NCBI GenBank assembly: GCA_020853775.1
Contig: JADYYH010000048.1
Location: 1-60,649 of the forward strand
Origin: Nitrospira sp.
Lineage (GTDB): Bacteria; Nitrospirota; Nitrospiria; Nitrospirales; Nitrospiraceae
Length of the DNA stretch: 60,649 nucleotides
Direction: 5' to 3'
Shown in pieces: positions 1 through 60,649 of the stretch. A program made the translations under genes and the position numbers. Under the pieces are notes generated by a model. That model saw only the letters and a program-made list of their open reading frames with translations. It made no database searches and was not told the DNA's origin. Numbering within the stretch: the first letter of the stretch is position 1; each line of letters opens with the position of its first letter.

Positions 1-408
1 CTGTCAGTGGATCTGCCATCGAGGCGGCATTCGCCTGCAGAGCTTCAAACGCTCCTGGTGGGAGGCCTGTGAAGCCGTAGGATTAGGACGCAGGGTGCAG
101 GATGAGAAGAAAAAGCGGCTTGTCTGGGATGGACGAATCCCCCATGACTTTCGGCGCACGGCCGTGAGGAACATGGTCAGGGCTGGGGTGCCAGAAAAGG
201 TGGCCATGGCCATTTCCGGCCACAAAACCAGAAGTGTCTTTGACCGGTACAACATCGTGAACGAACGGGACCTCGAACAGGCGGCACGATCTCTCTCGGC
301 CTACTTCGAAAAGCAGACGGTTACACTTGCGGTTACACTGGCAGAATTGAGGGGTGAGAGCAGCGGTGTCGCAAACCGCCAACAGGTTGAAACGTCGGGG
401 ATATTTCT
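1..408. mobile_element. Right edge of an integrated element at tRNA-Thr
   Basis: A tyrosine integrase C-terminus abuts and overlaps the 3' end of the tRNA-Thr gene, the usual arrangement of genomic islands and prophages inserted at a tRNA. The rest of the element lies left of the window, so its type and size cannot be seen. The att core is expected within the 3' half of the tRNA (about 408-450). No second copy of that segment was noticed in this window. Confidence 0.5.
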
Positions 409-472
409 GGAGCCGGCGAGTGGAATCGAACCACCGACCTGCGGTTTACGAAACCGCTGCTCTGCCAACTGA
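2..472 (+). CDS. Tyrosine recombinase/phage integrase, C-terminal part (5' truncated by window)
   Basis: The frame is open from the first bases of the window, so the gene is cut at its 5' side. The visible part is the C-terminal catalytic domain of a tyrosine site-specific recombinase: [15 protein letters not shown] carries the HxxR pair, [13 protein letters not shown] carries the second His/Lys region and the nucleophilic Tyr. The enzyme would cut and rejoin DNA for integration or excision of the neighbouring element. Its last codons run antisense through the tRNA-Thr gene and the stop lies inside it (470-472), so the C-terminal about 20 residues are encoded by tRNA sequence. Integration at the tRNA would therefore also set the integrase C-terminus. 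Confidence 0.85.
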
Positions 473-483
473 GCTACGCCGGC
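408..483 (-). tRNA. tRNA-Thr (anticodon CGT)
   Basis: The reverse strand folds as a full cloverleaf: acceptor GCCGGCG pairing with CGCCGGC, D-arm with GTAGCTCAGTTGGCAGAGC, anticodon stem GCGGT/ACCGC around loop TTCGTAA (anticodon CGT, reads ACG), T-arm GGTTCGATTCC, discriminator T and an encoded CCA at 408-410. A sigma-70-like promoter lies 19 bp upstream. Its 3' half is the probable attachment site of the integrase next to it. Confidence 0.95.
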
Positions 484-501
484 CAGGCGAGGTGAGGCGC
501 A

Positions 502-531
502 ATATTACTCAGACGGTGAAACACCTGTCAA
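502..531 (-). promoter_or_regulatory. Promoter of tRNA-Thr
   Basis: On the minus strand TTGACA (531-526), an 18-bp spacer, then TAATAT (507-502). Transcription would begin near 495, about a dozen bases before the tRNA 5' end. The -35 box overlaps the stop codon of the SGNH hydrolase gene. Confidence 0.6.
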
Positions 532-1691
532 TGAGTAGGCACTATTGCCGGGTTCACGGGGTGTAAAAATTGCGGATGGGTTTTGAGTTCCTCGAACATG
601 ATCTGCGCCTTCACCTCTTCGCCTTCGGGTGTCAGGTGGCAATTGTCTTGAAACCACTCGTCCTGGAATCGATCCTGAGCCGGAATAACAAAAGGCACGT
701 GATGCTGACGCCCGGCTTTTGCCAGCACGTCGTAATTTTTCTCTAGCCCGAGTACGAGCGCATCTTCATAACCTTTGAATACTCCCGCATTCTTGCTGAG
801 ATATGATTTCCTCGCCTGGAGAAATCCGAAGAGGACCACGTCCGACCCTGAACTCTTACTGAGGGTGATCAGGGAATCGACATTTCGTTCAAACCCGATC
901 GGGGCTTGTTGCCGGACCCGTTCGAGCGCGACCAGAGGGTCCACTTCCCAAAACGGTTGCGTCACCACCACCGACCCGACCGGTTCCAGCCATCTGGCAT
1001 AAAGATATCTGGCAGTGTTGCTGTTCGCGAGAAGGGGGTTTTCTCCTGGTCGTGGGTTGCTGCCGCTGCCGGCGCTTCTGAAATGCGTATACTCAGAATT
1101 ATAGTGGTCAAAAAATAGCGGCAGCACATCGTTTCCCCCGCCGTGATAAATCACAATATCCGGCTGCAGAAACCGATGACGGAAGACGTATCCGGCTAAG
1201 GCTTCCGCGCTCGTGCCATAGTTGATACCGGCGTTGATGACCTGAACTCGCTTGTTCGATATCGCCTGAAGTTTGCTTTCCAGACGAGCCACCCATGTGT
1301 CGGCAGGATTTTTGACGTACGGCCACATGAAGGTGGTGGAACCGCCCAAGACCACAATCCGAATAGTGTCGCCCGGCTTCTCTACCGTAAACTCTTTGTT
1401 TCGATACCCGAGTGAGTTTGTTTGTTGATACCCGTCGACGGTCATATTGGGCGTATGCACAAACAACAGATACGGATGCGGGGTGATCGACGCATTCTCC
1501 GCTTCTTTCGGCCCTGAACGAACCTCTGTGGTCCGACCTAAATAGAGATCGACCATCCGCTTTCCATTGGCCAGTCCCGCACGGTCGTAGAGATAGCCCG
1601 CTGCCAGCTCGAACAGCGCGACGGACAGGCTCAGACTGGCGAGCAGGAGCGCGGTAGTGACAAGAAGATTTGCGAGGCTTCGTATTCGCAT
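528..1691 (-). CDS. Membrane-anchored SGNH/GDSL-family hydrolase
   Basis: 387 residues. The N-terminus (about residues 8-32) is one hydrophobic segment, a signal anchor or signal peptide, so the enzyme should face the periplasm. SGNH hydrolase blocks are visible: GGSTTF at about 116-121 (block I, nucleophile Ser), the NAGINYG region (block II, Gly), GGGND at 184-188 (block III, Asn) and DNCHLTPEG near the C-terminus (block V, Asp and His). The family removes or transfers acyl groups on lipids or glycans; the substrate here is unknown. The ATG at 1691 was chosen over a longer frame because it starts directly at the hydrophobic segment; no strong ribosome-binding site is seen. It follows the caspase-like lipoprotein gene by 100 bp on the same strand. 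Confidence 0.75.
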   Translation of the reverse strand: MRIRSLANLLVTTALLLASLSLSVALFELAAGYLYDRAGLANGKRMVDLYLGRTTEVRSGPKEAENASITPHPYLLFVHTPNMTVDGYQQTNSLGYRNKEFTVEKPGDTIRIVVLGGSTTFMWPYVKNPADTWVARLESKLQAISNKRVQVINAGINYGTSAEALAGYVFRHRFLQPDIVIYHGGGNDVLPLFFDHYNSEYTHFRSAGSGSNPRPGENPLLANSNTARYLYARWLEPVGSVVVTQPFWEVDPLVALERVRQQAPIGFERNVDSLITLSKSSGSDVVLFGFLQARKSYLSKNAGVFKGYEDALVLGLEKNYDVLAKAGRQHHVPFVIPAQDRFQDEWFQDNCHLTPEGEEVKAQIMFEELKTHPQFLHPVNPAIVPTH

Positions 1692-1791
1692 CGTGTGCCG
1701 GAAACCCCAAGCCACGCAGCGCGAACGTCGGACGAACGAGGGATGAGTCCCTCGAGCAACCGCATCCAATATCAGCACCAATAATGAGCCG

Positions 1792-3762
1792 TCAGGGCAA
1801 CTGGCTGAGACGAAGCTGTCTGAGTGGAGACACTCGGTTGGCGTCCGGGAGACAAAGAGGCTGCTGGGTATCCCCGGAAGCCGACCGGCCAACGGCCGTG
1901 ACCTGTCGCTGTACGTAGGCGCATAATTCGCCGGTGAGCACCGAGCCATTCTTATCGAGATCGGCGGCGCCGCGCAGGCCCTTGAGTAGAAAATAGGTGA
2001 AGAGGCCATGTTGGCCGGGTTGATACGCCTGCGCTTCCTGCATGGTGGCGTTTCCCACCATCAGCAGCACACGCTCCTGGCCCCCGTTGGAGGCCTGCGA
2101 GATCCATTGCGGCTGGGCCACGCGAGCGGGATCTGAACCGGACGATGGCTCCAGAGACAGATCCAACATCACGACGGCTTGTTTGACGGGCGCGTTCGCC
2201 AACGCGCGCTCCAACCTGGACAGTGAAAAGGCGCGGGTCGATCCGGATACCGTCGCATCATACGGCAGCAGCGAAACGGCGCCCGTCTCGTGATCCACAA
2301 TGGCGCGGCCCGAGACATACACGTAGGCGGTGGTTTGCGGTCCCACCTGCTTGGGCAACCACTGTTCAAACACCTCGATCCAATCGTCTTTCAGTCCCTT
2401 GCCATCAAGCACCACTTTGACCTTCTGTGGCGGAATCCCCATCACAGACGTGAAGTACCCGCTTATGACTTCGGCATCGTGCGCGGCCAGTTTCATCGTC
2501 GGCATGGCCGGATCCCGGAACGCCCCCACTCCGATCGCGATCGCGACGGCATGCGGCTGTATGGGTTTCCCCTTTTTGTCGGGAAGTTGATCGACATCTA
2601 CCGACACGACTTCCGTGGCATCGGTCGCATCAGGCTTGATGGCCACGAAAAATTTTTTTGCGGAGGGAAGCACAACATTCGCTGCGGCCTGCAGGGCACA
2701 GACCAATTCCGCCTGCTCTGCCTCCGATACCTTGCCGACGGTACCTTCTACCGTCACGCGCCGAATTTCCCTAGGCTGCAACGACCCCACAGAGACTGGG
2801 GTTTTCACTGAGGCGACAATGGCAGGATGCCCACTGAGACTCACCTCGACGGCGTCGGCCGCAGTCGGCCCTTCGTTTTTGACTTCGAAATCCACGCTGA
2901 AGCGTTCATTCTGTTCCAAGACATGGTTTTGGTTCTGGTCTCGAAGAATGGTGCGGAATGACAGTTGAGTCGTACCGGGTGTGGCGGATGATGCCGTAGG
3001 GACACTTTCGGTCGCGGCTGCCACCGGCACCGACGCGCCCGGCACATTCGACGAAGGTACAGCAGGGAGAGAGGGAGGAGGCACCGGCACGACTGACCCA
3101 ACCTGGGCCGTCGTTCCGCGCTGAGTGGTTCTCAACTGGGCTTGTTCCCGGATTTTTGTGGCGGTGCCGAGCTGTTGCGCAACGCCTTCCACGACTGTGG
3201 CAATGACATCCTTAGCCACTTTATCGAGCCCGCTGATGTCACAGGTCTCCGCCCGCGCATCAACCTCGCCGGTGGTCACGCTCTGCAATTTTTTACTGTG
3301 CAGCACGGTCCCTTGCGGATCGGTGTATGCCACATCGAGTCCCAGTGTCACCGTGGCGGGATAGGACTTGTTCGCTTTGCGGGCGACAAACAGGTCGATC
3401 TGCCGAAGCCCTAATGCCACATCCACCACGCCGTCCAGCGTCTCGCTCGACGACTCTGGCTGAATCACCACGCGCTCGAATACCTGCTCCATCCGCTGCT
3501 TGAGTTCGGCCGCTAGCGGCTCATGAATGGGCAGTGTCACCGACTGCGCGCAGGCATTGTGATACTCCAAGGCTGCCGCACCGATGCTCTGGTCCAGACG
3601 CAGGAGCACCTTTAATGGAAGATTGTAATTCGTGGATATGTGACGCGGGCTAAAGTACTGGCATCCGGAAGACACAAGCACCGCCGCCATGAGCGCCGCA
3701 AGAGCACACTGGGACGACCGCCGAATGCGACATCTGATCCTACCGCCTATTAATCGCTGCAC
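1792..3762 (-). CDS. Lipoprotein with CARDB-like region and catalytically dead caspase-like domain
   Basis: About 656 residues from a GTG start. Residues 15-34 form a lipoprotein signal ending VSSGC (lipid Cys about 34). The middle contains a DQNQNHVLEQNE stretch leading into a CARDB-like beta domain (FEVKNEG...). The last 250 residues (from about 405) follow the caspase-like/peptidase C14 layout: AIGVGAF, LAAHDAEVI, YVYVSG, VVMLDL and a p10-like HGLFTYFLLKGL. However, the His-Gly motif reads SGR (about 484-486) and the Asp-x-Cys motif reads DLS (about 534-536), so both catalytic residues appear lost. DLDKNGSVLTGEL resembles an EF-hand loop. Likely a cell-surface or periplasmic scaffold or sensor; function unknown. 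The start is uncertain: the GTG lies right behind a -10 box, so it may be leaderless. Confidence 0.7.
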   Translation of the reverse strand: MQRLIGGRIRCRIRRSSQCALAALMAAVLVSSGCQYFSPRHISTNYNLPLKVLLRLDQSIGAAALEYHNACAQSVTLPIHEPLAAELKQRMEQVFERVVIQPESSSETLDGVVDVALGLRQIDLFVARKANKSYPATVTLGLDVAYTDPQGTVLHSKKLQSVTTGEVDARAETCDISGLDKVAKDVIATVVEGVAQQLGTATKIREQAQLRTTQRGTTAQVGSVVPVPPPSLPAVPSSNVPGASVPVAAATESVPTASSATPGTTQLSFRTILRDQNQNHVLEQNERFSVDFEVKNEGPTAADAVEVSLSGHPAIVASVKTPVSVGSLQPREIRRVTVEGTVGKVSEAEQAELVCALQAAANVVLPSAKKFFVAIKPDATDATEVVSVDVDQLPDKKGKPIQPHAVAIAIGVGAFRDPAMPTMKLAAHDAEVISGYFTSVMGIPPQKVKVVLDGKGLKDDWIEVFEQWLPKQVGPQTTAYVYVSGRAIVDHETGAVSLLPYDATVSGSTRAFSLSRLERALANAPVKQAVVMLDLSLEPSSGSDPARVAQPQWISQASNGGQERVLLMVGNATMQEAQAYQPGQHGLFTYFLLKGLRGAADLDKNGSVLTGELCAYVQRQVTAVGRSASGDTQQPLCLPDANRVSPLRQLRLSQLP

Positions 3763-3771
3763 AATAGTTTT

Positions 3772-3801
3772 GTTATACCCAATCTGGCGGAGACATAACA
3801 A
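3772..3801 (-). promoter_or_regulatory. Candidate promoter of the caspase-like lipoprotein gene
   Basis: TTGTTA (3801-3796), 18-bp spacer, TATAAC (3777-3772). The start point would be near 3765, almost on the GTG start at 3762, suggesting a leaderless mRNA. Confidence 0.4.
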
Positions 3802-3817
3802 CCGCCGGGCGCTCGCG

Positions 3818-3846
3818 TTGACAGGCTCTGTGTGCTTCGTTATGGT
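3818..3846 (+). promoter_or_regulatory. Promoter of ubiA
   Basis: Perfect -35 TTGACA (3818-3823), 17-bp spacer, -10 TATGGT (3841-3846). The start of transcription would fall near 3853, directly before a GTG at 3854, so the transcript may be leaderless. The ATG at 3842 lies inside the -10 box. Confidence 0.55.
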
Positions 3847-3853
3847 CCAACGC

Positions 3854-4756
3854 GTGATCTCTTCCCATGATTCAACCGAACGCGCCTCGCCCCCCTGGAC
3901 GTGGAGCGCCATCGCCGCTCTCATCCGCCTGGACAACCAATCCGGCACATTACTGCTGCTGCTGCCAAGCCTGTGGTCCCTGGTCTTGGCCAATCACGGT
4001 CACCCGCCATTCTGGTTGATTGCGACGTTCATCCTGGGCGCTTTTGTGATGCGGAGCCTCGGTGTGGTGTTCAACGACCTGGCAGACCGCAATTTCGACA
4101 AACATGTCGCTCGCACGAAAAATCGCCCATTGGCCGCCGGCCGCTTAGTCCCACACCAGGCTCTCTTCGTGGCGCTGGCGCTCGCCGTGGCGGCGGCAGG
4201 CCTCGTGGCCACACTCAACTGGCTGACCATACTCCTCAGCCCCATCGCGCTGTTCCTGGCCGCGCTCTATCCGTTTTGCAAACGATGGATTCAGATTCCA
4301 CAGGCCGTCTTGGGCATCGCGTTCGGCTGGGGAACCATCATGGCCTGGGCAGCTTCGTCCGGTACGATTGCGCCCGCCGCCTGGTGGTTATTTGCCGCCA
4401 CGACCTGCTGGGCAGTGGCCTACGATACGATTTATGCGCTGCAGGATCGCGAAGACGATCGCCGTATTGGAGTGAAGTCGTCGGCACTCCTGTTCGGGAC
4501 GTCGGTCCCGACGGCCGTCGGCCTGTTTTTGCTGGGGATGATCGCGTGTCTGATAGTTGTGGGACAGTTGGCTGGTCTAGGGATGGGATACTATGGTGCC
4601 TTGACGCTGCTGGCGGGGATGTTTCTCTGGCAAGCGCGGCGTCTACGGTGTCCCGTGACGCCGCCACAAGCCTTCACGATGTTTCAGCAGCACATCCTGG
4701 CCGGACTCGTGATTCTCATCACGCTGTGGATCAGCACGGCGAACGGGCTGCCCTAA
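3854..4756 (+). CDS. ubiA: UbiA-family prenyltransferase (4-hydroxybenzoate polyprenyltransferase-like)
   Basis: About 300 residues with roughly eight hydrophobic segments. The two Asp-rich motifs of the UbiA family are present: NDLADRNFDKHVARTKNRPL (first, binds Mg-diphosphate) and DREDDRRIGVKS (second). The enzyme joins a polyprenyl chain to an aromatic acid in the inner membrane, an early step of quinone synthesis; menaquinone- or haem-type UbiA relatives are possible alternatives, but the motif spacing and the KNRPLAAG context favour the 4-hydroxybenzoate branch. The start is ambiguous: GTG 3854 sits at the predicted transcription start, ATG 3842 is inside the -10 box. It is divergent from the lipoprotein gene and its end is 1 bp from the stop of the convergent respiratory operon. 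Confidence 0.85.
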   Translation: MISSHDSTERASPPWTWSAIAALIRLDNQSGTLLLLLPSLWSLVLANHGHPPFWLIATFILGAFVMRSLGVVFNDLADRNFDKHVARTKNRPLAAGRLVPHQALFVALALAVAAAGLVATLNWLTILLSPIALFLAALYPFCKRWIQIPQAVLGIAFGWGTIMAWAASSGTIAPAAWWLFAATTCWAVAYDTIYALQDREDDRRIGVKSSALLFGTSVPTAVGLFLLGMIACLIVVGQLAGLGMGYYGALTLLAGMFLWQARRLRCPVTPPQAFTMFQQHILAGLVILITLWISTANGLP

Positions 4757-4757
4757 G

Positions 4758-5771
4758 CTATTCCTCTCCGACTTTGCCGAGCGGCTTGTCGGGTTTCGGG
4801 GCACGGAGCGTTTTCAGATAGAGGGCCACGGCTTTGGCGTCGGCATCGTTCAGCCCCAGTGCCGGCATGCGCGTATCGGGCTTCATGGCTTGCGGATTTC
4901 GCAACCACCGATACACCCAGGTCGGGTTCAGCCGGTAGCCCGCTCGATCGAGCGCAGGACCAACCTTTCCGCCCTCTTCCCCGATCTTATGGCACCCGTT
5001 GCAGCCGTACTTCGTCACATAGAGCTGTTTGCCGATCTCCGTCATTTTCGCCGCCGCATCCGGCTTCATGCTGAGATCCGGACGGGCGATGTTGAGGCCT
5101 TTACCTGGTCTGGTGGTGAAGTTCGCGAGCGCAGCGGTGGCCTGATCGAGTTCCTTCTTGGCCTGCCCCATCGCCTGCACTTCCTTGGCATAGGCGTTAT
5201 CGTCGACTTCAACACCCTTCTTGTCCGCTTCGTCGCTGGCCTTCTTCTCGGCCTCCTGCTCCACACGTTCCGCCTCTGTATACTTTTGCTCGGCAGATTG
5301 CTTGGCCTCTTGGAGCTCTTTCTTGCGGCCTTCGACGTTGAATTCCAATTTTTTCCCGTGCAAGGAGCGCACGTATCCGACGATGCCCCAAATCTCTTCC
5401 TCTGACAGCGTGTACTTGAAGGTCGGCATGGTCGGCACGGCAAACTCATCGTCACCGATCTTGTCCCCGTTGGGGCTCGTGTCCTTCATGTCCCGCGAAA
5501 TCGTGGCGAAAATATCTTCGTCCTTGAACGTGCCCATTTCCGATTTGTTGGACAAATCCTTCGGTTTCGGGTCTGTCATCGAGGACCAATTGAACCCTTC
5601 ATTTTGCTTTCCGGTTTCGCCGTGACAGTGCATGCAGTAGTGCGCGTAGAGCTTCTTGCCCTTGGCGGATTGCTCATTTTGAAACATCGAACAACCGGCA
5701 CCGATGAGGCCCGAGAGGCCCACTACCCCGACGACCGCTCCAAAGACGCGTATTCTTCGCCACGCCCTCAT
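4758..5771 (-). CDS. Dihaem c-type cytochrome lipoprotein with central coiled coil
   Basis: 337 residues, last gene of the respiratory operon. Signal with a lipobox ending LIGAGC (lipid Cys 27). Haem motif CMHCH at 46-50 in the first cytochrome c domain, then about 90 highly charged residues (LQEAKQSAEQKYTEAERV...) predicted to be a coiled coil, then CNGCH at 257-261 with MPAL at about 302 as a possible distal Met ligand. It would carry electrons in the periplasm from a membrane anchor. The rod-like linker holding two haem domains apart is unusual and suggests bridging between complexes. The start at 5771 lies 2 bp after the stop of the upstream gene, pointing to translational coupling. Electron partner not determinable from sequence. 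Confidence 0.85.
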   Translation of the reverse strand: MRAWRRIRVFGAVVGVVGLSGLIGAGCSMFQNEQSAKGKKLYAHYCMHCHGETGKQNEGFNWSSMTDPKPKDLSNKSEMGTFKDEDIFATISRDMKDTSPNGDKIGDDEFAVPTMPTFKYTLSEEEIWGIVGYVRSLHGKKLEFNVEGRKKELQEAKQSAEQKYTEAERVEQEAEKKASDEADKKGVEVDDNAYAKEVQAMGQAKKELDQATAALANFTTRPGKGLNIARPDLSMKPDAAAKMTEIGKQLYVTKYGCNGCHKIGEEGGKVGPALDRAGYRLNPTWVYRWLRNPQAMKPDTRMPALGLNDADAKAVALYLKTLRAPKPDKPLGKVGEE

Positions 5772-5773
5772 GC

Positions 5774-6601
5774 TCACGACCCTTTCTTTAAACGTCTCAC
5801 GAGAGCCATCTCGAATCCCAACGCGAGGCCCACCGCGAGTAATGCGTACATGTACGGCGAATAGTCCGGCGGTGCATCGGCACGGAAATACCACCAGGAT
5901 GAAATCGCTTTTTCAGAACCCTTTTCTTTTGGCTGGCCGCTCTCCGTCTTTTTGCCGTCCCAGACAGCGAAGGCGATGCTGCCAAATTCCCCGGGCTTGA
6001 ATTGAGTATCTTCCGCAACATGCTCCGTGCTTAATGGCCGCGAGAAGACGACCTTCCACACGCCACCTTGGTAGACGCCCTTGGCCTTGACGTCCTGATG
6101 ACCGTGTGGCTTGAGCGTCCCGAAGCCCTTCGCGCCCAGGTCCGAACCCTTGCCGTCTTTATTTTTCCAGTACCAGATATTGACCGGGCCGCCCTCGACC
6201 TGCGCCATGGGCTGGCCGTGAGCGAAGTGCGCTTTGGTATCGCCAACCATGAACTCCAGGGCGGCTGCATCATCGGGATCTTCAGAAGGATCCGAATACT
6301 CGAGCAAGATGGCGACGTTGGTGCCATCGTGGAGGCCGCGAACCTTGACACTTTTCGCGGTCACATCTGTAATCCGAACCGGCCAGTGGACCTGAGGAGA
6401 CATGGGGAATTCAGACACGGAGGCAGTCGCCCATGCCGCGGCCGTGGGATCCTCAGCTGGAAGGGGGCCCTTCACAAGTCCCGCGCGCACTGCGACGCTC
6501 TGCTGACTATAGGCGGGCTGCACTTCAGCCGCCACGCACAGGCCTAGAAGGCCGACGGCTCCAACCCACCATCGCTTTCCTACTCTCCTCACTCGTGCCA
6601 T
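5774..6601 (-). CDS. Haem-b-binding gamma-subunit-like protein (ethylbenzene dehydrogenase/NxrC type) with C-terminal anchor
   Basis: 275 residues. Signal peptide (about 1-32, ending PAYSQ), a beta-rich body with motifs of the haem-binding gamma subunits of type II DMSO-reductase-family enzymes (LEYSDPSEDP, ALEFMVGD, GGPVNIWYWKNKDG, WKVVFSRPL), and a C-terminal transmembrane helix (about 248-268). In the family a Met and a Lys bind one haem b. In Nitrospira such domains are proposed as the gamma subunit of nitrite oxidoreductase. Here the gene sits inside a bc/bd-like operon without an NxrA or NxrB gene, so it may feed or receive electrons as an accessory of this respiratory complex. Identification is by motif only. 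Confidence 0.6.
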   Translation of the reverse strand: MARVRRVGKRWWVGAVGLLGLCVAAEVQPAYSQQSVAVRAGLVKGPLPAEDPTAAAWATASVSEFPMSPQVHWPVRITDVTAKSVKVRGLHDGTNVAILLEYSDPSEDPDDAAALEFMVGDTKAHFAHGQPMAQVEGGPVNIWYWKNKDGKGSDLGAKGFGTLKPHGHQDVKAKGVYQGGVWKVVFSRPLSTEHVAEDTQFKPGEFGSIAFAVWDGKKTESGQPKEKGSEKAISSWWYFRADAPPDYSPYMYALLAVGLALGFEMALVRRLKKGS

Positions 6602-6641
6602 ACGTTCCCCTTAATTGCTCAGCAATCTCTGATCGGAGACA

Positions 6642-7367
6642 TTATTCGGACTCATCCCAGGTTCTAGGTTTCTGCCCGGCTCCGTCATACTCGCCCATGA
6701 TGACTTTCCAGATGTCCTCATCGGACATTTCCAATTCCCATCGCGGCATGGCCGTCTTCCATGGCATCCCTTCGACAGGAAGGCCGACGCCTCCTTTTTT
6801 TATCCGCCAGAACAAATAACTTTCCTGCAACATGGCGATTGTCGTCGGATCCTTAAAGTTGGCGGGCGGCGGCGTAAACCCGGCAGCCGCGAATCCCTTG
6901 CCGTCGAAATTGCCGTGGCAAGGTGCGCAACGCGAGGCATACAAGCCTTTGCCATACATAATATTCTCCGGCGTCTTCGGTACCGGGTTGGAAAGTCCCG
7001 TGTATTCGCCGGGAGGCGCGGGGTGAATGGTGCGATTTTCACCGGGAGGTGCGTCGCTGGACGCCGTACTTCCGTACGTCTGCCATCCCACGAGCAGCGG
7101 GAATAATGCCAACACGAGATACCGGGCGCTGCTGAGCGCTCCGCCACTCTCCCCAGTCAGGAAGCGGAGAATAGGCTGAAAGAAGGCATCTTTCGACTCC
7201 CCGCTCAGGGTGGCAAACAACACTGAGCCGGACATTACCAGCATCAAGTACAGAAAAATCAAGCTGGAAGGCAGCGGCGCGCTATGCGGTAAGATCGGAA
7301 CAATAAATTTCAAAAACAAATAGATACAGACCGTGAGTATGATGGGTCTTATGAGTACGCCTCCCAT
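6642..7367 (-). CDS. Membrane-bound monohaem cytochrome c
   Basis: 241 residues. Three hydrophobic N-terminal segments (about 7-25, 32-55 and 80-98) anchor a periplasmic cytochrome c domain with CAPCH at 147-151 and possible Met ligands in GMPWKTAMPRW. The C-terminal half (ESYLFWRIKKGG, MPWK, EEDIWKV-like spacing) closely resembles the lipoprotein cytochrome that opens the operon (15707-16210), so the two are probably paralogues. Position 40 bp upstream of the gamma-like gene in the same operon points to electron transfer within the complex. Confidence 0.8.
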   Translation of the reverse strand: MGGVLIRPIILTVCIYLFLKFIVPILPHSAPLPSSLIFLYLMLVMSGSVLFATLSGESKDAFFQPILRFLTGESGGALSSARYLVLALFPLLVGWQTYGSTASSDAPPGENRTIHPAPPGEYTGLSNPVPKTPENIMYGKGLYASRCAPCHGNFDGKGFAAAGFTPPPANFKDPTTIAMLQESYLFWRIKKGGVGLPVEGMPWKTAMPRWELEMSDEDIWKVIMGEYDGAGQKPRTWDESE

Positions 7368-7397
7368 ACCTTCCTCCTCTACTTCACCGACAATAAC

Positions 7398-8018
7398 TTA
7401 TCGTGCCTGAGCCACCGCCATAGTGCCGGCGTCCGCTGCCTTCACCGGTGCCGGGGTGGCACGCGGGATGTCTAGTTCCGACGGGCTCACGCTGATCGGC
7501 TCACCGCTCATTTGCTGCAGGAATGCAATGACCGACAGGATCTCGTTCTTCGACAGACCGATCGGGTTTTTATTGATGTACGGCATACGCGCCGGATATT
7601 CCTTCGGGATCCCCTCATGCCGGTAGTCCAGGTAAAGGTAGGCCTGCGGTTCCGTCAAACTTTCAAAGATGAATTCCCGCGATAATTTGGCGCCGATCCC
7701 CTTCAAGTCCGGACAGCGGGCAGATTCGCTGGGCCCGATCGAATGGCACAGCGCGCACTGGCCTTTGCTGAAAAATATCTTTTGCCCGATCGTCGCCATG
7801 TCCGTCGCCGTCTTAATGTCGGCGATATTGATGCTCTCTTCCGCCGGAGGCAACGACGCCATCTGCGGGACGGCTAATGCGACCAGCGAGAATAATCCCA
7901 GGACGATCGCCACAAAGCCAATGACCCGAAGAAACTGCCCCTTGATGAAGAGCAGGATCACGACGCCCAGGCCGACTACGCACAGACCGATTAGCTGCAA
8001 TTTGACTACTTCACTCAT
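7398..8018 (-). CDS. Membrane-bound monohaem cytochrome c
   Basis: 206 residues. Two N-terminal transmembrane helices (about 8-26 and 30-50) followed by a cytochrome c domain with CALCH at 88-92; MPYI downstream may supply the distal Met. The tail is Ala/Pro-rich. It lies between the first bd-like gene and the next cytochrome gene in the operon, consistent with a subunit of the same membrane complex. No close named relative was recognised. Confidence 0.8.
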   Translation of the reverse strand: MSEVVKLQLIGLCVVGLGVVILLFIKGQFLRVIGFVAIVLGLFSLVALAVPQMASLPPAEESINIADIKTATDMATIGQKIFFSKGQCALCHSIGPSESARCPDLKGIGAKLSREFIFESLTEPQAYLYLDYRHEGIPKEYPARMPYINKNPIGLSKNEILSVIAFLQQMSGEPISVSPSELDIPRATPAPVKAADAGTMAVAQAR

Positions 8019-8084
8019 AAGTCCTCAACAAAGGATAATGATCGCGACCCACTCTTGATCGCCAGGAGAAGCCCCATTTCAGAA

Positions 8085-9965
8085 TCAGACCCGACCCTGT
8101 TGGTCTGATCGGTCGGCCACAGCACCATCCAAGGCTTGCGAGCCGCCCGCCATGGCCGGAATCCGGCCAGGCTCGGCCGACCCCTTCGCACTGGCTGCCG
8201 CCTTAGCCTTGTCTCCCATGGTGGCGACCCAGAAAATAAAGGCGACCAGCAGGCAGAACAAGAATGTATTCAGGGCCATCAGCGCAGCGGCATAGCCGAG
8301 CGCGGGCGAGAACGCATATTGGGAGGAATCGCGCATCACTCCGTACACGTGCCAATGGACACGTGACGAGGAGCGGGCATAACCCATCAGGGTCATCAGA
8401 AGGATGACCATCACCGCGTTCAACACCAGCGAATAACCGGCGCGAGGCGGCATTTTTCCCCAGACCATTTCAGTCGTGGTCTTGGCGCTTTTTAAGAGCA
8501 AGGCAGTGAGTGGCGTAATCGTGAGCATGACGAAGATCACGATGCCGACCTGCGAGGTCGAGAAGTAGTTGATGCGGATAATGGCTGGGACGAAATACCC
8601 CCAGACACCGAGCACGATGACAGCGAGTCCCGCTAGAACCAGCACAGCGCCCATGACTGATTTCGCGACCTTGGCCCAGCCAGCCGTATCTTCTTTGCCG
8701 GCGCGCCAGTACATGATGAAGCTCATAAACGTCACGAGCACCATCAAGTTCGACACCGTCATTTTGGCCGACATGACGCCGAACACACCCAGAAGCGGAT
8801 GGTGCGTGCCTCCCATTTTCTGAGCTTCTTCCAGACTGGCGACCAGTGAATGCGGCGTCATCCAGACCGCGAGGCACAGGAGGAGGATAATCAACATCGC
8901 CATGATCGGTTTGCGATATTGGCCCTCTGAACCAGGTATTCGATGCGTAATACCCATCCAGAAATAATAGTTCGATCCGAGGAACAGGACTCCGATGAGC
9001 ATGGCCTGCAGAATGAACAGCCAGGATAGGAATCCGCCCATGAGGGTGATGCCCATCTGTTGGTTGTATTGGTAAATTTCCCGCATCAGCCAATAGCCGG
9101 CAAAGGGAAGCGGCAAGAGCCCGAACACACCGATGAAGTTGCCAACGTAGCCCATCCAGTCATAGTGATAACGTTCTTCGGCGCTCTTGGCCGACAGGTA
9201 GCGAATGCCCGCATAGGCTCCGCAGATGTACCCCCCCAACACCACGTTTGCAATGATGCGATGAATGTTCACCGGCCACCAAGTGGGATTCCAAGTGGCA
9301 GCCCAGGCACGCTCAAAATCTGTTCCCTCGGCGATGACCACAGGGCTCGCCTGGAACGTCGCCCAGGAGTTCGGAACAATCATGATGAAGAAGGCGAAGA
9401 CGTTCAGGAGGAAGCCCAAGAAGATATGGAACTTCTTCCCATTGCCCTCGGACATCGCATCCCACCCGTACCAATACAGGTAGAGAGTGGCGGTTTCCAC
9501 GAGGAAAAGGCCGCAGTACACGAGGAAAGAGGGGAAGAAAATGTCAGTCAAATAGGCCATCAACTTCGGATAGAAGCCGATCAAGAGGAACAGCAGGATG
9601 CCACCGAACAAGGCGGTGGTGGCGTAGGACGACGTGAGGAGCTTGGTGAACTCCTTGGCGAGTTTATCGTAGCGCTTGTCACCGGACTTCCAGCCGACGA
9701 CTTCGCACAACCAGGCAAAAATCGGGACACCGAGCACAAACCCGGCAAGGAGGAGATGCAGTTGGGCGATGATCCACACCAGATTGCGGCTGCCGACATA
9801 AGGAAGATCCCGGTATGCGGTCGGCGCTTGAGTGGCCGCTTCCTGAGCCAAGACGGTGTCGGGGATGCCGATCCACCCCAGCAATGCGGCACATCCTGCC
9901 AAGAGAGCGGCGCGGCCCGCAATTCGGCCACCGTCATTCGTAATATGCAGCCCTTGGTCTATCAT
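8085..9965 (-). CDS. Cytochrome bd-like oxidase subunit I (CydA-like), large variant
   Basis: About 626 residues, around 14 hydrophobic segments after a signal peptide ending VLAQ. CydA-type features: AQLHLLLAGFVLGVP (His 70, like the high-spin haem b ligand), a Glu in LVETATLYLYWYGWD (157), PNSWATFQASP and NIHRIIANVVLGG (His 235, like the b558 ligand). No canonical Q-loop is recognised. It is longer than CydA and lacks an adjacent CydB. Such bd-like proteins are the proposed terminal oxidase of Nitrospira. A second paralogue is at 13938-15641. The start at 9965 was chosen for the GAGGTGGG ribosome-binding site; ATG 9989 is an alternative. Whether it reduces oxygen or only passes electrons cannot be told from sequence. 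Confidence 0.8.
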   Translation of the reverse strand: MIDQGLHITNDGGRIAGRAALLAGCAALLGWIGIPDTVLAQEAATQAPTAYRDLPYVGSRNLVWIIAQLHLLLAGFVLGVPIFAWLCEVVGWKSGDKRYDKLAKEFTKLLTSSYATTALFGGILLFLLIGFYPKLMAYLTDIFFPSFLVYCGLFLVETATLYLYWYGWDAMSEGNGKKFHIFLGFLLNVFAFFIMIVPNSWATFQASPVVIAEGTDFERAWAATWNPTWWPVNIHRIIANVVLGGYICGAYAGIRYLSAKSAEERYHYDWMGYVGNFIGVFGLLPLPFAGYWLMREIYQYNQQMGITLMGGFLSWLFILQAMLIGVLFLGSNYYFWMGITHRIPGSEGQYRKPIMAMLIILLLCLAVWMTPHSLVASLEEAQKMGGTHHPLLGVFGVMSAKMTVSNLMVLVTFMSFIMYWRAGKEDTAGWAKVAKSVMGAVLVLAGLAVIVLGVWGYFVPAIIRINYFSTSQVGIVIFVMLTITPLTALLLKSAKTTTEMVWGKMPPRAGYSLVLNAVMVILLMTLMGYARSSSRVHWHVYGVMRDSSQYAFSPALGYAAALMALNTFLFCLLVAFIFWVATMGDKAKAAASAKGSAEPGRIPAMAGGSQALDGAVADRSDQQGRV

Positions 9966-9993
9966 TGTTCCCACCTCGTCGTTCGCCATGATG

Positions 9994-11013
9994 TCATTTG
10001 CTTCCTGCCGGTTTCCCGGCGATTCCTTGCGAAGCCTTGCCGTCGCCCTTGGCGGAGCTCTCCTTGACACCGGCTTTTTCCTTGCCGCCCTTCGGCTTAT
10101 CTTTCTCGTCTTCAGCCGTCTTCTGTTCTAACGCGGCGATCTTTAGCTCCGCGTCCTTCAGCACCTTTTCCCCCTTAGAGAGAGATTTTTGAGGGTCAAA
10201 TGGGGCAACGGGGGCAACGCTGGCCGGCTTGCAGCATTCGTGGGGATGGGGGGTTGATACCGGAAGCACCATCCAGAACAGCACGCTCAGGACTGCCCCG
10301 GCCGCCGTGAAGGCCGTGAGCATCAGACTCTGATCCGCCGGCACCCGAATCATGTCCCAGCGGGAGATCAAGCCCTGATAACTGTCGCCTGAAGGCTGGG
10401 CTCCGGCCGTCCTCCCTTCGACCAACTTGCCGAGGATGGAGAGTCCGATAAAGGTGAGGGCCAGCAACACCAGCAGAGAGACACTGCCCCATGCGGTGAA
10501 TTCCAGGCCGATGCGTTCAGCGACCGGCATACTCTTCAACATATCCGTGTCGAGAATCGACTTCACGATCGAACGGGCGAGGTCGGTCGCTCCACCTTCA
10601 ACCACCCAGAGCAGCGGCAAGTACAACGCGCCGGCTATGGCGAAGCGGACCCATAAGGCCAACCCGAGTGAATCCGGCGGTTCGATCCGCAGCCGTTCAA
10701 GAAATACGGTGCGAGCCACGAGCCCCAAGGCCCAGATATCGATCGGGATGGACACCAGGAAGAGCAAGGGAAGTCCAGTGCCTTCACCGAAATGAAATCC
10801 AACTCCCATAGAAATGACAAAAAAGGCAAATACGCTCACCGGGCTCATGAGCAGCATCAGGAAAGTAATCCCGAGCTTGGTCTCCAGATGGATCGTGCCC
10901 ATCGCCATAAACAACATGGCGAACGCCATCTTGATCGGCAGGGCGGTCCAACAGGCAGGCCAGAGAATGCTCAGCCCTAATTTGAATGACGACATCGTCT
11001 CTCGACCAGTCAT
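9994..11013 (-). CDS. Unknown polytopic membrane protein of the respiratory operon
   Basis: 339 residues, not recognised. About seven hydrophobic helices fill residues 10-270, then an HPHECCKP motif that could bind metal or form disulphides, then a charged Lys/Glu/Gly-rich tail with a short coiled coil (LSKGEKVLKDAELKIAALE). No CydB, haem-copper or quinone motif was seen. A GGAGGG ribosome-binding site precedes the ATG at 11013. Wedged between cytochrome b and the large bd-like subunit, it is probably a structural or missing second subunit of the oxidase; this is inference from position. Confidence 0.7.
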   Translation of the reverse strand: MTGRETMSSFKLGLSILWPACWTALPIKMAFAMLFMAMGTIHLETKLGITFLMLLMSPVSVFAFFVISMGVGFHFGEGTGLPLLFLVSIPIDIWALGLVARTVFLERLRIEPPDSLGLALWVRFAIAGALYLPLLWVVEGGATDLARSIVKSILDTDMLKSMPVAERIGLEFTAWGSVSLLVLLALTFIGLSILGKLVEGRTAGAQPSGDSYQGLISRWDMIRVPADQSLMLTAFTAAGAVLSVLFWMVLPVSTPHPHECCKPASVAPVAPFDPQKSLSKGEKVLKDAELKIAALEQKTAEDEKDKPKGGKEKAGVKESSAKGDGKASQGIAGKPAGSK

Positions 11014-11031
11014 GTGCCCAAGACCCTCCGC

Positions 11032-12147
11032 CTATTCCAAAAATTCGCGGTTGATGATTGCCGCCACGGTGAAAATGAGAATGCTCGCCATGACCACAAT
11101 CCAGCTGATCAAGGCAATCGGCCGTTTAAAGATATTGCGTTCCGGGTCGCGATCAATGAACGGCAATGCCGCGAGCAAGGCCATAAAGACCCCGGGTAAT
11201 GCGATCGCGCCCAGGAACTGCCCGAATTCTCCCGCGAAGACTTTCAGACGTAACAGCTGAAACAGAAACAGGAAGTACCATTCCGGTTCAGGATGGTAGT
11301 CGCCGGGATCCGGAGTCGCTTCCTCCAGGAGCACGATCGGCTCCCAGAAGGCCAAGCTGCAGATGCAGAGGAACACGGCAACCATGCCGACAATGTCTTT
11401 CCAGATTTGTCGCGGAAAGAAATAATCGGTCTTGGCCTTGATCTCCTCGACGCTGCCGCGGAATGGACCGGCCGGTCCGGCTTTCCGGAACAGGAAGAGG
11501 TGTAAGCCGGCCAAGCCCATGAGCGCAGCCGGCAAGACCATGACGTGGATGACGAAGAAGCGGCTCAACGTCATCTGACCGGGCGTCGCTCCACCCTTCA
11601 GGAATCTGGCCATGAAGTCACCAAGCACCGGCGTCTTGTCCATGATTTCGACGCCGACAGTCGTGGCCCAATAGGCCCGCTGGTCCCAGGGAAGCAGATA
11701 TCCGGTGAAGCCGAATCCCATGACAATGCCGAATAAGGCCAAACCGACCAACCAGATAAGTTCGCGCGGCTTCTTGTACGCCCCCCAGAGAAAGACCTGG
11801 GACATGTGCGCAAAGACGCAGACCACCATGGCCGTGGAGCCCCAGAAGTGGTAACTCAGCAAAAACCAGCCGTAATCCACGGTATGAATGATGTACTGGG
11901 TGCTGGCGTAGGCATGGTCCGCGGTCGGCACATAATAGAACATCAACAGAATGCCGGTTACCGCCTGCATGATGAAGATGAAGAGCAACACCGAGCCAAA
12001 GACATAGGCCCATCGTGACCCGCCAGGGACAGGCTCGTTGAGCATTTTGGCTTGTAAAGTCTTCAGGCCGACGCGTTCGTCGACAAAGGCAAAGACTTTT
12101 TCAATGGCTGAGGGCTGCGTGGTCGTCGGCTGCGTAGTCGTATCCAT
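11032..12147 (-). CDS. Cytochrome b of a bc1/b6f-type complex
   Basis: 371 residues with about eight helices. Haem b ligands are visible as His100/His114 (HFWGSTAMVVCVFAH) and His201/His216 (HVMVLPAALMGLAGLH). The second pair has 14 residues between, as in b6-type rather than mitochondrial-type cytochrome b. The quinol-site motif PEWY is at 288-291, so both the haem-bearing part and the subunit-IV-like part are in one chain. It oxidises quinol and moves electrons to the Rieske protein and across the membrane. Its ATG overlaps the stop of the Rieske gene (TAATG), so the two are translationally coupled. Confidence 0.93.
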   Translation of the reverse strand: MDTTTQPTTTQPSAIEKVFAFVDERVGLKTLQAKMLNEPVPGGSRWAYVFGSVLLFIFIMQAVTGILLMFYYVPTADHAYASTQYIIHTVDYGWFLLSYHFWGSTAMVVCVFAHMSQVFLWGAYKKPRELIWLVGLALFGIVMGFGFTGYLLPWDQRAYWATTVGVEIMDKTPVLGDFMARFLKGGATPGQMTLSRFFVIHVMVLPAALMGLAGLHLFLFRKAGPAGPFRGSVEEIKAKTDYFFPRQIWKDIVGMVAVFLCICSLAFWEPIVLLEEATPDPGDYHPEPEWYFLFLFQLLRLKVFAGEFGQFLGAIALPGVFMALLAALPFIDRDPERNIFKRPIALISWIVVMASILIFTVAAIINREFLE

Positions 12148-13094
12148 TAGACAATCCGAACCTGGGCCTTAGTGCCCGCCTTGAATTCCATATCAATAAT
12201 GGTGATGTCACCGGTTGCCGTCACCTTGATGGGGAGGGGGTCCAACGGACGTGGAGCCGGTCCGTCCAAGACCTTCCCCCCGGCGTCGTAAATGCTGAGG
12301 TGACAGGGGCACAAAAAGACCTGCCCCAGCGTCTTATGGGTCCGCCATTTGAATCCGCAGCCCAAGTGCGGGCACTTTCCGGAATAGGCGATATAGGGAA
12401 CGTCCTTCTTGTTCGTCCAGATATGTTTCCCTGCGGAATCGCGGAACTCCATATCCTTGCCCTGATAGACCGTCTCCAACACCTTGGGAGTCGCCTTCAG
12501 AACCCAGACGTTTTTGTCGATTTCCTGTTCCGGCATGTACGCTTCTTTGATCTTGCGCTTGTACTTGAACTGGACACCGACATCGTCCTGCTTGATCTTT
12601 CCGGAGTTGCCGATCTTGAGCCATTCATTGTCAAACGGCGAATACATCGGCTTCATCAGATACCGCAGCACGGGGAAGGCAAGCGGGAAGCCAATCAGAA
12701 AACCGATGGCATGGGTAAAATTCGCGAAGAATGTCCGGCGCTTCACACTCCGTTCGAGTTCAGGAAACGGGACCAACACTTCGCCAGGCGTGACATGGAT
12801 CCTGTCTTCCAGGTGAGCAATTTCCACCTCATGAGTCGTCACGTACTCATCACGCTTGAAGACGGGCAAGGCGGCAAACTCGCCCAAGGTGCCGCGGAGC
12901 GTGACGACTTCATCACTGACTGCCTGCACCTGCCCCATGGGAACCTGGCGCTCGACTGTATCTGCCGTCCCCCCGCCCACGACGATATGACTGATTTCGT
13001 GGGAGAGCGGGTCCATAATGACCCTGCGCAGCTCCCCGACTTCACCGTCCGTACATCGAACTTTTGATTTGAGTTTCGGCTGCATGATACTCAC
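12147..13094 (-). CDS. PRC-barrel/Rieske [2Fe-2S] fusion protein
   Basis: 315 residues. The first about 100 residues (KVRCTDGEVGELRRVIMDP..., HIVVGGG) match a PRC-barrel fold, then a transmembrane helix (about 125-145, GFLIGFPLAFPVL), then a C-terminal Rieske domain with CPHLGC (241-246) and CPCH (262-265); C241/H243 and C262/H265 would bind the cluster and C246/C264 form the disulphide. It is the high-potential subunit taking electrons from quinol at the cytochrome b site. The N-terminal PRC-barrel on the cytoplasmic side is not part of classical Rieske proteins. The gene overlaps the preceding cytochrome gene by 4 bp and the cytochrome b gene by 1 bp. Confidence 0.92.
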   Translation of the reverse strand: MSIMQPKLKSKVRCTDGEVGELRRVIMDPLSHEISHIVVGGGTADTVERQVPMGQVQAVSDEVVTLRGTLGEFAALPVFKRDEYVTTHEVEIAHLEDRIHVTPGEVLVPFPELERSVKRRTFFANFTHAIGFLIGFPLAFPVLRYLMKPMYSPFDNEWLKIGNSGKIKQDDVGVQFKYKRKIKEAYMPEQEIDKNVWVLKATPKVLETVYQGKDMEFRDSAGKHIWTNKKDVPYIAYSGKCPHLGCGFKWRTHKTLGQVFLCPCHLSIYDAGGKVLDGPAPRPLDPLPIKVTATGDITIIDMEFKAGTKAQVRIV

Positions 13095-13897
13095 TTCATC
13101 TTGATCGGCTTCGGAGTATTCACCGAAGCGTTCTTGTATCCGGCCAACCAGGTCGCCAATGCATCCACGTCCTTGGGTTCCATCAGGTCCTTATACTTGT
13201 CGGGCATCTTGCCCTTCTCGTATTCCTGCTCGAACCCTTCCGCCTTGTAGCTCTTCGGATCGAGAATCTTTCTGGCGATTTCTGCTGCCGGCAGAAGGTT
13301 GCCGATATTATCCAGTTCAGGACCGCGCTTCTTTCCACCTTCGCCATTCAACTTGTGGCAGTTGTAACACTCCTGAAGCTGCCACTGTTCTTCACCCAAC
13401 TTGGCAATATCACCACTGGCCGCCGCCGTGGTGGCAGTCGGCGCACTGTCGCCGCCGGCCTTTTGGTCCGCAGGAGCCTGGGCCGCCCCTAACGCCTGCA
13501 AGCGAGCGGTCAACTCCTTAGCCTTTTCATCCAGCGCCTTGGCTCGCTGCATCAAGACTTCGACCTTGCCGGCCTCGTAGTGCTCGCGCTTCGGTTTGAG
13601 GATCTTTTCAATTTTGCCTTTTTCATCTTCGGGATCATATTGCGGCCACATCGAGGCACCGGCAATGTAGACCACGGAAAGGATGGCATAAAACACCAGC
13701 AGCGCCCCGACTGCCTTGACCCCGCCGAATGGCTTGAGCGTCGGAAAATCGAGGATCATAAAAACAATGGCGCCAAGCATGGCATAACCAAAAAACAGCG
13801 CCTGAAAGACGAACGGAAAGCCCAGCGCGTTGGTGGCGCCGAACAAAATTCCGCCGACAACGACTCCCACAACCAACTTTTTAATAATGTTTCCCAT
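13091..13897 (-). CDS. Membrane-anchored monohaem cytochrome c of the bc complex
   Basis: 268 residues. Three N-terminal hydrophobic segments (about 7-25, 30-50, 62-80), a coiled-coil stretch (about 98-138, KVEVLMQRAKALDEKAKELTARL) and an Ala/Thr-rich linker lead to a cytochrome c domain with CYNCH at 177-181; MPDKY may offer the Met ligand. It directly precedes and overlaps the Rieske gene (ATGA), so it probably takes the cytochrome c1/f position. A coiled-coil spacer also occurs in the operon's dihaem cytochrome. Confidence 0.88.
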   Translation of the reverse strand: MGNIIKKLVVGVVVGGILFGATNALGFPFVFQALFFGYAMLGAIVFMILDFPTLKPFGGVKAVGALLVFYAILSVVYIAGASMWPQYDPEDEKGKIEKILKPKREHYEAGKVEVLMQRAKALDEKAKELTARLQALGAAQAPADQKAGGDSAPTATTAAASGDIAKLGEEQWQLQECYNCHKLNGEGGKKRGPELDNIGNLLPAAEIARKILDPKSYKAEGFEQEYEKGKMPDKYKDLMEPKDVDALATWLAGYKNASVNTPKPIKMK

Positions 13898-13937
13898 GAA
13901 TGCCCTCGTTTACCGCCCTTCCAGTATGGTGACCGCC

Positions 13938-15641
13938 CTACTTGGCCCCTGCCGGAACCGGGCTTCCCTCGTGCGCGTGGCCCTTTGAATCAGAGGGGCG
14001 CAAGGTCACGATAATCGCGAAGCTGACCACTGCGTAAAAGACGATCGTAATGCCGGTGATCCACCAAGCTGAATAGGACAGCGTCGGCGTAAAGGATTCC
14101 GCCGTGAAATCCGGCAACAGGTTGTACGTATGGAAGTACTTCCGCAACAAGGAGCGCACGGCGCCCATCAGGCCCATCGTCCAAATCGCGCTGAACGCGA
14201 GGAACACCAGGACGAACTGCGAAGCAAAGTCGATCTTGCCCCACACAATGGTTCCCTGGGACACGGCCCGGTTGTAAATGACATAGTTCACAACCGTGAC
14301 GAAGACTAAGGTGAACGCCGCGGAATTTTTCGCCGGCATGAGCGCCAGGAAATTCCAATCAGACGGCAGCTCCAATTCGGCCACCAACTTCGCGCCGGTG
14401 GGCACGAATCCATGCGGCGTCATCCAGATGGCGTTGCCCACGACGACCATCAAGAAGCCGATCTTAATGACCGTGCTCGACGAGACCGTCAGCGGAATGA
14501 AACGTCCCAGGATGGCCGGTGCCAACAGAAGCGGGATGAGGAAGGCCAACGATGTGGGATCCGGCACAGGATAATCGGTCAGCACCTTCGTCATGACGAT
14601 CGGCAACAACACCATGACGATCGGCGCGACCACCGTCATGCGAACCCGCTCCACCCCCTCGATCCGCTTCATACTCAGCCAAATATAGTAATTGCTGGCG
14701 AGGAAGATGAGACCGATCATGGCCCCTTGCATCTCAAAGAACATCGATAATTGATCCGCCATCATGTAGGGGCAGATGGACGCGTCGTAGTCACAGAGCT
14801 CGTAGGCCAGCAAGTAGCCCATGAACGGCAGGAACAACAACGCACCCACGCCGATCATGTTGCCGACAAAGCCCATCCAATCGTAATACGCCCGATCCTC
14901 TTCCTTCTTGGACCCCATGAACATGTAGGCGGCAATCAGCCCCGCCACGAATCCACCGAAGGTCACGTTGCCCACGAGTCGATGCAAATTGAGCGGCATC
15001 CAGCTGTAGTTGAAGACCTTGTCCCAAAGAGAGGCAGTCGCCAAAAACTCGGCCGGGGAAATACCTTCCGCTCGGACCGGCGTGTTCATGAACGAGGTCG
15101 GCGCATCGATGACAAACAGCGTGATGGAGCCGATGAGATTCAGCAGCACGCCCAACGCAATGTGGCGCCCTTTCTTTTCACCCTTCCAGGCATCCCATGT
15201 GTAGAAGTACATGTAGAGAACGATGGTTTCGCCGATGAACAAGAGCGGATAGACCACGGCGAAAATCAGGAAGAAGTGATTGATGAGCCAGGTCGTAAAC
15301 TGCGGATAGGTTGCCAGCAGCACGAAGATGAAGAGGCCGCCCGTCAAGGCCGTCATGCTGTACAGGATGACCGTGACCTTGGTGACCTCTTTGGCCAGCC
15401 GGTCATAGCGGGGATCCTGCTTGCGATATCCCAGCCACTCCGAGATGACTACAAAAATCGGAGCGCCCAAAATAAATCCCGCAAAGAGAATGTGGAGCTG
15501 AGCGACGATCCATACCGCCGTGCGATTCCCGGTGTAAGGGAACTCCACGGGGGGCGCACTGGGAGCCTGGGCATAGGCCACTCCTCCCAATACCGCCACT
15601 AGCGCGAACATAACCAACAAACAGCGCTGCCAGATTTTCAT
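13938..15641 (-). CDS. Cytochrome bd-like oxidase subunit I (CydA-like), smaller paralogue
   Basis: 567 residues, signal peptide (about 1-25, ending AYAQ) and about 13 helices. It shares the architecture of the 626-residue protein downstream: WIVAQLHILFAGFILGAP (His 50), FIGETIVLYMYFYTWD (Glu 138), APTSFMNTP, NLHRLVGNVTFGG (His 220) and IWMTPHGFV. It carries an extra Cys pair in ELCDYDASIC on a loop. It is either a second oxidase unit or the partner that takes the CydB place in a heterodimer of two CydA-like chains. It lies between the leading lipoprotein cytochrome and the bc genes. Confidence 0.8.
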   Translation of the reverse strand: MKIWQRCLLVMFALVAVLGGVAYAQAPSAPPVEFPYTGNRTAVWIVAQLHILFAGFILGAPIFVVISEWLGYRKQDPRYDRLAKEVTKVTVILYSMTALTGGLFIFVLLATYPQFTTWLINHFFLIFAVVYPLLFIGETIVLYMYFYTWDAWKGEKKGRHIALGVLLNLIGSITLFVIDAPTSFMNTPVRAEGISPAEFLATASLWDKVFNYSWMPLNLHRLVGNVTFGGFVAGLIAAYMFMGSKKEEDRAYYDWMGFVGNMIGVGALLFLPFMGYLLAYELCDYDASICPYMMADQLSMFFEMQGAMIGLIFLASNYYIWLSMKRIEGVERVRMTVVAPIVMVLLPIVMTKVLTDYPVPDPTSLAFLIPLLLAPAILGRFIPLTVSSSTVIKIGFLMVVVGNAIWMTPHGFVPTGAKLVAELELPSDWNFLALMPAKNSAAFTLVFVTVVNYVIYNRAVSQGTIVWGKIDFASQFVLVFLAFSAIWTMGLMGAVRSLLRKYFHTYNLLPDFTAESFTPTLSYSAWWITGITIVFYAVVSFAIIVTLRPSDSKGHAHEGSPVPAGAK

Positions 15642-15706
15642 GATGTCTCGCCGCTCCTCCTCATTCCTACCGATTGACCCATGACTCGAACCGAACCAGA
15701 CGCGAA

Positions 15707-16210
15707 TTACTTCACCTGGTCAGCAGGCACCCAGTCCTTTTTATTTGTATCCCAGCCCTTGCCGGACAAGCCGAACGAGCGCTCGAACGCCAAAATCTTC
15801 CAGCGATCTTCTTCGGACAACTTGCTCTTCCACGGCTTCATTTTCGTGTTCGGCACGCCCTCAGAAATACGCCAGAACCAGACCGAATCCGAATACAGCT
15901 TCATGCGGTCGCCGTTGCGGAAGTCGCGAGCCCCGGCCTTGACCGGCTTGCCATCCTTGCCGTGGCAGCTGGCGCAATTGACGTCCGGATTCTTGCCGCC
16001 GATGTACAACTCCTTGCCCTCTTCCAGGATCTTCGGGTCGGTCCACCAACCGGCAGGCATATGCTTGTCGGCATACTCAGCAGGGGCAGGGGGTGGCGGA
16101 ACAACCGGGCCTTCGCCGCCGCCTTCACCGCCACCGCATCCGACGACACCAAACCCAAAACCAAGAATGCCGACCATCAGAGCCAATCTCTTCATGCCTG
16201 CTTGTTTCAT
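15707..16210 (-). CDS. Monohaem cytochrome c lipoprotein, first gene of the respiratory operon
   Basis: 167 residues. Lipoprotein signal ending GVVGC (lipid Cys 25), a Gly/Pro linker, then a cytochrome c domain with CASCH at 79-83 and possible Met ligand in NTKMKPWKSKL. The C-terminal half parallels the membrane cytochrome at 6642-7367. The ATG at 16210 was chosen because AAAGGAGC lies 13 bp upstream and the frame upstream looks non-coding; ATG 16195 is an alternative. As first gene after a terminator it marks the operon start. Confidence 0.85.
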   Translation of the reverse strand: MKQAGMKRLALMVGILGFGFGVVGCGGGEGGGEGPVVPPPPAPAEYADKHMPAGWWTDPKILEEGKELYIGGKNPDVNCASCHGKDGKPVKAGARDFRNGDRMKLYSDSVWFWRISEGVPNTKMKPWKSKLSEEDRWKILAFERSFGLSGKGWDTNKKDWVPADQVK

Positions 16211-16278
16211 AAAAAAGTTCCCGCTCCTTTCTTCATGCCCGCGCCGCTTCAGACGCAGACACCCATTACCATCGACAG

Positions 16279-16329
16279 AAAAAAAAGACGCTTCCCTGCG
16301 GCGCAACGAGCAACCACAGCAAAAGCGTC
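16279..16329 (-). terminator. Rho-independent terminator upstream of the respiratory operon
   Basis: On the minus strand GACGCTT (16329-16323) pairs with AAGCGTC (16293-16287) and is followed at once by eight T residues (16286-16279). The loop is about 29 nt and may fold further. It should end transcripts from the hpnH group and isolate the respiratory operon. The promoter of that operon must lie within or below it, but no convincing -35/-10 pair was found in 16211-16421. Confidence 0.65.
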
Positions 16330-16421
16330 AAGACTCACAATACAACGAGGTCACGTTTGGACTTCCCCGCCTACTTCTTGCTATTCGATCCGGCGAGGAA
16401 CAATGCCCCACGGACCGTGCC

Positions 16422-17078
16422 CTATTTCTGCCGCTTGCCCTGTCCCTTCTTTCGCCGTTGCTCTTCTCGCATCCGCTTGCGGGAGATCTTTAGCCCAATC
16501 CATCCCACAATAGCAACAGCCGCGACCCCCAGCCCGTACAACAACCACTGCGGAGGACCAAGATCGCGCTCGCACCCACTTCCGAAATCAACTCGAAGCT
16601 TACGTTCCGTCTCCAGATCGTTCGGGTCGAACTGGATCTTAAAATTCTTCTGCTCCCCGCCAACTTCGACCAACAGCGGGTCGCCGACGTTATCATTATG
16701 CAGATGCAGAGTGACCTTATAGTATCCGTCACCGTCCGTCGTCACAGTCTGGCCGACCGTGATTCGCGTATCCTTGACCAGCACCTCGACATTGACGGCG
16801 GGCCGACCATCCTTGCCGCACACAAACCCTTCGACGGTAAATCGATGGTCGGCGGCATGACTCGCAAACAGGATCGACGGCACACACAATGTCGCGATCA
16901 GACCCCAAACCAGCACGAAATGCCAGGCGGTATTCTTACTAATCGCTCTCCGCCCTCGCATACGTTCGATCCGTGTCGGACTGCGTTTCAGCCTCACAAA
17001 CATCCCGTCCAGAGCCTGTTTACGAGAGGCTTCCTCGACACGGACTCGCCCCAAATTTGAGGCCGACTCTTCTAGCAT
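16422..17078 (-). CDS. Membrane protein with carboxypeptidase-regulatory-like domain, unknown role
   Basis: 218 residues from ATG 17078, which has a GAGGGG ribosome-binding site. A hydrophobic signal segment lies at about 52-72, followed by a beta domain (FVCGKDGRPAVNVEVLVKDT, TTDGDGYYKVTL) of the carboxypeptidase-regulatory/CNA-B-like fold, then a C-terminal helix (about 183-203) and a basic tail. So the beta domain is periplasmic, held by the C-terminal anchor. The long N-terminal extension before the signal makes a later start (ATG 17003 or 16961) possible; a TTGACA just upstream with TAGAAG inside the first codons supports this. No function recognised. A terminator follows it. Confidence 0.65.
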   Translation of the reverse strand: MLEESASNLGRVRVEEASRKQALDGMFVRLKRSPTRIERMRGRRAISKNTAWHFVLVWGLIATLCVPSILFASHAADHRFTVEGFVCGKDGRPAVNVEVLVKDTRITVGQTVTTDGDGYYKVTLHLHNDNVGDPLLVEVGGEQKNFKIQFDPNDLETERKLRVDFGSGCERDLGPPQWLLYGLGVAAVAIVGWIGLKISRKRMREEQRRKKGQGKRQK

Positions 17079-17245
17079 AGCCCCCCCTCTTTGTCAACAA
17101 ATGGGTGGAGTAAAACGGAGGGATCAACGATGAAATCCGCCTCGAAAATTGCGGCTGCGCGAGGAGAGAAGTCGCGCGACTGGCGAAGAGGAAAACGCTA
17201 ACGGCACATCACGAGAATCGAGCCACGGATCAGTGAGACCACCAC

Positions 17246-17635
17246 TTAGAGATGACCGCGCGATTGAGCTTCCGCCGCGGCGCGGTCGATGTCCTTACGT
17301 CGTTCCGATTCCTTCTTGGCGATCCAGGCTTCCCAGGATTTGCCTGTGGCCGTATCTTCACCCGTGAAGGCAATCGACATCACCTCTGAATACGGGATGG
17401 TCACGGTCCCGCTACTGGTGGAGGGAAACAACTCGATGGCGGGCTGGCCACCTGTCGCCGTTCGATTAAAGAGGTACCCCGTCACCTGACCACCGGACTT
17501 CAGGTCTACCGTGATATCTCCCCGGTAATCGAAGGCCAGCTCGACCGCCTCTTGCAGTTCAGTGGGGGATGCGGGCCGAAAGACACGGCCCTCAAGGCTA
17601 CCGGTCTCCGGCGCGTGGTACTTCGCGTCAGTCAT
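17246..17635 (-). CDS. Small hypothetical protein downstream of hpnH
   Basis: 129 residues, not recognised by name. The core (GRVFRPASPTELQEAVELAFDY, GDITVDLKSG, VTGYLFNR, VTIPYSEVMSIAFTG) looks like a small beta-barrel of Sm or SH3 type; the C-terminal 30 residues are charged and helical. The ATG at 17635 follows GAGAAG; a longer frame exists but lacks support. It follows hpnH by 94 bp on the same strand and may be co-transcribed. Soluble, no signal peptide. Confidence 0.65.
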   Translation of the reverse strand: MTDAKYHAPETGSLEGRVFRPASPTELQEAVELAFDYRGDITVDLKSGGQVTGYLFNRTATGGQPAIELFPSTSSGTVTIPYSEVMSIAFTGEDTATGKSWEAWIAKKESERRKDIDRAAAEAQSRGHL

Positions 17636-17729
17636 AGTCTTCTCGTCTTGTAAAGGGTGACGGTGAAGCATTCGGCCGGCTCGCGACCAAACGCCTCACC
17701 ATGCCGGCTGCCATACTGATGGATGCCGG

Positions 17730-18746
17730 CTATCGCGCATTCGGCATGAGCGTAATCTTGACGGTCTTGGTGAAGCCGGACAAGGACCCGAAGGTATCCT
17801 CCACCGCCGAAGCCTCATACCCGCAATGCACCATGCAGTCCGCGCATTTCTCATTGCGGCCCGTGCCGTAAGCATCCCAATCGGTCTTCTCCATGAGCTC
17901 TCGAAAACTGGGCGCATATCCCTCTTGCAACAGGTAGCAGGGGCGCTGCCACCCGAACACGTTATACGTCGGATTTCCCCAAGGCGTGCACTGATATTCG
18001 CGCTTGCCCATGAGAAACTCCAGAAACAAGGGGGACTGGTTGAACTGCCATCCGCGCTTGCGATTGCTGAGGATCTTCGAGAACAGTTCGGTTGTCCGGC
18101 TCCGTTTCAGAAAATGCTGTTGGTCAGGGGCCTTTTGATAGCTGTACCCCGGCGAGATCATCATGCCTTCGACGCCCAGCCCCATCATCTCATCAAAAAA
18201 CTTCCGCACGCGCTCCGGATTGGCATCGTCGAACAACGTCGTATTTGTGGTAACGCGATGGCCTCGCTTCAGCGCAGCTTTGATGGCCTTCACGGCCACG
18301 TCGTAGACTCCATCGCGGCACACCGCCAGATCGTGCTCATCCCGCAAACCATCCATATGAACGCTGAACGTCAGGAATTTTGATGCCGGGTACTCATCGA
18401 GCTTCCGTTCCATCAAAATGGCGTTCGTGCAAAGATACACGTACTTCTTCCGCTCGACGAGACCGCGCACGATTTCGGGCATTTCCGGATGAATCAGCGG
18501 TTCGCCGCCGGGAATACTGATGATCGGGGCGTCGCACTCATCGGCCGCGGCCCAGCATTGCGCCGGGGTCAACCGCTTATCCAGCACATGATCCGGATAT
18601 TGAATCTTGCCGCACCCCGCGCAGGCAAGATTGCAGCGAAACAGGGGCTCGAGCATGAGCACGAGCGGATACCGCTTGACCCCTCGGAGTTTCTGGGTCA
18701 ACACGTACTTGGTCACTGTATACATCTGGGAGACTGGAACAGCCAT
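17730..18746 (-). CDS. hpnH: Radical SAM protein HpnH (adenosylhopane synthase)
   Basis: 338 residues. The CxxxCxxC cluster motif is at Cys38, Cys42, Cys45 (FRCNLACAGCGK), followed by the SAM-binding SIPGGEPLIHPE motif; a Cys-rich C-terminus (CADCMVHCGYE) fits a SPASM-like or auxiliary region typical of HpnH. The family adds 5'-deoxyadenosine to diploptene/hopene to make adenosylhopane, the precursor of extended hopanoids. Its partners shc and hpnG lie about 35 kb away in this window. A ribosome-binding site AGGAGAGCGGG and a strong promoter precede it. Confidence 0.93.
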   Translation of the reverse strand: MAVPVSQMYTVTKYVLTQKLRGVKRYPLVLMLEPLFRCNLACAGCGKIQYPDHVLDKRLTPAQCWAAADECDAPIISIPGGEPLIHPEMPEIVRGLVERKKYVYLCTNAILMERKLDEYPASKFLTFSVHMDGLRDEHDLAVCRDGVYDVAVKAIKAALKRGHRVTTNTTLFDDANPERVRKFFDEMMGLGVEGMMISPGYSYQKAPDQQHFLKRSRTTELFSKILSNRKRGWQFNQSPLFLEFLMGKREYQCTPWGNPTYNVFGWQRPCYLLQEGYAPSFRELMEKTDWDAYGTGRNEKCADCMVHCGYEASAVEDTFGSLSGFTKTVKITLMPNAR

Positions 18747-18823
18747 CCCGCTCTCCTATTCTGGTAAATGTGAATGTGAGTAACGACTGAGACTTCCGGC
18801 CTTCTAGCAGAGAACTCGTGCGG

Positions 18824-18853
18824 ATTCTACCATTGCCATTGAAAAATCGTCAA
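18824..18853 (-). promoter_or_regulatory. Promoter of hpnH
   Basis: TTGACG (18853-18848), 18-bp spacer, TAGAAT (18829-18824). Start point near 18817, leaving a leader of about 70 nt before the hpnH ATG at 18746. Confidence 0.65.
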
Positions 18854-18855
18854 TT

Positions 18856-20091
18856 TCACGTAGGCGTTGACATCCGGCGAACCCGAGCACGATAGTCGAG
18901 AAAGAAGGCGGTGAATGTACCGATGACAAGTGCCAACACTCCAGCCACTACGGTGTTGAGCAAGACCCGTGGACGAGTTCGTTTATCGGCCGGTATGGCC
19001 GGATCCAACACTTGCACGGTCGGAGTATCCCGGGCCTCGGCAATCTTTGCCTGCTCATGCTGCGACGTCAACAAGGTGAAAATGGTCTCCTGAACCTTCA
19101 CCTGCCGGAAGAGCCGGCCGAATTGTAGCGCCAAATCAGGCACAGCGACCATGGCCGGATGAAGGCGATCGCTCGACAAGATGCCCTTCGCGTCCTTCCC
19201 TGACCCCATGGTGGCCAGCTGCTTCTTGAGCTCGTCAACATTCGACCGGATTCTGGCAAGATCGGGATTGTCCGGCGACAGATAGCCACCCATGACTTGC
19301 ATTTGGACTTCCTGTGCCGTGATCTGCCCTTGAATCATCGCCGCAGCTTCGATCATTACCTTCGCTTGCGCCTCGACTGCGACCGTCTTATTTTTCGCCT
19401 GAAAATCCCGTAACGCCTCCTCGGCCTTCGCCATACTTTCCATGGTTTCGCCCAATCGCCGCTCAAGAAACACGCGATTTTGGCCGGCCTTGCTCACCGT
19501 CACGGTTCGGTTCAGTCGATCGAGGTTCGCCACATAAAAATTTGCCATGTCCGCGGCAACCTGAGGATCTTCATCCTCCACCGACACCTTGACCACCTTC
19601 TCCTTCGTGACAGTGATCCGAAGGTGGTCCTCCAATTCCTTCCTGGTATCGACCATCGTGTTCTCATGATATCGATTCATGAGATCGAATTTGTTAATCA
19701 CCTCGTCGGCCATCAGACGGGATTTCAAAATCGACACAAACACATCGGTCGGTGTGGTAGGCAGACCAGGCAACCCAAGGCCAAGATTCTGCGCCATGCC
19801 GCCGGCAGCAGGGGAGCTCAGCAATGCCGATAACATCCCGCCCTCTTTGGACTCCAACTGCGGCAAGACAGACGACGTGGATTCGTAGATTTTCGGGAGA
19901 AGGAGACTGATCGCCAACGTAAGAGCTGTCCCCATCAGGAAGCAACCCGCAATTATCTTTCGTCGAGCAACCAGGACATCCCAATAGTCAAACAATGTCA
20001 CGGACTGGTCGGCAGAAGGAGGTGCCTCAGCCTGAGAGCGAGGTGGATCCAGAAGCGCGTGGGGACTATCCGAAGGCCAATCCATAGACAA
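18856..20091 (-). CDS. Polysaccharide chain-length determinant/co-polymerase (Wzz/GumC family)
   Basis: 411 residues. Two transmembrane helices, at about 47-66 and 375-397, enclose a long periplasmic region with coiled-coil segments (LNRTVTVSKAGQNRVFLERRLGETMESMAKAEEAL...) and a YLSPDNPDLARIRSNVDELKKQL stretch of the GNVR type. No C-terminal tyrosine kinase is attached. The protein would control chain length and couple polymerisation to export in the inner membrane. It starts 9 bp after the SLBB export gene. Confidence 0.88.
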   Translation of the reverse strand: MSMDWPSDSPHALLDPPRSQAEAPPSADQSVTLFDYWDVLVARRKIIAGCFLMGTALTLAISLLLPKIYESTSSVLPQLESKEGGMLSALLSSPAAGGMAQNLGLGLPGLPTTPTDVFVSILKSRLMADEVINKFDLMNRYHENTMVDTRKELEDHLRITVTKEKVVKVSVEDEDPQVAADMANFYVANLDRLNRTVTVSKAGQNRVFLERRLGETMESMAKAEEALRDFQAKNKTVAVEAQAKVMIEAAAMIQGQITAQEVQMQVMGGYLSPDNPDLARIRSNVDELKKQLATMGSGKDAKGILSSDRLHPAMVAVPDLALQFGRLFRQVKVQETIFTLLTSQHEQAKIAEARDTPTVQVLDPAIPADKRTRPRVLLNTVVAGVLALVIGTFTAFFLDYRARVRRMSTPT

Positions 20092-20100
20092 TCCGATCGA

Positions 20101-22716
20101 CTATCGGCCGACCACCGCAATGCCGGCGGCGGTCAGAGCAAGACTGCCGATAATACTGGCCACGGTCTGCCACAACGCGAGCTGAGGGGGACGCGCCTCG
20201 ATTTTTTGTGGCACCACGATGGTATCTCCTGGGCGCATTTCCTTCGCGGAAAGATACGACGAATCCGTGGTCCCATTCGCCCGCATCACATACATTTCAC
20301 GCTTATTGGCATCTTCGGTGACGCCACCGGCTTGGCGTAAGTAGTCATTCAGGTCCAAGCCCGGCCGATAGACCACAGACGTAGGATTCTTGACGGAACC
20401 AATGATCCCGACCGTTTGTGGCGGCGTCGGAATGGTAATTCGGTCCCGCGACTCCAGAATGATATCGTCTTCAGTGCCCTCCAAACGTTCAATCGAATCC
20501 AGACTCACAATGACACGGCCCAATTCGATCCGTGATGCGGTCGCCTCGAGCTGCTGGAGACGCAAGGCCAGCACCTGCTGCTCCGCCATGGCGCCACTTG
20601 CCCCCGCCATGACGCTCAACCCGGCGGTGCCAGCCGCGATTCCGGCCGATTGCGCCGTTAATCGCTGCCGCTCGGCGGCGATAAACCGATCCAGTTCGGC
20701 CTGCTGTTTCACCTTGACCGACTCCCGCACCAGGACGATGCCGTTCGGAAACGCATTCGGCGTAAAGCCGCCGGATCGTTTCAACACCGAGCTCAACCGC
20801 TCGCCGATCTCAATGGTGAAGTATCCCGCTCGCCGAACTTCCCCTTCCACCAACACCAGAGCCGGGGCGCGCATTTGGCTTGAGATGACAACCTGGTCCA
20901 ATCGATTCAACACATGATTGTCGGACTCCCGCCCTTCAAAGACCGCTGTGGGACTGAAGGGAATGACCTTCGTCAGATACGTGGCCGGATCGGTCCGAAC
21001 GATCTCGGCGCGATCGGCATACGCATCAACCGTGAGTTGTTCGGGAGTGAGGATATCTTTCACGTGCATCCCGGCTCGAAATTCATACGGCCCAGGGCTT
21101 TTCACCGCACCAACGAGACTCACAACGTTCACCACCTGCGTAGGCAACGTGGCGATGCGAATATAATCACCATCCATGAGGAGTGGATCTCCTCCCTCGA
21201 CCCCAAGACGACTTTTCTCCTGCCCCTGCGACGCAAGCGCCCGCACGAGGTCCACATCGATCATATTGCGTTCTTTCAACGCCGGATCCTGTCGGAATAG
21301 ATGGCAGCGCTGGCGGTCGGATAACGGTGTCAGGCCTCCGGCCAAGGTGAGCAGTTCGGTCAACCGAGTGCCCGGCTTCAATTCATAAATCGCCGGCCGT
21401 TTGACCGATCCACTGATGGCGACCACCGGCCCAAGCGGCGGGACCAAGACCACATCGCCGGCCTGAAGCCGATTATCCTGTCGCCGGTCTCCCTGAAGCA
21501 AAAACTCATACAAGTCCAACTGTCCAACCGTTTTTCCATCCCGCATGATCCGGACCTGTCGCAGCGAACCAGACCGGGATGGTCCGCAGGCCGCATAAAT
21601 CGCATTCGAGGCCGTTGCCAACGCACTCAGCTCATAGGCTCCTGGCCGCGCGACTTCCCCGACGACATACACCTTCATGGTCCGGATGCGGGCCATCGAC
21701 ACGTGCAATTCAAAACGCTTCAACAGCATGCTCAAGCGAGCATGAATGGTCCGCTCCGCCTGAGAAAACGTCTGGCCGCCGACCGGAATGGCACCGACTT
21801 GCGGAATCACGACCATCCCGTCTCGCTCGACCGGTGCGATATAGCTACGATTGAAGTTTTGATCCGGCACATTCCAGATGTGGACGGCCAGCGAATCCTG
21901 CGGGCCAATCACATAGTCCGGTCCAACCGGCACATCCTGAAGCGACGTGAACCCGCCGGCATGTGCGTCGAAAAAATCATAGCCGAACTGCTTTAAGCGA
22001 CTTTTGATCCCTTGCAGCACCGAAAATTGCGCAAAGGCCTCTTCCACAGAAAAGTCTTGATGCCGCAAGAGTTCCGCAGTAAAGGGCTTTTGCTCTACCT
22101 GCTGTTTTTGTTGATTGAGCTGAGTTTGAAACTGCCCCGGCATGCCGCCCACTGCCCCCTGCACCGCCGATTGCAGCCCGTTGAGCTGAGAGACGCCCTT
22201 CTTTTCCCGCTCCACCTGACTCTGCAACTCCAAACCCCGTTTCTCTTTTTCGGCCTGCAGTCGTTCGAGTTGGCGGTCGCGCTCTTCCTCCTCTTGTCGC
22301 ATACGTTGTTCGACCGAGGTCGGAAGCAAACTATTCGCCGCCATGGGCCAGTAATCGTTCAGATTGGGCACCGTGTTTTCTGGCGACAGGTCTGGTGCCG
22401 TCGGGGTCGGACAAGGCGCATGCTGAGGAACAATTGGCTGGGTCGCCGTCGGGTTGGTCACAATGGCCTGTCCCGGAGGGGTCGGCAACCCGTAATTGCC
22501 GAACGGAAGGAAAGGGGATAGTTGGTTGCCGATCGACGGGCTGACAGATGAACCGGATGGAGACGAAGGAATCACAGGATTCGTGAGCGTCTGCGCGAGC
22601 AACGACGGTGGCAGGACCATACCGCCTACCAACAACCAGATCACCGCACTCATCCACCGGCCTGCTCTTTGCCCACTAGAAACACGGGGCGCACGCCATT
22701 GCAGTGACATATGCAT
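20101..22716 (-). CDS. Outer-membrane polysaccharide export protein with multiple SLBB domains (Wza-like)
   Basis: 871 residues. Signal peptide (about 22-42, ending LLAQ), a Pro-rich segment, a charged coiled coil (about 138-175, RQEEEERDRQLERLQAEK), the Poly_export domain (YVIGPQDSLAVHIWNV...), then about five SLBB-type repeats, each beginning with a V/I-x-GxV-x-xP pattern (VVGEVARPGAY, ISGSVKRPAIY, LVGAVKSPGPY, LVEGEVRRAGY, IIGSVKNPTS), and a C-terminal hydrophobic segment (about 848-868). It would form the periplasm-spanning channel for the polysaccharide made by this locus. Longer than Wza (about 380 residues), as in delta-proteobacterial or Nitrospirota relatives. Confidence 0.9.
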   Translation of the reverse strand: MHMSLQWRAPRVSSGQRAGRWMSAVIWLLVGGMVLPPSLLAQTLTNPVIPSSPSGSSVSPSIGNQLSPFLPFGNYGLPTPPGQAIVTNPTATQPIVPQHAPCPTPTAPDLSPENTVPNLNDYWPMAANSLLPTSVEQRMRQEEEERDRQLERLQAEKEKRGLELQSQVEREKKGVSQLNGLQSAVQGAVGGMPGQFQTQLNQQKQQVEQKPFTAELLRHQDFSVEEAFAQFSVLQGIKSRLKQFGYDFFDAHAGGFTSLQDVPVGPDYVIGPQDSLAVHIWNVPDQNFNRSYIAPVERDGMVVIPQVGAIPVGGQTFSQAERTIHARLSMLLKRFELHVSMARIRTMKVYVVGEVARPGAYELSALATASNAIYAACGPSRSGSLRQVRIMRDGKTVGQLDLYEFLLQGDRRQDNRLQAGDVVLVPPLGPVVAISGSVKRPAIYELKPGTRLTELLTLAGGLTPLSDRQRCHLFRQDPALKERNMIDVDLVRALASQGQEKSRLGVEGGDPLLMDGDYIRIATLPTQVVNVVSLVGAVKSPGPYEFRAGMHVKDILTPEQLTVDAYADRAEIVRTDPATYLTKVIPFSPTAVFEGRESDNHVLNRLDQVVISSQMRAPALVLVEGEVRRAGYFTIEIGERLSSVLKRSGGFTPNAFPNGIVLVRESVKVKQQAELDRFIAAERQRLTAQSAGIAAGTAGLSVMAGASGAMAEQQVLALRLQQLEATASRIELGRVIVSLDSIERLEGTEDDIILESRDRITIPTPPQTVGIIGSVKNPTSVVYRPGLDLNDYLRQAGGVTEDANKREMYVMRANGTTDSSYLSAKEMRPGDTIVVPQKIEARPPQLALWQTVASIIGSLALTAAGIAVVGR

Positions 22717-22754
22717 ATCGTCCTAACAATCCTGCCTGTGGATAACGACTGTAG

Positions 22755-22784
22755 GTTCTAATCCAAAGTCACCGGCTCAGTCAA
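22755..22784 (-). promoter_or_regulatory. Candidate promoter of the polysaccharide export genes
   Basis: TTGACT (22784-22779), 18-bp spacer, TAGAAC (22760-22755), about 40 bp before the SLBB gene. Confidence 0.4.
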
Positions 22785-22805
22785 TCGAGGCCGGAACCAG
22801 ATCAG

Positions 22806-24440
22806 CTAGAATTGCACCGCCACGGCTGTCCACAAGAGATGATTTTTCGCGGTGACTCCGGCGGCGAAGGTCTCAGCGAACGGGGTAATGGCCGAGATCT
22901 GGCCGGGGTTGCTCAGACGCTGAAAAGTGTATCCACCCATGACCTGAATGTCTCTGGAATACCACCAGGTCAGATCGACGGCGGCTTCCCGTTTTTTCTC
23001 ATGAACCGGCTGGCCCCGTTCCCGTTCCTGAATGTTGAAGTTCGCGCCTAACTGCAGAGTGTCGGTCAGATACCTGGTGCTGCGCACAAAAAAGTCCGTC
23101 CCGTCGGTGCCCATATGATGCCCCAACGGAAACCCCCGGTAGCGCATGCCGCTGGTATATGTGCCGTTGTTGTACCAGACGCCGCTCAGCTCCGGATGTC
23201 GTCGGCGTCCGTAGTCGGTATCGGCATATTCAATACGCAGGTCCATGGTGTCGCCTTGAAACACCTGTGGAATATAGATGCCGCCTAAAAACGCCGCGCG
23301 GCTCGGGATCGGCAATTGTGACCACTTATCCTCCGTCCCAATCTCCCCATAGAGCTGCATGCCGCCAGGAAAGGGAATCAAATAGGGCACCGACGGCAGC
23401 CTGAGCCGGAAATCGGCCATCCCTTGCTCGTTCACATCTTTGTCAGACCCCTGATTGGCTGGATGGATATACGTATCGACGATCGTTCCAGGAAACGATT
23501 GATCGCGCCCGCGCCCGCCAAACTGGGTCAAACGCGTGAGCCCCAGCTCCAACCAGGGGACCGGCAGGTAACTGATCCGCAGGCCGAAGACACGCGCGCG
23601 CGAAAAATCGCGATTGCGTTCCAATTGAGCCAGAAAGGCATTGACCTTCCAGTCTCCCAAACCGCTGAGAAATCCCGGAAATTGGAAGGGCCGCTCCGTC
23701 CCCAATTTGATCATGTCCATCGGAAACGCATGATCGGTCAGCAACAGAGAGCCATGATACCCAGGCCCCCACCACTGCGTCCCCCGCCCCACTTCCAGCG
23801 CGATGTTGGCATAACTCAACTTGAGGCTGAACTCGCGCAGGTAAACATTATCGCTATTGTTGGTCGCACCCAATCCCAACAGATGGCGATTGCTGATGAA
23901 TTTGGGTTGGACCATCACGGCGGCCCACTCGTTCAACTCTGCCCAGGCCCGCACATCGGTTTGGTTCTGCACGCCGTTGACGAAATATTCCCCGCCCCGA
24001 TTTTCTCGAAACCGGATCGTTTGTCCGCCGCCGATCGATGACGCATCAACCTCAGAGGTCACTCGAGCGCCGAACCGCAACGAACCGGTTTTGTCATCAG
24101 AGCGCGTCCTGATGGTGCCGAGGCGAATGAGCTCCGGACGGAACTCCGCCAGCAACCGTTCCAACAGCGGCTCGGCAATGGCTTCCCGGCCGTCAATGTC
24201 GATCTCGTCGGCGCGCACCCGCTCGATCGCGCGCGCCACATACTGGGCCGCCTGCATGCGGGTAAACGGCTTCGCCCCGACCAAGGCCCGGTCGATCACC
24301 CCCAGAGCGATCAACCGTTCGATCGCATCGTATCCCCAGTGATGCAGCGGAAGATTGCTGGATGCGAGGGCAGGCCCGCTCAAGACCAGGCACAGGACCA
24401 GACTCAGGAGGAACCCAAATGAGGTGCGACAAGCGTTCAC
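22806..24440 (-). CDS. Wzi-family capsule assembly outer-membrane protein with SLH-like N-terminus
   Basis: About 544 residues from GTG 24440, which starts a textbook signal peptide (FLLSLVLCLVLSGPALA). After it comes one S-layer-homology-like segment (HHWGYDAIERLIALGVI...FTRMQAAQYVARAIE), then a beta-barrel with Wzi-type motifs (GRGTQWWGPGYHGSLLLTDHAFPMD, LRIEYADTDYG, PLGHHMGTDG) and a terminal Phe. Wzi proteins anchor or assemble capsule on the outer surface; the SLH-like module may bind peptidoglycan or secondary polymers. A TTG start at 24518 would add 26 Cys-rich residues and is less likely. Confidence 0.85.
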   Translation of the reverse strand: MNACRTSFGFLLSLVLCLVLSGPALASSNLPLHHWGYDAIERLIALGVIDRALVGAKPFTRMQAAQYVARAIERVRADEIDIDGREAIAEPLLERLLAEFRPELIRLGTIRTRSDDKTGSLRFGARVTSEVDASSIGGGQTIRFRENRGGEYFVNGVQNQTDVRAWAELNEWAAVMVQPKFISNRHLLGLGATNNSDNVYLREFSLKLSYANIALEVGRGTQWWGPGYHGSLLLTDHAFPMDMIKLGTERPFQFPGFLSGLGDWKVNAFLAQLERNRDFSRARVFGLRISYLPVPWLELGLTRLTQFGGRGRDQSFPGTIVDTYIHPANQGSDKDVNEQGMADFRLRLPSVPYLIPFPGGMQLYGEIGTEDKWSQLPIPSRAAFLGGIYIPQVFQGDTMDLRIEYADTDYGRRRHPELSGVWYNNGTYTSGMRYRGFPLGHHMGTDGTDFFVRSTRYLTDTLQLGANFNIQERERGQPVHEKKREAAVDLTWWYSRDIQVMGGYTFQRLSNPGQISAITPFAETFAAGVTAKNHLLWTAVAVQF

Positions 24441-24528
24441 AAGACAGGCCGGACAAGCACCGCAAGGGGGGCAGTGAGAACCGGCAGAAAAGACTGGTTC
24501 ACCGTCCGTACCACGCAACGACCCCGCA

Positions 24529-26499
24529 TCATGCCCGCCTGGGTCGCCCGGTCGGCGATGGCCCTGACACCGTCACAATATCGACAGATGCAGGGAGTGG
24601 CTTTTCCGTCCCGATCCCGACAGAATCGTGAGCGCTCTCTTGAACAATGGGAGCGACGGCGGAACGGTACGCGGGAAGGATCGAGCGGAGGAGGCTGAGC
24701 ACGTGTACCACACTTCCTTCAGCGGCCGACTCTTCCAACCGGGCGACGAGCGCCGGCAGGCGGGAGAGATCGCGCGCAGGGTCCGGTCTGACGCAGAGCA
24801 CTTTTGATACAGCAGTCGTCTCCACCCGTTCATGGCCGGCGACCAATTCCTCGACCAGTTTCTCTCCCGGCCTACACCCCACATAGGTTAGGGCAATGTC
24901 TTTGTCCGGGACAAAGCCAGCCAGCCGGATGAGATTGCGTGCCATATCGGCCACACCGATCTGCTCCCCCATCTCCAGCACGAAGAGTTCCCCGCCTTTC
25001 GCCAACCCTGCCGCATGGAGCACAAGATGGACGGCCTCAGCCATCAGCATGAAATAGCGGCGCATGTTCGGATCCGTAATCGTGACCGGCCCGCCCGCCT
25101 TGATCTGTTCGACAAACAGCGGTACCACACTACCGTTGCTCCCCAACACATTACCGAATCGCACGGTCGCAAACATCGTCCGTGACGACCGGGCCAGCTT
25201 CTGCACCAGCAATTCCGCCACGCCTTTGCTCGCCCCCATCACACTGACCGGATTCACGGCCTTGTCGGTTGAAATCAAAATGAACCGCTCCACTTCATGG
25301 CGATGCGCCGCTTCCGCCACGATCCTGGTGCCGCCGACATTGTTCAAGACGGCTTCGCAAGGGCTTCCTTCCATCAGCGGCACATGTTTATGCGCAGCCG
25401 CATGAAACACCAGCGTCGGACGATGCTCAGCAAACAGCCGGTTCATTTGGCCGACATCCGTGATATCACCGATCACAGGAGCGATGAACGTATGGCCGGC
25501 GGCCGCGAGTTCATTCGCGATGGCGAACAACCCGTTCTCATACCGATCCAACAGCACTAACGCCGCGGGAGACAATCGAGCCACCTGCCTGCACAACTCC
25601 GAACCGATCGATCCTCCCGCCCCGGTGACCAACACGCGCGCCCCCCGCACCAGGGCCCGGAGCGGTTCTGGGTCCAAATCCACAGGCACCCGGTCAAGCA
25701 GATCTTCGATCGACAGGTTACGAATCTGGCTGACCTCCACCCGGCATTGCAGCAAATCCCGCAAGGTCGGCAGGGTTTGGATCGGCAGGTGAAACGGTTC
25801 CAACGCCTTCACCACCGCCCGAATCGTCCCGGACGCCGCACTCGGCATGGCCACGAGCACCACATCGGGCCTCGACTCGGCAATGACCTGAGGCAGATCA
25901 GCCCGATTTCCCAACACCTTCACGCCGTGAATACGGTGCCCGACCTTCGCCGGATTGTCGTCGATGAACCCGATAGGCTGATAGCCATAGGATCGATTGT
26001 TTCGCATTTCGCGCACGATCATCGCCCCGGCATCACCGGCGCCGACAATCAGAACCCGCTTGAGCCCTGTCTCCATCCATCCGGGTTCCCGTAGGAGCCG
26101 AGGGAACGCACGCAAACCGGCGAAGAGGCACAACAGCAGCAACGCATCGATCACAAAGATCGACGAGGGATAGGCCCGTATCCCCAACCCGAGGCGGACC
26201 ACTCCGGCGAATATGAGCGAACTGGCGCCGATACTCAGCGCGAGATCGCGAACATCCCATAAACTCATATAGCGCCAGAGCCCGTCATAGAGTCGGAACG
26301 GGTAGAAAGTCAGTGCCCTGATCGTCAATAGCAGCGGAAGCATGGACGCGAACAATTCCCACTGCTGCGCGGGAATGTCTTCATCGAAACGAAGGAGGAA
26401 GGCCAACCAATTAGAGAAAGCCGCGAGCCCCAGGTGCGCGACAAAGAGCAGGAACCGTCGTTGGGCAACGGTCAACGATGTGGTGAACGAAGGAACCAT
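24529..26499 (-). CDS. FlaA1/WbpM-type nucleotide-sugar 4,6-dehydratase, membrane-bound
   Basis: About 656 residues from ATG 26499. Four N-terminal helices (about 13-135), a first Rossmann domain (VLIVGAGDAGAMIVREM) and a second SDR domain (TGAGGSIGSELCRQ, HAAAHKHVPLMEGSP). The catalytic triad reads SVMGASK: Met takes the place of the usual Tyr, as known for the large WbpM/FlaA1-like dehydratases, so activity is expected. These enzymes make UDP-4-keto-6-deoxy-HexNAc for polysaccharide precursors. A TTG start at 26535 would add 12 residues. It is 88 bp upstream of the Wzi gene. Confidence 0.9.
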   Translation of the reverse strand: MVPSFTTSLTVAQRRFLLFVAHLGLAAFSNWLAFLLRFDEDIPAQQWELFASMLPLLLTIRALTFYPFRLYDGLWRYMSLWDVRDLALSIGASSLIFAGVVRLGLGIRAYPSSIFVIDALLLLCLFAGLRAFPRLLREPGWMETGLKRVLIVGAGDAGAMIVREMRNNRSYGYQPIGFIDDNPAKVGHRIHGVKVLGNRADLPQVIAESRPDVVLVAMPSAASGTIRAVVKALEPFHLPIQTLPTLRDLLQCRVEVSQIRNLSIEDLLDRVPVDLDPEPLRALVRGARVLVTGAGGSIGSELCRQVARLSPAALVLLDRYENGLFAIANELAAAGHTFIAPVIGDITDVGQMNRLFAEHRPTLVFHAAAHKHVPLMEGSPCEAVLNNVGGTRIVAEAAHRHEVERFILISTDKAVNPVSVMGASKGVAELLVQKLARSSRTMFATVRFGNVLGSNGSVVPLFVEQIKAGGPVTITDPNMRRYFMLMAEAVHLVLHAAGLAKGGELFVLEMGEQIGVADMARNLIRLAGFVPDKDIALTYVGCRPGEKLVEELVAGHERVETTAVSKVLCVRPDPARDLSRLPALVARLEESAAEGSVVHVLSLLRSILPAYRSAVAPIVQESAHDSVGIGTEKPLPASVDIVTVSGPSPTGRPRRA

Positions 26500-26747
26500 G
26501 GCATGTCCCAGACGGGTAAAGCCCCGCTGACTCAACTCCGCGATTTCGGCCTCGAAGGATACCTTGCCTTCGATCGCCGAATCCAGCCCTTGGACGGGCC
26601 CGGAGACGAACCTAGCCTACTGGGTGATGAGATCGCCGTTCACCAAACAGTCGATGATCGCTCGGGCGATCTCAGGCTATGAGCTTTGCATACGGACTGC
26701 AGGGGGCAATTAATGGGTCGAGATACGCCGCACAAAAAGCGGTTACC

Positions 26748-27722
26748 TTACAGAAGCACTTTCTCCACCGCGAACACAATCTGCTCCGCGCCGACATAGT
26801 AGGCTTGCTCGAGCACGAACGACGTGGGGGCCGGCGCATCCGGCAAACAGACCCGAGCGATCGGCGCCTTCAAGGCATGAAAAATCTCACCGACCACTGA
26901 AGCGGCGATTTCCGCCGCGATCCCGCCGCTCATCCAGGCCGCGTCGGCAATGACCAAGCGGCCGGTCTTTCCCACGGACGAATAGACAAGATTACGATCC
27001 CAGGGCTTGATCGAGCGTAAATCAATCAACTCCACATCGATGCCCCGTTGCGCCAGCATCTCAACCGCCTTGGCCGCCTCAGCTGCCATGTATGAAGTGG
27101 CGACCAGGGTGACATCTTTCCCGCTCCGGCGAATCGCCGCCGATCCGATCGGCACTTCGTAGAGGCCGTCCGGCACGTCCCCCTCCACTTCATACAGCCA
27201 GCGGTCGTCGATGTACAGCACCGGATTCCCATCCTGAACGGCGGCGATGAGCAGCCCCTTGGCATCGTGCGGAGTGGCAGGCATGACCACCTTCAGCCCC
27301 GGCACGTGCGCAAACAGCGCTTGAACGGCCTGGGAATGTTGCGCGCCTTGCTCGCCTCCCCGATTGATGACGGCCCGTATCACGACCGGCACGGAGACCT
27401 GGCCGGCAAAGAGGTAGGACCAATTAGCCGCCTGATTCATGATGGGGTCGGCCGCCAGCAACATAAAATCCATGCGCGGGTGAAACACGATGGGACGCAT
27501 CCCTGTGATCGCTGCCCCGATCGCCGCTCCGGTGGTGGCATTCTCAGACACTGGAGAGTCAATCACGCGGTCCTTGCCGAACTCCTTGTCGAGGTCCTGC
27601 AGACTCGTGCCCGCATACCAGGGGTTCCGAACACCCTGACCGATCAAGAACACCCGCGGATCTGCTGCGAGCAGTTGGGCATGCGCTTCTCGGATGGCCT
27701 TTGCGTATGTCAACTGGCGCAT
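26748..27722 (-). CDS. TPP-dependent dehydrogenase E1 beta-like subunit in polysaccharide locus
   Basis: 324 residues of the pyruvate/2-oxoacid dehydrogenase E1 beta family: YAKAIREAHAQLLAADPRVFLIGQ, DSPVSENATTGAAIGAAITGMRPI (with the Glu that activates TPP), NRGGEQGAQHSQAVQALFAHVPGLKVVMPATPHDAKGLL and the transketolase C-domain (VTLVATSYMAAEA). The ATG at 27722 follows GAGGAG. It begins 4 bp after the E1 alpha stop, so the two form a heterotetramer. No E2 or E3 gene is near, which argues against a complete dehydrogenase complex; a sugar-modifying acyl- or aldehyde-transfer role is inferred from the location. Confidence 0.85.
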   Translation of the reverse strand: MRQLTYAKAIREAHAQLLAADPRVFLIGQGVRNPWYAGTSLQDLDKEFGKDRVIDSPVSENATTGAAIGAAITGMRPIVFHPRMDFMLLAADPIMNQAANWSYLFAGQVSVPVVIRAVINRGGEQGAQHSQAVQALFAHVPGLKVVMPATPHDAKGLLIAAVQDGNPVLYIDDRWLYEVEGDVPDGLYEVPIGSAAIRRSGKDVTLVATSYMAAEAAKAVEMLAQRGIDVELIDLRSIKPWDRNLVYSSVGKTGRLVIADAAWMSGGIAAEIAASVVGEIFHALKAPIARVCLPDAPAPTSFVLEQAYYVGAEQIVFAVEKVLL

Positions 27723-27726
27723 CGAC

Positions 27727-28719
27727 TTAGACTCCTCGCCGGGACACATACACATGATGCAGCAATTCGCTCTCATCCGGACCGGGGGACTGCCGCGCGA
27801 ACCTCACGGCGTCGTCGACTTCCGCCCTTATGTCAGCTTCAAGACAATCAAACAAGTCGGAAGAAACACCGCGCGCGCTGAGCAACTCCCGGCATTGCGC
27901 GATCGGATCGCGGCGCTGCCATTCATCCAGCTCACGCCGCCGCTCCTCCCCCACCTCGAGGTCGGCCGCCGGCCCCACATGCCCACGCCATCGATACGTT
28001 CGACACTCCAGCAAGGTGGGACCCGCGCCGCTTCTCGCGCGGCGCACGGCCTCCTGCGCGGCTTGATAGACAGACGTCACGTCGTTTCCGTCCAGCACCA
28101 CACCCTTCAACCCATGGAGCGCGGCACTTTCCACGATATTGTCTTTCACCCGCCGTTCCTTCAGCGTCAGATGGGTGGAGTAGAAGTTATTCTCGCACAC
28201 AAAAACGACGGGCAGATTGTAGAGCGCCGCCAGATTGAGCGATTCGTGAAAGTGCCCCTCGTCTGTCGCGCCGTCCCCGAAAAACGCCACCGCCACCTGA
28301 TCCGTCCCCCGCAACTTTGCCGAGAGGGCAGCCCCCACGGCCATGGGAATCGTGGCCGCGACCAAAGGAACCGTCCCGAAAATTCCCTGGGCTGGAGCCA
28401 CAAGATGCATCGAGCCACCACGCCCCTGGGCGCAACCGGTGGCTTTCCCGAAAATCTCAGCCATCATCGCGTTGAGATCTCCGCCCTTCGCCAGATAATG
28501 CCCATGCGACCGATGGCCACCCCACACTGAATCATCCTGGCGCAACGCAGCACAGATGCCGGCGGGAATGGCTTCCTGCCCGATCGAGAGGTGGCAGGGG
28601 GTCCTTATTTCGTTCGCCGTCACCAGTGCACCTACCATCTCCTCAAATACTCTGATGCGTAGCATCATTCGAAGGATCCGAACTGCCAATTTACCTGACA
28701 CTTCTTCAATACGTCCCAT
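27727..28719 (-). CDS. TPP-dependent dehydrogenase E1 alpha-like subunit in polysaccharide locus
   Basis: 330 residues of the E1 alpha family. Landmarks: CHLSIGQEAIPAGICAAL, GGHRSHGHYLAKGGD, GRGGSMHL and the TPP/Mg motif GDGATDEGHFHESLN...CENN (about 165-198). The phosphorylation-loop region is bacterial-like. With the beta subunit it would decarboxylate a 2-oxoacid and pass the acyl unit to an unknown acceptor. The gene marks the left boundary of the AT-richer part of the locus. Confidence 0.85.
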   Translation of the reverse strand: MGRIEEVSGKLAVRILRMMLRIRVFEEMVGALVTANEIRTPCHLSIGQEAIPAGICAALRQDDSVWGGHRSHGHYLAKGGDLNAMMAEIFGKATGCAQGRGGSMHLVAPAQGIFGTVPLVAATIPMAVGAALSAKLRGTDQVAVAFFGDGATDEGHFHESLNLAALYNLPVVFVCENNFYSTHLTLKERRVKDNIVESAALHGLKGVVLDGNDVTSVYQAAQEAVRRARSGAGPTLLECRTYRWRGHVGPAADLEVGEERRRELDEWQRRDPIAQCRELLSARGVSSDLFDCLEADIRAEVDDAVRFARQSPGPDESELLHHVYVSRRGV

Positions 28720-28781
28720 GGTTGGATCTTTCCGGATAAAGGCGTGGTCGTGCCCTTGTGCCAGGAATTTTTACTTTACAA

Positions 28782-29675
28782 CTATCGACTTTGGGAAGCA
28801 CTTCGATTGTCCATCCCAGACAACTTTTTGGGAAGGGAAAGGGTGAAGACCATTATCCAGCCATACTTCCCGAATAATCGACTCCTTAGGAAGATGTCGT
28901 CCACGCGCTCCAATATGCGAAGCAAAGGCTTGAACAGTCGCGTCTTACGGAACGGAACCGCGCAGAGCACCGCTAGGTGAAAGAATCTCACATTGACCTG
29001 CTCAAAGTGTTCTTTCGACTGTCTCAAATGATCAACGGTCAGAATATGCTCCACCTCCCATTCCGTCCTTAGATGCATCGTGCATTTCCGATATAGGTGA
29101 ATCAATGGGTTGTGTTTGAGGGCCTCAATGCAAATGATCTTTCCATCCGGTCTAATGACCCTCCTAAGTTCTGACATGGCCTTAGGAAAGTCGACGTGAT
29201 GCAGCGCCCCATATTCAACGATGATGTCGAAAGCATCATCGGGAAAATCAAGCGCCTCTCCGTCCATAACATCGAAACGACATCTATCTTGGACACCAGC
29301 CAGGGCGGCATTTATCCGAGCGTTCTCGATGCCTTCGGGCGAGATATCTATACCAATCACATCACCGCCACATTGGGCGGCGAATATGCCATTCTCCCCA
29401 CTTCCGCAACAATAGTCCAAGACCTTGTGCCCCTTACATCTCTCACGCAACCATGACTGATAATAGGCCTCGCTTGCTCTAGTAACTGAGTAGAATTTCA
29501 TGTTGGAGAAATGCTTCTTGAAAGCTTCCGAATCGCGCACCAGATCCTGCAGTTGCGAGGCTTCCTCGGTAGGGTGTGTATCTGCACGTCGTTCGAAGCC
29601 CTGAAGAATACTTCTCCTCCTCCGAGAGTGCTCAATCTCTTTCAGCTTTCGCTCATCGAGATTCAGCTCCTCCAT
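28782..29675 (-). CDS. Class I SAM-dependent methyltransferase
   Basis: 297 residues. Motif I VLDYCCGSGENGIFAA binds SAM, IGIDISPEGIE is post I, DAFDIIVEYGALHHVDFP is motif II and LRRVIRPDGKIICIE motif III, the UbiE/type 11 pattern. It could methylate a sugar or lipid intermediate; substrate unknown. The ATG at 29675 follows GGGAGA and overlaps the glycosyltransferase stop by 13 bp; a longer frame to 29741 would overlap more. Confidence 0.85.
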   Translation of the reverse strand: MEELNLDERKLKEIEHSRRRRSILQGFERRADTHPTEEASQLQDLVRDSEAFKKHFSNMKFYSVTRASEAYYQSWLRERCKGHKVLDYCCGSGENGIFAAQCGGDVIGIDISPEGIENARINAALAGVQDRCRFDVMDGEALDFPDDAFDIIVEYGALHHVDFPKAMSELRRVIRPDGKIICIEALKHNPLIHLYRKCTMHLRTEWEVEHILTVDHLRQSKEHFEQVNVRFFHLAVLCAVPFRKTRLFKPLLRILERVDDIFLRSRLFGKYGWIMVFTLSLPKKLSGMDNRSASQSR

Positions 29676-30820
29676 TGGTACAATTCTCCCAATATGTCCT
29701 TGTTGATTTTTTCCATATCGAAATACTTCAAGACCAAACACCTCGAGTGCTCTCCGAAACGAAGCCGTTTCGGCTCATTCAGGATAAGGTGCCGGAGGGC
29801 ACCAGCCAAGGCGCTCGGGTTTCTGGGCGGCACCACGTAACCATTTTCTCCATCCTCCACGATATCTCTGCAGCCCGGAACGTCAGTCGTTACAATTGGC
29901 TTACCCATTGCCATCGCTTCCAGTAACGATTTAGGGGCACCCTCTCTAAACTGTGAAGGGAGCACCACAATGTCGGACAGTTTCATGATTTCTCGAATAT
30001 CATGCCTCCAGCCCAGCCACCGAAAATATGCAGATTCTTTGCCGGAGAGAAATTCCTTCGAAAAAGATAAGGGGTTACCATACTCTACATCACCCACCAG
30101 CAAACCGGTAACGGAAGGAAATCGGAGAGCTAGCATCTCACAGGCTTCGATAAAGTCTTCAACACCCTTACTCTTCAAAGCGCGAGACACCATTGTGATA
30201 ACTATGGCCGATTCACCCAAACCCAAATCATGCCTCAGCCGTTTCGTTGACTCTGCGCTAACTAGTGACGGGGAGAATTCCTGCAGGTCAACGCCTGAAC
30301 CTCGTATTAACACCGCTTTTTCTGGAGGAAGGATCCCACGGGAAACAAAGAACTGAACATCCTCTGGATTCTGAAACCACACCCTATCGGTCAGGCTGAA
30401 GGCAAAACGGTAGAGCTGCGTCACCCAAGGCCTTAGCAGCCGGTGCGGGATCCCCATTTCATCAATGTAGACATTCCCGAGGCCAGTAACAGATCCCACG
30501 ATACATCTGATTCCTGCACACCTACCAGCAAAAGCGCCGTAAATGTTTGGCTTGATTGAGATATTATGAACAATATCAAATTTGTACTTTTGACATGTTG
30601 CATAGAGAGAATGCACGAAACGCAGGTCCTGCCAGGGATTGATTACCCTATCGACTTGAGCTGGAATATGAGTGACACCTAAGCCTGTCAGCAGTGCATC
30701 GTATTCTCCGGATGGAGTAATCAGATAGGTATCAAGTCCGCTCTTGACCGCCGCTTTTAACAGGCCCCTTCGAAAGTGCCATGCTGAAAAATTCTCTGTT
30801 ACGACGAGTGCAACCTTCAC
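29663..30820 (-). CDS. GT4-family glycosyltransferase
   Basis: 385 residues, GT-B fold. N-terminal domain starts MKVALVVTENFSAWHFRRGL; HNISIKPNIYGAFAG and TGLGNVY resemble PglA/PglC-neighbour type glycosyltransferases acting on lipid-linked sugars. The C-terminal donor domain has the usual Gly-rich and EX7E region (FREGAPKSLLEAMAMGKPIVTTDVPG). It transfers a sugar onto the growing repeat unit on the cytoplasmic side. Donor and acceptor cannot be read from sequence. Confidence 0.9.
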   Translation of the reverse strand: MKVALVVTENFSAWHFRRGLLKAAVKSGLDTYLITPSGEYDALLTGLGVTHIPAQVDRVINPWQDLRFVHSLYATCQKYKFDIVHNISIKPNIYGAFAGRCAGIRCIVGSVTGLGNVYIDEMGIPHRLLRPWVTQLYRFAFSLTDRVWFQNPEDVQFFVSRGILPPEKAVLIRGSGVDLQEFSPSLVSAESTKRLRHDLGLGESAIVITMVSRALKSKGVEDFIEACEMLALRFPSVTGLLVGDVEYGNPLSFSKEFLSGKESAYFRWLGWRHDIREIMKLSDIVVLPSQFREGAPKSLLEAMAMGKPIVTTDVPGCRDIVEDGENGYVVPPRNPSALAGALRHLILNEPKRLRFGEHSRCLVLKYFDMEKINKDILGELYQWRS

Positions 30821-30839
30821 TCTCTGTCCTCAGTGCTCA

Positions 30840-32843
30840 TCATGCATGCAAAAATCTCGTGGAACAAACCTCAGAAGACCTGGCTACCGAAACTCCGTTG
30901 TCTTCAAGCCAAGCCTGAAACATGAGCACATCCCATAAATGATATTGCCAGTTACGCTTTCCTGAGAGATGCTCTTGCCATTTCTCTCGAACGAGTGCCG
31001 AGTCAAGAAACCCCTCGCGGCGCAGCCTTTCTTCCGAAATCAGGTTTTCTACCCAATCTCGCAAGGAACCGCGCAACCAAGTATCAAGCGGTATTCCAAA
31101 CCCCCATTTCGGCCTTTCAATTAGCTTTTTCGGTACATGCTTATATAGCACCTGCCTGAGTAACCATTTGCTCTCACCAGGCTGTATTTTCATCGACAAG
31201 GGCACTTGCCATGCAAACTCAACTACCCGGTGATCTAAGAATGGCACACGCGCTTCCAAACCCACGCCCATACTAGCTCGGTCAACTTTAACGAGAATAT
31301 CATCCGGCAAATATGAAACCAGATCCATGTACATCATCCATCGAGCAAAATCTGGAAATGGTGTCTTACTCCGATGATCTGACAGCGCAGTGCTGGGCTC
31401 TGTTGCTCCTAGCACCAACCGCTCTGGATGCTTCCAGTGCGAAACCAGAACTCGGTACATCGCCTCAGGACTTTCGGCCCCTAAGACTTCCGACAACTTG
31501 TGGAGCTTGTCGCCAGGTCTGCGTTGTATGAGCTTGGCAGGCAAGACATCCTTGAACAGTGCGAACCAATGATCCCAAGATTGAGAAGATACAGCGGTCA
31601 ATGCATAGGCGGCTTGCCGACGAATAACAGAGGGAATCCAGCCGATATGCTGCCAGACGCTGCTCCCCCAAAAATAGCGATTGTAACCTCCAAATAGTTC
31701 ATCCCCACCATCTCCAGTGAGAGCCACTGCTACATGGCCCCTTGCGAACTGCGAAACTAGAAACGTGGGAATTTGCGACGAATCAGAAAAAGGCTCATCA
31801 TACAATCTGGGCAGCCTGGGAATAGCTTCAATCGCGTCCTTCGGCGCGATGTAAAGCTCAAGGTGTTCGGTGCCCAGGGCCCTCGCCACCTGCTTTGCAT
31901 ACTGCGCTTCACTGTAGCTGGCTTCGCTAAAACCGATAGAAAAAGTCTTGACTGGCCGACTGCTCTGCGCCTGCATCAGCGCGACAACCGTTGAGGAATC
32001 GACACCGCCCGAAAGAAAAGCTCCCACTGGGACATCTGCCAGCATCCGCAACTGCACAGAGTTCCGCAACAAAGCGTCAAGATGCTCGATCGCCTCTTCT
32101 TTAGTTTCCACAAGGGGGTGCGCTACACCTCGCTCTGCGACCTTACCAGCCGACCAATACTCAATGAATTTTGAAGAGGAAGAATTACCCGCCTGAACAG
32201 TCAATATAGTTGCAGGAAGAAGTTTGGAAATCTTTTCGTAAATACAATGAGGCGCGGGGATACAGTTATACCGCATCAACAGTGCCACGGCCTGTCGGTT
32301 GATTTCCCCCCTGAAGTTCGGATGAACCCTAAGCGCTTTAAGCTCGGATGCGAACAGAAACACATCACCCATCCATCCATAATACAAAGGCTTCTCTCCG
32401 AGTCGATCCCGCACTAAATGCAAGACGCGCTCTGTCCGATCCCACAGAGCAAGCGCAAACATGCCGTTGAAGCGAAGAAGCGCATTGGCTAGCCCCCACT
32501 GAACGATGGCAGCCAACATCACCTCGGTATCTGAATGCCCTCGAAAGCCATGACCTAACCCTTCCAGCTCTTCGCGTAATGCTCTAAAATTGTAAATCTC
32601 ACCATTAAAAACCAGGACAAAGCGTCCGCAGGCGGAACTCATTGGCTGAGCGCCCTGAGAAGAAAGGTCGATAATCGACAACCGCCGATGACTGAGGGCG
32701 AGCCCTGCTTCAACATCAACCCAAACTCCGCCATCGTCAGGCCCCCGATGACGGAGCGCGTTCGCCATGCGCACAGCGGTCGTACGAAGTTCCCCTTGTG
32801 ACATTCGACGTGTAAGAGTCATAAATCCGGCTATTCCACACAT
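30840..32843 (-). CDS. asnB: Asparagine synthase-like glutamine amidotransferase (AsnB family)
   Basis: 667 residues. Cys2 (MCGIAGF) is the class II glutaminase nucleophile; HRGPDDGG and SHRRLSIIDLS belong to the glutaminase domain. The synthetase domain has the PP-loop AFLSGGVDSSTVVALM and LTGDGGDELFGGYNRY. The enzyme moves ammonia from glutamine to an acid activated by ATP. In polysaccharide loci such proteins usually amidate a sugar acid rather than make asparagine; this is inferred from context. It directly follows a glycosyltransferase with no spacer (stop at 32844, ATG at 32843). Confidence 0.88.
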   Translation of the reverse strand: MCGIAGFMTLTRRMSQGELRTTAVRMANALRHRGPDDGGVWVDVEAGLALSHRRLSIIDLSSQGAQPMSSACGRFVLVFNGEIYNFRALREELEGLGHGFRGHSDTEVMLAAIVQWGLANALLRFNGMFALALWDRTERVLHLVRDRLGEKPLYYGWMGDVFLFASELKALRVHPNFRGEINRQAVALLMRYNCIPAPHCIYEKISKLLPATILTVQAGNSSSSKFIEYWSAGKVAERGVAHPLVETKEEAIEHLDALLRNSVQLRMLADVPVGAFLSGGVDSSTVVALMQAQSSRPVKTFSIGFSEASYSEAQYAKQVARALGTEHLELYIAPKDAIEAIPRLPRLYDEPFSDSSQIPTFLVSQFARGHVAVALTGDGGDELFGGYNRYFWGSSVWQHIGWIPSVIRRQAAYALTAVSSQSWDHWFALFKDVLPAKLIQRRPGDKLHKLSEVLGAESPEAMYRVLVSHWKHPERLVLGATEPSTALSDHRSKTPFPDFARWMMYMDLVSYLPDDILVKVDRASMGVGLEARVPFLDHRVVEFAWQVPLSMKIQPGESKWLLRQVLYKHVPKKLIERPKWGFGIPLDTWLRGSLRDWVENLISEERLRREGFLDSALVREKWQEHLSGKRNWQYHLWDVLMFQAWLEDNGVSVARSSEVCSTRFLHA

Positions 32844-33914
32844 TTAAGGCACCTGCGATGCAGCATCTCGCAACAGCGAGATGAGACGTGGAGCTGTAAC
32901 TTCCAGACAATACTTAGTTTCAACCTTTCTCCGACCCGAAGCGCCCATCTGCGTCCTCAAGCTAGAATTTTCGCGTAGCACATTGAGGGATCGCACCCAC
33001 TCCTCTGTCGTTCTGGCAAGAAATCCGGTTACGCCGTCTTCAACGATCTTTGCATTCACTCCAACAGGCGATGCGATCACGGCTCTCCCACAGCCCATGT
33101 ATTGGATCAATTTGTACCCACACTTGCCTCGTTCCCAGGGACCATCATCTAGAGGCCCGATGCCCACGTCAAATCTTTGAATTTCGCTGATTTCTGTTTC
33201 CTCCGACCAAGGACGCATCACATATGGAAGGCCCTCTAGATCAACCTTTCCAGAGCCGACAAGAACGAGGCGCACCCGGCCTTTGCCACAGATCTCCGTG
33301 AGTGCCGGGAGCACACCATTAAGATATCGCACTGTTCCAGGGGTGCCGATCCATCCGACTGTAAACGCTCCGTCGTCTCCGATTCTCTCCGTCCGATACC
33401 GGCGACTATCGACAACCGATGGGACATATTCAACTCTTTTCGCGCCAACAAGGCCTGCATAGTGTCCCAAATACTCATTGCCAACAATAACCAACGCTGC
33501 CTTGCGCATGACGACATCGATCTTGCTCTTCAACAGAGAATGCGCTAGCCCGCGAGAACAGAGCTGGTATCGATCGAAGATTGCATCGTCATATTCAACG
33601 ACGTAGCGCACGCCTAACTGAGAAATAATTGCTTCAATCCAAGCAGGCAACCATGGGAAGAGTTCGTACTCAATCCACAGCAAATCGAAGCTGCGGCTCT
33701 TCAGCAGGCACCGCAGCCGATCAAGGTAGGCAAACACGATGCTGATCATAGGCATCCGGTCGCCTATGTAAAGCCTTCGAAGATACTCCTCCGGCAGCAG
33801 AGGAGCGACCACCACATTGATACCGGCTCCCCTTAGGTATGGAAGATACTGATAAAACCGAATCCGACTGCTAGCGCCGAGATGGCCGTTCCGACTGAGC
33901 AACAAGACTTTCAC
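32844..33914 (-). CDS. Glycosyltransferase, group 1/GT4-like
   Basis: 356 residues, GT-B architecture: N-terminal MKVLLLSRNGHLGASSRIRFYQYLPYL, central VGWIGTPGTVRYL, and a C-terminal donor domain with DVGIGPLDDGPWERGKCGYKLIQYMGCGRAVIASPVGVN. It should add one sugar of the repeat unit; specificity unknown. Upstream spacing to the polymerase gene is 81 bp. Confidence 0.85.
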   Translation of the reverse strand: MKVLLLSRNGHLGASSRIRFYQYLPYLRGAGINVVVAPLLPEEYLRRLYIGDRMPMISIVFAYLDRLRCLLKSRSFDLLWIEYELFPWLPAWIEAIISQLGVRYVVEYDDAIFDRYQLCSRGLAHSLLKSKIDVVMRKAALVIVGNEYLGHYAGLVGAKRVEYVPSVVDSRRYRTERIGDDGAFTVGWIGTPGTVRYLNGVLPALTEICGKGRVRLVLVGSGKVDLEGLPYVMRPWSEETEISEIQRFDVGIGPLDDGPWERGKCGYKLIQYMGCGRAVIASPVGVNAKIVEDGVTGFLARTTEEWVRSLNVLRENSSLRTQMGASGRRKVETKYCLEVTAPRLISLLRDAASQVP

Positions 33915-33995
33915 GCGGATTATCTGCTCCTCTTCTGATGGTCTCTGGGAAATGCTTCACTATGTGACAAGCAAGAAGCCCCCGCCGCATGCTCG

Positions 33996-35210
33996 CTATG
34001 ACTTGCTGAATCTCAAGTGCGGCCAGCAAAGACTTAATAGAGCGATGCCCAGGAACAGCCAAACCGGAAACGTGCTTAGTTTTGGAGTAAAGAACCCCAT
34101 CAAAGAAACAAAGCAAATGTTGGCCCATGCATAAGTAGTAAGCAGTGTACGGCTACGCAGCAACTTAAGTCCGACCAGGTCAAGGCAGAAGCTGTAGGTA
34201 ATAATTCCGAGTGTGACAAATAGGATGCCGCCATCACGATAGAGAGGTTCGAGAAAAGTCCCAACATTAGTTTCAAAGGGCAGATACTCGAAGTCATTAA
34301 TCTGAGAGGGAGGGGGCTCTGCTAAATTGAGGCTTGAGAGCATCTTGGCTGCTGGGTAGAGCGTTCTTTCTGGAACATAAGACACGGCCCTTTGCTCTTC
34401 GAGAATCCTGCTAAAGTATGGAAATCCCGCAGTAATGTAGTGATACACATTTTCGGCTTGGGGTGTAAGAGTAGATGTCCCATAGGTACCTTCCTCGGGA
34501 ATCTTTCCTATCCATTCTGCAATGCCCAGAAAAGCAGTGACAGCCATTACACAGCCGAGAGTGGCCCACCTTAGTATCTTGAGCACATTAAGCTTCGGCA
34601 GTCCTAGCAGCACCATCAGAAAGGAAGTAAAGAGTATCCAGATAGGCCTCGTCCTATCTATGAACATAAGATTGCCGCAGAACTGAAGAAGGGCAATTGT
34701 TAGCCACCATCTAGAAATTCGCTTCTGGGTCACCTGCAAGACGGTCAGGGCAATAGCGATCCACCCAAAGTAGGAAAGCTGTATTCCTATTGAAAAGGTA
34801 TCCTCTGCTGCTCCTCTAATTAGGTAACTCTGACTGAATAAGGCAATGATAAACCCCTCTATCCCACCAAACCCTTCTGAAAAATCGATGACATATTTCG
34901 CTAAGCCGATGAAGCCGATACTATGCAGCAAGACGATCAGCCTTATCGGAGAAGATGTCCTCAGTTGTGGGCCATCAGTACTTCTCTGTGCGGACAACCA
35001 AGATCTATACATTGGCGAAAACAGAACGACCGATGAAATAAATGCCGCCTCTACTATGAGAAAAATAACTGTCGTGTACGCGCTGTTACGCTCCCATTCG
35101 ACGAGGCGAGCACCATACAGCGCAAGGGCTGCACCCCACATGACCCCACCGTATAAGCTGGGCATGAAAAACAAATGGCTCCATCTGGAAATGGCTTCTT
35201 TTCTAGGCAT
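33996..35210 (-). CDS. O-antigen/oligosaccharide polymerase-like membrane protein (Wzy-like)
   Basis: 404 residues with about ten hydrophobic segments and a large loop near the centre (about residues 255-320, IGKIPEEGTYGTS...FEYLPFETNVGTFLEPLYRDGG), the usual topology of oligosaccharide repeat-unit polymerases. Wzy proteins have little conserved sequence, so the call rests on topology and context. ATG 35210 follows AGGA and overlaps the flippase stop by 8 bp; a longer frame to 35255 is less likely. Confidence 0.7.
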   Translation of the reverse strand: MPRKEAISRWSHLFFMPSLYGGVMWGAALALYGARLVEWERNSAYTTVIFLIVEAAFISSVVLFSPMYRSWLSAQRSTDGPQLRTSSPIRLIVLLHSIGFIGLAKYVIDFSEGFGGIEGFIIALFSQSYLIRGAAEDTFSIGIQLSYFGWIAIALTVLQVTQKRISRWWLTIALLQFCGNLMFIDRTRPIWILFTSFLMVLLGLPKLNVLKILRWATLGCVMAVTAFLGIAEWIGKIPEEGTYGTSTLTPQAENVYHYITAGFPYFSRILEEQRAVSYVPERTLYPAAKMLSSLNLAEPPPSQINDFEYLPFETNVGTFLEPLYRDGGILFVTLGIITYSFCLDLVGLKLLRSRTLLTTYAWANICFVSLMGFFTPKLSTFPVWLFLGIALLSLCWPHLRFSKS

Positions 35211-36435
35211 ATAACTTCCTGGGGTCTCCCCATGGAAGCAGATAGGATAGGACAATAAACGCCCCTAGCTGAATTCCGACAACCCAGGCCAACCCAGTCC
35301 CATGGGTGAGCGGTGCGATCACTACAACCAAAATGATGCCAATCATTACACTCGCAACCAAGTTCCTCAACAGCCCAGAGAGGCATCCCTGGCGGATCAT
35401 GGAATATGTGACTAGATTGGCGGGAAAGATACATATCGCATGGACCAAGAAGGGAACCACAAAAAGAGACTCAATAGGGTCGCCTTCCCACAACATCACA
35501 TACGGCACACTCCCAAGCAAAATGAGCACAGGCGCTCCCCATACCACGAGGGAATGCCCATCGAGCTGAGCATGTCCACCGGGCCAATGAACTGGACGCT
35601 GGATGCGGACCTCCCGAAAAACCACTGTCCCTACAATCACCATCACACCCGCGACCAACTCAGGGAACTTCGCCAGGAACAGATACTTTGAAAGGTAGTC
35701 CGGGCTCTTAGCAAAAGTTACCAGGCTGACGAATGTCGTCCCGAGGACAATCTGGTCAATTCTGAAGAGCAAATAGTTAAGTGCCTGCTGTACGCCCATT
35801 CCCAAGCTCACCCTGCAGGACACCTTTTTCAGCCTCTGTCGGTCAACGTCCACGCTTTGAAGCCACAGCCATCGAGCGAGGCTAGCAAGGACGAAGATGG
35901 CGGCGATGGTGGCAGAAGTCACATCCACAAAGGCTGCGATCACAAAAGTGACGAAGAAAAACATGGGGTAGTTCAACAGATTTCCTATTGCCGTAAGCGC
36001 ATACCGCCGCCTCGCATTAAGATCTGCCATTCTCATGATTGAATGGGAATCTAGTAAAATCGTGAAGAATATTGAAATCGCAGCCAAAGGGGAGAATACG
36101 AACCAAACACTTACTGAAAAGATCATCGTTAACGGGAGAACACGAGTGAGAACATACTCCCCCGCCATAAAGGAAAGCGTTTCGTCCTTGCTCACCATGG
36201 CGTAAACAACGTTGTCCACGCCAAGCTTGGCTATGGTAAGTCCTAGCGCCTGCCACTGAACGCATAGAATAATAAAAACAGTTACAGTTGGCTCAAGGAT
36301 TGCCCAACGATTGGACGCTAATAGCATGAACCCGAAAGCTGCAAATAAGCCCGAGCTCATCAGAGCTAAAAACCCGAAAAGCCTGTCCTGGGACTGACCT
36401 AGAATTTGCAGAGGGGAGGGCCTAAAAAAACTCAT
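35203..36435 (-). CDS. Polysaccharide flippase-like membrane protein (Wzx/MATE-like fold)
   Basis: About 410 residues from ATG 36435, with around twelve hydrophobic segments and little else, as for Wzx flippases that turn lipid-linked repeat units across the inner membrane. Its place between the initiating transferase and the polymerase supports this. The frame is open to 36597, overlapping the sugar transferase end; the upstream part lacks a ribosome-binding site, and so does 36435, so the start is uncertain. Confidence 0.7.
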   Translation of the reverse strand: MSFFRPSPLQILGQSQDRLFGFLALMSSGLFAAFGFMLLASNRWAILEPTVTVFIILCVQWQALGLTIAKLGVDNVVYAMVSKDETLSFMAGEYVLTRVLPLTMIFSVSVWFVFSPLAAISIFFTILLDSHSIMRMADLNARRRYALTAIGNLLNYPMFFFVTFVIAAFVDVTSATIAAIFVLASLARWLWLQSVDVDRQRLKKVSCRVSLGMGVQQALNYLLFRIDQIVLGTTFVSLVTFAKSPDYLSKYLFLAKFPELVAGVMVIVGTVVFREVRIQRPVHWPGGHAQLDGHSLVVWGAPVLILLGSVPYVMLWEGDPIESLFVVPFLVHAICIFPANLVTYSMIRQGCLSGLLRNLVASVMIGIILVVVIAPLTHGTGLAWVVGIQLGAFIVLSYLLPWGDPRKLYA

Positions 36436-36520
36436 TTGTGGGCGGGCTTCGCTCGACTGAATAAATAGTTCTTTGACTGGATGAAAGCCGGACTTCGCGA
36501 ACTCCGCTATCCCGTATGGT

Positions 36521-37255
36521 CTAAGGTCGGCGAGACATAACAACCTGGTCACTTCCTGGCGGCGGGTACGGAGAAAGCGTTCGTTCACCCAGGACAATCT
36601 GTTGCACCTCGTTCGGCGCGCCTATTCGTTTCAGGATCTTCGCCACCCCCATCACGGCTCCTGATCGCGAAATGAACGACATTGCGGTTAACCCCACAAC
36701 CTCCAGATCAAGCCAAAATGACTGGTTCTCAACGTACAACAATCCCAGACGGCTTTTCCATGGTCTAATCAGTTGATTGTAGTCCAGGTTCGGATCCTTA
36801 CTTTCCGACAGCCGCTCTGCAAGATTTGAAAACATTATAGAAGCCATATCTGTGATACCCGGCTTTACAGAGAGGAGCTTTCGTTCTTCCTCCGTATAGA
36901 GATCCGTCTCTCGCTTCACGTTCGGGCGTGGACCGACGATACTCATGTGTCCGCGTAGCACATTCACAAACTGAGGCAACTCGTCCAGCTTGTGAGCGCG
37001 AACAAGATGCCCAACCGCGGTAATGCGCGGGTCCCGGGCGGTGGTGGTGTCAACAAGGGCCAAACTCTCGTCGGGAACCATCGTTCGTATCTTGAAGAAC
37101 AGGAAGTGCCGACCACCCTTGCCAATACGATGCGAAGCATATAAGGGGGAATGAAAATCTTGCATCCATATCAGAACCATTATTGGAACCAGCACAGGTA
37201 TAGCCAGGCTAAGCACAATGAAGGAGAACACTAAATCAAACATTCGTTTCGCCAT
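36521..37255 (-). CDS. Initiating sugar-1-phosphate transferase (bacterial sugar transferase/PglC-WcaJ type)
   Basis: 244 residues. One N-terminal hydrophobic segment (about 5-28), then the catalytic module: HRIGKGGRHFLFFKIRTM, HKLDELPQFVNVLRG, MSIVGPRPNV and KPGITDMASI. This is the short monotopic phosphoglycosyl transferase form that loads the first sugar-phosphate onto undecaprenyl phosphate and starts repeat-unit synthesis. ATG 37255 has a GAGGGAG ribosome-binding site. 46 bp downstream of the aldo/keto reductase gene. Confidence 0.9.
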   Translation of the reverse strand: MAKRMFDLVFSFIVLSLAIPVLVPIMVLIWMQDFHSPLYASHRIGKGGRHFLFFKIRTMVPDESLALVDTTTARDPRITAVGHLVRAHKLDELPQFVNVLRGHMSIVGPRPNVKRETDLYTEEERKLLSVKPGITDMASIMFSNLAERLSESKDPNLDYNQLIRPWKSRLGLLYVENQSFWLDLEVVGLTAMSFISRSGAVMGVAKILKRIGAPNEVQQIVLGERTLSPYPPPGSDQVVMSRRP

Positions 37256-37301
37256 AGAATCTCCCTCATAATTTGAAGGCACCTGCAGCTCAACCCTGCT
37301 T

Positions 37302-38240
37302 TCATATTGTCATGCGCTCAAGGAACGCCACATCTTCCGGCGTAAGGCTGACTTCGGACGCTCCTGCAATTTCTTCCAACTGTTCACAGGTCTTGATGCC
37401 AACCAGGACTGCGGTAGGCTTCAGGTAATCCAGTACCCAGCGAATTGCCATTTGAGGCAGCGTCATATTTGGATACAGGCCGAGACGTTGCCGCATTGCT
37501 TTAATCAGTCTCAGATTCTGCCGCAACTTGTCCCCATGAAAATTGACATAATCTGGTCTGTTTCGGCGATCGCTTTGTTCCAACTGAAGCTTTTCCCCAT
37601 ACTTCCCAGACAAAATACCCTGGCCAAGACTCCCCCAAGACAAGAACCCGATAGCCCCATTACTGGTCATGGACAGAATCTGGCGTTCGTAATGTCGACA
37701 GACAAGACTATATTCAAAAGAGCAACTGGCTAGTCCCTCCGGCACGGTCGTGACACCCTGTTCGTGGAGGTCCAGGTTTGTAACTCCGTACCATCGAATC
37801 TTGCCCGCCTGTCGCTTTTCTACCAGATACTCGAAGACTTCATCGAGTGGTGTGTTCATATCCCAATAATGAACTTGGTAGAGATCAATGTAGTCAGTCC
37901 GAAGGCGCCTCAGACTCGACTCCAAAGCCTCGTCAAGCCACTTGCGCGAGTTATCGAAGAACGTTTTCCCGTCGCGATCGATTCGCACACCAAATTTTGT
38001 CGCTACAACAACTTCCTTTCGCCTTTTTCCAAGAGCGGCTCCAAGAAGTTTCTCGGAAACCCCCACGCCATAGCAATCTGCTGTATCAAAAAGTGTTACA
38101 CCTCTCTCAACTGCCAGCATCACCGCTCGAGAGGTTTCAGCCTGATCGACTCGGCCCCAAGCGTGGCCACCTAAGGGATCACAACCGAATCCAACGCGAG
38201 AGACTTGCAATGTGGAATTCCCGAGTGTCGTGTAATTCAT
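37302..38240 (-). CDS. Aldo/keto reductase
   Basis: 312 residues. Family marks: FGCDPLGGHAWG, LFDTADCYGVGVSEKLLG (Asp and Tyr of the catalytic tetrad), VVVATKFG (Lys), YIDLYQVHYWD (His), QMAIRWVLDYLKPTAVLVGIKT (NADPH site). It reduces carbonyls with NADPH; in this locus it may act on a keto-sugar. First gene of the AT-richer block and divergent from the duplicated outer-membrane protein gene. Confidence 0.9.
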   Translation of the reverse strand: MNYTTLGNSTLQVSRVGFGCDPLGGHAWGRVDQAETSRAVMLAVERGVTLFDTADCYGVGVSEKLLGAALGKRRKEVVVATKFGVRIDRDGKTFFDNSRKWLDEALESSLRRLRTDYIDLYQVHYWDMNTPLDEVFEYLVEKRQAGKIRWYGVTNLDLHEQGVTTVPEGLASCSFEYSLVCRHYERQILSMTSNGAIGFLSWGSLGQGILSGKYGEKLQLEQSDRRNRPDYVNFHGDKLRQNLRLIKAMRQRLGLYPNMTLPQMAIRWVLDYLKPTAVLVGIKTCEQLEEIAGASEVSLTPEDVAFLERMTI

Positions 38241-38357
38241 GCGGTTACAGATGTCCGAGCATAAGGCCGCTCACGGTTCATTCCCTTAACGCTGTCAGAC
38301 TCCCACTCTTTAGTGGTCAAATCGCCAAGCCCCTGACCTAACGGCCCTTTGTGCCCG

Positions 38358-38387
38358 TTGACGGACGGTAACATCCAACTCTATCAT
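38358..38387 (+). promoter_or_regulatory. Promoter of the tandem-repeat outer-membrane protein
   Basis: TTGACG (38358-38363), 18-bp spacer, TATCAT (38382-38387). Start point near 38394, six bases before the chosen GTG start. Confidence 0.5.
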
Positions 38388-38399
38388 CGGCCCCCACGC

Positions 38400-40673
38400 G
38401 TGAAGCATTTGCTTGCTAACTCTTTCAGCCGCAGTTCTGCCAGAGCAGCCTTGCTCCTCGTTCTGCTCTTGTCGGCATTCTACAGTCCGCTCATGGCGGA
38501 AGAATCCGGCACGTCCAGTGCGTCCCATCCCCTCGATATGCGCTTTTCCACCACCACCTTCCTGCTCAATCTTGAAAAACAGGGGCTGGAAGACAATACC
38601 TTTACCAACGGCTTAGGTCGGGATACCACCCTCATCGGCAATCTGGTGAACGCCTCGATTTACAAACGCCTGCTCCCCACGCTTGAAGCCGAGCTCGGCG
38701 TCTTCGCCAACATGCCCTTCGGGCACGACCACGAAGTCTCACAGGTCCGTCCCATCGTGCGGTTGACCTATCAGCCGAACGATGAGATTACCGGCATCAT
38801 CGGAACGCTACGCGTGCCCCATCAGGATTTTCACAATGCCGTGTTCTACCGGGGCAATCGGTTTCTCCGCCCAATCGAGCAGGGGGCTCAAATGCTAGTG
38901 GATTCTGCCCACTATCGGCAAGACCTGTTCATCAACTGGGAGCAGGCCTTCCGCGGATCGGCCCCCAACCGATACGATGTCGGTTATGCCGGGCAACTGA
39001 AGATCGGCCCCTTGCATCTGAACGGCCAGGCCCATTGGGTGCGCAACGGGCAAGCCCTGTTCAAGCTCGACCGGTCATTCCAGACAGGCGACAACCTCGT
39101 GGTCGCGGCCGGCCCTGAACTGGTGCTGGAACCCTCTCGCTATTTTCCCGCGCTCTCCTGGTGGAATCAGCTCGGAATCCGCTTTACCTACCTGACGAGT
39201 TACAACCAACCAGAGGCCGGCGCTGAGGCCACTCGCGGACGCGGATACGAACTCCACACCTGGCTTGACCTGGCTGGATGGCGCCCCTATGTGTCCTTCT
39301 GGAAAGGCCGGAATTTTCTCAGCCAGCAAGGGGATCCGGAATTTAGGGCGAGCAATTTCCCGGAATTCGGGCTCTCCAAAACGATATGGCTTGGAGACCG
39401 TGCGTCGATTGAATTTGGGGCTCAGGCCCGCCGAATCCGCGCGTTCTATACCGAAGACTCGATCAACTATTTCACTCGCGATACCTTGAAATGGGTCAAC
39501 CAGGAATATCTGGTCTTCAACTGGAACTGGAACACGAACCACGCCGACCTCATCGGCGATGTGTGGGCGTCGATATCTACACCCACCGAAAAGAGCCTGG
39601 ATACGCCTTCGGAACGCCGATTCAGCGCCAAGCTGGACGCCTTGACCTACGTCTATAACGTGGCCTATTCCGGCGTTCGACAGATCAATGGGCTACCGGT
39701 CGCAAACCGAACATTCGCCGGCCAATACCTTGCCCCGCGGCTTCAGTACAAGGTCAATCCACAGCTGACGCTCAACGCCGGCCTCTTCGCCGGTCTGCCG
39801 GTAGCGGATACCCAACGGTTTCATACGGTGCAACCGATCCTTTCCGCCGAATATGAGATGATCCCCGATGTGCGCCTGGTGGCCGGCACCTTGCACCGCA
39901 ACCATCCTTTTGTAGATGCGCTCTTCAACGACGCGATGTTATTCGCCCGTCCAATCGAACAGGGCTTCCAACTCCTGGTGGAACGGGAACACTACCAACA
40001 GGATCTTTTTATCAATTGGAACCAGGTGGAAACGTTTCAGAAAGCGGAACGCTTTGATGTAGGCTATGCGGGGCGGGCATCGGCCGGGCACTTCGCATTC
40101 AACGGCCAAGTCTACTGGTCCCATTCAGGCGGCGCGCAATATTCTGAATCGAGGACCTTTTTCGGGCCGGGCCTGCCTCGCGATCGGCCTGCCGGAAACA
40201 ACTTTCTGACTGCGTTCGGCCCTCAATTCACCTTTCAACCTCGCCAGTACTGGTCACACCTGTCCTGGTTCCGTGAAATCGATGTGATGGCTCTCTACCT
40301 GACCAGCCAGAATGAACCAACACAGAGCGGGGCACCGATCGTCCGCGGCCGTGGCTATCAACTGACGGCCGGCGTCAATCTCGACGGCTGGCGACCCTAT
40401 GTGACGATCTGGCGAGGTGAGCATTTCGTCACGGAACGTGGCGATCCAGCCTACTATGCGGGCGACTTTACTGAATTCGGACTCGTGAGAGATTTTGTGT
40501 TACCCGCAGGCTTCTCTTTGCGCCTTGGCGGATTTGGTCGAACGATTGATCGGCAAATCACCCATACCGAATACGCGCTGTTGAATTGGTCGTGGGACCA
40601 GTCACCCTGGCAAGGGTTCTGTCAGCGCCCGACCTTGTTGCACCGGACCGAGTCTTCCTGTATCCAATTCTGA
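38400..40673 (+). CDS. Outer-membrane protein made of two tandem homologous halves
   Basis: 757 residues from GTG 38400. Signal peptide ending SPLMA. Two similar halves follow (about residues 40-385 and 405-745): each has a strand series with ARPIEQG or LRPIEQG, HYRQDLFINWEQ or HYQQDLFINWNQ, RYDVGYAG or RFDVGYAG, YLTS.NQP or YLTSQNEP, RGRGYEL or RGRGYQL, and GWRPYV.FW or GWRPYVTIW. The alternating hydrophobic pattern and aromatic girdles indicate beta-barrels. Function unknown. The frame opens at a TTG (38349), but the promoter sits inside that part. Plus strand, between the polysaccharide locus and another barrel gene. Confidence 0.75.
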   Translation: MKHLLANSFSRSSARAALLLVLLLSAFYSPLMAEESGTSSASHPLDMRFSTTTFLLNLEKQGLEDNTFTNGLGRDTTLIGNLVNASIYKRLLPTLEAELGVFANMPFGHDHEVSQVRPIVRLTYQPNDEITGIIGTLRVPHQDFHNAVFYRGNRFLRPIEQGAQMLVDSAHYRQDLFINWEQAFRGSAPNRYDVGYAGQLKIGPLHLNGQAHWVRNGQALFKLDRSFQTGDNLVVAAGPELVLEPSRYFPALSWWNQLGIRFTYLTSYNQPEAGAEATRGRGYELHTWLDLAGWRPYVSFWKGRNFLSQQGDPEFRASNFPEFGLSKTIWLGDRASIEFGAQARRIRAFYTEDSINYFTRDTLKWVNQEYLVFNWNWNTNHADLIGDVWASISTPTEKSLDTPSERRFSAKLDALTYVYNVAYSGVRQINGLPVANRTFAGQYLAPRLQYKVNPQLTLNAGLFAGLPVADTQRFHTVQPILSAEYEMIPDVRLVAGTLHRNHPFVDALFNDAMLFARPIEQGFQLLVEREHYQQDLFINWNQVETFQKAERFDVGYAGRASAGHFAFNGQVYWSHSGGAQYSESRTFFGPGLPRDRPAGNNFLTAFGPQFTFQPRQYWSHLSWFREIDVMALYLTSQNEPTQSGAPIVRGRGYQLTAGVNLDGWRPYVTIWRGEHFVTERGDPAYYAGDFTEFGLVRDFVLPAGFSLRLGGFGRTIDRQITHTEYALLNWSWDQSPWQGFCQRPTLLHRTESSCIQF

Positions 40674-40687
40674 GATGCACTTCTCTC

Positions 40688-40716
40688 TTGCCACCTCGCA
40701 GGAAGCTCGTTAGAGT
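40688..40716 (+). promoter_or_regulatory. Promoter of the small outer-membrane protein gene
   Basis: TTGCCA (40688-40693), 17-bp spacer, TAGAGT (40711-40716), about 50 bp before the ATG at 40765. Confidence 0.45.
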
Positions 40717-40764
40717 AGCAACCGAAGTGCCATGTCAACGCTTGTCTCGGCAGGAGGAGGAGTA

Positions 40765-41388
40765 ATGCGCCGTGGGTTCATCGGTCTTCTGTTCATAGTC
40801 CTGCTAGGGGTTCCGGTCGCGACCCGGGCTGAAACGTATATAGGGGCTGGACTCGGGATGAATGCTCCCAGCTTTGACACGACAGACGCAGGAACAGTCT
40901 CCCTCCAGAAGGACCTTTTCTACGGCGGAAAGATCGGCCATTATTTCAACGACCGCGGCTACAATTGGTTTGGCCTTGAGGTTGACGCCTACCGGTCTAC
41001 ACCCGGCATCAAACAACAAACGCTCCCCACCTCCAGCAATCCGCTGCTGTCCGGAAGGATTCCCGGGGCCGACTTACAGGTTCACTCGCTAGCGTTTAAT
41101 GCCTTGGTTCGAGTCACCGGGTATCAGTACAAAGTCGAGCCCTACGCCGGTCTTGGGATCGGCCTCAACGTCGGCAATATTTCCAGCGGTAATTTCAGAC
41201 CGGAAGCGTCCTTTGCCCCAAGCTTTAACGTATTGGCCGGCATCCGGTACTATCTGACAGACTCGATTGCCCCCTTCATTGAATACAAATACAACTTCGC
41301 GCAATTCACATTTAACCGCAGCAACGTCACTGCCGACTATCGAGCGAACCTGTTCATGTTCGGCATCGCCTACCATTTCGGACGGTAA
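40765..41388 (+). CDS. Small outer-membrane beta-barrel protein (OmpA-like fold)
   Basis: 207 residues. Signal peptide (about 1-22, ending TRA). The rest is beta-strands of an eight-stranded barrel type (YIGAGLGMNAPSF, FGLEVDAY, YAGLGIGLNVG, FIEYKYNFAQF) ending LFMFGIAYHFGR, with an aromatic close to the C-terminus. The ATG at 40765 has a strong GGAGGAGGAG ribosome-binding site; the ORF extends to 40732. Function unknown. Confidence 0.82.
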   Translation: MRRGFIGLLFIVLLGVPVATRAETYIGAGLGMNAPSFDTTDAGTVSLQKDLFYGGKIGHYFNDRGYNWFGLEVDAYRSTPGIKQQTLPTSSNPLLSGRIPGADLQVHSLAFNALVRVTGYQYKVEPYAGLGIGLNVGNISSGNFRPEASFAPSFNVLAGIRYYLTDSIAPFIEYKYNFAQFTFNRSNVTADYRANLFMFGIAYHFGR

Positions 41389-41400
41389 CTTCTACCGTAG

Positions 41401-41435
41401 CTCGATCTCTATTCTTGCGAGAGCACATTTTTTTT
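41401..41435 (+). terminator. Possible terminator after the small outer-membrane protein gene
   Basis: CTCG (41401-41404) can pair with CGAG (41418-41421), followed six bases later by eight T residues (41428-41435). The stem is short, so this is a weak call; the T-run in a convergent gap is the main evidence. Confidence 0.3.
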
Positions 41436-41529
41436 GCCCGGGTTCCCGCCGGTCATCGTTCCGCGGCACGCTACTGCCGCACGCGTCACCTCCTCCACGC
41501 CATCAAGTTTGTCACAACGGCCCGATACC

Positions 41530-43227
41530 CTAGCCCTCGCCACGGGACGCGCGGAATTCTTGCCCGACCTTGAGATACGCGAGAATGTCGGACTTCGGGA
41601 TTTTCAAGGTCTGAAATGCATGCCGAATCAGAGTATGCGCCCCCTCGACTTCGGGCAGAATAATTTCCGTCGCGCCAACGTTTCTGAGGTCTTCTGCTTC
41701 CCTAAATCCATGCGCCCGGACGAGAACAGGTATGTTCGCATGCAGCCCGCGCAGCCGTCGAACGGTCAGGGAGGCTTCGTGGATCACCGGGAGCGCCACA
41801 ATCACCAACGCGGCCCGCTGAGCTCCGGCTGCGTGCAGTAATTCGGTTTGCGAAGCATCTCCATACACACACGAGATGCCGCGCCGCCGCAACTGCCGCA
41901 CGATGTCGGGGTCACGCTCGATCACCGTGTAAGGAATCTCAAAATGGTCGAGGGCCAGCCCCACCGTGCTGCCCATGCGACCGAAGCCGCATAACACCAC
42001 GTGTCCCGCTTGTTCATCTTGAACGCCCCCTTGGGCCGGCACGGCAACCCGCCCCATTCGAAAATGCAAGGCCGCGATCCATCTCGGCGCATAACGCACG
42101 AGGGGCGCGTTGAACAGAATGCTCAACAGCGACGCGGCGAGGGTGGCATTATAGACATCCTCGCCCACATGGCCAGCCGTTTTGGCAACCTGCACCAGCA
42201 CAAACGAAAATTCGCCGATCTGCGTGAGCCCGGCGCCCACGAGCAGTGCAGTGCCCCATGCATAGCGGAAGAGCCGAACCACCAGCGCCCAGATGACGAA
42301 TTTCCCGACGACAATCAATCCAAGCATGAGGGCGAGCAACGGGAGATTGCCCCACACCACACGGGGGTCGATCAGGATACCGATGGTCACAAAAAAGAGG
42401 GCAACGAAGGCATCGCGTAAGGACAGGAGCCGGGCGAGCGTTTCATGACCATACTCCGAACCGCTGATAATCAATCCAGCCAGAAACGCCCCGAGGGCGA
42501 GAGATAATCCTGCCATCTGTGTCACGGCCGCCGTCCCGATGCCAAGGGACAGCGAGACCAAGAGAAACAGTTCGGCATTTTGTGTTTTGGCAATCCGCGT
42601 CAACAGTGGCGGAATCGCTTTGGCCGTGAGGTAGGAAAAGGGGACCAGAATCAGGACGGCCAGCCATAACGCCTTTCCAATGGTGGCGAAGCGCCCCGGT
42701 TCCAGCGCGCCCAGCGCCGGAAGCAGCACGGTGAGGACGACGACGGCCAGATCCTCCACCAGCGTGATCCCGATCATGACGCGGCCATGCTTGGCCCGCA
42801 GATCTCCACTGTCCAGCAGTAGCCGCGCCAACACCATCGTACTGGCGACTGACACGACCGACCCGATCACTACGCTTTGAATCATCGTCCATCCCACCAG
42901 ATGGCCGATTCCGACGGACAGGAGAATGGACAGGAAAATGCCGAGCGGTCCTCCTACGAGAGCCACCCAGCGCACGCGTAATAAGTCGTTGAGCGAGAAT
43001 TCGATGCCGATGCTGAACATCAGGAGGATGACGCCGATCTCGGCGAACAATTCGAAACTATGGACGTCCGAAATGGAAGGGCCGGGCGTCAGGGGGCTGA
43101 TCAGAATGCCGCCGAAGACATATCCGAGAATCAACGGTTGACGAAGGAGATAGGCCGAGGTCCCACCCACGACAGCAGCAATAAAGACATACGCAAGATC
43201 TCTGAAGAATATGGGATCAGGGGTCAT
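41530..43227 (-). CDS. Kef-type cation/proton antiporter with RCK_N domain
   Basis: 565 residues. About twelve helices of the CPA2 family (GYVFGGILISPLTPGP, FSIGIEFSLNDL, GSVVSVASTMVLARLL, GLTQIGEFSFVLVQVA), then a C-terminal NAD-binding TrkA_N/RCK domain starting VVLCGFGRMGSTVGLAL with ERDPDIVRQLRRRGI. It exchanges potassium or sodium for protons across the inner membrane, gated by the RCK domain. No glutathione-site features were identified, so KefB/C-like gating is not claimed. Convergent with the plus-strand barrel genes. Confidence 0.92.
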   Translation of the reverse strand: MTPDPIFFRDLAYVFIAAVVGGTSAYLLRQPLILGYVFGGILISPLTPGPSISDVHSFELFAEIGVILLMFSIGIEFSLNDLLRVRWVALVGGPLGIFLSILLSVGIGHLVGWTMIQSVVIGSVVSVASTMVLARLLLDSGDLRAKHGRVMIGITLVEDLAVVVLTVLLPALGALEPGRFATIGKALWLAVLILVPFSYLTAKAIPPLLTRIAKTQNAELFLLVSLSLGIGTAAVTQMAGLSLALGAFLAGLIISGSEYGHETLARLLSLRDAFVALFFVTIGILIDPRVVWGNLPLLALMLGLIVVGKFVIWALVVRLFRYAWGTALLVGAGLTQIGEFSFVLVQVAKTAGHVGEDVYNATLAASLLSILFNAPLVRYAPRWIAALHFRMGRVAVPAQGGVQDEQAGHVVLCGFGRMGSTVGLALDHFEIPYTVIERDPDIVRQLRRRGISCVYGDASQTELLHAAGAQRAALVIVALPVIHEASLTVRRLRGLHANIPVLVRAHGFREAEDLRNVGATEIILPEVEGAHTLIRHAFQTLKIPKSDILAYLKVGQEFRASRGEG

Positions 43228-43745
43228 GGATCCTTTCAGACAAAAACATCGTCCTCTGCAGACGAGCAGGCCTCTGCGAGAAATATTTGCGGCACATCGC
43301 TAACACATCTCATCAAACCGGGGTCGAACGGATCATTCCGAATCGGGTCCCTCGCAGCAAACGAAGGCCTGCGAGTACGTAGTGCGCGTTGAGCATTCCT
43401 GACATGCTCTCACAAGCGGCACGCAGACGCACCAACACAGGCCCTTGCATTACCCTCACTGGGGCATCTGCCACCGAACGGTGGCGACTCGCTGTCCCTA
43501 TTCTAACGATTTCCTGACTGATGGCGTAAGGTTCTGAGTTCCACCGAACACACACTGTTGAATCCTGAGTGTCTCTTGTGACCGTCTCGTCCGCAACTGA
43601 CACAGCAGTGGAGCAGGCGCGTCCTGGCGCATGGGCGTTCAAAGAGGCAACTGGAACCGCGAGCACAACGGGGAATAGGGAAAACAGAGGACGGAATAGA
43701 GTCCGGTCGGCATCACCGAACGCGCTGACAGACCAGCGGAATGGT
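43228..43745. other. 518-bp region without a convincing gene; contains inverted repeats
   Basis: An open frame on the minus strand spans part of this stretch but begins inside the tRNA-Cys gene and lacks a ribosome-binding site, so no gene is called. Two inverted repeats are visible: GAGCATTCCTGACATGCTC (43391-43409) and GCCACCGAACGGTGGC (43470-43485, 7-bp arms around AA). Either may be an operator or part of an RNA structure upstream of the Kef gene. Confidence 0.4.
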
Positions 43746-43821
43746 TGGAGGCGCCGGGCGGGTTCGAACCGCCGCATCGCAGTTTTGCAGACTGCTCCCT
43801 TAGCCACTTGGGTACGGCGCC
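43746..43821 (-). tRNA. tRNA-Cys (anticodon GCA)
   Basis: Cloverleaf on the minus strand: acceptor GGCGCCG/CGGCGCC, anticodon stem GCAGT/ACTGC with loop CTGCAAA (anticodon GCA), T-arm GGTTCGAACCC, discriminator T and an encoded CCA (43746-43748). A near-consensus promoter precedes it. Confidence 0.96.
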
Positions 43822-43830
43822 ACGGATCGG

Positions 43831-43860
43831 ATTATAGAAGGGGGAGCTTCAGGAACTCAA
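43831..43860 (-). promoter_or_regulatory. Promoter of tRNA-Cys
   Basis: TTGAGT (43860-43855), 18-bp spacer, perfect TATAAT (43836-43831); start near 43824, just before the tRNA. Confidence 0.7.
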
Positions 43861-43924
43861 CCGCGAAGAGCAGAGAAACGGAGGAATTTTCAGAGAAAAC
43901 AGACGGTGACCAGCGTAAGACCGA

Positions 43925-45127
43925 CTAGGGCTTGCTCGGAAGCACGGGAATATCGCGGACGATGGTCGACTGTTCATCCGGCGCATGGCCCATCAATTCC
44001 CAGCCTGCTTCCGGCTGTCCGTCCGTCGACGACCCGTTGTGCGTGACACCGGCCGCCTCAGCTTCTTTTTCCTTGGCCAGTTGCTCAACTTCGAAGATGA
44101 GCGTGTCCATGAGCTCGTCCATGGGCACCTTGCGCATCAGCTTTCCCTTCTTGAAGAGAATGCCTTTGCCTTCGCCGCCGGCGATGCCGATATCGGCTTC
44201 CTTGCCCTCGCCGATGCCGTTGACCACGCAACCGAGGACGGACACGTTCAACGGAGTCTTGATATGGCCCAGTTTCTTCTCCAACTCGTTCGCCATACGC
44301 ACCACATCGATTTCGACACGGCCGCAGGTGGGGCAGGCAATGACATTGATGCCGCGATGGCGCAATTCCAGTGACTTCAAGATTTCGAAGCCGACCTTGA
44401 CCTCCTCCACCGGATCGGCGGCGAGCGAGACGCGCAGCGTGTCACCGATGCCTTGCGAGAGCAGCCAGCCGAGGCCGATCGCGGACTTGACCGCACCGGT
44501 CATGGCAGTGCCCGCTTCCGTAATACCGATGTGGAGGGGATAGTTGGACTGGGTCGAGAACAGATAGTAGGCGTCGATCGCGTGATGCACGTCGGACGCT
44601 TTGAGCGACACCTTCATATTGGTGAAGCCTTCGTCTTCGAGCGCATGGACGGCGTTTAAGGCCGATTCGGAGAGGGCTTCAGGGGAAGGCCAGCCATATT
44701 TATCCAGCAGCGGCCGTTCGAGCGAGCCGCCGTTCACCCCTACGCGCAGGGGAATGCCCCGCTCGTTGACGGCCTTGATCACTTCCTGCACTTTCCACCA
44801 GGCCCCGATGTTGCCGGGATTAATACGGACGCAATCCACGACTTCGGCCGCCTTGAGGGCCAGACGATGATCGAAGTGAATGTCGGCAATCAAGGGCACC
44901 GTCATCGCGGCCTTGATCTTCGGCAGCGCATCCGCCGCCGCCTCGTCCGGCACCGCGACACGAATGAGCTCGCAGCCGGCGCTTTCCAACTGCCGGATTT
45001 GCTCGACGGTCGCCTTCACATCACGCGTATCGGTCGAGCACATCGACTGGACCGAAATCGGCGCATCACCGCCGATCTTGACCGATCCCGCCTGAATCTG
45101 CCGCGTTTTTTTCCTGGTGATATGCAT
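43925..45127 (-). CDS. ispG: 4-hydroxy-3-methylbut-2-en-1-yl diphosphate synthase IspG (GcpE)
   Basis: 400 residues. Iron-sulphur ligands in CPTCGR and LGCVVNGIGE, with substrate-site motifs SVQSMCSTDT, RINPGNIG and KASDV. It converts MEcPP to HMBPP in the MEP route to isoprenoids, as a cytoplasmic [4Fe-4S] enzyme. A short charged C-terminal extension (about 30 residues) is unusual but unremarkable. It follows dxs by 35 bp, so the two are co-transcribed. Confidence 0.96.
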   Translation of the reverse strand: MHITRKKTRQIQAGSVKIGGDAPISVQSMCSTDTRDVKATVEQIRQLESAGCELIRVAVPDEAAADALPKIKAAMTVPLIADIHFDHRLALKAAEVVDCVRINPGNIGAWWKVQEVIKAVNERGIPLRVGVNGGSLERPLLDKYGWPSPEALSESALNAVHALEDEGFTNMKVSLKASDVHHAIDAYYLFSTQSNYPLHIGITEAGTAMTGAVKSAIGLGWLLSQGIGDTLRVSLAADPVEEVKVGFEILKSLELRHRGINVIACPTCGRVEIDVVRMANELEKKLGHIKTPLNVSVLGCVVNGIGEGKEADIGIAGGEGKGILFKKGKLMRKVPMDELMDTLIFEVEQLAKEKEAEAAGVTHNGSSTDGQPEAGWELMGHAPDEQSTIVRDIPVLPSKP

Positions 45128-45162
45128 GGGTCTGTCAGCCTGTCGTGTTACGCTCCGGTCTA

Positions 45163-47106
45163 TTAGCTGCCCTGCTCATCGCCGTGAGGCAGACTACCGA
45201 CGAGTGACGCCAAGCGTGCGGCGTCGTCCGCCACCACACCGGCTCCGAACAACTGTTTCACGCTGCTATAAATGCCGTCGACCGTGAGACCATACCGTTC
45301 ACGCAGCAGGTCCTGCGGCCCTTGCTCAATGTACCAATCCGGCAACCCGATGACCTTGGTGCGCAACATCAGTCCGGCGTCGGACAAAGTCTCCAACACG
45401 GCCGAACCGAAGCCACCCATCTTGCAGCCTTCTTCGACGGTGACCAGGCAACGCACGTTCTTTGCGGTCTTCAGAATGAGTTCGCTGTCCAGCGGCTTCG
45501 CAAACCGGGCGTTGACCACGGCGGCGGAAATGCCTTCCTGAGCCAGCCGTTCAGCGGCCTTCATCGCCGGCCACACCGTGACACCGATCGCGACGATCGC
45601 CACATCCGTCCCCTCGCGCAACAATTCACCCTTGCCGATGGGCAAGGCGGTAGGTTCCGGATCCATCGGCACGCCAAGGCTCACGCCGCGCGCATACCGC
45701 ACTGAGGAGGGACCATCGAAACTTACACAGGTCTTGATCATGTGCTGCAGTTCGTTCTCATCCTTGGGCGCAGCCACGACCATGTTCGGCACATGCCGGA
45801 GGAATGCAAAATCGAAGGCACCATGGTGCGTGGTGCCGTCTTCGGCCACGAGACCGCCACGGTCGATGCAGAACGTCACTGACAGATTCTGGGTGGCCAC
45901 ATCATGCACGACCTGATCGTAGGCCCGTTGCAAGAACGTGGAATACAGCGCCACGACCGGCTTCATGCCCTGCGTCGCCATACCTGCGGCAAAGGTGACA
46001 GCATGTTGCTCGGCAATACCCACGTCATAGATCCGATCCGGGAACTCTTTTTCAAACGCATTCAGACCGGTGCCTTCACACATCGCGGCGGTGATCGCCA
46101 CCACTCGCTTGTCCTGACGCGCGACCTTGATCAAGGCATCGACGGCCATGCTGGTGTAACTCGGACGCACGGCCTTTTTCGCCGGGACGCCCGTTTCACG
46201 CACAAACGGCGGGCAGGCATGGAACCAGACGGGGTTGTCCATGGCGGCCTGATATCCCAAGCCCTTTTTCGTAATCACGTGCAGGAGCACCGGCCCCTTC
46301 ATTTTCAGCACGTTTTCCAATGTCGGCAGCAGGTGTTCAAAGTTATGTCCGTCAATCGGCCCGGCATACTGGAAGCCCAATTCCTCGAACAACAGACCGG
46401 GGAGAATCGCACCCTTGGCCAACTCTTCGGCCCGGCGAGCGATCTTTTGCATTTCGGCCCCGATGTGGGGAATCTTCCGCAGAAGCTGGCCGGTTTCTTC
46501 ACGCATGCGGGCGTAGAATTCACCGGTGAATGTCCGATTCAGGTAGGCGGAAATGGCGCCGACGTTTCGGGAAATCGACATCTGATTGTCGTTGAGAACG
46601 ACAATAAAATCCTTATTCGTCCCCCCCGCGTGGTGCAAGCCTTCCAGCGTCATCCCCGCCGTCATCGCCCCGTCGCCGACGACGCAGACGACCTTATGTT
46701 TTTCGCCCCGCTGCTCGCGTGCTTCCACCATGCCAAAGGCGGCCGAGACGCCGGTGCCGGCGTGTCCGGCATTGAAGGTGTCATAGGCGCTTTCTTCGCG
46801 CTTGCAGAAGCCGCTCAACCCGCCGTATTGCCGCAAGGTGTGGAACTGTTCCCGGCGTCCGGTGAGGAGCTTGTGGGTATAGGCCTGATTGCTGGTGTCC
46901 CAGACGATTTTATCTTTCGGCGTATCCAGGAGATATTGCAATGCGACCGTCAATTCCACGACACCCAGATTGGAGGCCAGATGCCCCCCGACATTCGAAA
47001 CCACCGCGAGGATTTGCTCACGAATCTCCTGGCATAGTTCCGGAAACTGTTCAGGGGACAGTCGCTTCAAATCAGCGGGACTGTGGATATTTTTTAGCAG
47101 AGACAT
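45163..47106 (-). CDS. dxs: 1-deoxy-D-xylulose-5-phosphate synthase
   Basis: 647 residues, full family length. TPP motif GDGAMTAGMTLEGLHHAG...LNDNQMSIS, the DRGGLVAEDGTTHHGAFD motif of the pyrimidine domain, and GTGVSAAFGMVEA. It condenses pyruvate and glyceraldehyde 3-phosphate, the first step of the MEP pathway. AAGGAG lies eight bases before the ATG. Upstream gap of 181 bp holds a TTGACA but no good -10 box, so its promoter is undefined. Confidence 0.97.
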   Translation of the reverse strand: MSLLKNIHSPADLKRLSPEQFPELCQEIREQILAVVSNVGGHLASNLGVVELTVALQYLLDTPKDKIVWDTSNQAYTHKLLTGRREQFHTLRQYGGLSGFCKREESAYDTFNAGHAGTGVSAAFGMVEAREQRGEKHKVVCVVGDGAMTAGMTLEGLHHAGGTNKDFIVVLNDNQMSISRNVGAISAYLNRTFTGEFYARMREETGQLLRKIPHIGAEMQKIARRAEELAKGAILPGLLFEELGFQYAGPIDGHNFEHLLPTLENVLKMKGPVLLHVITKKGLGYQAAMDNPVWFHACPPFVRETGVPAKKAVRPSYTSMAVDALIKVARQDKRVVAITAAMCEGTGLNAFEKEFPDRIYDVGIAEQHAVTFAAGMATQGMKPVVALYSTFLQRAYDQVVHDVATQNLSVTFCIDRGGLVAEDGTTHHGAFDFAFLRHVPNMVVAAPKDENELQHMIKTCVSFDGPSSVRYARGVSLGVPMDPEPTALPIGKGELLREGTDVAIVAIGVTVWPAMKAAERLAQEGISAAVVNARFAKPLDSELILKTAKNVRCLVTVEEGCKMGGFGSAVLETLSDAGLMLRTKVIGLPDWYIEQGPQDLLRERYGLTVDGIYSSVKQLFGAGVVADDAARLASLVGSLPHGDEQGS

Positions 47107-47287
47107 TGCACAATCTCCTTGTCAAAGCATGACAATTGGACGCAGGTATTCATCTTCGTGGAAAACAATCGTCTTGAGAAGGTCGTGGCGAAGCAGCGAA
47201 AGAAGTTTCGTACAAATCGCCTCATCCTCACATATGGAAACGTCTGTGTCAAGATTCTGCTGCTCTCCAGACTCACTCGCCGTCGAC

Positions 47288-48286
47288 TTACGACCGAAAC
47301 CGGTACGTAAGGACCGTAGAAAGGGTAAAGTCGGCGGCGCTTCCGGTGATGAAGTCCAGGTTTTCGACTCCATAGACTTGCCACAGCAGCCTCGGTAGTA
47401 TCCGATAGCTCACGCCGAGCACCGACTCGGTTACCCCTTTATCCAACACACGGGTTCCTGTGCCGTGAAACGGTGGAGAGTAATAGTCGAACTGCGCCGT
47501 GATGGAAAAATTCTCCGTCCAAAGATATTCCACGGCGACCAAGCCGGTGACGACCGGTTGCAGGGCAAGTCCCGCGATCCGTCCCGTCGGAAAAATGCCG
47601 TTCACGTTGGCGTACAGAATCCAGCCGGTCGCGAAAGTCTTGTCGAGGGCCAGTCCGATGCCGGCATCCGGGTGGCCACTTCCGAATATTTGTCCGGTGT
47701 CTCCCGTCGGGGCTTTGACAGCAACACGGATCGACAATGCCGGCTGACTCGCGGTTTCTCGCAGCAGCTGGTACTTGCCATAGAATGAGATATCGCCTAA
47801 TCCGGTGGCATTCTCCGATCCCTGAAACATCGTGCGGTCGCCATTGGAGATGTTGAAGGCGTACCCGGTATCCCGCAACGCCTTCCGCGGAGGAGAGACC
47901 CCGGTGGTGCCTCGCTCCACCCCGAGAATCGCGCCTTCCATAAAGCCGCTGTACCGATGGTAGGCCGGGATTTCTGCGCCCAACTCCAATCGATCCGAGA
48001 GGCCGTATCGAAGAAACAGACCGGCGCGGACGGTCTCGAATTTCATGGTTACATCGGCCTGTTCCTCCCGAGCGCGGGCGATCGTGGCGGTATTGGCCGC
48101 TTCGAGACGGATATCGAAATCCCCCTTGCGCAACACAGCCGCCCGCTCGCCAGGCATCGCCAACACCAGCTGGTCTAGCGCTTGAAAATTTCTGACCGGG
48201 AAGGGACCAAACCCTTCCGCCCCAGCCAGAAGCGGCAGGCCGCAGGCAAGCCCGATAATGCAGAGAAGATAGACGAAATGCCGCAT
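47288..48286 (-). CDS. DUF3187-family outer-membrane protein
   Basis: 332 residues. Signal peptide (about 1-23, ending LAGA), then the family start FGPFPVRNFQALDQLVLAMPGE, and beta-strand repeats ending in YRFRS. The DUF3187 family is an uncharacterised set of outer-membrane barrels. Last gene of the shc-hpnG-mla operon, 29 bp after the Omp85-like gene, so a link to lipid export is inferred from position only. Confidence 0.75.
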   Translation of the reverse strand: MRHFVYLLCIIGLACGLPLLAGAEGFGPFPVRNFQALDQLVLAMPGERAAVLRKGDFDIRLEAANTATIARAREEQADVTMKFETVRAGLFLRYGLSDRLELGAEIPAYHRYSGFMEGAILGVERGTTGVSPPRKALRDTGYAFNISNGDRTMFQGSENATGLGDISFYGKYQLLRETASQPALSIRVAVKAPTGDTGQIFGSGHPDAGIGLALDKTFATGWILYANVNGIFPTGRIAGLALQPVVTGLVAVEYLWTENFSITAQFDYYSPPFHGTGTRVLDKGVTESVLGVSYRILPRLLWQVYGVENLDFITGSAADFTLSTVLTYRFRS

Positions 48287-48315
48287 GAGTCATACCCGGC
48301 CGTTCACTCAGGCGT

Positions 48316-49521
48316 TTAATAGGGAAAGTCCAACCCGGCGAAAATCGCTCCGCCCTCGCGGCTATATCCGTAATCCAGGCGACCGACCACGTTCGGTCGC
48401 ACAATCGCTCGAAAGCCGACGCCCGGCGTCATCCGGTAATCTTGAAAACTCACATCTTTAAAGGAGTTAAACACCTGGCCCGTATCCAGAAACGGGGCGA
48501 GTTCAAAATCCGCCGTCACCCCCGCCAGCTTGGTGCGCAGGATATGAATCCGCTCTTCGATACTGAAGGCGATCAGATGTTTGTCGATATAACGATCCAT
48601 TCCGAATCCTCGAAGATTGTTCTGTCCGCCGAGCGACGACTGTTCGAAGAACGGCACTTGCGAGCCAATCGTGGCCTGCAGATCGGCCCGGACGACCAGA
48701 ATGGCACGCTTGGATTCGCTGGGGAACAACTTTTTCACTTCGATTTCGTACCGTGAATACACGGGGTGATCGCCATTTTTGACATTTTGATTCAGCTCGG
48801 CGTAGGCCATGACGGACATGCCGTCGGTGGGCGTGATCAGGCTGTCACGGGTGTCGTAATAAAATGAGGCGCGATGCCCGACAATGATCGACTCGCCCTG
48901 TATGCCGTCGACCGTGGGAAATTGCTCGACTGAAAACGGCAGGTCCGTGGCGCCACGCTGGAGTTGTACCTGCCGGACCCGCTGCCCGACCGACACCTGC
49001 GTCACTTCATTCGCATAGAGGCCGAGCCGCCAGTAAGCACGCGCTTCTCTGGCGGTGTAGTTGGATTCATCGGCCTGCACCGTCGATTGGCCAAGCCCGA
49101 AAAATCGCGAGGTGGCATTTTTAAAGAAGGTGCCGCCGAAATTCAGAAAGTACTGCCCGTTCCCGAAGGCGGGATCGACATAGTCAAACAGCACCTTGCG
49201 TTCGATTTTCTCCGTCAACGAGGCGATCAGCTTCATCTGCCGCCCCCCCGGGTCGTACTTAAAGAGATTGAATACCGCCCGGCTGCCGACAATCGAATTC
49301 TGGATCAGCATCGGCGCCATGAGGTACTTCAATTCGCCGTCCGGATCGGAGATCAGAATCGGCGCAATCAAACCGGCGTCGTTCCCGTCGTTTTTGCTGG
49401 TGGAAACCGACGGAACAGGGAAAATTTGAGTGTCGGCCCCTGCTGGAGCCGGGGAGCTCAGGAACAGGAGTCCGGCCAGCGCCAGGAGAAGACGGATCGA
49501 CGAAAAATAATGTCGCTGCAT
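48316..49521 (-). CDS. Omp85/BamA-TamA-like surface-antigen barrel protein
   Basis: 401 residues. Signal peptide (ending PAGA), then a single-domain barrel with the bacterial surface antigen signature (SLGGQNNLRGFGMDRYIDKH, GVGFRAIVRPNVVGRLDYGYS) and a C-terminal Phe-Pro-Tyr. No POTRA repeats are evident, so this is a barrel-only member. Encoded 33 bp after mlaC; it could be the outer-membrane exit or acceptor for the Mla-type system. Confidence 0.82.
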   Translation of the reverse strand: MQRHYFSSIRLLLALAGLLFLSSPAPAGADTQIFPVPSVSTSKNDGNDAGLIAPILISDPDGELKYLMAPMLIQNSIVGSRAVFNLFKYDPGGRQMKLIASLTEKIERKVLFDYVDPAFGNGQYFLNFGGTFFKNATSRFFGLGQSTVQADESNYTAREARAYWRLGLYANEVTQVSVGQRVRQVQLQRGATDLPFSVEQFPTVDGIQGESIIVGHRASFYYDTRDSLITPTDGMSVMAYAELNQNVKNGDHPVYSRYEIEVKKLFPSESKRAILVVRADLQATIGSQVPFFEQSSLGGQNNLRGFGMDRYIDKHLIAFSIEERIHILRTKLAGVTADFELAPFLDTGQVFNSFKDVSFQDYRMTPGVGFRAIVRPNVVGRLDYGYSREGGAIFAGLDFPY

Positions 49522-49554
49522 GGCGCTCGCCGGAACGGCCGCTCTCTATGGACA

Positions 49555-50169
49555 CTACTGAGCTTTGATCTTCTCGGATTTCTTGCGGAGCTGGTCAACG
49601 AGGTCGGAATACGAGGAGGTGTGAAGGATCTTCGTAAATTGCCCGCGGTAATTGTTCACCAGACTGACGCCATCGACCACAACATCGTACACATGCCAAT
49701 CGTCACTTTTGTTCAGGAGCCGGTAGTCCATGGGAATTTCGGTTTTGCCGGACAACACCTTGGTGCGCACTTCTGCATACTCTTTCTCCGTGCGCTCATT
49801 GAGGTATTGCACACCCTCGCCCGAATAGGTCTCCACTCGATCGGCATAGGTATTGGTCAACAACGTTCGAAACAAATCGACGAACTCCTGCTTCTCTTTG
49901 TCCGACAATTGATTCCACTGCGCACCCAACGAACGCCGGGACATTTCGGAATAGTCGAATCGCGCCGCGACGACTTTCTCCAGGCGCTGCCGCCGGTCTT
50001 CATGTTTGGCCGGGGCTTTCAGTTCCTTATCGTTCAAGATCCTGAGGACCTCATCGACCGTCCCTCGGATCGATTCCGTGGCGGGACCGGCCATCACGGA
50101 CGACAGCCCGCCCACGAACAGTTGCAGCGCCAATACGACACCCACGGCCATCCATCGCCTTGCAGACAT
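49555..50169 (-). CDS. mlaC: MlaC/HpnM-like periplasmic lipid-binding protein (Ttg2/toluene-tolerance family)
   Basis: 204 residues. Signal peptide (about 1-27, ending VMAGP) and the family core: VLRILNDKELKAP, RFDYSEMSRRSLGAQWNQLSDKEKQEFVDLFRTLLTNTYADRVETY, GKTEIPMDYRLLNKSDDWHVYDVVVDGVSLVNNYRGQF. MlaC shuttles phospholipid between the membranes; the hopanoid-linked HpnM belongs to the same family, which fits the operon with shc and hpnG. ATG 50169 follows GGAGAGG; the longer frame is disfavoured. Confidence 0.9.
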   Translation of the reverse strand: MSARRWMAVGVVLALQLFVGGLSSVMAGPATESIRGTVDEVLRILNDKELKAPAKHEDRRQRLEKVVAARFDYSEMSRRSLGAQWNQLSDKEKQEFVDLFRTLLTNTYADRVETYSGEGVQYLNERTEKEYAEVRTKVLSGKTEIPMDYRLLNKSDDWHVYDVVVDGVSLVNNYRGQFTKILHTSSYSDLVDQLRKKSEKIKAQ

Positions 50170-50256
50170 TCCAACACCTCTCCTGTGAGTGGTGACCGCC
50201 TCGTCCGACCGGCCCGGTTTGAGCATTGCCCTGCTCTGACACATGTGCCGATGAGA

Positions 50257-50700
50257 TCAGTTCACCTTGCCATGTACATACTGGCTAACCAATTCCTCCA
50301 GATCAAGCCCTGACTCCGTATCACGGATTTTGTCCCCGGGCTTCAACGGATCACCACCTCCGCCCACGGAGAGCGCGAGGTACTTATCACCGATGATCCC
50401 GCGAGTTTTGATGGAGGCAATCGAGTCTGAATACAATTTCACGCCGTCCTGGATCGCCAGCGCCACGAGCGCGCGATCGCTGCTGAGGCCGATGGTGCGG
50501 ACCCGGCCGACCTCGACCCCGGCAATTTCTACCGATGCGCCAGGCTTGAGCCCTGACGCCGACGTAAACTCCGCCTCGATCGGATAATTGTGTCCGCCGA
50601 TGACCTCCAGCTTGCCCAGCTTAATCGAGAGATATCCCAGGCAGGCGATTCCCACCAGCACGAAGATTCCGACCATCAATTCCAGTTTTGCACGTTCCAT
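50257..50700 (-). CDS. mlaD: MlaD-like MCE-domain protein
   Basis: 147 residues. N-terminal transmembrane anchor (about 9-27, VGIFVLVGIACLGYLSIKL) and one MCE domain (EAEFTSASGLKPGASVEIAGVEVGRV, IKTRGIIGDKYLALS). MlaD forms a hexameric ring on the permease that passes lipid to or from MlaC. Follows mlaF by 11 bp. Confidence 0.94.
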   Translation of the reverse strand: MERAKLELMVGIFVLVGIACLGYLSIKLGKLEVIGGHNYPIEAEFTSASGLKPGASVEIAGVEVGRVRTIGLSSDRALVALAIQDGVKLYSDSIASIKTRGIIGDKYLALSVGGGGDPLKPGDKIRDTESGLDLEELVSQYVHGKVN

Positions 50701-50711
50701 AACGTCTCCTG

Positions 50712-51473
50712 TCAGCAGCCCTCAGCCGGCAACGCTTTCGGCGCGACCGTGCCTCCGACGAAAATGAACTCGCGAATCTCTTCATCGGTCGTTTTCACAA
50801 ACTCGCTCGAGGCCGCCATCTCGGCAATTCGACCATTTTTCAGCATGGCCACGTAGTCGGAAATCCCGAAAATTTCAGGAATCTCATGGCTGACCATGAC
50901 GGCGGTGAATCGAAATTGTTGCTGCATCGCCACGATCAAATCGTGAATAGACTTGGCCAGCAAGGGATCGAGTCCGGTCGTCGGCTCGTCGAACAGAATG
51001 ATCTCCGGCTCCATCACCAGTGCGCGAGCCAACCCGGCGCGTTTGCGCATGCCTCCGCTCAGTTCGGCCGGGAACTTGTGTCCCATGCCCGTCAATCCCA
51101 CCTGCTCCAGCTTTTCCTCAACCCGCCGGGTGACGACTTCGCCCTTCAAGCGAAGCTTTTCTCGCAGGGGGAAGGCGACGTTTTCAAACACCGTCATCGA
51201 ATCGAACAGCGCCGCGTTTTGAAATAACATGGCGAACTTCTTGCGGACCTCATTGAGTGCCTGGCCTTTGAGGTGCGCGATGTCTCTGCCGTCGATCAAC
51301 ACCTGTCCACGGTCCGGCTGCAGGAGGCCGATGATATGCTTGAGCAATACACTCTTTCCTGAGCCGCTCCCTCCGATGATCGTCGTCAACTTTCCCTCGG
51401 GAATGGTCAGGTCCACTCCCCGCAACACCGGCTGCTTGCCGAACGTCTTCTCCACGCCGACCAGTTTAATCAT
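50712..51473 (-). CDS. mlaF: MlaF-like ABC transporter ATPase
   Basis: 253 residues. Walker A GGSGSGKS (about 34-41), signature LSGGMRKRAGLARAL, Walker B IILFDEPTTGLD and switch His in VSHE. It powers lipid transport by the MlaE permease. A C-terminal tail (GGTVAPKALPAEGC) extends beyond the core. Order mlaE, mlaF, mlaD, mlaC in the direction of transcription. Confidence 0.95.
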   Translation of the reverse strand: MIKLVGVEKTFGKQPVLRGVDLTIPEGKLTTIIGGSGSGKSVLLKHIIGLLQPDRGQVLIDGRDIAHLKGQALNEVRKKFAMLFQNAALFDSMTVFENVAFPLREKLRLKGEVVTRRVEEKLEQVGLTGMGHKFPAELSGGMRKRAGLARALVMEPEIILFDEPTTGLDPLLAKSIHDLIVAMQQQFRFTAVMVSHEIPEIFGISDYVAMLKNGRIAEMAASSEFVKTTDEEIREFIFVGGTVAPKALPAEGC

Positions 51474-51555
51474 GGAGCCTCGTGCGGGCCGCAGATGCCC
51501 CCTGCCGTCGCAGCCGCATTCTCCTGGTGCGTTTCACGTTTCACCTTGCACGATG

Positions 51556-52323
51556 TTAGAGCAAGACCGACGTCAGAAAATAATCCCATACCAGGATCAG
51601 AACCGCCGAGAGCACCACGGCTTCGGTCGTCGCCGTTCCCAGACCTTCGGCACTGTGTTTGGTATGAAACCCTTTGTAGCAGCAGACCCAACTGATCAAT
51701 AGGCCAAAGCTGATGGATTTGAGGATGCCCCCATAGACATCCTTCCATTCCACTGCCGATTCAATCGAGCTCCAGTACGCGCCTTCATTGCCGTTCAGTA
51801 GCTGCACGCCGACGACATACCCCCCGTAAATCCCCACGACGTCGAACAGCGCCACCAATAACGGCACGGCGATCAAACTGGCCACGAGCTTGGGCCCGAT
51901 CAGATATTGCAGCGGATTGATCGCCATCGTATCCAACGCATCGATCTGTTCCGTAATCCGCATGATGCCGATTTCAGCCGTCATGGCCGACCCGGCGCGG
52001 GCCGTGACCATCAATGCGGCCAGAACGGGTCCCAATTCCCGGATGATGCTGAGCGCCACGGCGGAGCCGAGCACGGCTTCCGAACCGAATTTCCGCAGCG
52101 TGTAGTAACCCTGAAGTGCCAGGACCATGCCGGTGAAGACGGCGGTGAGCACGACCACGAATGTCGATTTGTAGCCGATGAAATTGAGCTGTTTGACGAT
52201 TTGATAGAACCTGAACGGCGGACGGGTCAACCACGCAAAGGACGAGAGGACGAACAACATCATTCGCCCCATCTGCTCCGTCAGATCGATGGTAAACCGT
52301 CCGATGCGAGCAATAGCTTCCAC
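51556..52323 (-). CDS. mlaE: MlaE-like ABC transporter permease
   Basis: 255 residues from GTG 52323, with a strong GGAGGAGAGAGG site. About six helices; family motifs GYKSTFVVVLTAVFTGMVLALQGYY, RELGPVLAALMVTARAGSAMTAEIG, EQIDALDTMAINPLQYLIGPK. The permease of the Mla/Ttg2 lipid transporter. It follows hpnG by 56 bp. A TTG start at 52383 would overlap hpnG by 4 bp. Confidence 0.95.
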   Translation of the reverse strand: MEAIARIGRFTIDLTEQMGRMMLFVLSSFAWLTRPPFRFYQIVKQLNFIGYKSTFVVVLTAVFTGMVLALQGYYTLRKFGSEAVLGSAVALSIIRELGPVLAALMVTARAGSAMTAEIGIMRITEQIDALDTMAINPLQYLIGPKLVASLIAVPLLVALFDVVGIYGGYVVGVQLLNGNEGAYWSSIESAVEWKDVYGGILKSISFGLLISWVCCYKGFHTKHSAEGLGTATTEAVVLSAVLILVWDYFLTSVLL

Positions 52324-52379
52324 GCCCTCTCTCCTCCTCTTCTCTCCCGATCCGAACGCCCGCGGCGCGTTGTTGCCGG

Positions 52380-53135
52380 TCAACCGATCCCTTCATGCAG
52401 GGCACGATCGGCACAGGCGCGATACACAGCCGTCAACTGCGCCCCGGCGACCTGACTTTGCACTCGAAGACGATTGAGCCCGATCAGGCTCGATGGATGT
52501 GCCAGACACGCGACGACACCCTTCGCCCATCCAGATGGCCTGAGAAACAGGTTGAAGTCAAGCGGCAGATTCTCATCCGCAAGATCCGACACCGTGCGCA
52601 CGATCGCAAAGGGAATCCGATGCTCTGCAGCTACCAGTCCCAAGGCGGCACTTTCCATGTCGAGGCCGATACTGCCCGCTCGTCCGGCGATCGCGCGCTT
52701 TTCCTCCGCGAGGCAAAGTACACGCGGCACCGTAACAAATCCTCCGCTTCGCATCGGCACCCCCTGCGCATGCACCGCCTGCGTCACCCACTCGACCATC
52801 GCCGGAGCGCACGGAACTGGAGGTCTCGCTGGCGCGCCGTTTTCCAGAATCGCCTCCGTCCCGATCAACACATCCCCGATGCCGGCCGGTCCCAGAGCAC
52901 AGGCAAATCCCGTGGACCACATCGCCGAGAAATGCTGCGCCGCGAGCATACGTTGAGCAATTGCCGTCGCTCGCTCGGGGCCCACTCCCATGGGAATGAT
53001 GCACCATTCGACTGACGTGTGGCGGGCCACCACGCAGCGGACTCCGCCGACGACTCGAACCTCGCTCGCGGGAAAAGCGTGCCGCACGGCGCCCAACTCC
53101 CATCGAGTGGCGACAAAAACACCGATCGTGGTCAC
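52380..53135 (-). CDS. hpnG: Hopanoid-associated nucleoside phosphorylase HpnG-like
   Basis: 251 residues. Phosphorylase/nucleosidase superfamily: GVGPERATAIAQRML, STGFACALGP, IGDVLIGTEAI and SIGLDMESAALGLVAAEHRIPFAIVRTVSDLAD, with the Glu-Ser-Ala nucleoside-site block. HpnG removes adenine from adenosylhopane to give a ribosylhopane, so it works right after HpnH. GTG 53135 was chosen for its GGGAG site; ATG 53183 would add 16 residues. It follows shc by 54 bp. Confidence 0.85.
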   Translation of the reverse strand: MTTIGVFVATRWELGAVRHAFPASEVRVVGGVRCVVARHTSVEWCIIPMGVGPERATAIAQRMLAAQHFSAMWSTGFACALGPAGIGDVLIGTEAILENGAPARPPVPCAPAMVEWVTQAVHAQGVPMRSGGFVTVPRVLCLAEEKRAIAGRAGSIGLDMESAALGLVAAEHRIPFAIVRTVSDLADENLPLDFNLFLRPSGWAKGVVACLAHPSSLIGLNRLRVQSQVAGAQLTAVYRACADRALHEGIG

Positions 53136-53189
53136 AGCGGCTCCCGATGACGGATGACAGGGGGAAATGGACTCGATGAACATCCACGG

Positions 53190-55418
53190 TCAGCGAGGCG
53201 ACCGGAACTGTCCTGATTGATAGGCCAGCAGTCGCAATTCATCCGCCCTCGTCGTTCCACGAGTCTTCAGATTGCGGTACATGGCCAGCGCCCAGAGAGG
53301 GAAGTATTGGCAATACCAATGATAACGGAGGTAGAACACGCGAGGGAAACCGGTTCCGGTATGGCGTACCTCTTCCCATGACCCGTCCTTCCGCTGATTT
53401 CGAATGAGGTAGTGAATACCTCTGGCCAAGCTGAATGAGTCCGTGACACCGCCAGCCATGAGGGCCAAGAGCGCCCAGGCGGTTTGCGACGGGGTACTCT
53501 CGCCACGCCCGCTTTCCGCCACATCCGCATAGGACAGGCAGGACTCGCCCCAGCCGCCGTCGGGATTTTGCTTCGACTCGACCCAACTGACCGCACGGCG
53601 GATATACGGAGAGGAGAGGTCTTCTCCAATGGCGCGGAGCCCGGAGAGCACCGACCAGGTACCGTAAATGTAATTGACGCCCCAACGGCCATACCAGCTG
53701 CCGTCCTGCTCTTGATCGTTTTTGACAAAGGTCAGCGCCGAAGCCACAGACGGATGCGTCCAGTCATAGCCCAGCGTCGCAAGCATTTCGAGACAGCGTC
53801 CGGCTAGGTCGGCCGTACTGGGATCCAACAATGCACGATGGTCGGCAAAAGGGATGTAGTTGAACACGATCCGATTATTGTCGACGTCGTACGCGCCCCA
53901 TCCGCCGTCCGATCCCTGCATCGCCGTCACCCATCGGCATCCGCGACGAATCGCCAACCGCTGTTGTTCTTCATCCGGCAGACGCACTTTGGCCAGGGCC
54001 ATCAGCACTACCGCTGAATCGTCGACATCCGGAAACAGCTCGTTCTCAAATTGGAAATACCATCCGCCCGGTTCCGCACCGGGAGAGGAAATAATCCAGT
54101 CGCCGACGGTCTTCGTTTGTTTGGACAGCAACCAGGTGGCTGCTTTCTGCAACGCCGGATGATCCTGCGGCATACCGGCTTCAGACAGCGCGTTGATGAG
54201 CAAGGCGGTATCCCAGATCGGAGAATGGCAGGGCTGCAAATGCAGGGCATCGACACATTGCCCGTTGTCCATCACGGTGTCGTAAATTTCGAGTTCTTCG
54301 ATCTCCCGCATCGCTTTGACGACCAGAGGATCGTCATTCTTATAGCCCAGGCAATTCAGCGCCATCACCGAATTGGCCATGGCCGGATAGATCGCGCCGA
54401 GACCACCGCTGCCCTTCATATGATCGAGCATCCAGTTCTCAGCGCATTTGAGCGCTTTCTGGCGGACCCACTCAACCGGCGAGCGATCATAGACTTTGAG
54501 CAGCGCGTCGAGATTGATGAAGAAGTTGCGGGCCGTGAACCAGGTCCGGTCCTTCCTGAAAGGAGGCACCGTGCTGTAATCGATCTCCGCGGGGGGGTGC
54601 GTGTACAGCTCGTCGATGCCCTGCTCAGGCGGCACATCACACTGTGGCCGTTTGGCGAAAATGATCAAGAGCGGAATGAGGACCGCGCGCGACCAATAGG
54701 AAATGGCATAGATGCTGAAGTAGAACCGCTTCGGCAACAGCATGATTTCCGGTGGCATGCTAGGCACGCCGCGCCAATCGTACTGACCGAACAAGGCCAA
54801 GGCGATTTTCGTGAACACGTTAGCCGCCGGCACCCCGCCCTTGTCGAGGATGCAGGTTCGCGCCTGGACCATGAACGGTTCGTCGGCCGACACACCGGAG
54901 AGTTTCAAGGCAAAGTACGCCTTGACGGAGGCGCTGATATCCGCCGGCCCCCCATGATAAATAGGCCAGCCGCCGCAGGGAAGTTGCGCAGATTTCAAAT
55001 AGCGGATGACTTTGCGTTCGCGCTCGGGGTCGACGCAGTTCATGAACCGGCGCAACATCAGGTATTCGGAACTCAGCGTCGTATCGGCTTCCAGTTCGGC
55101 GACCCAATAGCCTTCAGCCGCGTCCTGCCTGGCGAGAAACCACGCCTGACTCTTCCGGATCGCTTCTTCCAAGGCTTCGAGTTGACCGGTGGTATGGGAC
55201 GGGGCCCGCTTGGCGCCATCACTGGCCTGAGCGTCGGGCTTGCTGGAGACGAGGCGCAGCACCGGCGCAGAGGCGAAGTCGCGCGCGGCTCTGATTCGGC
55301 TCGGCACCGACACCAGCAGACTATCGGACAGACGGCTGAACAGATTCTTAAGAAGTCGCATAGCGTGTTGCCGTGAATCAGACAGAGACGGCGGGATCGA
55401 TAGTCGAAACGGTTCCAT
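53190..55418 (-). CDS. shc: Squalene-hopene cyclase
   Basis: 742 residues. QW-type repeats run along the chain (QDGSWYGRWGVNYIYGTW, QNPDGGWGESC, QRKDGSWEE), and the catalytic DxDDS/TA motif is present as FPDVDDSAVV. It cyclises squalene to hopene and hopanol, as a monotopic membrane enzyme. The N-terminus carries about 75 extra charged residues before the first cyclase repeats (AIRKSQAWFLARQD), compared with about 630-residue cyclases. A strong promoter lies about 50 bp before ATG 55418; ATG 55361 is an alternative. First gene of an operon with hpnG and mla. Confidence 0.95.
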   Translation of the reverse strand: MEPFRLSIPPSLSDSRQHAMRLLKNLFSRLSDSLLVSVPSRIRAARDFASAPVLRLVSSKPDAQASDGAKRAPSHTTGQLEALEEAIRKSQAWFLARQDAAEGYWVAELEADTTLSSEYLMLRRFMNCVDPERERKVIRYLKSAQLPCGGWPIYHGGPADISASVKAYFALKLSGVSADEPFMVQARTCILDKGGVPAANVFTKIALALFGQYDWRGVPSMPPEIMLLPKRFYFSIYAISYWSRAVLIPLLIIFAKRPQCDVPPEQGIDELYTHPPAEIDYSTVPPFRKDRTWFTARNFFINLDALLKVYDRSPVEWVRQKALKCAENWMLDHMKGSGGLGAIYPAMANSVMALNCLGYKNDDPLVVKAMREIEELEIYDTVMDNGQCVDALHLQPCHSPIWDTALLINALSEAGMPQDHPALQKAATWLLSKQTKTVGDWIISSPGAEPGGWYFQFENELFPDVDDSAVVLMALAKVRLPDEEQQRLAIRRGCRWVTAMQGSDGGWGAYDVDNNRIVFNYIPFADHRALLDPSTADLAGRCLEMLATLGYDWTHPSVASALTFVKNDQEQDGSWYGRWGVNYIYGTWSVLSGLRAIGEDLSSPYIRRAVSWVESKQNPDGGWGESCLSYADVAESGRGESTPSQTAWALLALMAGGVTDSFSLARGIHYLIRNQRKDGSWEEVRHTGTGFPRVFYLRYHWYCQYFPLWALAMYRNLKTRGTTRADELRLLAYQSGQFRSPR

Positions 55419-55475
55419 CGATCAAGCAATGATCATATGAAACCGCACAGTACCCTGCATAACCATTAGCAGGAC

Positions 55476-55504
55476 TGTATAACAAACTGCTTCAGGCCAG
55501 TCAA
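55476..55504 (-). promoter_or_regulatory. Promoter of the shc-hpnG-mla operon
   Basis: TTGACT (55504-55499), 17-bp spacer, TATACA (55481-55476). Transcription would start near 55469, about 50 bp before shc. Confidence 0.65.
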
Positions 55505-55585
55505 GGGAAGGAGCCCTCGATGTGGACCCTAAGTAGGTGTTTGCGCTGAAGACTGCGCGCGTTGGCTCTCCGGCACCGGCCTCGA

Positions 55586-58500
55586 CTAGGCCGGTTGTAG
55601 ATCGCCGAGCTTGACCGAAATCAAGGTCGACACGCCGGGCTCTTCCATCGTCACACCGAAAAGCGAATCTGCCATCGCCATCGTCCGCTTGTTGTGCGTA
55701 ATGACCATGAATTGGGCCGTCGCCGAAAGACTCCGCAGCACCGCCGTGAACCGCCCGATGTTCTCTTCGTCGAGCGGCGCATCAATTTCGTCCAGGATGC
55801 AAAACGGCGTCGGACGGATCAGGAAGCTGGCGATCAATAGCGCCATGGCCGTCAAGGTCTTCTCGCCGCCGGACAACATCGTAATACTCTTCAACCGTTT
55901 CCCCGGCGGCTGCGCCACGATCTCCACGCCTGGTTCCCGGGCGCCATTGTCCTCTACCCCTTCCTCCAACGGCTCGTCGACCAATTGCAGCTCCGCGCGG
56001 CCACCAGGAAAGAATTGCGCAAACACATCCCGGAACTTCTGCTGCAGTTCGTTGAAGGTCTCCACGAACATGTCTTTGGTCGTGCGGTTGATCTTCTGAA
56101 TGATCTCCTTGAGCGACGCAATGGACGTGGAGAGGTCCTGCTCCTGCGTCGTTAGAAACTGATACCGTTCTTCCAATTCCCGATGTTCATCGATCGCCGC
56201 GAGATTGATGGCGCCCATACGGTCCAACCGTTCGCGGATCTTCTGAATCTGCTCCCGCAACTGCGGCGTCTCGAGCAGAGAGACCGGCGCAGCTGGCGCT
56301 TCTCCTTCAGTGACGGACGGCTCCTCGGTCGGGGCCACGAGCAGGGTCGCCGGATCGATCTGATACGTGCCGGCCAGCGTGCTTTCGATGGTAGACAAAT
56401 GCGCCTTGACCTCGGCCTTCCGCACCTCAGCCGTCATGCGGCGATCGTGCAAGGCCGACAGGCTCTGCCGCACGGTGGCGAGCGTCTCCTCGACCGCATG
56501 TAATCCGCTCATTTCCTCTGCCTGGCGCTCCTGGGCTGCGATGAGTTCCGATTTAATCCCATCCACCTCGGCGCCGAGTTCACGGCAGAGCGCCTCCTGC
56601 CTCGTCTGCTCCTCCCGGCTGCTCTCTGTGGCTTGCACTAACCCGGCCACTTGCTCTTCGAGGTCGGCCGCACGTCGCTGCGCCGCATCCAGCCGCTGCG
56701 TCAATCGTGCAATGTCGCTGTTGGCATGCTCCCGGCGTCCACGCATACTTTCGAGCGACAACCGCACTTCAGTCAGCCGCTGCTGAATCGCCAACCCTTG
56801 GCTCTCGATGACCACCAGCCGTTCACGGATCTGCAGCAAGCCGTTTTCCTGACCGAGCTTTTCCGCCACCCATTGTTCAAGTTGCGCCTGACCGGATAAC
56901 AACTGTTCCTGCAATCGCGCCTGTTCGGCCAATCCCCGCTGCAGTTCTTCGCCCAACATGTCCATGCGCCGGTGCAACTCTCCACGCTGGCGCTCCACGT
57001 TTGCATCGTCTTTCTGAAGCGACAACTCTAACATCTCGGCCTCGCGAATGGCCCTGCCCAGCTGCTGTTCTTCTTCACGCCCAAGGCCCAATGCGGATGC
57101 CGCCTCCTCACGGGCCACACGAGCGAGTTCCAGCGCGTGCACCGCTTCCGTCCGGCGAGCTTCCAACTCCAGCACTTCCCGCCGGCGCTGCAGGAGTCCC
57201 GCACCGGCACTGGTGCCACCACCCGTCATGACGCCGGCCGCATCCAATGTCTCACCGGATAACGTGACGTACGTTGGACCAGCCGGAGCCGGCCATTGAT
57301 GCTGCTCCCACAATTGCAGCGCCACAGCGAGGGACTCGACGATCACGATGCCTTCAAACAAATAACTCAAGGTGGACGCAGATGCGCCTTCAGCACGGAT
57401 GACATCGACCGCCCGCCCCACGACACCCGGCTGACCATTGAGCGCAGGCCACCACGAGGCTGAGGAATCTGCCGCCTGATCGGTCGCCCACCGGATCTGT
57501 TGCGGGATAAACGCTCCGCGCCCGAGCCCTTTCCCCTTCAAAAATTCCACCGCCCGGCTGGCGGCTGAGGGCTGATCGACCAACCAGCCACGCACCCGTT
57601 CACCGAGGATCGTCTCCACCGCACGATCAAGACCGGGCGGAATCACGAGCCACTCTGCCAGCGCCTCTCGCACGCCGTCGCAGGTTTTCAGCGCGGTACC
57701 TTCTTCTTCCCCCTCCCGGCCGTATCCCATTTCTTCGCGCACGACGCCTTGCAGCGCACCCAGGCGGGATTCCACCGCGGCCACATCTTCGGAGAATCGG
57801 ACGATATCGCGATCCAATCCCGTGATCTGCCCGCCTAATCCTTCAATGCGCTCGATCGCGGCCTGGCGTTCAGCCATGAGTCCTTGAATGCGCTGACTCG
57901 CCTCTTCCCGTTGCGCTGCCAGCAGTTCCCGCTGCGCATCCAAGCCGGCGACTTGCGCGACCATCTGCTCCTGCTCGCGCGAGACCCGCTCCGCCCGGGC
58001 GGAGGTTTCCTGCTGACGCCCGGTCACCTGCGCAAGGCTTTGCTCCGTGTTGGCCACGAGGACGGCAAGATTCAAGACATCCTTGCGCGCACGCTCCTCT
58101 TCACTGACGGCGGCGGTCCGATGCCCCGCCAAGGCTTTCGCTTCGGCATCCGCCTGCTGAAACTGGGCTTCCTGCTCGACAACGTCACCGTCTAGTTGCA
58201 GTAACGTCGCCCGCAGTTCTTCGATCTCGACCTGGGCCTGTTCTTGATCCCCCGCCAGCCGTTCCATTTCTTGCGAAGCCTGCACGCGCTGCCGCTCGAA
58301 CAACTCCGTCCGGTTCCGCTCGACCTCCGCGGCGGTCAACGCCTGCGACTGGCGCTGCTCAGTGCCCGCTAAGGTATCCCGCACGCGCGAAATGGCTTCG
58401 GCGGCGTCGTTCATCCGGAGGCGGATGGCTTCCTGTTCAGAATCCAGACGGGCCTGCTCGGCGACCTGCTCGGCCTCCAGCGCTTCTACTTCCCGCGCCT

Positions 58501-59266
58501 CGCGGTCGACGGATTCCAAATCCGCATGCATGGTGCAGTAGTCACGGGACAACAACTCGATCTCGAGCCCCTTGGCTTCCTGCTGCAGCGCTTGATACGT
58601 CCGCGCCTGGCGGGCCTGGCGCTCCAGCGAATTCAACTGTTTCTTCACTTCCGCCACAATGTCGCGCACCCGCAAGAGATTTTGTTGCGTCGATTCCAGC
58701 TTCCGTAGCGCTTCGGCCTTCTGTTTTTTGTACCGGACGATCCCCGCGGTTTCTTCGATCAACTCTCGCCGGTCCTGCGGTGACGCCTGCAGGATCTGCT
58801 CGATCCGCCCCTGCTCGATCACCGTATGGCCCTTGGATCCCGCCCTGGTCTCAATCAACACGTTGCGAATATCTTTGAGGCGGCAGGGCGTCTTGTTGAT
58901 GAGATACTCGCTATCGCCATTGCGATAGAGACGCCGCGTAATCATCAGTTCCTGGTATTCGCTCAATTGACTCGGCAATCCGGAAATGGCGTCCAATCGC
59001 AATTCGCCCAGTCCGCCGATGACCAACGAGACTTCCACCAACCCCAGCGGTTTCCGCACCTCCGTCCCGTTGAAGATGACGTCTTCCATCTTCTCGCTCC
59101 GAAGCGTTTTGGTGCTTTGCTCGCCCAGAACCCACAGGATGGAATCCACGACATTACTTTTCCCACTACCGTTTGGACCCACGATCGCCGTGATGCCTTT
59201 CGGAAATTGGATCTTCGCCTCTGCAAACGACTTGAAGCCGAGCATTTCCAATGACTTCAGATACAC
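55586..59266 (-). CDS. smc: Chromosome segregation ATPase SMC
   Basis: 1226 residues from GTG 59266, which has a GGAGG site. N-terminal Walker [15 protein letters not shown], long coiled-coil arms, a hinge around residues 520-680 ([36 protein letters not shown]), then a C-terminal head with signature [14 protein letters not shown] and Walker [15 protein letters not shown]. It organises and condenses the chromosome. A Val/Glu-rich insert ([17 protein letters not shown]) breaks the second arm near the head. A longer frame to 59284 lacks a ribosome-binding site. Confidence 0.97.
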
Positions 59267-59386
59267 CAGCGACCTCCAGAGCAAGAAGGTTGAGACGGGA
59301 CGTTGTGTGAGGAATAAAACGAAAAATCTTCTATCACAGCGATAGGATCAATGCAAAGGAAAAGCCCTTGATATGGGGGAATAAAG

Positions 59387-59419
59387 AGGCCACTCCCCCA
59401 ACATATGGAGGAATGGCCT
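59387..59419 (-). terminator. Terminator-like hairpin after ispH
   Basis: On the minus strand AGGCCATTCCTCC (59419-59407) pairs over 13 bases (two G-T wobbles) with GGGGGAGTGGCCT (59399-59387) around a 7-base loop, then CTTTATT. The T-tail is poor, but the stem is strong and it lies between ispH and smc. Confidence 0.55.
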
Positions 59420-59456
59420 GATCTACCTGTAGGACAATGTGAGGACGGCCGGCGGA

Positions 59457-60419
59457 TTAATTCGCCGACGCCGCGGTGCGAGAAGCCGATTCGATGGTGA
59501 CCAGCTCTTTCGGCAGGAGAAATTCCACATCTTCTTCGATGACGGTCAATTCCTCAACCTCTTCAGAAGAGCCCAGACGCTTCAGGTAGGCCACCACTTC
59601 CGTAACCAGCACTTCAGGCGCAGACGCGCCGGCCGACAAGCCGACGCTCTTCGCATCCTTCAGCCAATCCGGATTGATATCCGACGCGGCATCAATGAGA
59701 TAGGAGGGAATGCCGCAATGTTCACCCAACTCACGCAACCGGTTCGAATTAGAACTGTTCGGTGACCCGATCACAAGGATGACATCGACCAGCTTGGATA
59801 ACATTTTGACCGCATTCTGGCGGTTCTGCGTGGCATAACAGATATCTTCCTGGTGCGGCCCCTTGATGTTGGGAAACCGTCGATGCAAGGCCTCGACAAT
59901 ATCCCGGCACTCATCCACGCTGAGCGTGGTCTGAGTGACATAGGATAGATTCTGTGTCTTTTCGACGTGGAGCAACTCCACATCTTTCACGGAAGACACC
60001 AGATGGAACTTATCCGGGATCTGTCCCAACGTCCCGATCACCTCCGGATGTCCTGCATGGCCGATCAAAATCAATTCATACCCTTGCGTATAATCGCGAT
60101 TGACTTCGTTGTGCACCTTAATCACCAGCGGGCACGTCGCATCGATCACATGCAGGCGGCGGCTTTGCGCCTCTTCCCACACCGACTTCGCCACACCGTG
60201 GGCGCTGAAGATCACGACCGATCCTTCGGGCACCTCGTTCAATTCTTCCACAAACACGGCGCCCTTCTGCCGGAGCGAGTTCACCACATGCCGGCTATGG
60301 ACGATCTCATGGCGCACATAGATCGGCGCGCCGTATTTTTTCAGTGACAAATCGACGATATCGATCGCGCGGTCGACACCCGCACAGAATCCGCGAGGAT
60401 TAGCTAAATAAATCTTCAT
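59457..60419 (-). CDS. ispH: 4-hydroxy-3-methylbut-2-enyl diphosphate reductase IspH (LytB)
   Basis: 320 residues from ATG 60419. Cluster-binding Cys in [17 protein letters not shown] and [11 protein letters not shown]; substrate-site [10 protein letters not shown] and [11 protein letters not shown]. It reduces HMBPP to IPP and DMAPP, the last MEP step, with a [4Fe-4S] cluster. A short C-terminal extension is Glu-rich. An AAGGGG site precedes the ATG; the longer frame to 60494 is not supported. Completes, with dxs and ispG, three MEP genes in this 17-kb block. Confidence 0.96.
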
Positions 60420-60591
60420 GCTCTGTTTCCCCTTCACGCTCACATGGCGCGCTCGGCCCGCCTGGAGAACACCTGGCCACACAGCACCGGTCACCTTACG
60501 TCAGACCCGCCCTTGTCGTCAACCGACTCGCCTTGACCCGCCCGCACAAGAACCTGTTGAGGCGCCCCGTCTATTGTGGGAGAATCGTGCC

Positions 60592-60649
60592 ATGGCTTCT
60601 CCTGCAACCACCCATAAAAAAATTCTGATTGTCGAAGATGAGAAAGATA
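60592..60649 (+). CDS. Response regulator, N-terminal fragment (cut by window end)
   Basis: Only 19 codons are visible: a short N-terminus followed by KKILIVEDEKD, the first strand and acidic pocket of a receiver domain. A GGGAGA site lies just before the ATG. Divergent from ispH, with 172 bp between. Output domain and partner kinase lie outside the window. Confidence 0.7.
   Translation, partial: MASPATTHKKILIVEDEKD

Follow-up and report, generated by a model that had tools for sequence, protein, structure and literature searches.

The eleven genes studied here, which join a b6-type bc complex to two CydA-like chains on a contig of Nitrospira sp., form a row that is collinear across the order Nitrospirales and is nevertheless separable into two modules; this separability is what is new here. 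Gene content across relatives suggests a split into module A (c1, CydA1, c2, the Rieske protein, cytochrome b, and mem6) and module B (CydA2, c8, c9, the gamma-like subunit, and c11). The cluster itself, by which Nitrospira would pass electrons from nitrite on to oxygen, and the idea that its products form a supercomplex are already known from the literature. We slightly favor an explanation in which two modules stand side by side, a cytochrome c-fed bd-like oxidase (module B) and a reversible b6-type bc module with CydA1 as its dedicated partner (module A). Nitrospira are among the main nitrite oxidizers on Earth, and the papers cited here report no isolated terminal oxidase from them; the module split makes the roles of the individual chains directly testable.

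In the window, by which we mean the whole 60,649-nucleotide stretch of DNA that was analyzed, the eleven ORFs called on the contig occupy 16210 to 4758 of the minus strand, and no gap between them exceeds 66 bp (Table 1). From c1 to c11 these gaps are 65, 40, 5, -1, 36, 4, 66, 30, 40, and 2 bp, although alternative starts change several of them: a GTG start turns the 5-bp gap between c2 and the Rieske gene into a 4-bp overlap, cytochrome b and mem6 lie either 36 or 18 bp apart, and gamma and c11 are separated by 2 bp or overlap by 4 bp. Small overlaps between genes thus number one to three, depending on the start codons. The initial annotation had described a closely spaced, one-strand row of eleven genes, and this description holds, as does its parts list, since domain searches agree on five cytochromes c with six CxxCH motifs, a Rieske protein, two CydA-like chains, and a gamma-like protein. 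The membrane protein that it could not place, mem6, likewise has no match in Pfam or NCBIfam. The two CxxCH motifs of c11 lie at residues 87 and 298 of the longest ORF; c11 belongs to module B in most relatives. An RBS-like AAGGAG precedes the ATG of c1 at 16210, and a promoter scan found no promoter-like site on the operon strand, with matches no more frequent than in shuffled sequence.

Two neighbors of the row deserve mention. Upstream of c1 lies a candidate twelfth member, whose product combines a CarboxypepD_reg-like domain with a predicted export segment and a hydrophobic helix at the C terminus; its position ahead of c1 is kept in most order loci, in class loci, and in f4. The same protein carries an HxxDHRF-type motif, and a relative of it adjoins a different bc cluster in one locus (L110). 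At the other end, a UbiA-family prenyltransferase gene (3689-4756) converges on the operon with the stop codons 1 bp apart and is kept at the same place in most order loci; a link of this gene to methyl-plastoquinone synthesis is possible.

Table 1. Genes of the row and the upstream candidate member, in order of transcription, with positions in the window
Feature	Position	Strand	Description	Evidence	Module or remark
c1	15707..16210	-	Monoheme cytochrome c, apparent lipobox	PF13442 E 1.8e-8; one CxxCH	Module A, first gene
CydA1	13938..15641	-	CydA-like chain 1, bd-like_1 type, about 12 TM helices	PF01654 E 2.8e-23	Module A
c2	13091..13897	-	Membrane-anchored monoheme cytochrome c, about 3 TM helices	PF00034 E 5.7e-10; one CxxCH	Module A
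Rieske	12147..13094	-	Rieske protein, one TM helix	PF00355 E 2.1e-8	Module A
Cytochrome b	11032..12147	-	b6 and subunit IV parts in one chain	PF00033 E 6.6e-48; PF13631; PF00032 E 8.5e-9	Module A
mem6	9994..11013 (start maybe 10995)	-	Membrane protein without known family	No Pfam/NCBIfam match	Module A
CydA2	8085..9989	-	CydA-like chain 2, NIDE0901/bd-like_2 type	PF01654 E 1e-17	Module B
c8	7398..8018	-	Membrane-anchored monoheme cytochrome c	PF00034 E 1.6e-7; one CxxCH	Module B
c9	6642..7367	-	Membrane-anchored monoheme cytochrome c	PF13442 E 5.1e-9; one CxxCH	Module B
gamma	5774..6601	-	Heme-b gamma-like subunit, one C-terminal TM helix, alt_NxrC_1 type	EB_dh PF09459 E 4.2e-21	Module B
c11	4758..5777 (GTG 5777 or ATG 5771)	-	Diheme cytochrome c, apparent lipobox	PF00034 E 3.4e-19; two CxxCH	
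Candidate twelfth member	16422..17078	-		PF13620 26.9 bits, below cutoff	211 bp upstream of c1

Across the 22 Nitrospirales loci sampled, from three families, the eleven genes are collinear (20 sampled first, of which L094 ends before c11, together with L209 as a whole and L211 over the part that its contig covers), and this collinearity rules out chance or an assembly artifact as its source. A CydA2 match was found in all 147 genomes of the order, and the best match is an orthologue with at least 72% identity except in the family f4, some incomplete genomes, and one further genome (G103). Beyond the order, class relatives keep the same gene order in L099-L101 and L104, and in L102 up to the end of its contig.

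The two modules separate in f4, in f42, and in class relatives. The three f4 loci (L214-L216, in genomes G021, G027, and G024), which belong to a Nitrospirales family, contain c1, CydA1, c2, the Rieske protein, cytochrome b, a short mem6, c8, and c11, and searches of these genomes, all MAGs that are 73-96% complete, recovered no CydA2, no COX1, and no CydB anywhere. If f4 respires O2, then CydA1 or the bd3-type chain would have to carry this out. A search of f4 for a long NxrA-type ORF found none; TIGR03479 is only a rough guide as a marker for nitrite oxidoreductase, giving no match above cutoff in 13 of 13 genomes searched. The reverse situation is found in L105 and L108-L111, where the genes of module B, to the extent that each contig covers them, occur without CydA1 and without this bc module, and in L113 and Manganitrophaceae-like loci, where an Mrp-linked module B occurs without module A. 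The best CydA1 matches in three genomes (G344, G288, and G261) are only 38-45% identical, which is the level of other CydA-like chains, and every CydA1 observed lay next to the bc genes. One genome (G324) carries modules A and B on separate contigs (L103 and L218), and in six loci (L098, L104, L105, L109, L110, and L113) c8 is fused to CydA2. Genomes with module B only often contain other CydA-like chains, as in L105, so CydA2 may need some CydA-like partner.

A further separation occurs within an otherwise intact row. In Nitrospira sp. RCA (SPAW01000080, L098/L129), the place of CydA2 and c8 is taken by a CydA2-c8 fusion with two PF00361 (Mrp/NuoM-like) subunits behind it (E 6.2e-58 and 6.5e-41), and the remaining operon genes hold their order; in Nitrospira sp. 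RSF151 (L133) these parts recur in a different arrangement. In our tree, which is a quick search, CydA1 sequences form one clade (support 99) and the CydA1 of RCA falls inside the Nitrospirales clade, whereas the CydA2 of RCA clusters with a Nitrospinae MAG sequence (support 97), and that of RSF151 lies outside the Nitrospirales clade (support 100). MAG contigs may be chimeric, yet L098, L104, L130, and L133 agree. Taken together, CydA1 without CydA2 in f4, CydA2 without CydA1 in class relatives, and this in-place swap argue against an obligate CydA1/CydA2 pair and suggest two separable machines in place of one oxidase made of a CydA-like pair.

The fusion with two Mrp/NuoM-like subunits is found in L098:9019-16096, L129, L133:2892-9668, L130, and L131, representing two Nitrospira and two Nitrospiria MAGs. 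Mrp-linked CydA2 clusters also occur outside Nitrospirota, in L157 (FO_Gamma_078.1), L135 (Nitrospinae), and L134 (an Omnitrophica MAG). The published TO_2, which has two such subunits, was described as restricted to Manganitrophaceae (PMC9040806), yet TO_2-like loci are also present in Nitrospira, in Nitrospinae, and in a gammaproteobacterial MAG. We rejected Mrp1/Mrp2 as an oxidase-specific marker, as most matches from other phyla are embedded in gene rows with several NuoL/M/N-like members, which probably represent 2M-type complex I. The RCA genome carries an AMO match (amoA). It is conceivable, if somewhat doubtful, that CydA1 is a dedicated subunit of a new bc architecture and not half of an oxidase, and that CydA2-c8 is an exchangeable oxidase cassette whose place in some Nitrospira, including the MAG with amoA, has gone to a version with two ion-translocating subunits of the Mrp type, possibly an ion-pumping CydA-type oxidase.

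Alignment of both CydA-like chains with 15 canonical CydA sequences (MAFFT and hhalign) shows which features of a cytochrome bd are left. The equivalents of H19/H186 are kept as H50/H220 in CydA1 (no variation in 25 sequences) and as H78/H243 in CydA2 (no variation in 32 sequences). The quinol-loop residues K252/E257, present in 15 of 15 canonical sequences, are replaced by I289/M294 in CydA1 and M312/M317 in CydA2 and are replaced in every CydA1- or CydA2-type sequence aligned; E99 and E445 are replaced in both chains as well. The M393 equivalent is ambiguous, with MAFFT placing an invariant Met there and hhalign not doing so. The OR-N chains have new invariant histidines, H504 in CydA1 and H547 in CydA2, and a nearly invariant WMTPH motif, and an HH pair at 396-397 is found in CydA2 only and not in CydA1. 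The loss of the quinol-loop residues, E99, and E445 from both chains makes direct quinol oxidation unlikely, and with the quinol loop gone we rejected the reading of either chain as a quinol oxidase; the route from quinol straight to the CydA-like chains that had been envisaged from the window is not supported, given the replacement of K252/E257 throughout the alignment. A structural model of CydA2 (mean pLDDT 71) has the CydA fold across residues 57-615 and matches CydA 9r2g_A with a Z score of 24.2 over 341 residues. CydA structures as a whole score Z 20.7-24.2, and the next family is alternative complex III (ACIII) at about 12 to 15.3. As retained and lost ligands are identical in the two chains, sequence cannot pick the one that reduces O2; CydA2 is the best candidate for the O2-reducing subunit.

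The bc genes of module A justify the b6-type label given to them initially. Cytochrome b (371 aa) unites the b6 and subunit IV regions in a single polypeptide and has its histidine pairs at H100/H114 and H201/H216, the second with a spacing of 15, and a PEWY motif at 288. Its only cysteines are 110, 261, and 263, so heme cn is ruled out by the lack of a Cys at the heme cn position (Cys35 of b6), and none of the eleven products matches a cytochrome f family in Pfam or NCBIfam. The Rieske protein has its ligand motifs at 241 (CPHLGC) and 262 (CPCHLS) and about 120 extra N-terminal residues, in which a PRC-barrel match is weak and not significant. None of the six CxxCH motifs, the four histidines of cytochrome b, or the Rieske ligands varies among the relatives aligned. 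The protein mem6 occurs order-wide; its N-terminal helices are restricted to the order, while a C-terminal piece with a single TM helix is also present in class relatives, whose identifiable mem6 ORFs are reduced to 91-94 aa. The weak mem6 model (pLDDT 70) gave no fold match in a structure search; the reading of mem6 as a CydB is not supported, with an M. smegmatis bd chain (9r2g_D) ranked third at E 1.9 and TM 0.18 for this weak model.

Other oxidase genes lie outside the window. The initial annotation had noted neither CydB nor a heme-copper oxidase, which is correct for the window, where no COX1 or CydB was found; for the heme-copper oxidase it does not extend to the genome, which has a single COX1 at C56:639-1889, a fused cbb3 of 955 aa with three CxxCH. 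The locus of this fused cbb3 spans G000:C56:597-3464 (L008), and COX1 is absent in ten related genomes searched, so C56 may be a mis-binned contig. This fused cbb3 resembles the one described in Nitrospina gracilis. No CydB above cutoff was found genome-wide, with one weak match of 37 positions on C63. There are four PF01654 genes in the genome, two in the row described here and two on contig C17. The latter are part of a second bd-like region (G000:C17; L006, L007) with two CydA-like chains of the bd-like_3/4 type; it also encodes cupredoxin-like proteins and an EB_dh protein in which CxxCH occurs twice.

If the two-module explanation is correct, module A would be a b6-type quinone:cytochrome c oxidoreductase with CydA1 as its dedicated membrane partner, and module B would be a CydA-type oxygen reductase fed by cytochrome c. 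Electrons from nitrite would leave a periplasmic nitrite oxidoreductase and enter at the gamma heme b and the cytochromes c, from where most would pass to CydA2 and O2, while a fraction would be driven in reverse through module A and reach methyl-plastoquinone, in support of CO2 fixation. A reverse complex III working with methyl-plastoquinone (+57 to +59 mV) has been described (PMC12324825). We infer O2 reduction by CydA2, the direction of electron flow, the physical association of the products, and the role of CydA1.

The strongest competitor, which we would put at somewhat less than even chances, is that all eleven products form a III-IV supercomplex that docks a periplasmic nitrite oxidoreductase via gamma and channels its electrons toward O2. 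Such an assembly fits the conserved collinear order and the tight gene spacing, as well as the strong expression of the entire region in N. moscoviensis (PMC6606698), yet operon order speaks for co-regulation and not for a complex, and the modules come apart in the lineages named above. The two-module reading would be compatible with a supercomplex if the modules bind each other. Thus, the supercomplex originally proposed for this DNA survives in part: one conserved locus does join a b6-type bc complex to CydA-like chains, consistent with a III-IV supercomplex, but the quinol route and the obligate pair are not supported.

Two other explanations assign the chains differently. CydA1 and CydA2 could form a CydAA' heterodimer of the OR-N type, with the bc genes mere neighbors that supply cytochrome c. 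This pairing of OR-N1 with a NIDE0901-like OR-N2 is a published hypothesis (PMC12342949, PMC10839748), and both chains do share one operon across the sampled order except in f4. We nevertheless consider it unlikely, as CydA1 keeps to this bc module even in f4 where CydA2 is missing, many class relatives have CydA2 without CydA1, and a foreign CydA2 was swapped in while CydA1 remained native. Less probable still would be that O2 is reduced mainly by CydA1, with a direct connection to the bc complex, and that CydA2 serves another acceptor or donor. The f4 genomes, with CydA1, c1, c2, the bc genes, c8, and c11 but no CydA2, COX1, or CydB, point in this direction, and CydA1 has kept the H19/H186 equivalents and an OR-N-specific invariant His; on the other hand, the f4 MAGs are incomplete and yielded no long NxrA-type ORF, genomes with module B but no CydA1 exist, and the literature favors CydA2 (NIDE0901).

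Compared with known systems, the row shares features with several and agrees with the published description of one. Both CydA-like chains have the H19/H186 equivalents of the canonical cytochrome bd quinol oxidase CydAB, and the CydA2 model has the CydA fold; in contrast to CydAB, the row lacks CydB, has lost K252, E257, E99, and E445, and carries additional TM helices where CydAB has the Q loop. With the cytochrome b6f complex it has in common the b6-type histidine spacing, PEWY, and a Rieske protein, but b6 and subunit IV are fused, the heme cn Cys and cytochrome f are missing, and membrane cytochromes c and CydA1 are found instead. The gamma subunit resembles those of type II DMSO reductases (NxrC/EbdC), with the EB_dh domain above cutoff (PF09459, 76.5 bits against 33.3), TIGR03477 below it (104.8 against 169.85), and matches to NxrC 7b04_C and EbdC 2ivf_C. 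TO_2 of Candidatus Manganitrophaceae is similar in combining a CydA2-type chain with c and b cytochromes, and the swapped Nitrospira versions L129 and L133 also share its two MrpD-like subunits, whereas the version in the window lacks Mrp subunits and adjoins CydA1 and the bc genes (PMC9040806). The CydAA' oxidase proposed for the order from OR-N1 and NIDE0901-like OR-N2 likewise has two CydA-type chains encoded together, no CydB, and a lost quinol loop, and its proposed electron donor is cytochrome c (Murali 2021, as cited in PMC12342949 and PMC10839748); the difference is that CydA1 and CydA2 come apart in relatives, so the pair is not obligate.

The closest likeness is to N. moscoviensis, in which Mundinger et al. 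2019 described the CIII_1 core genes, two bd-like oxidases, several cytochromes c, and alt_NxrC_1, found the whole region to be strongly transcribed, and suggested a III-IV supercomplex (PMC6606698). In that set, the terminal oxidase and alt_NxrC_1 are separated by two cytochromes c, which correspond to c8 and c9 in the window, and alt_NxrC_1, like the window gamma, is a 30.5-kDa protein with a single TM helix (PMC6606698). Likened through this published description and not through sequence, the CIII_1/bd-like_1/bd-like_2/alt_nxrC_1 set of N. moscoviensis showed no difference from the row (PMC6606698). The combination of two CydA-like chains with a complete bc module and a gamma-like subunit, singled out at the start as the unusual part, is order-wide and already described, and, judged by the published descriptions, the window is a member of a known locus.
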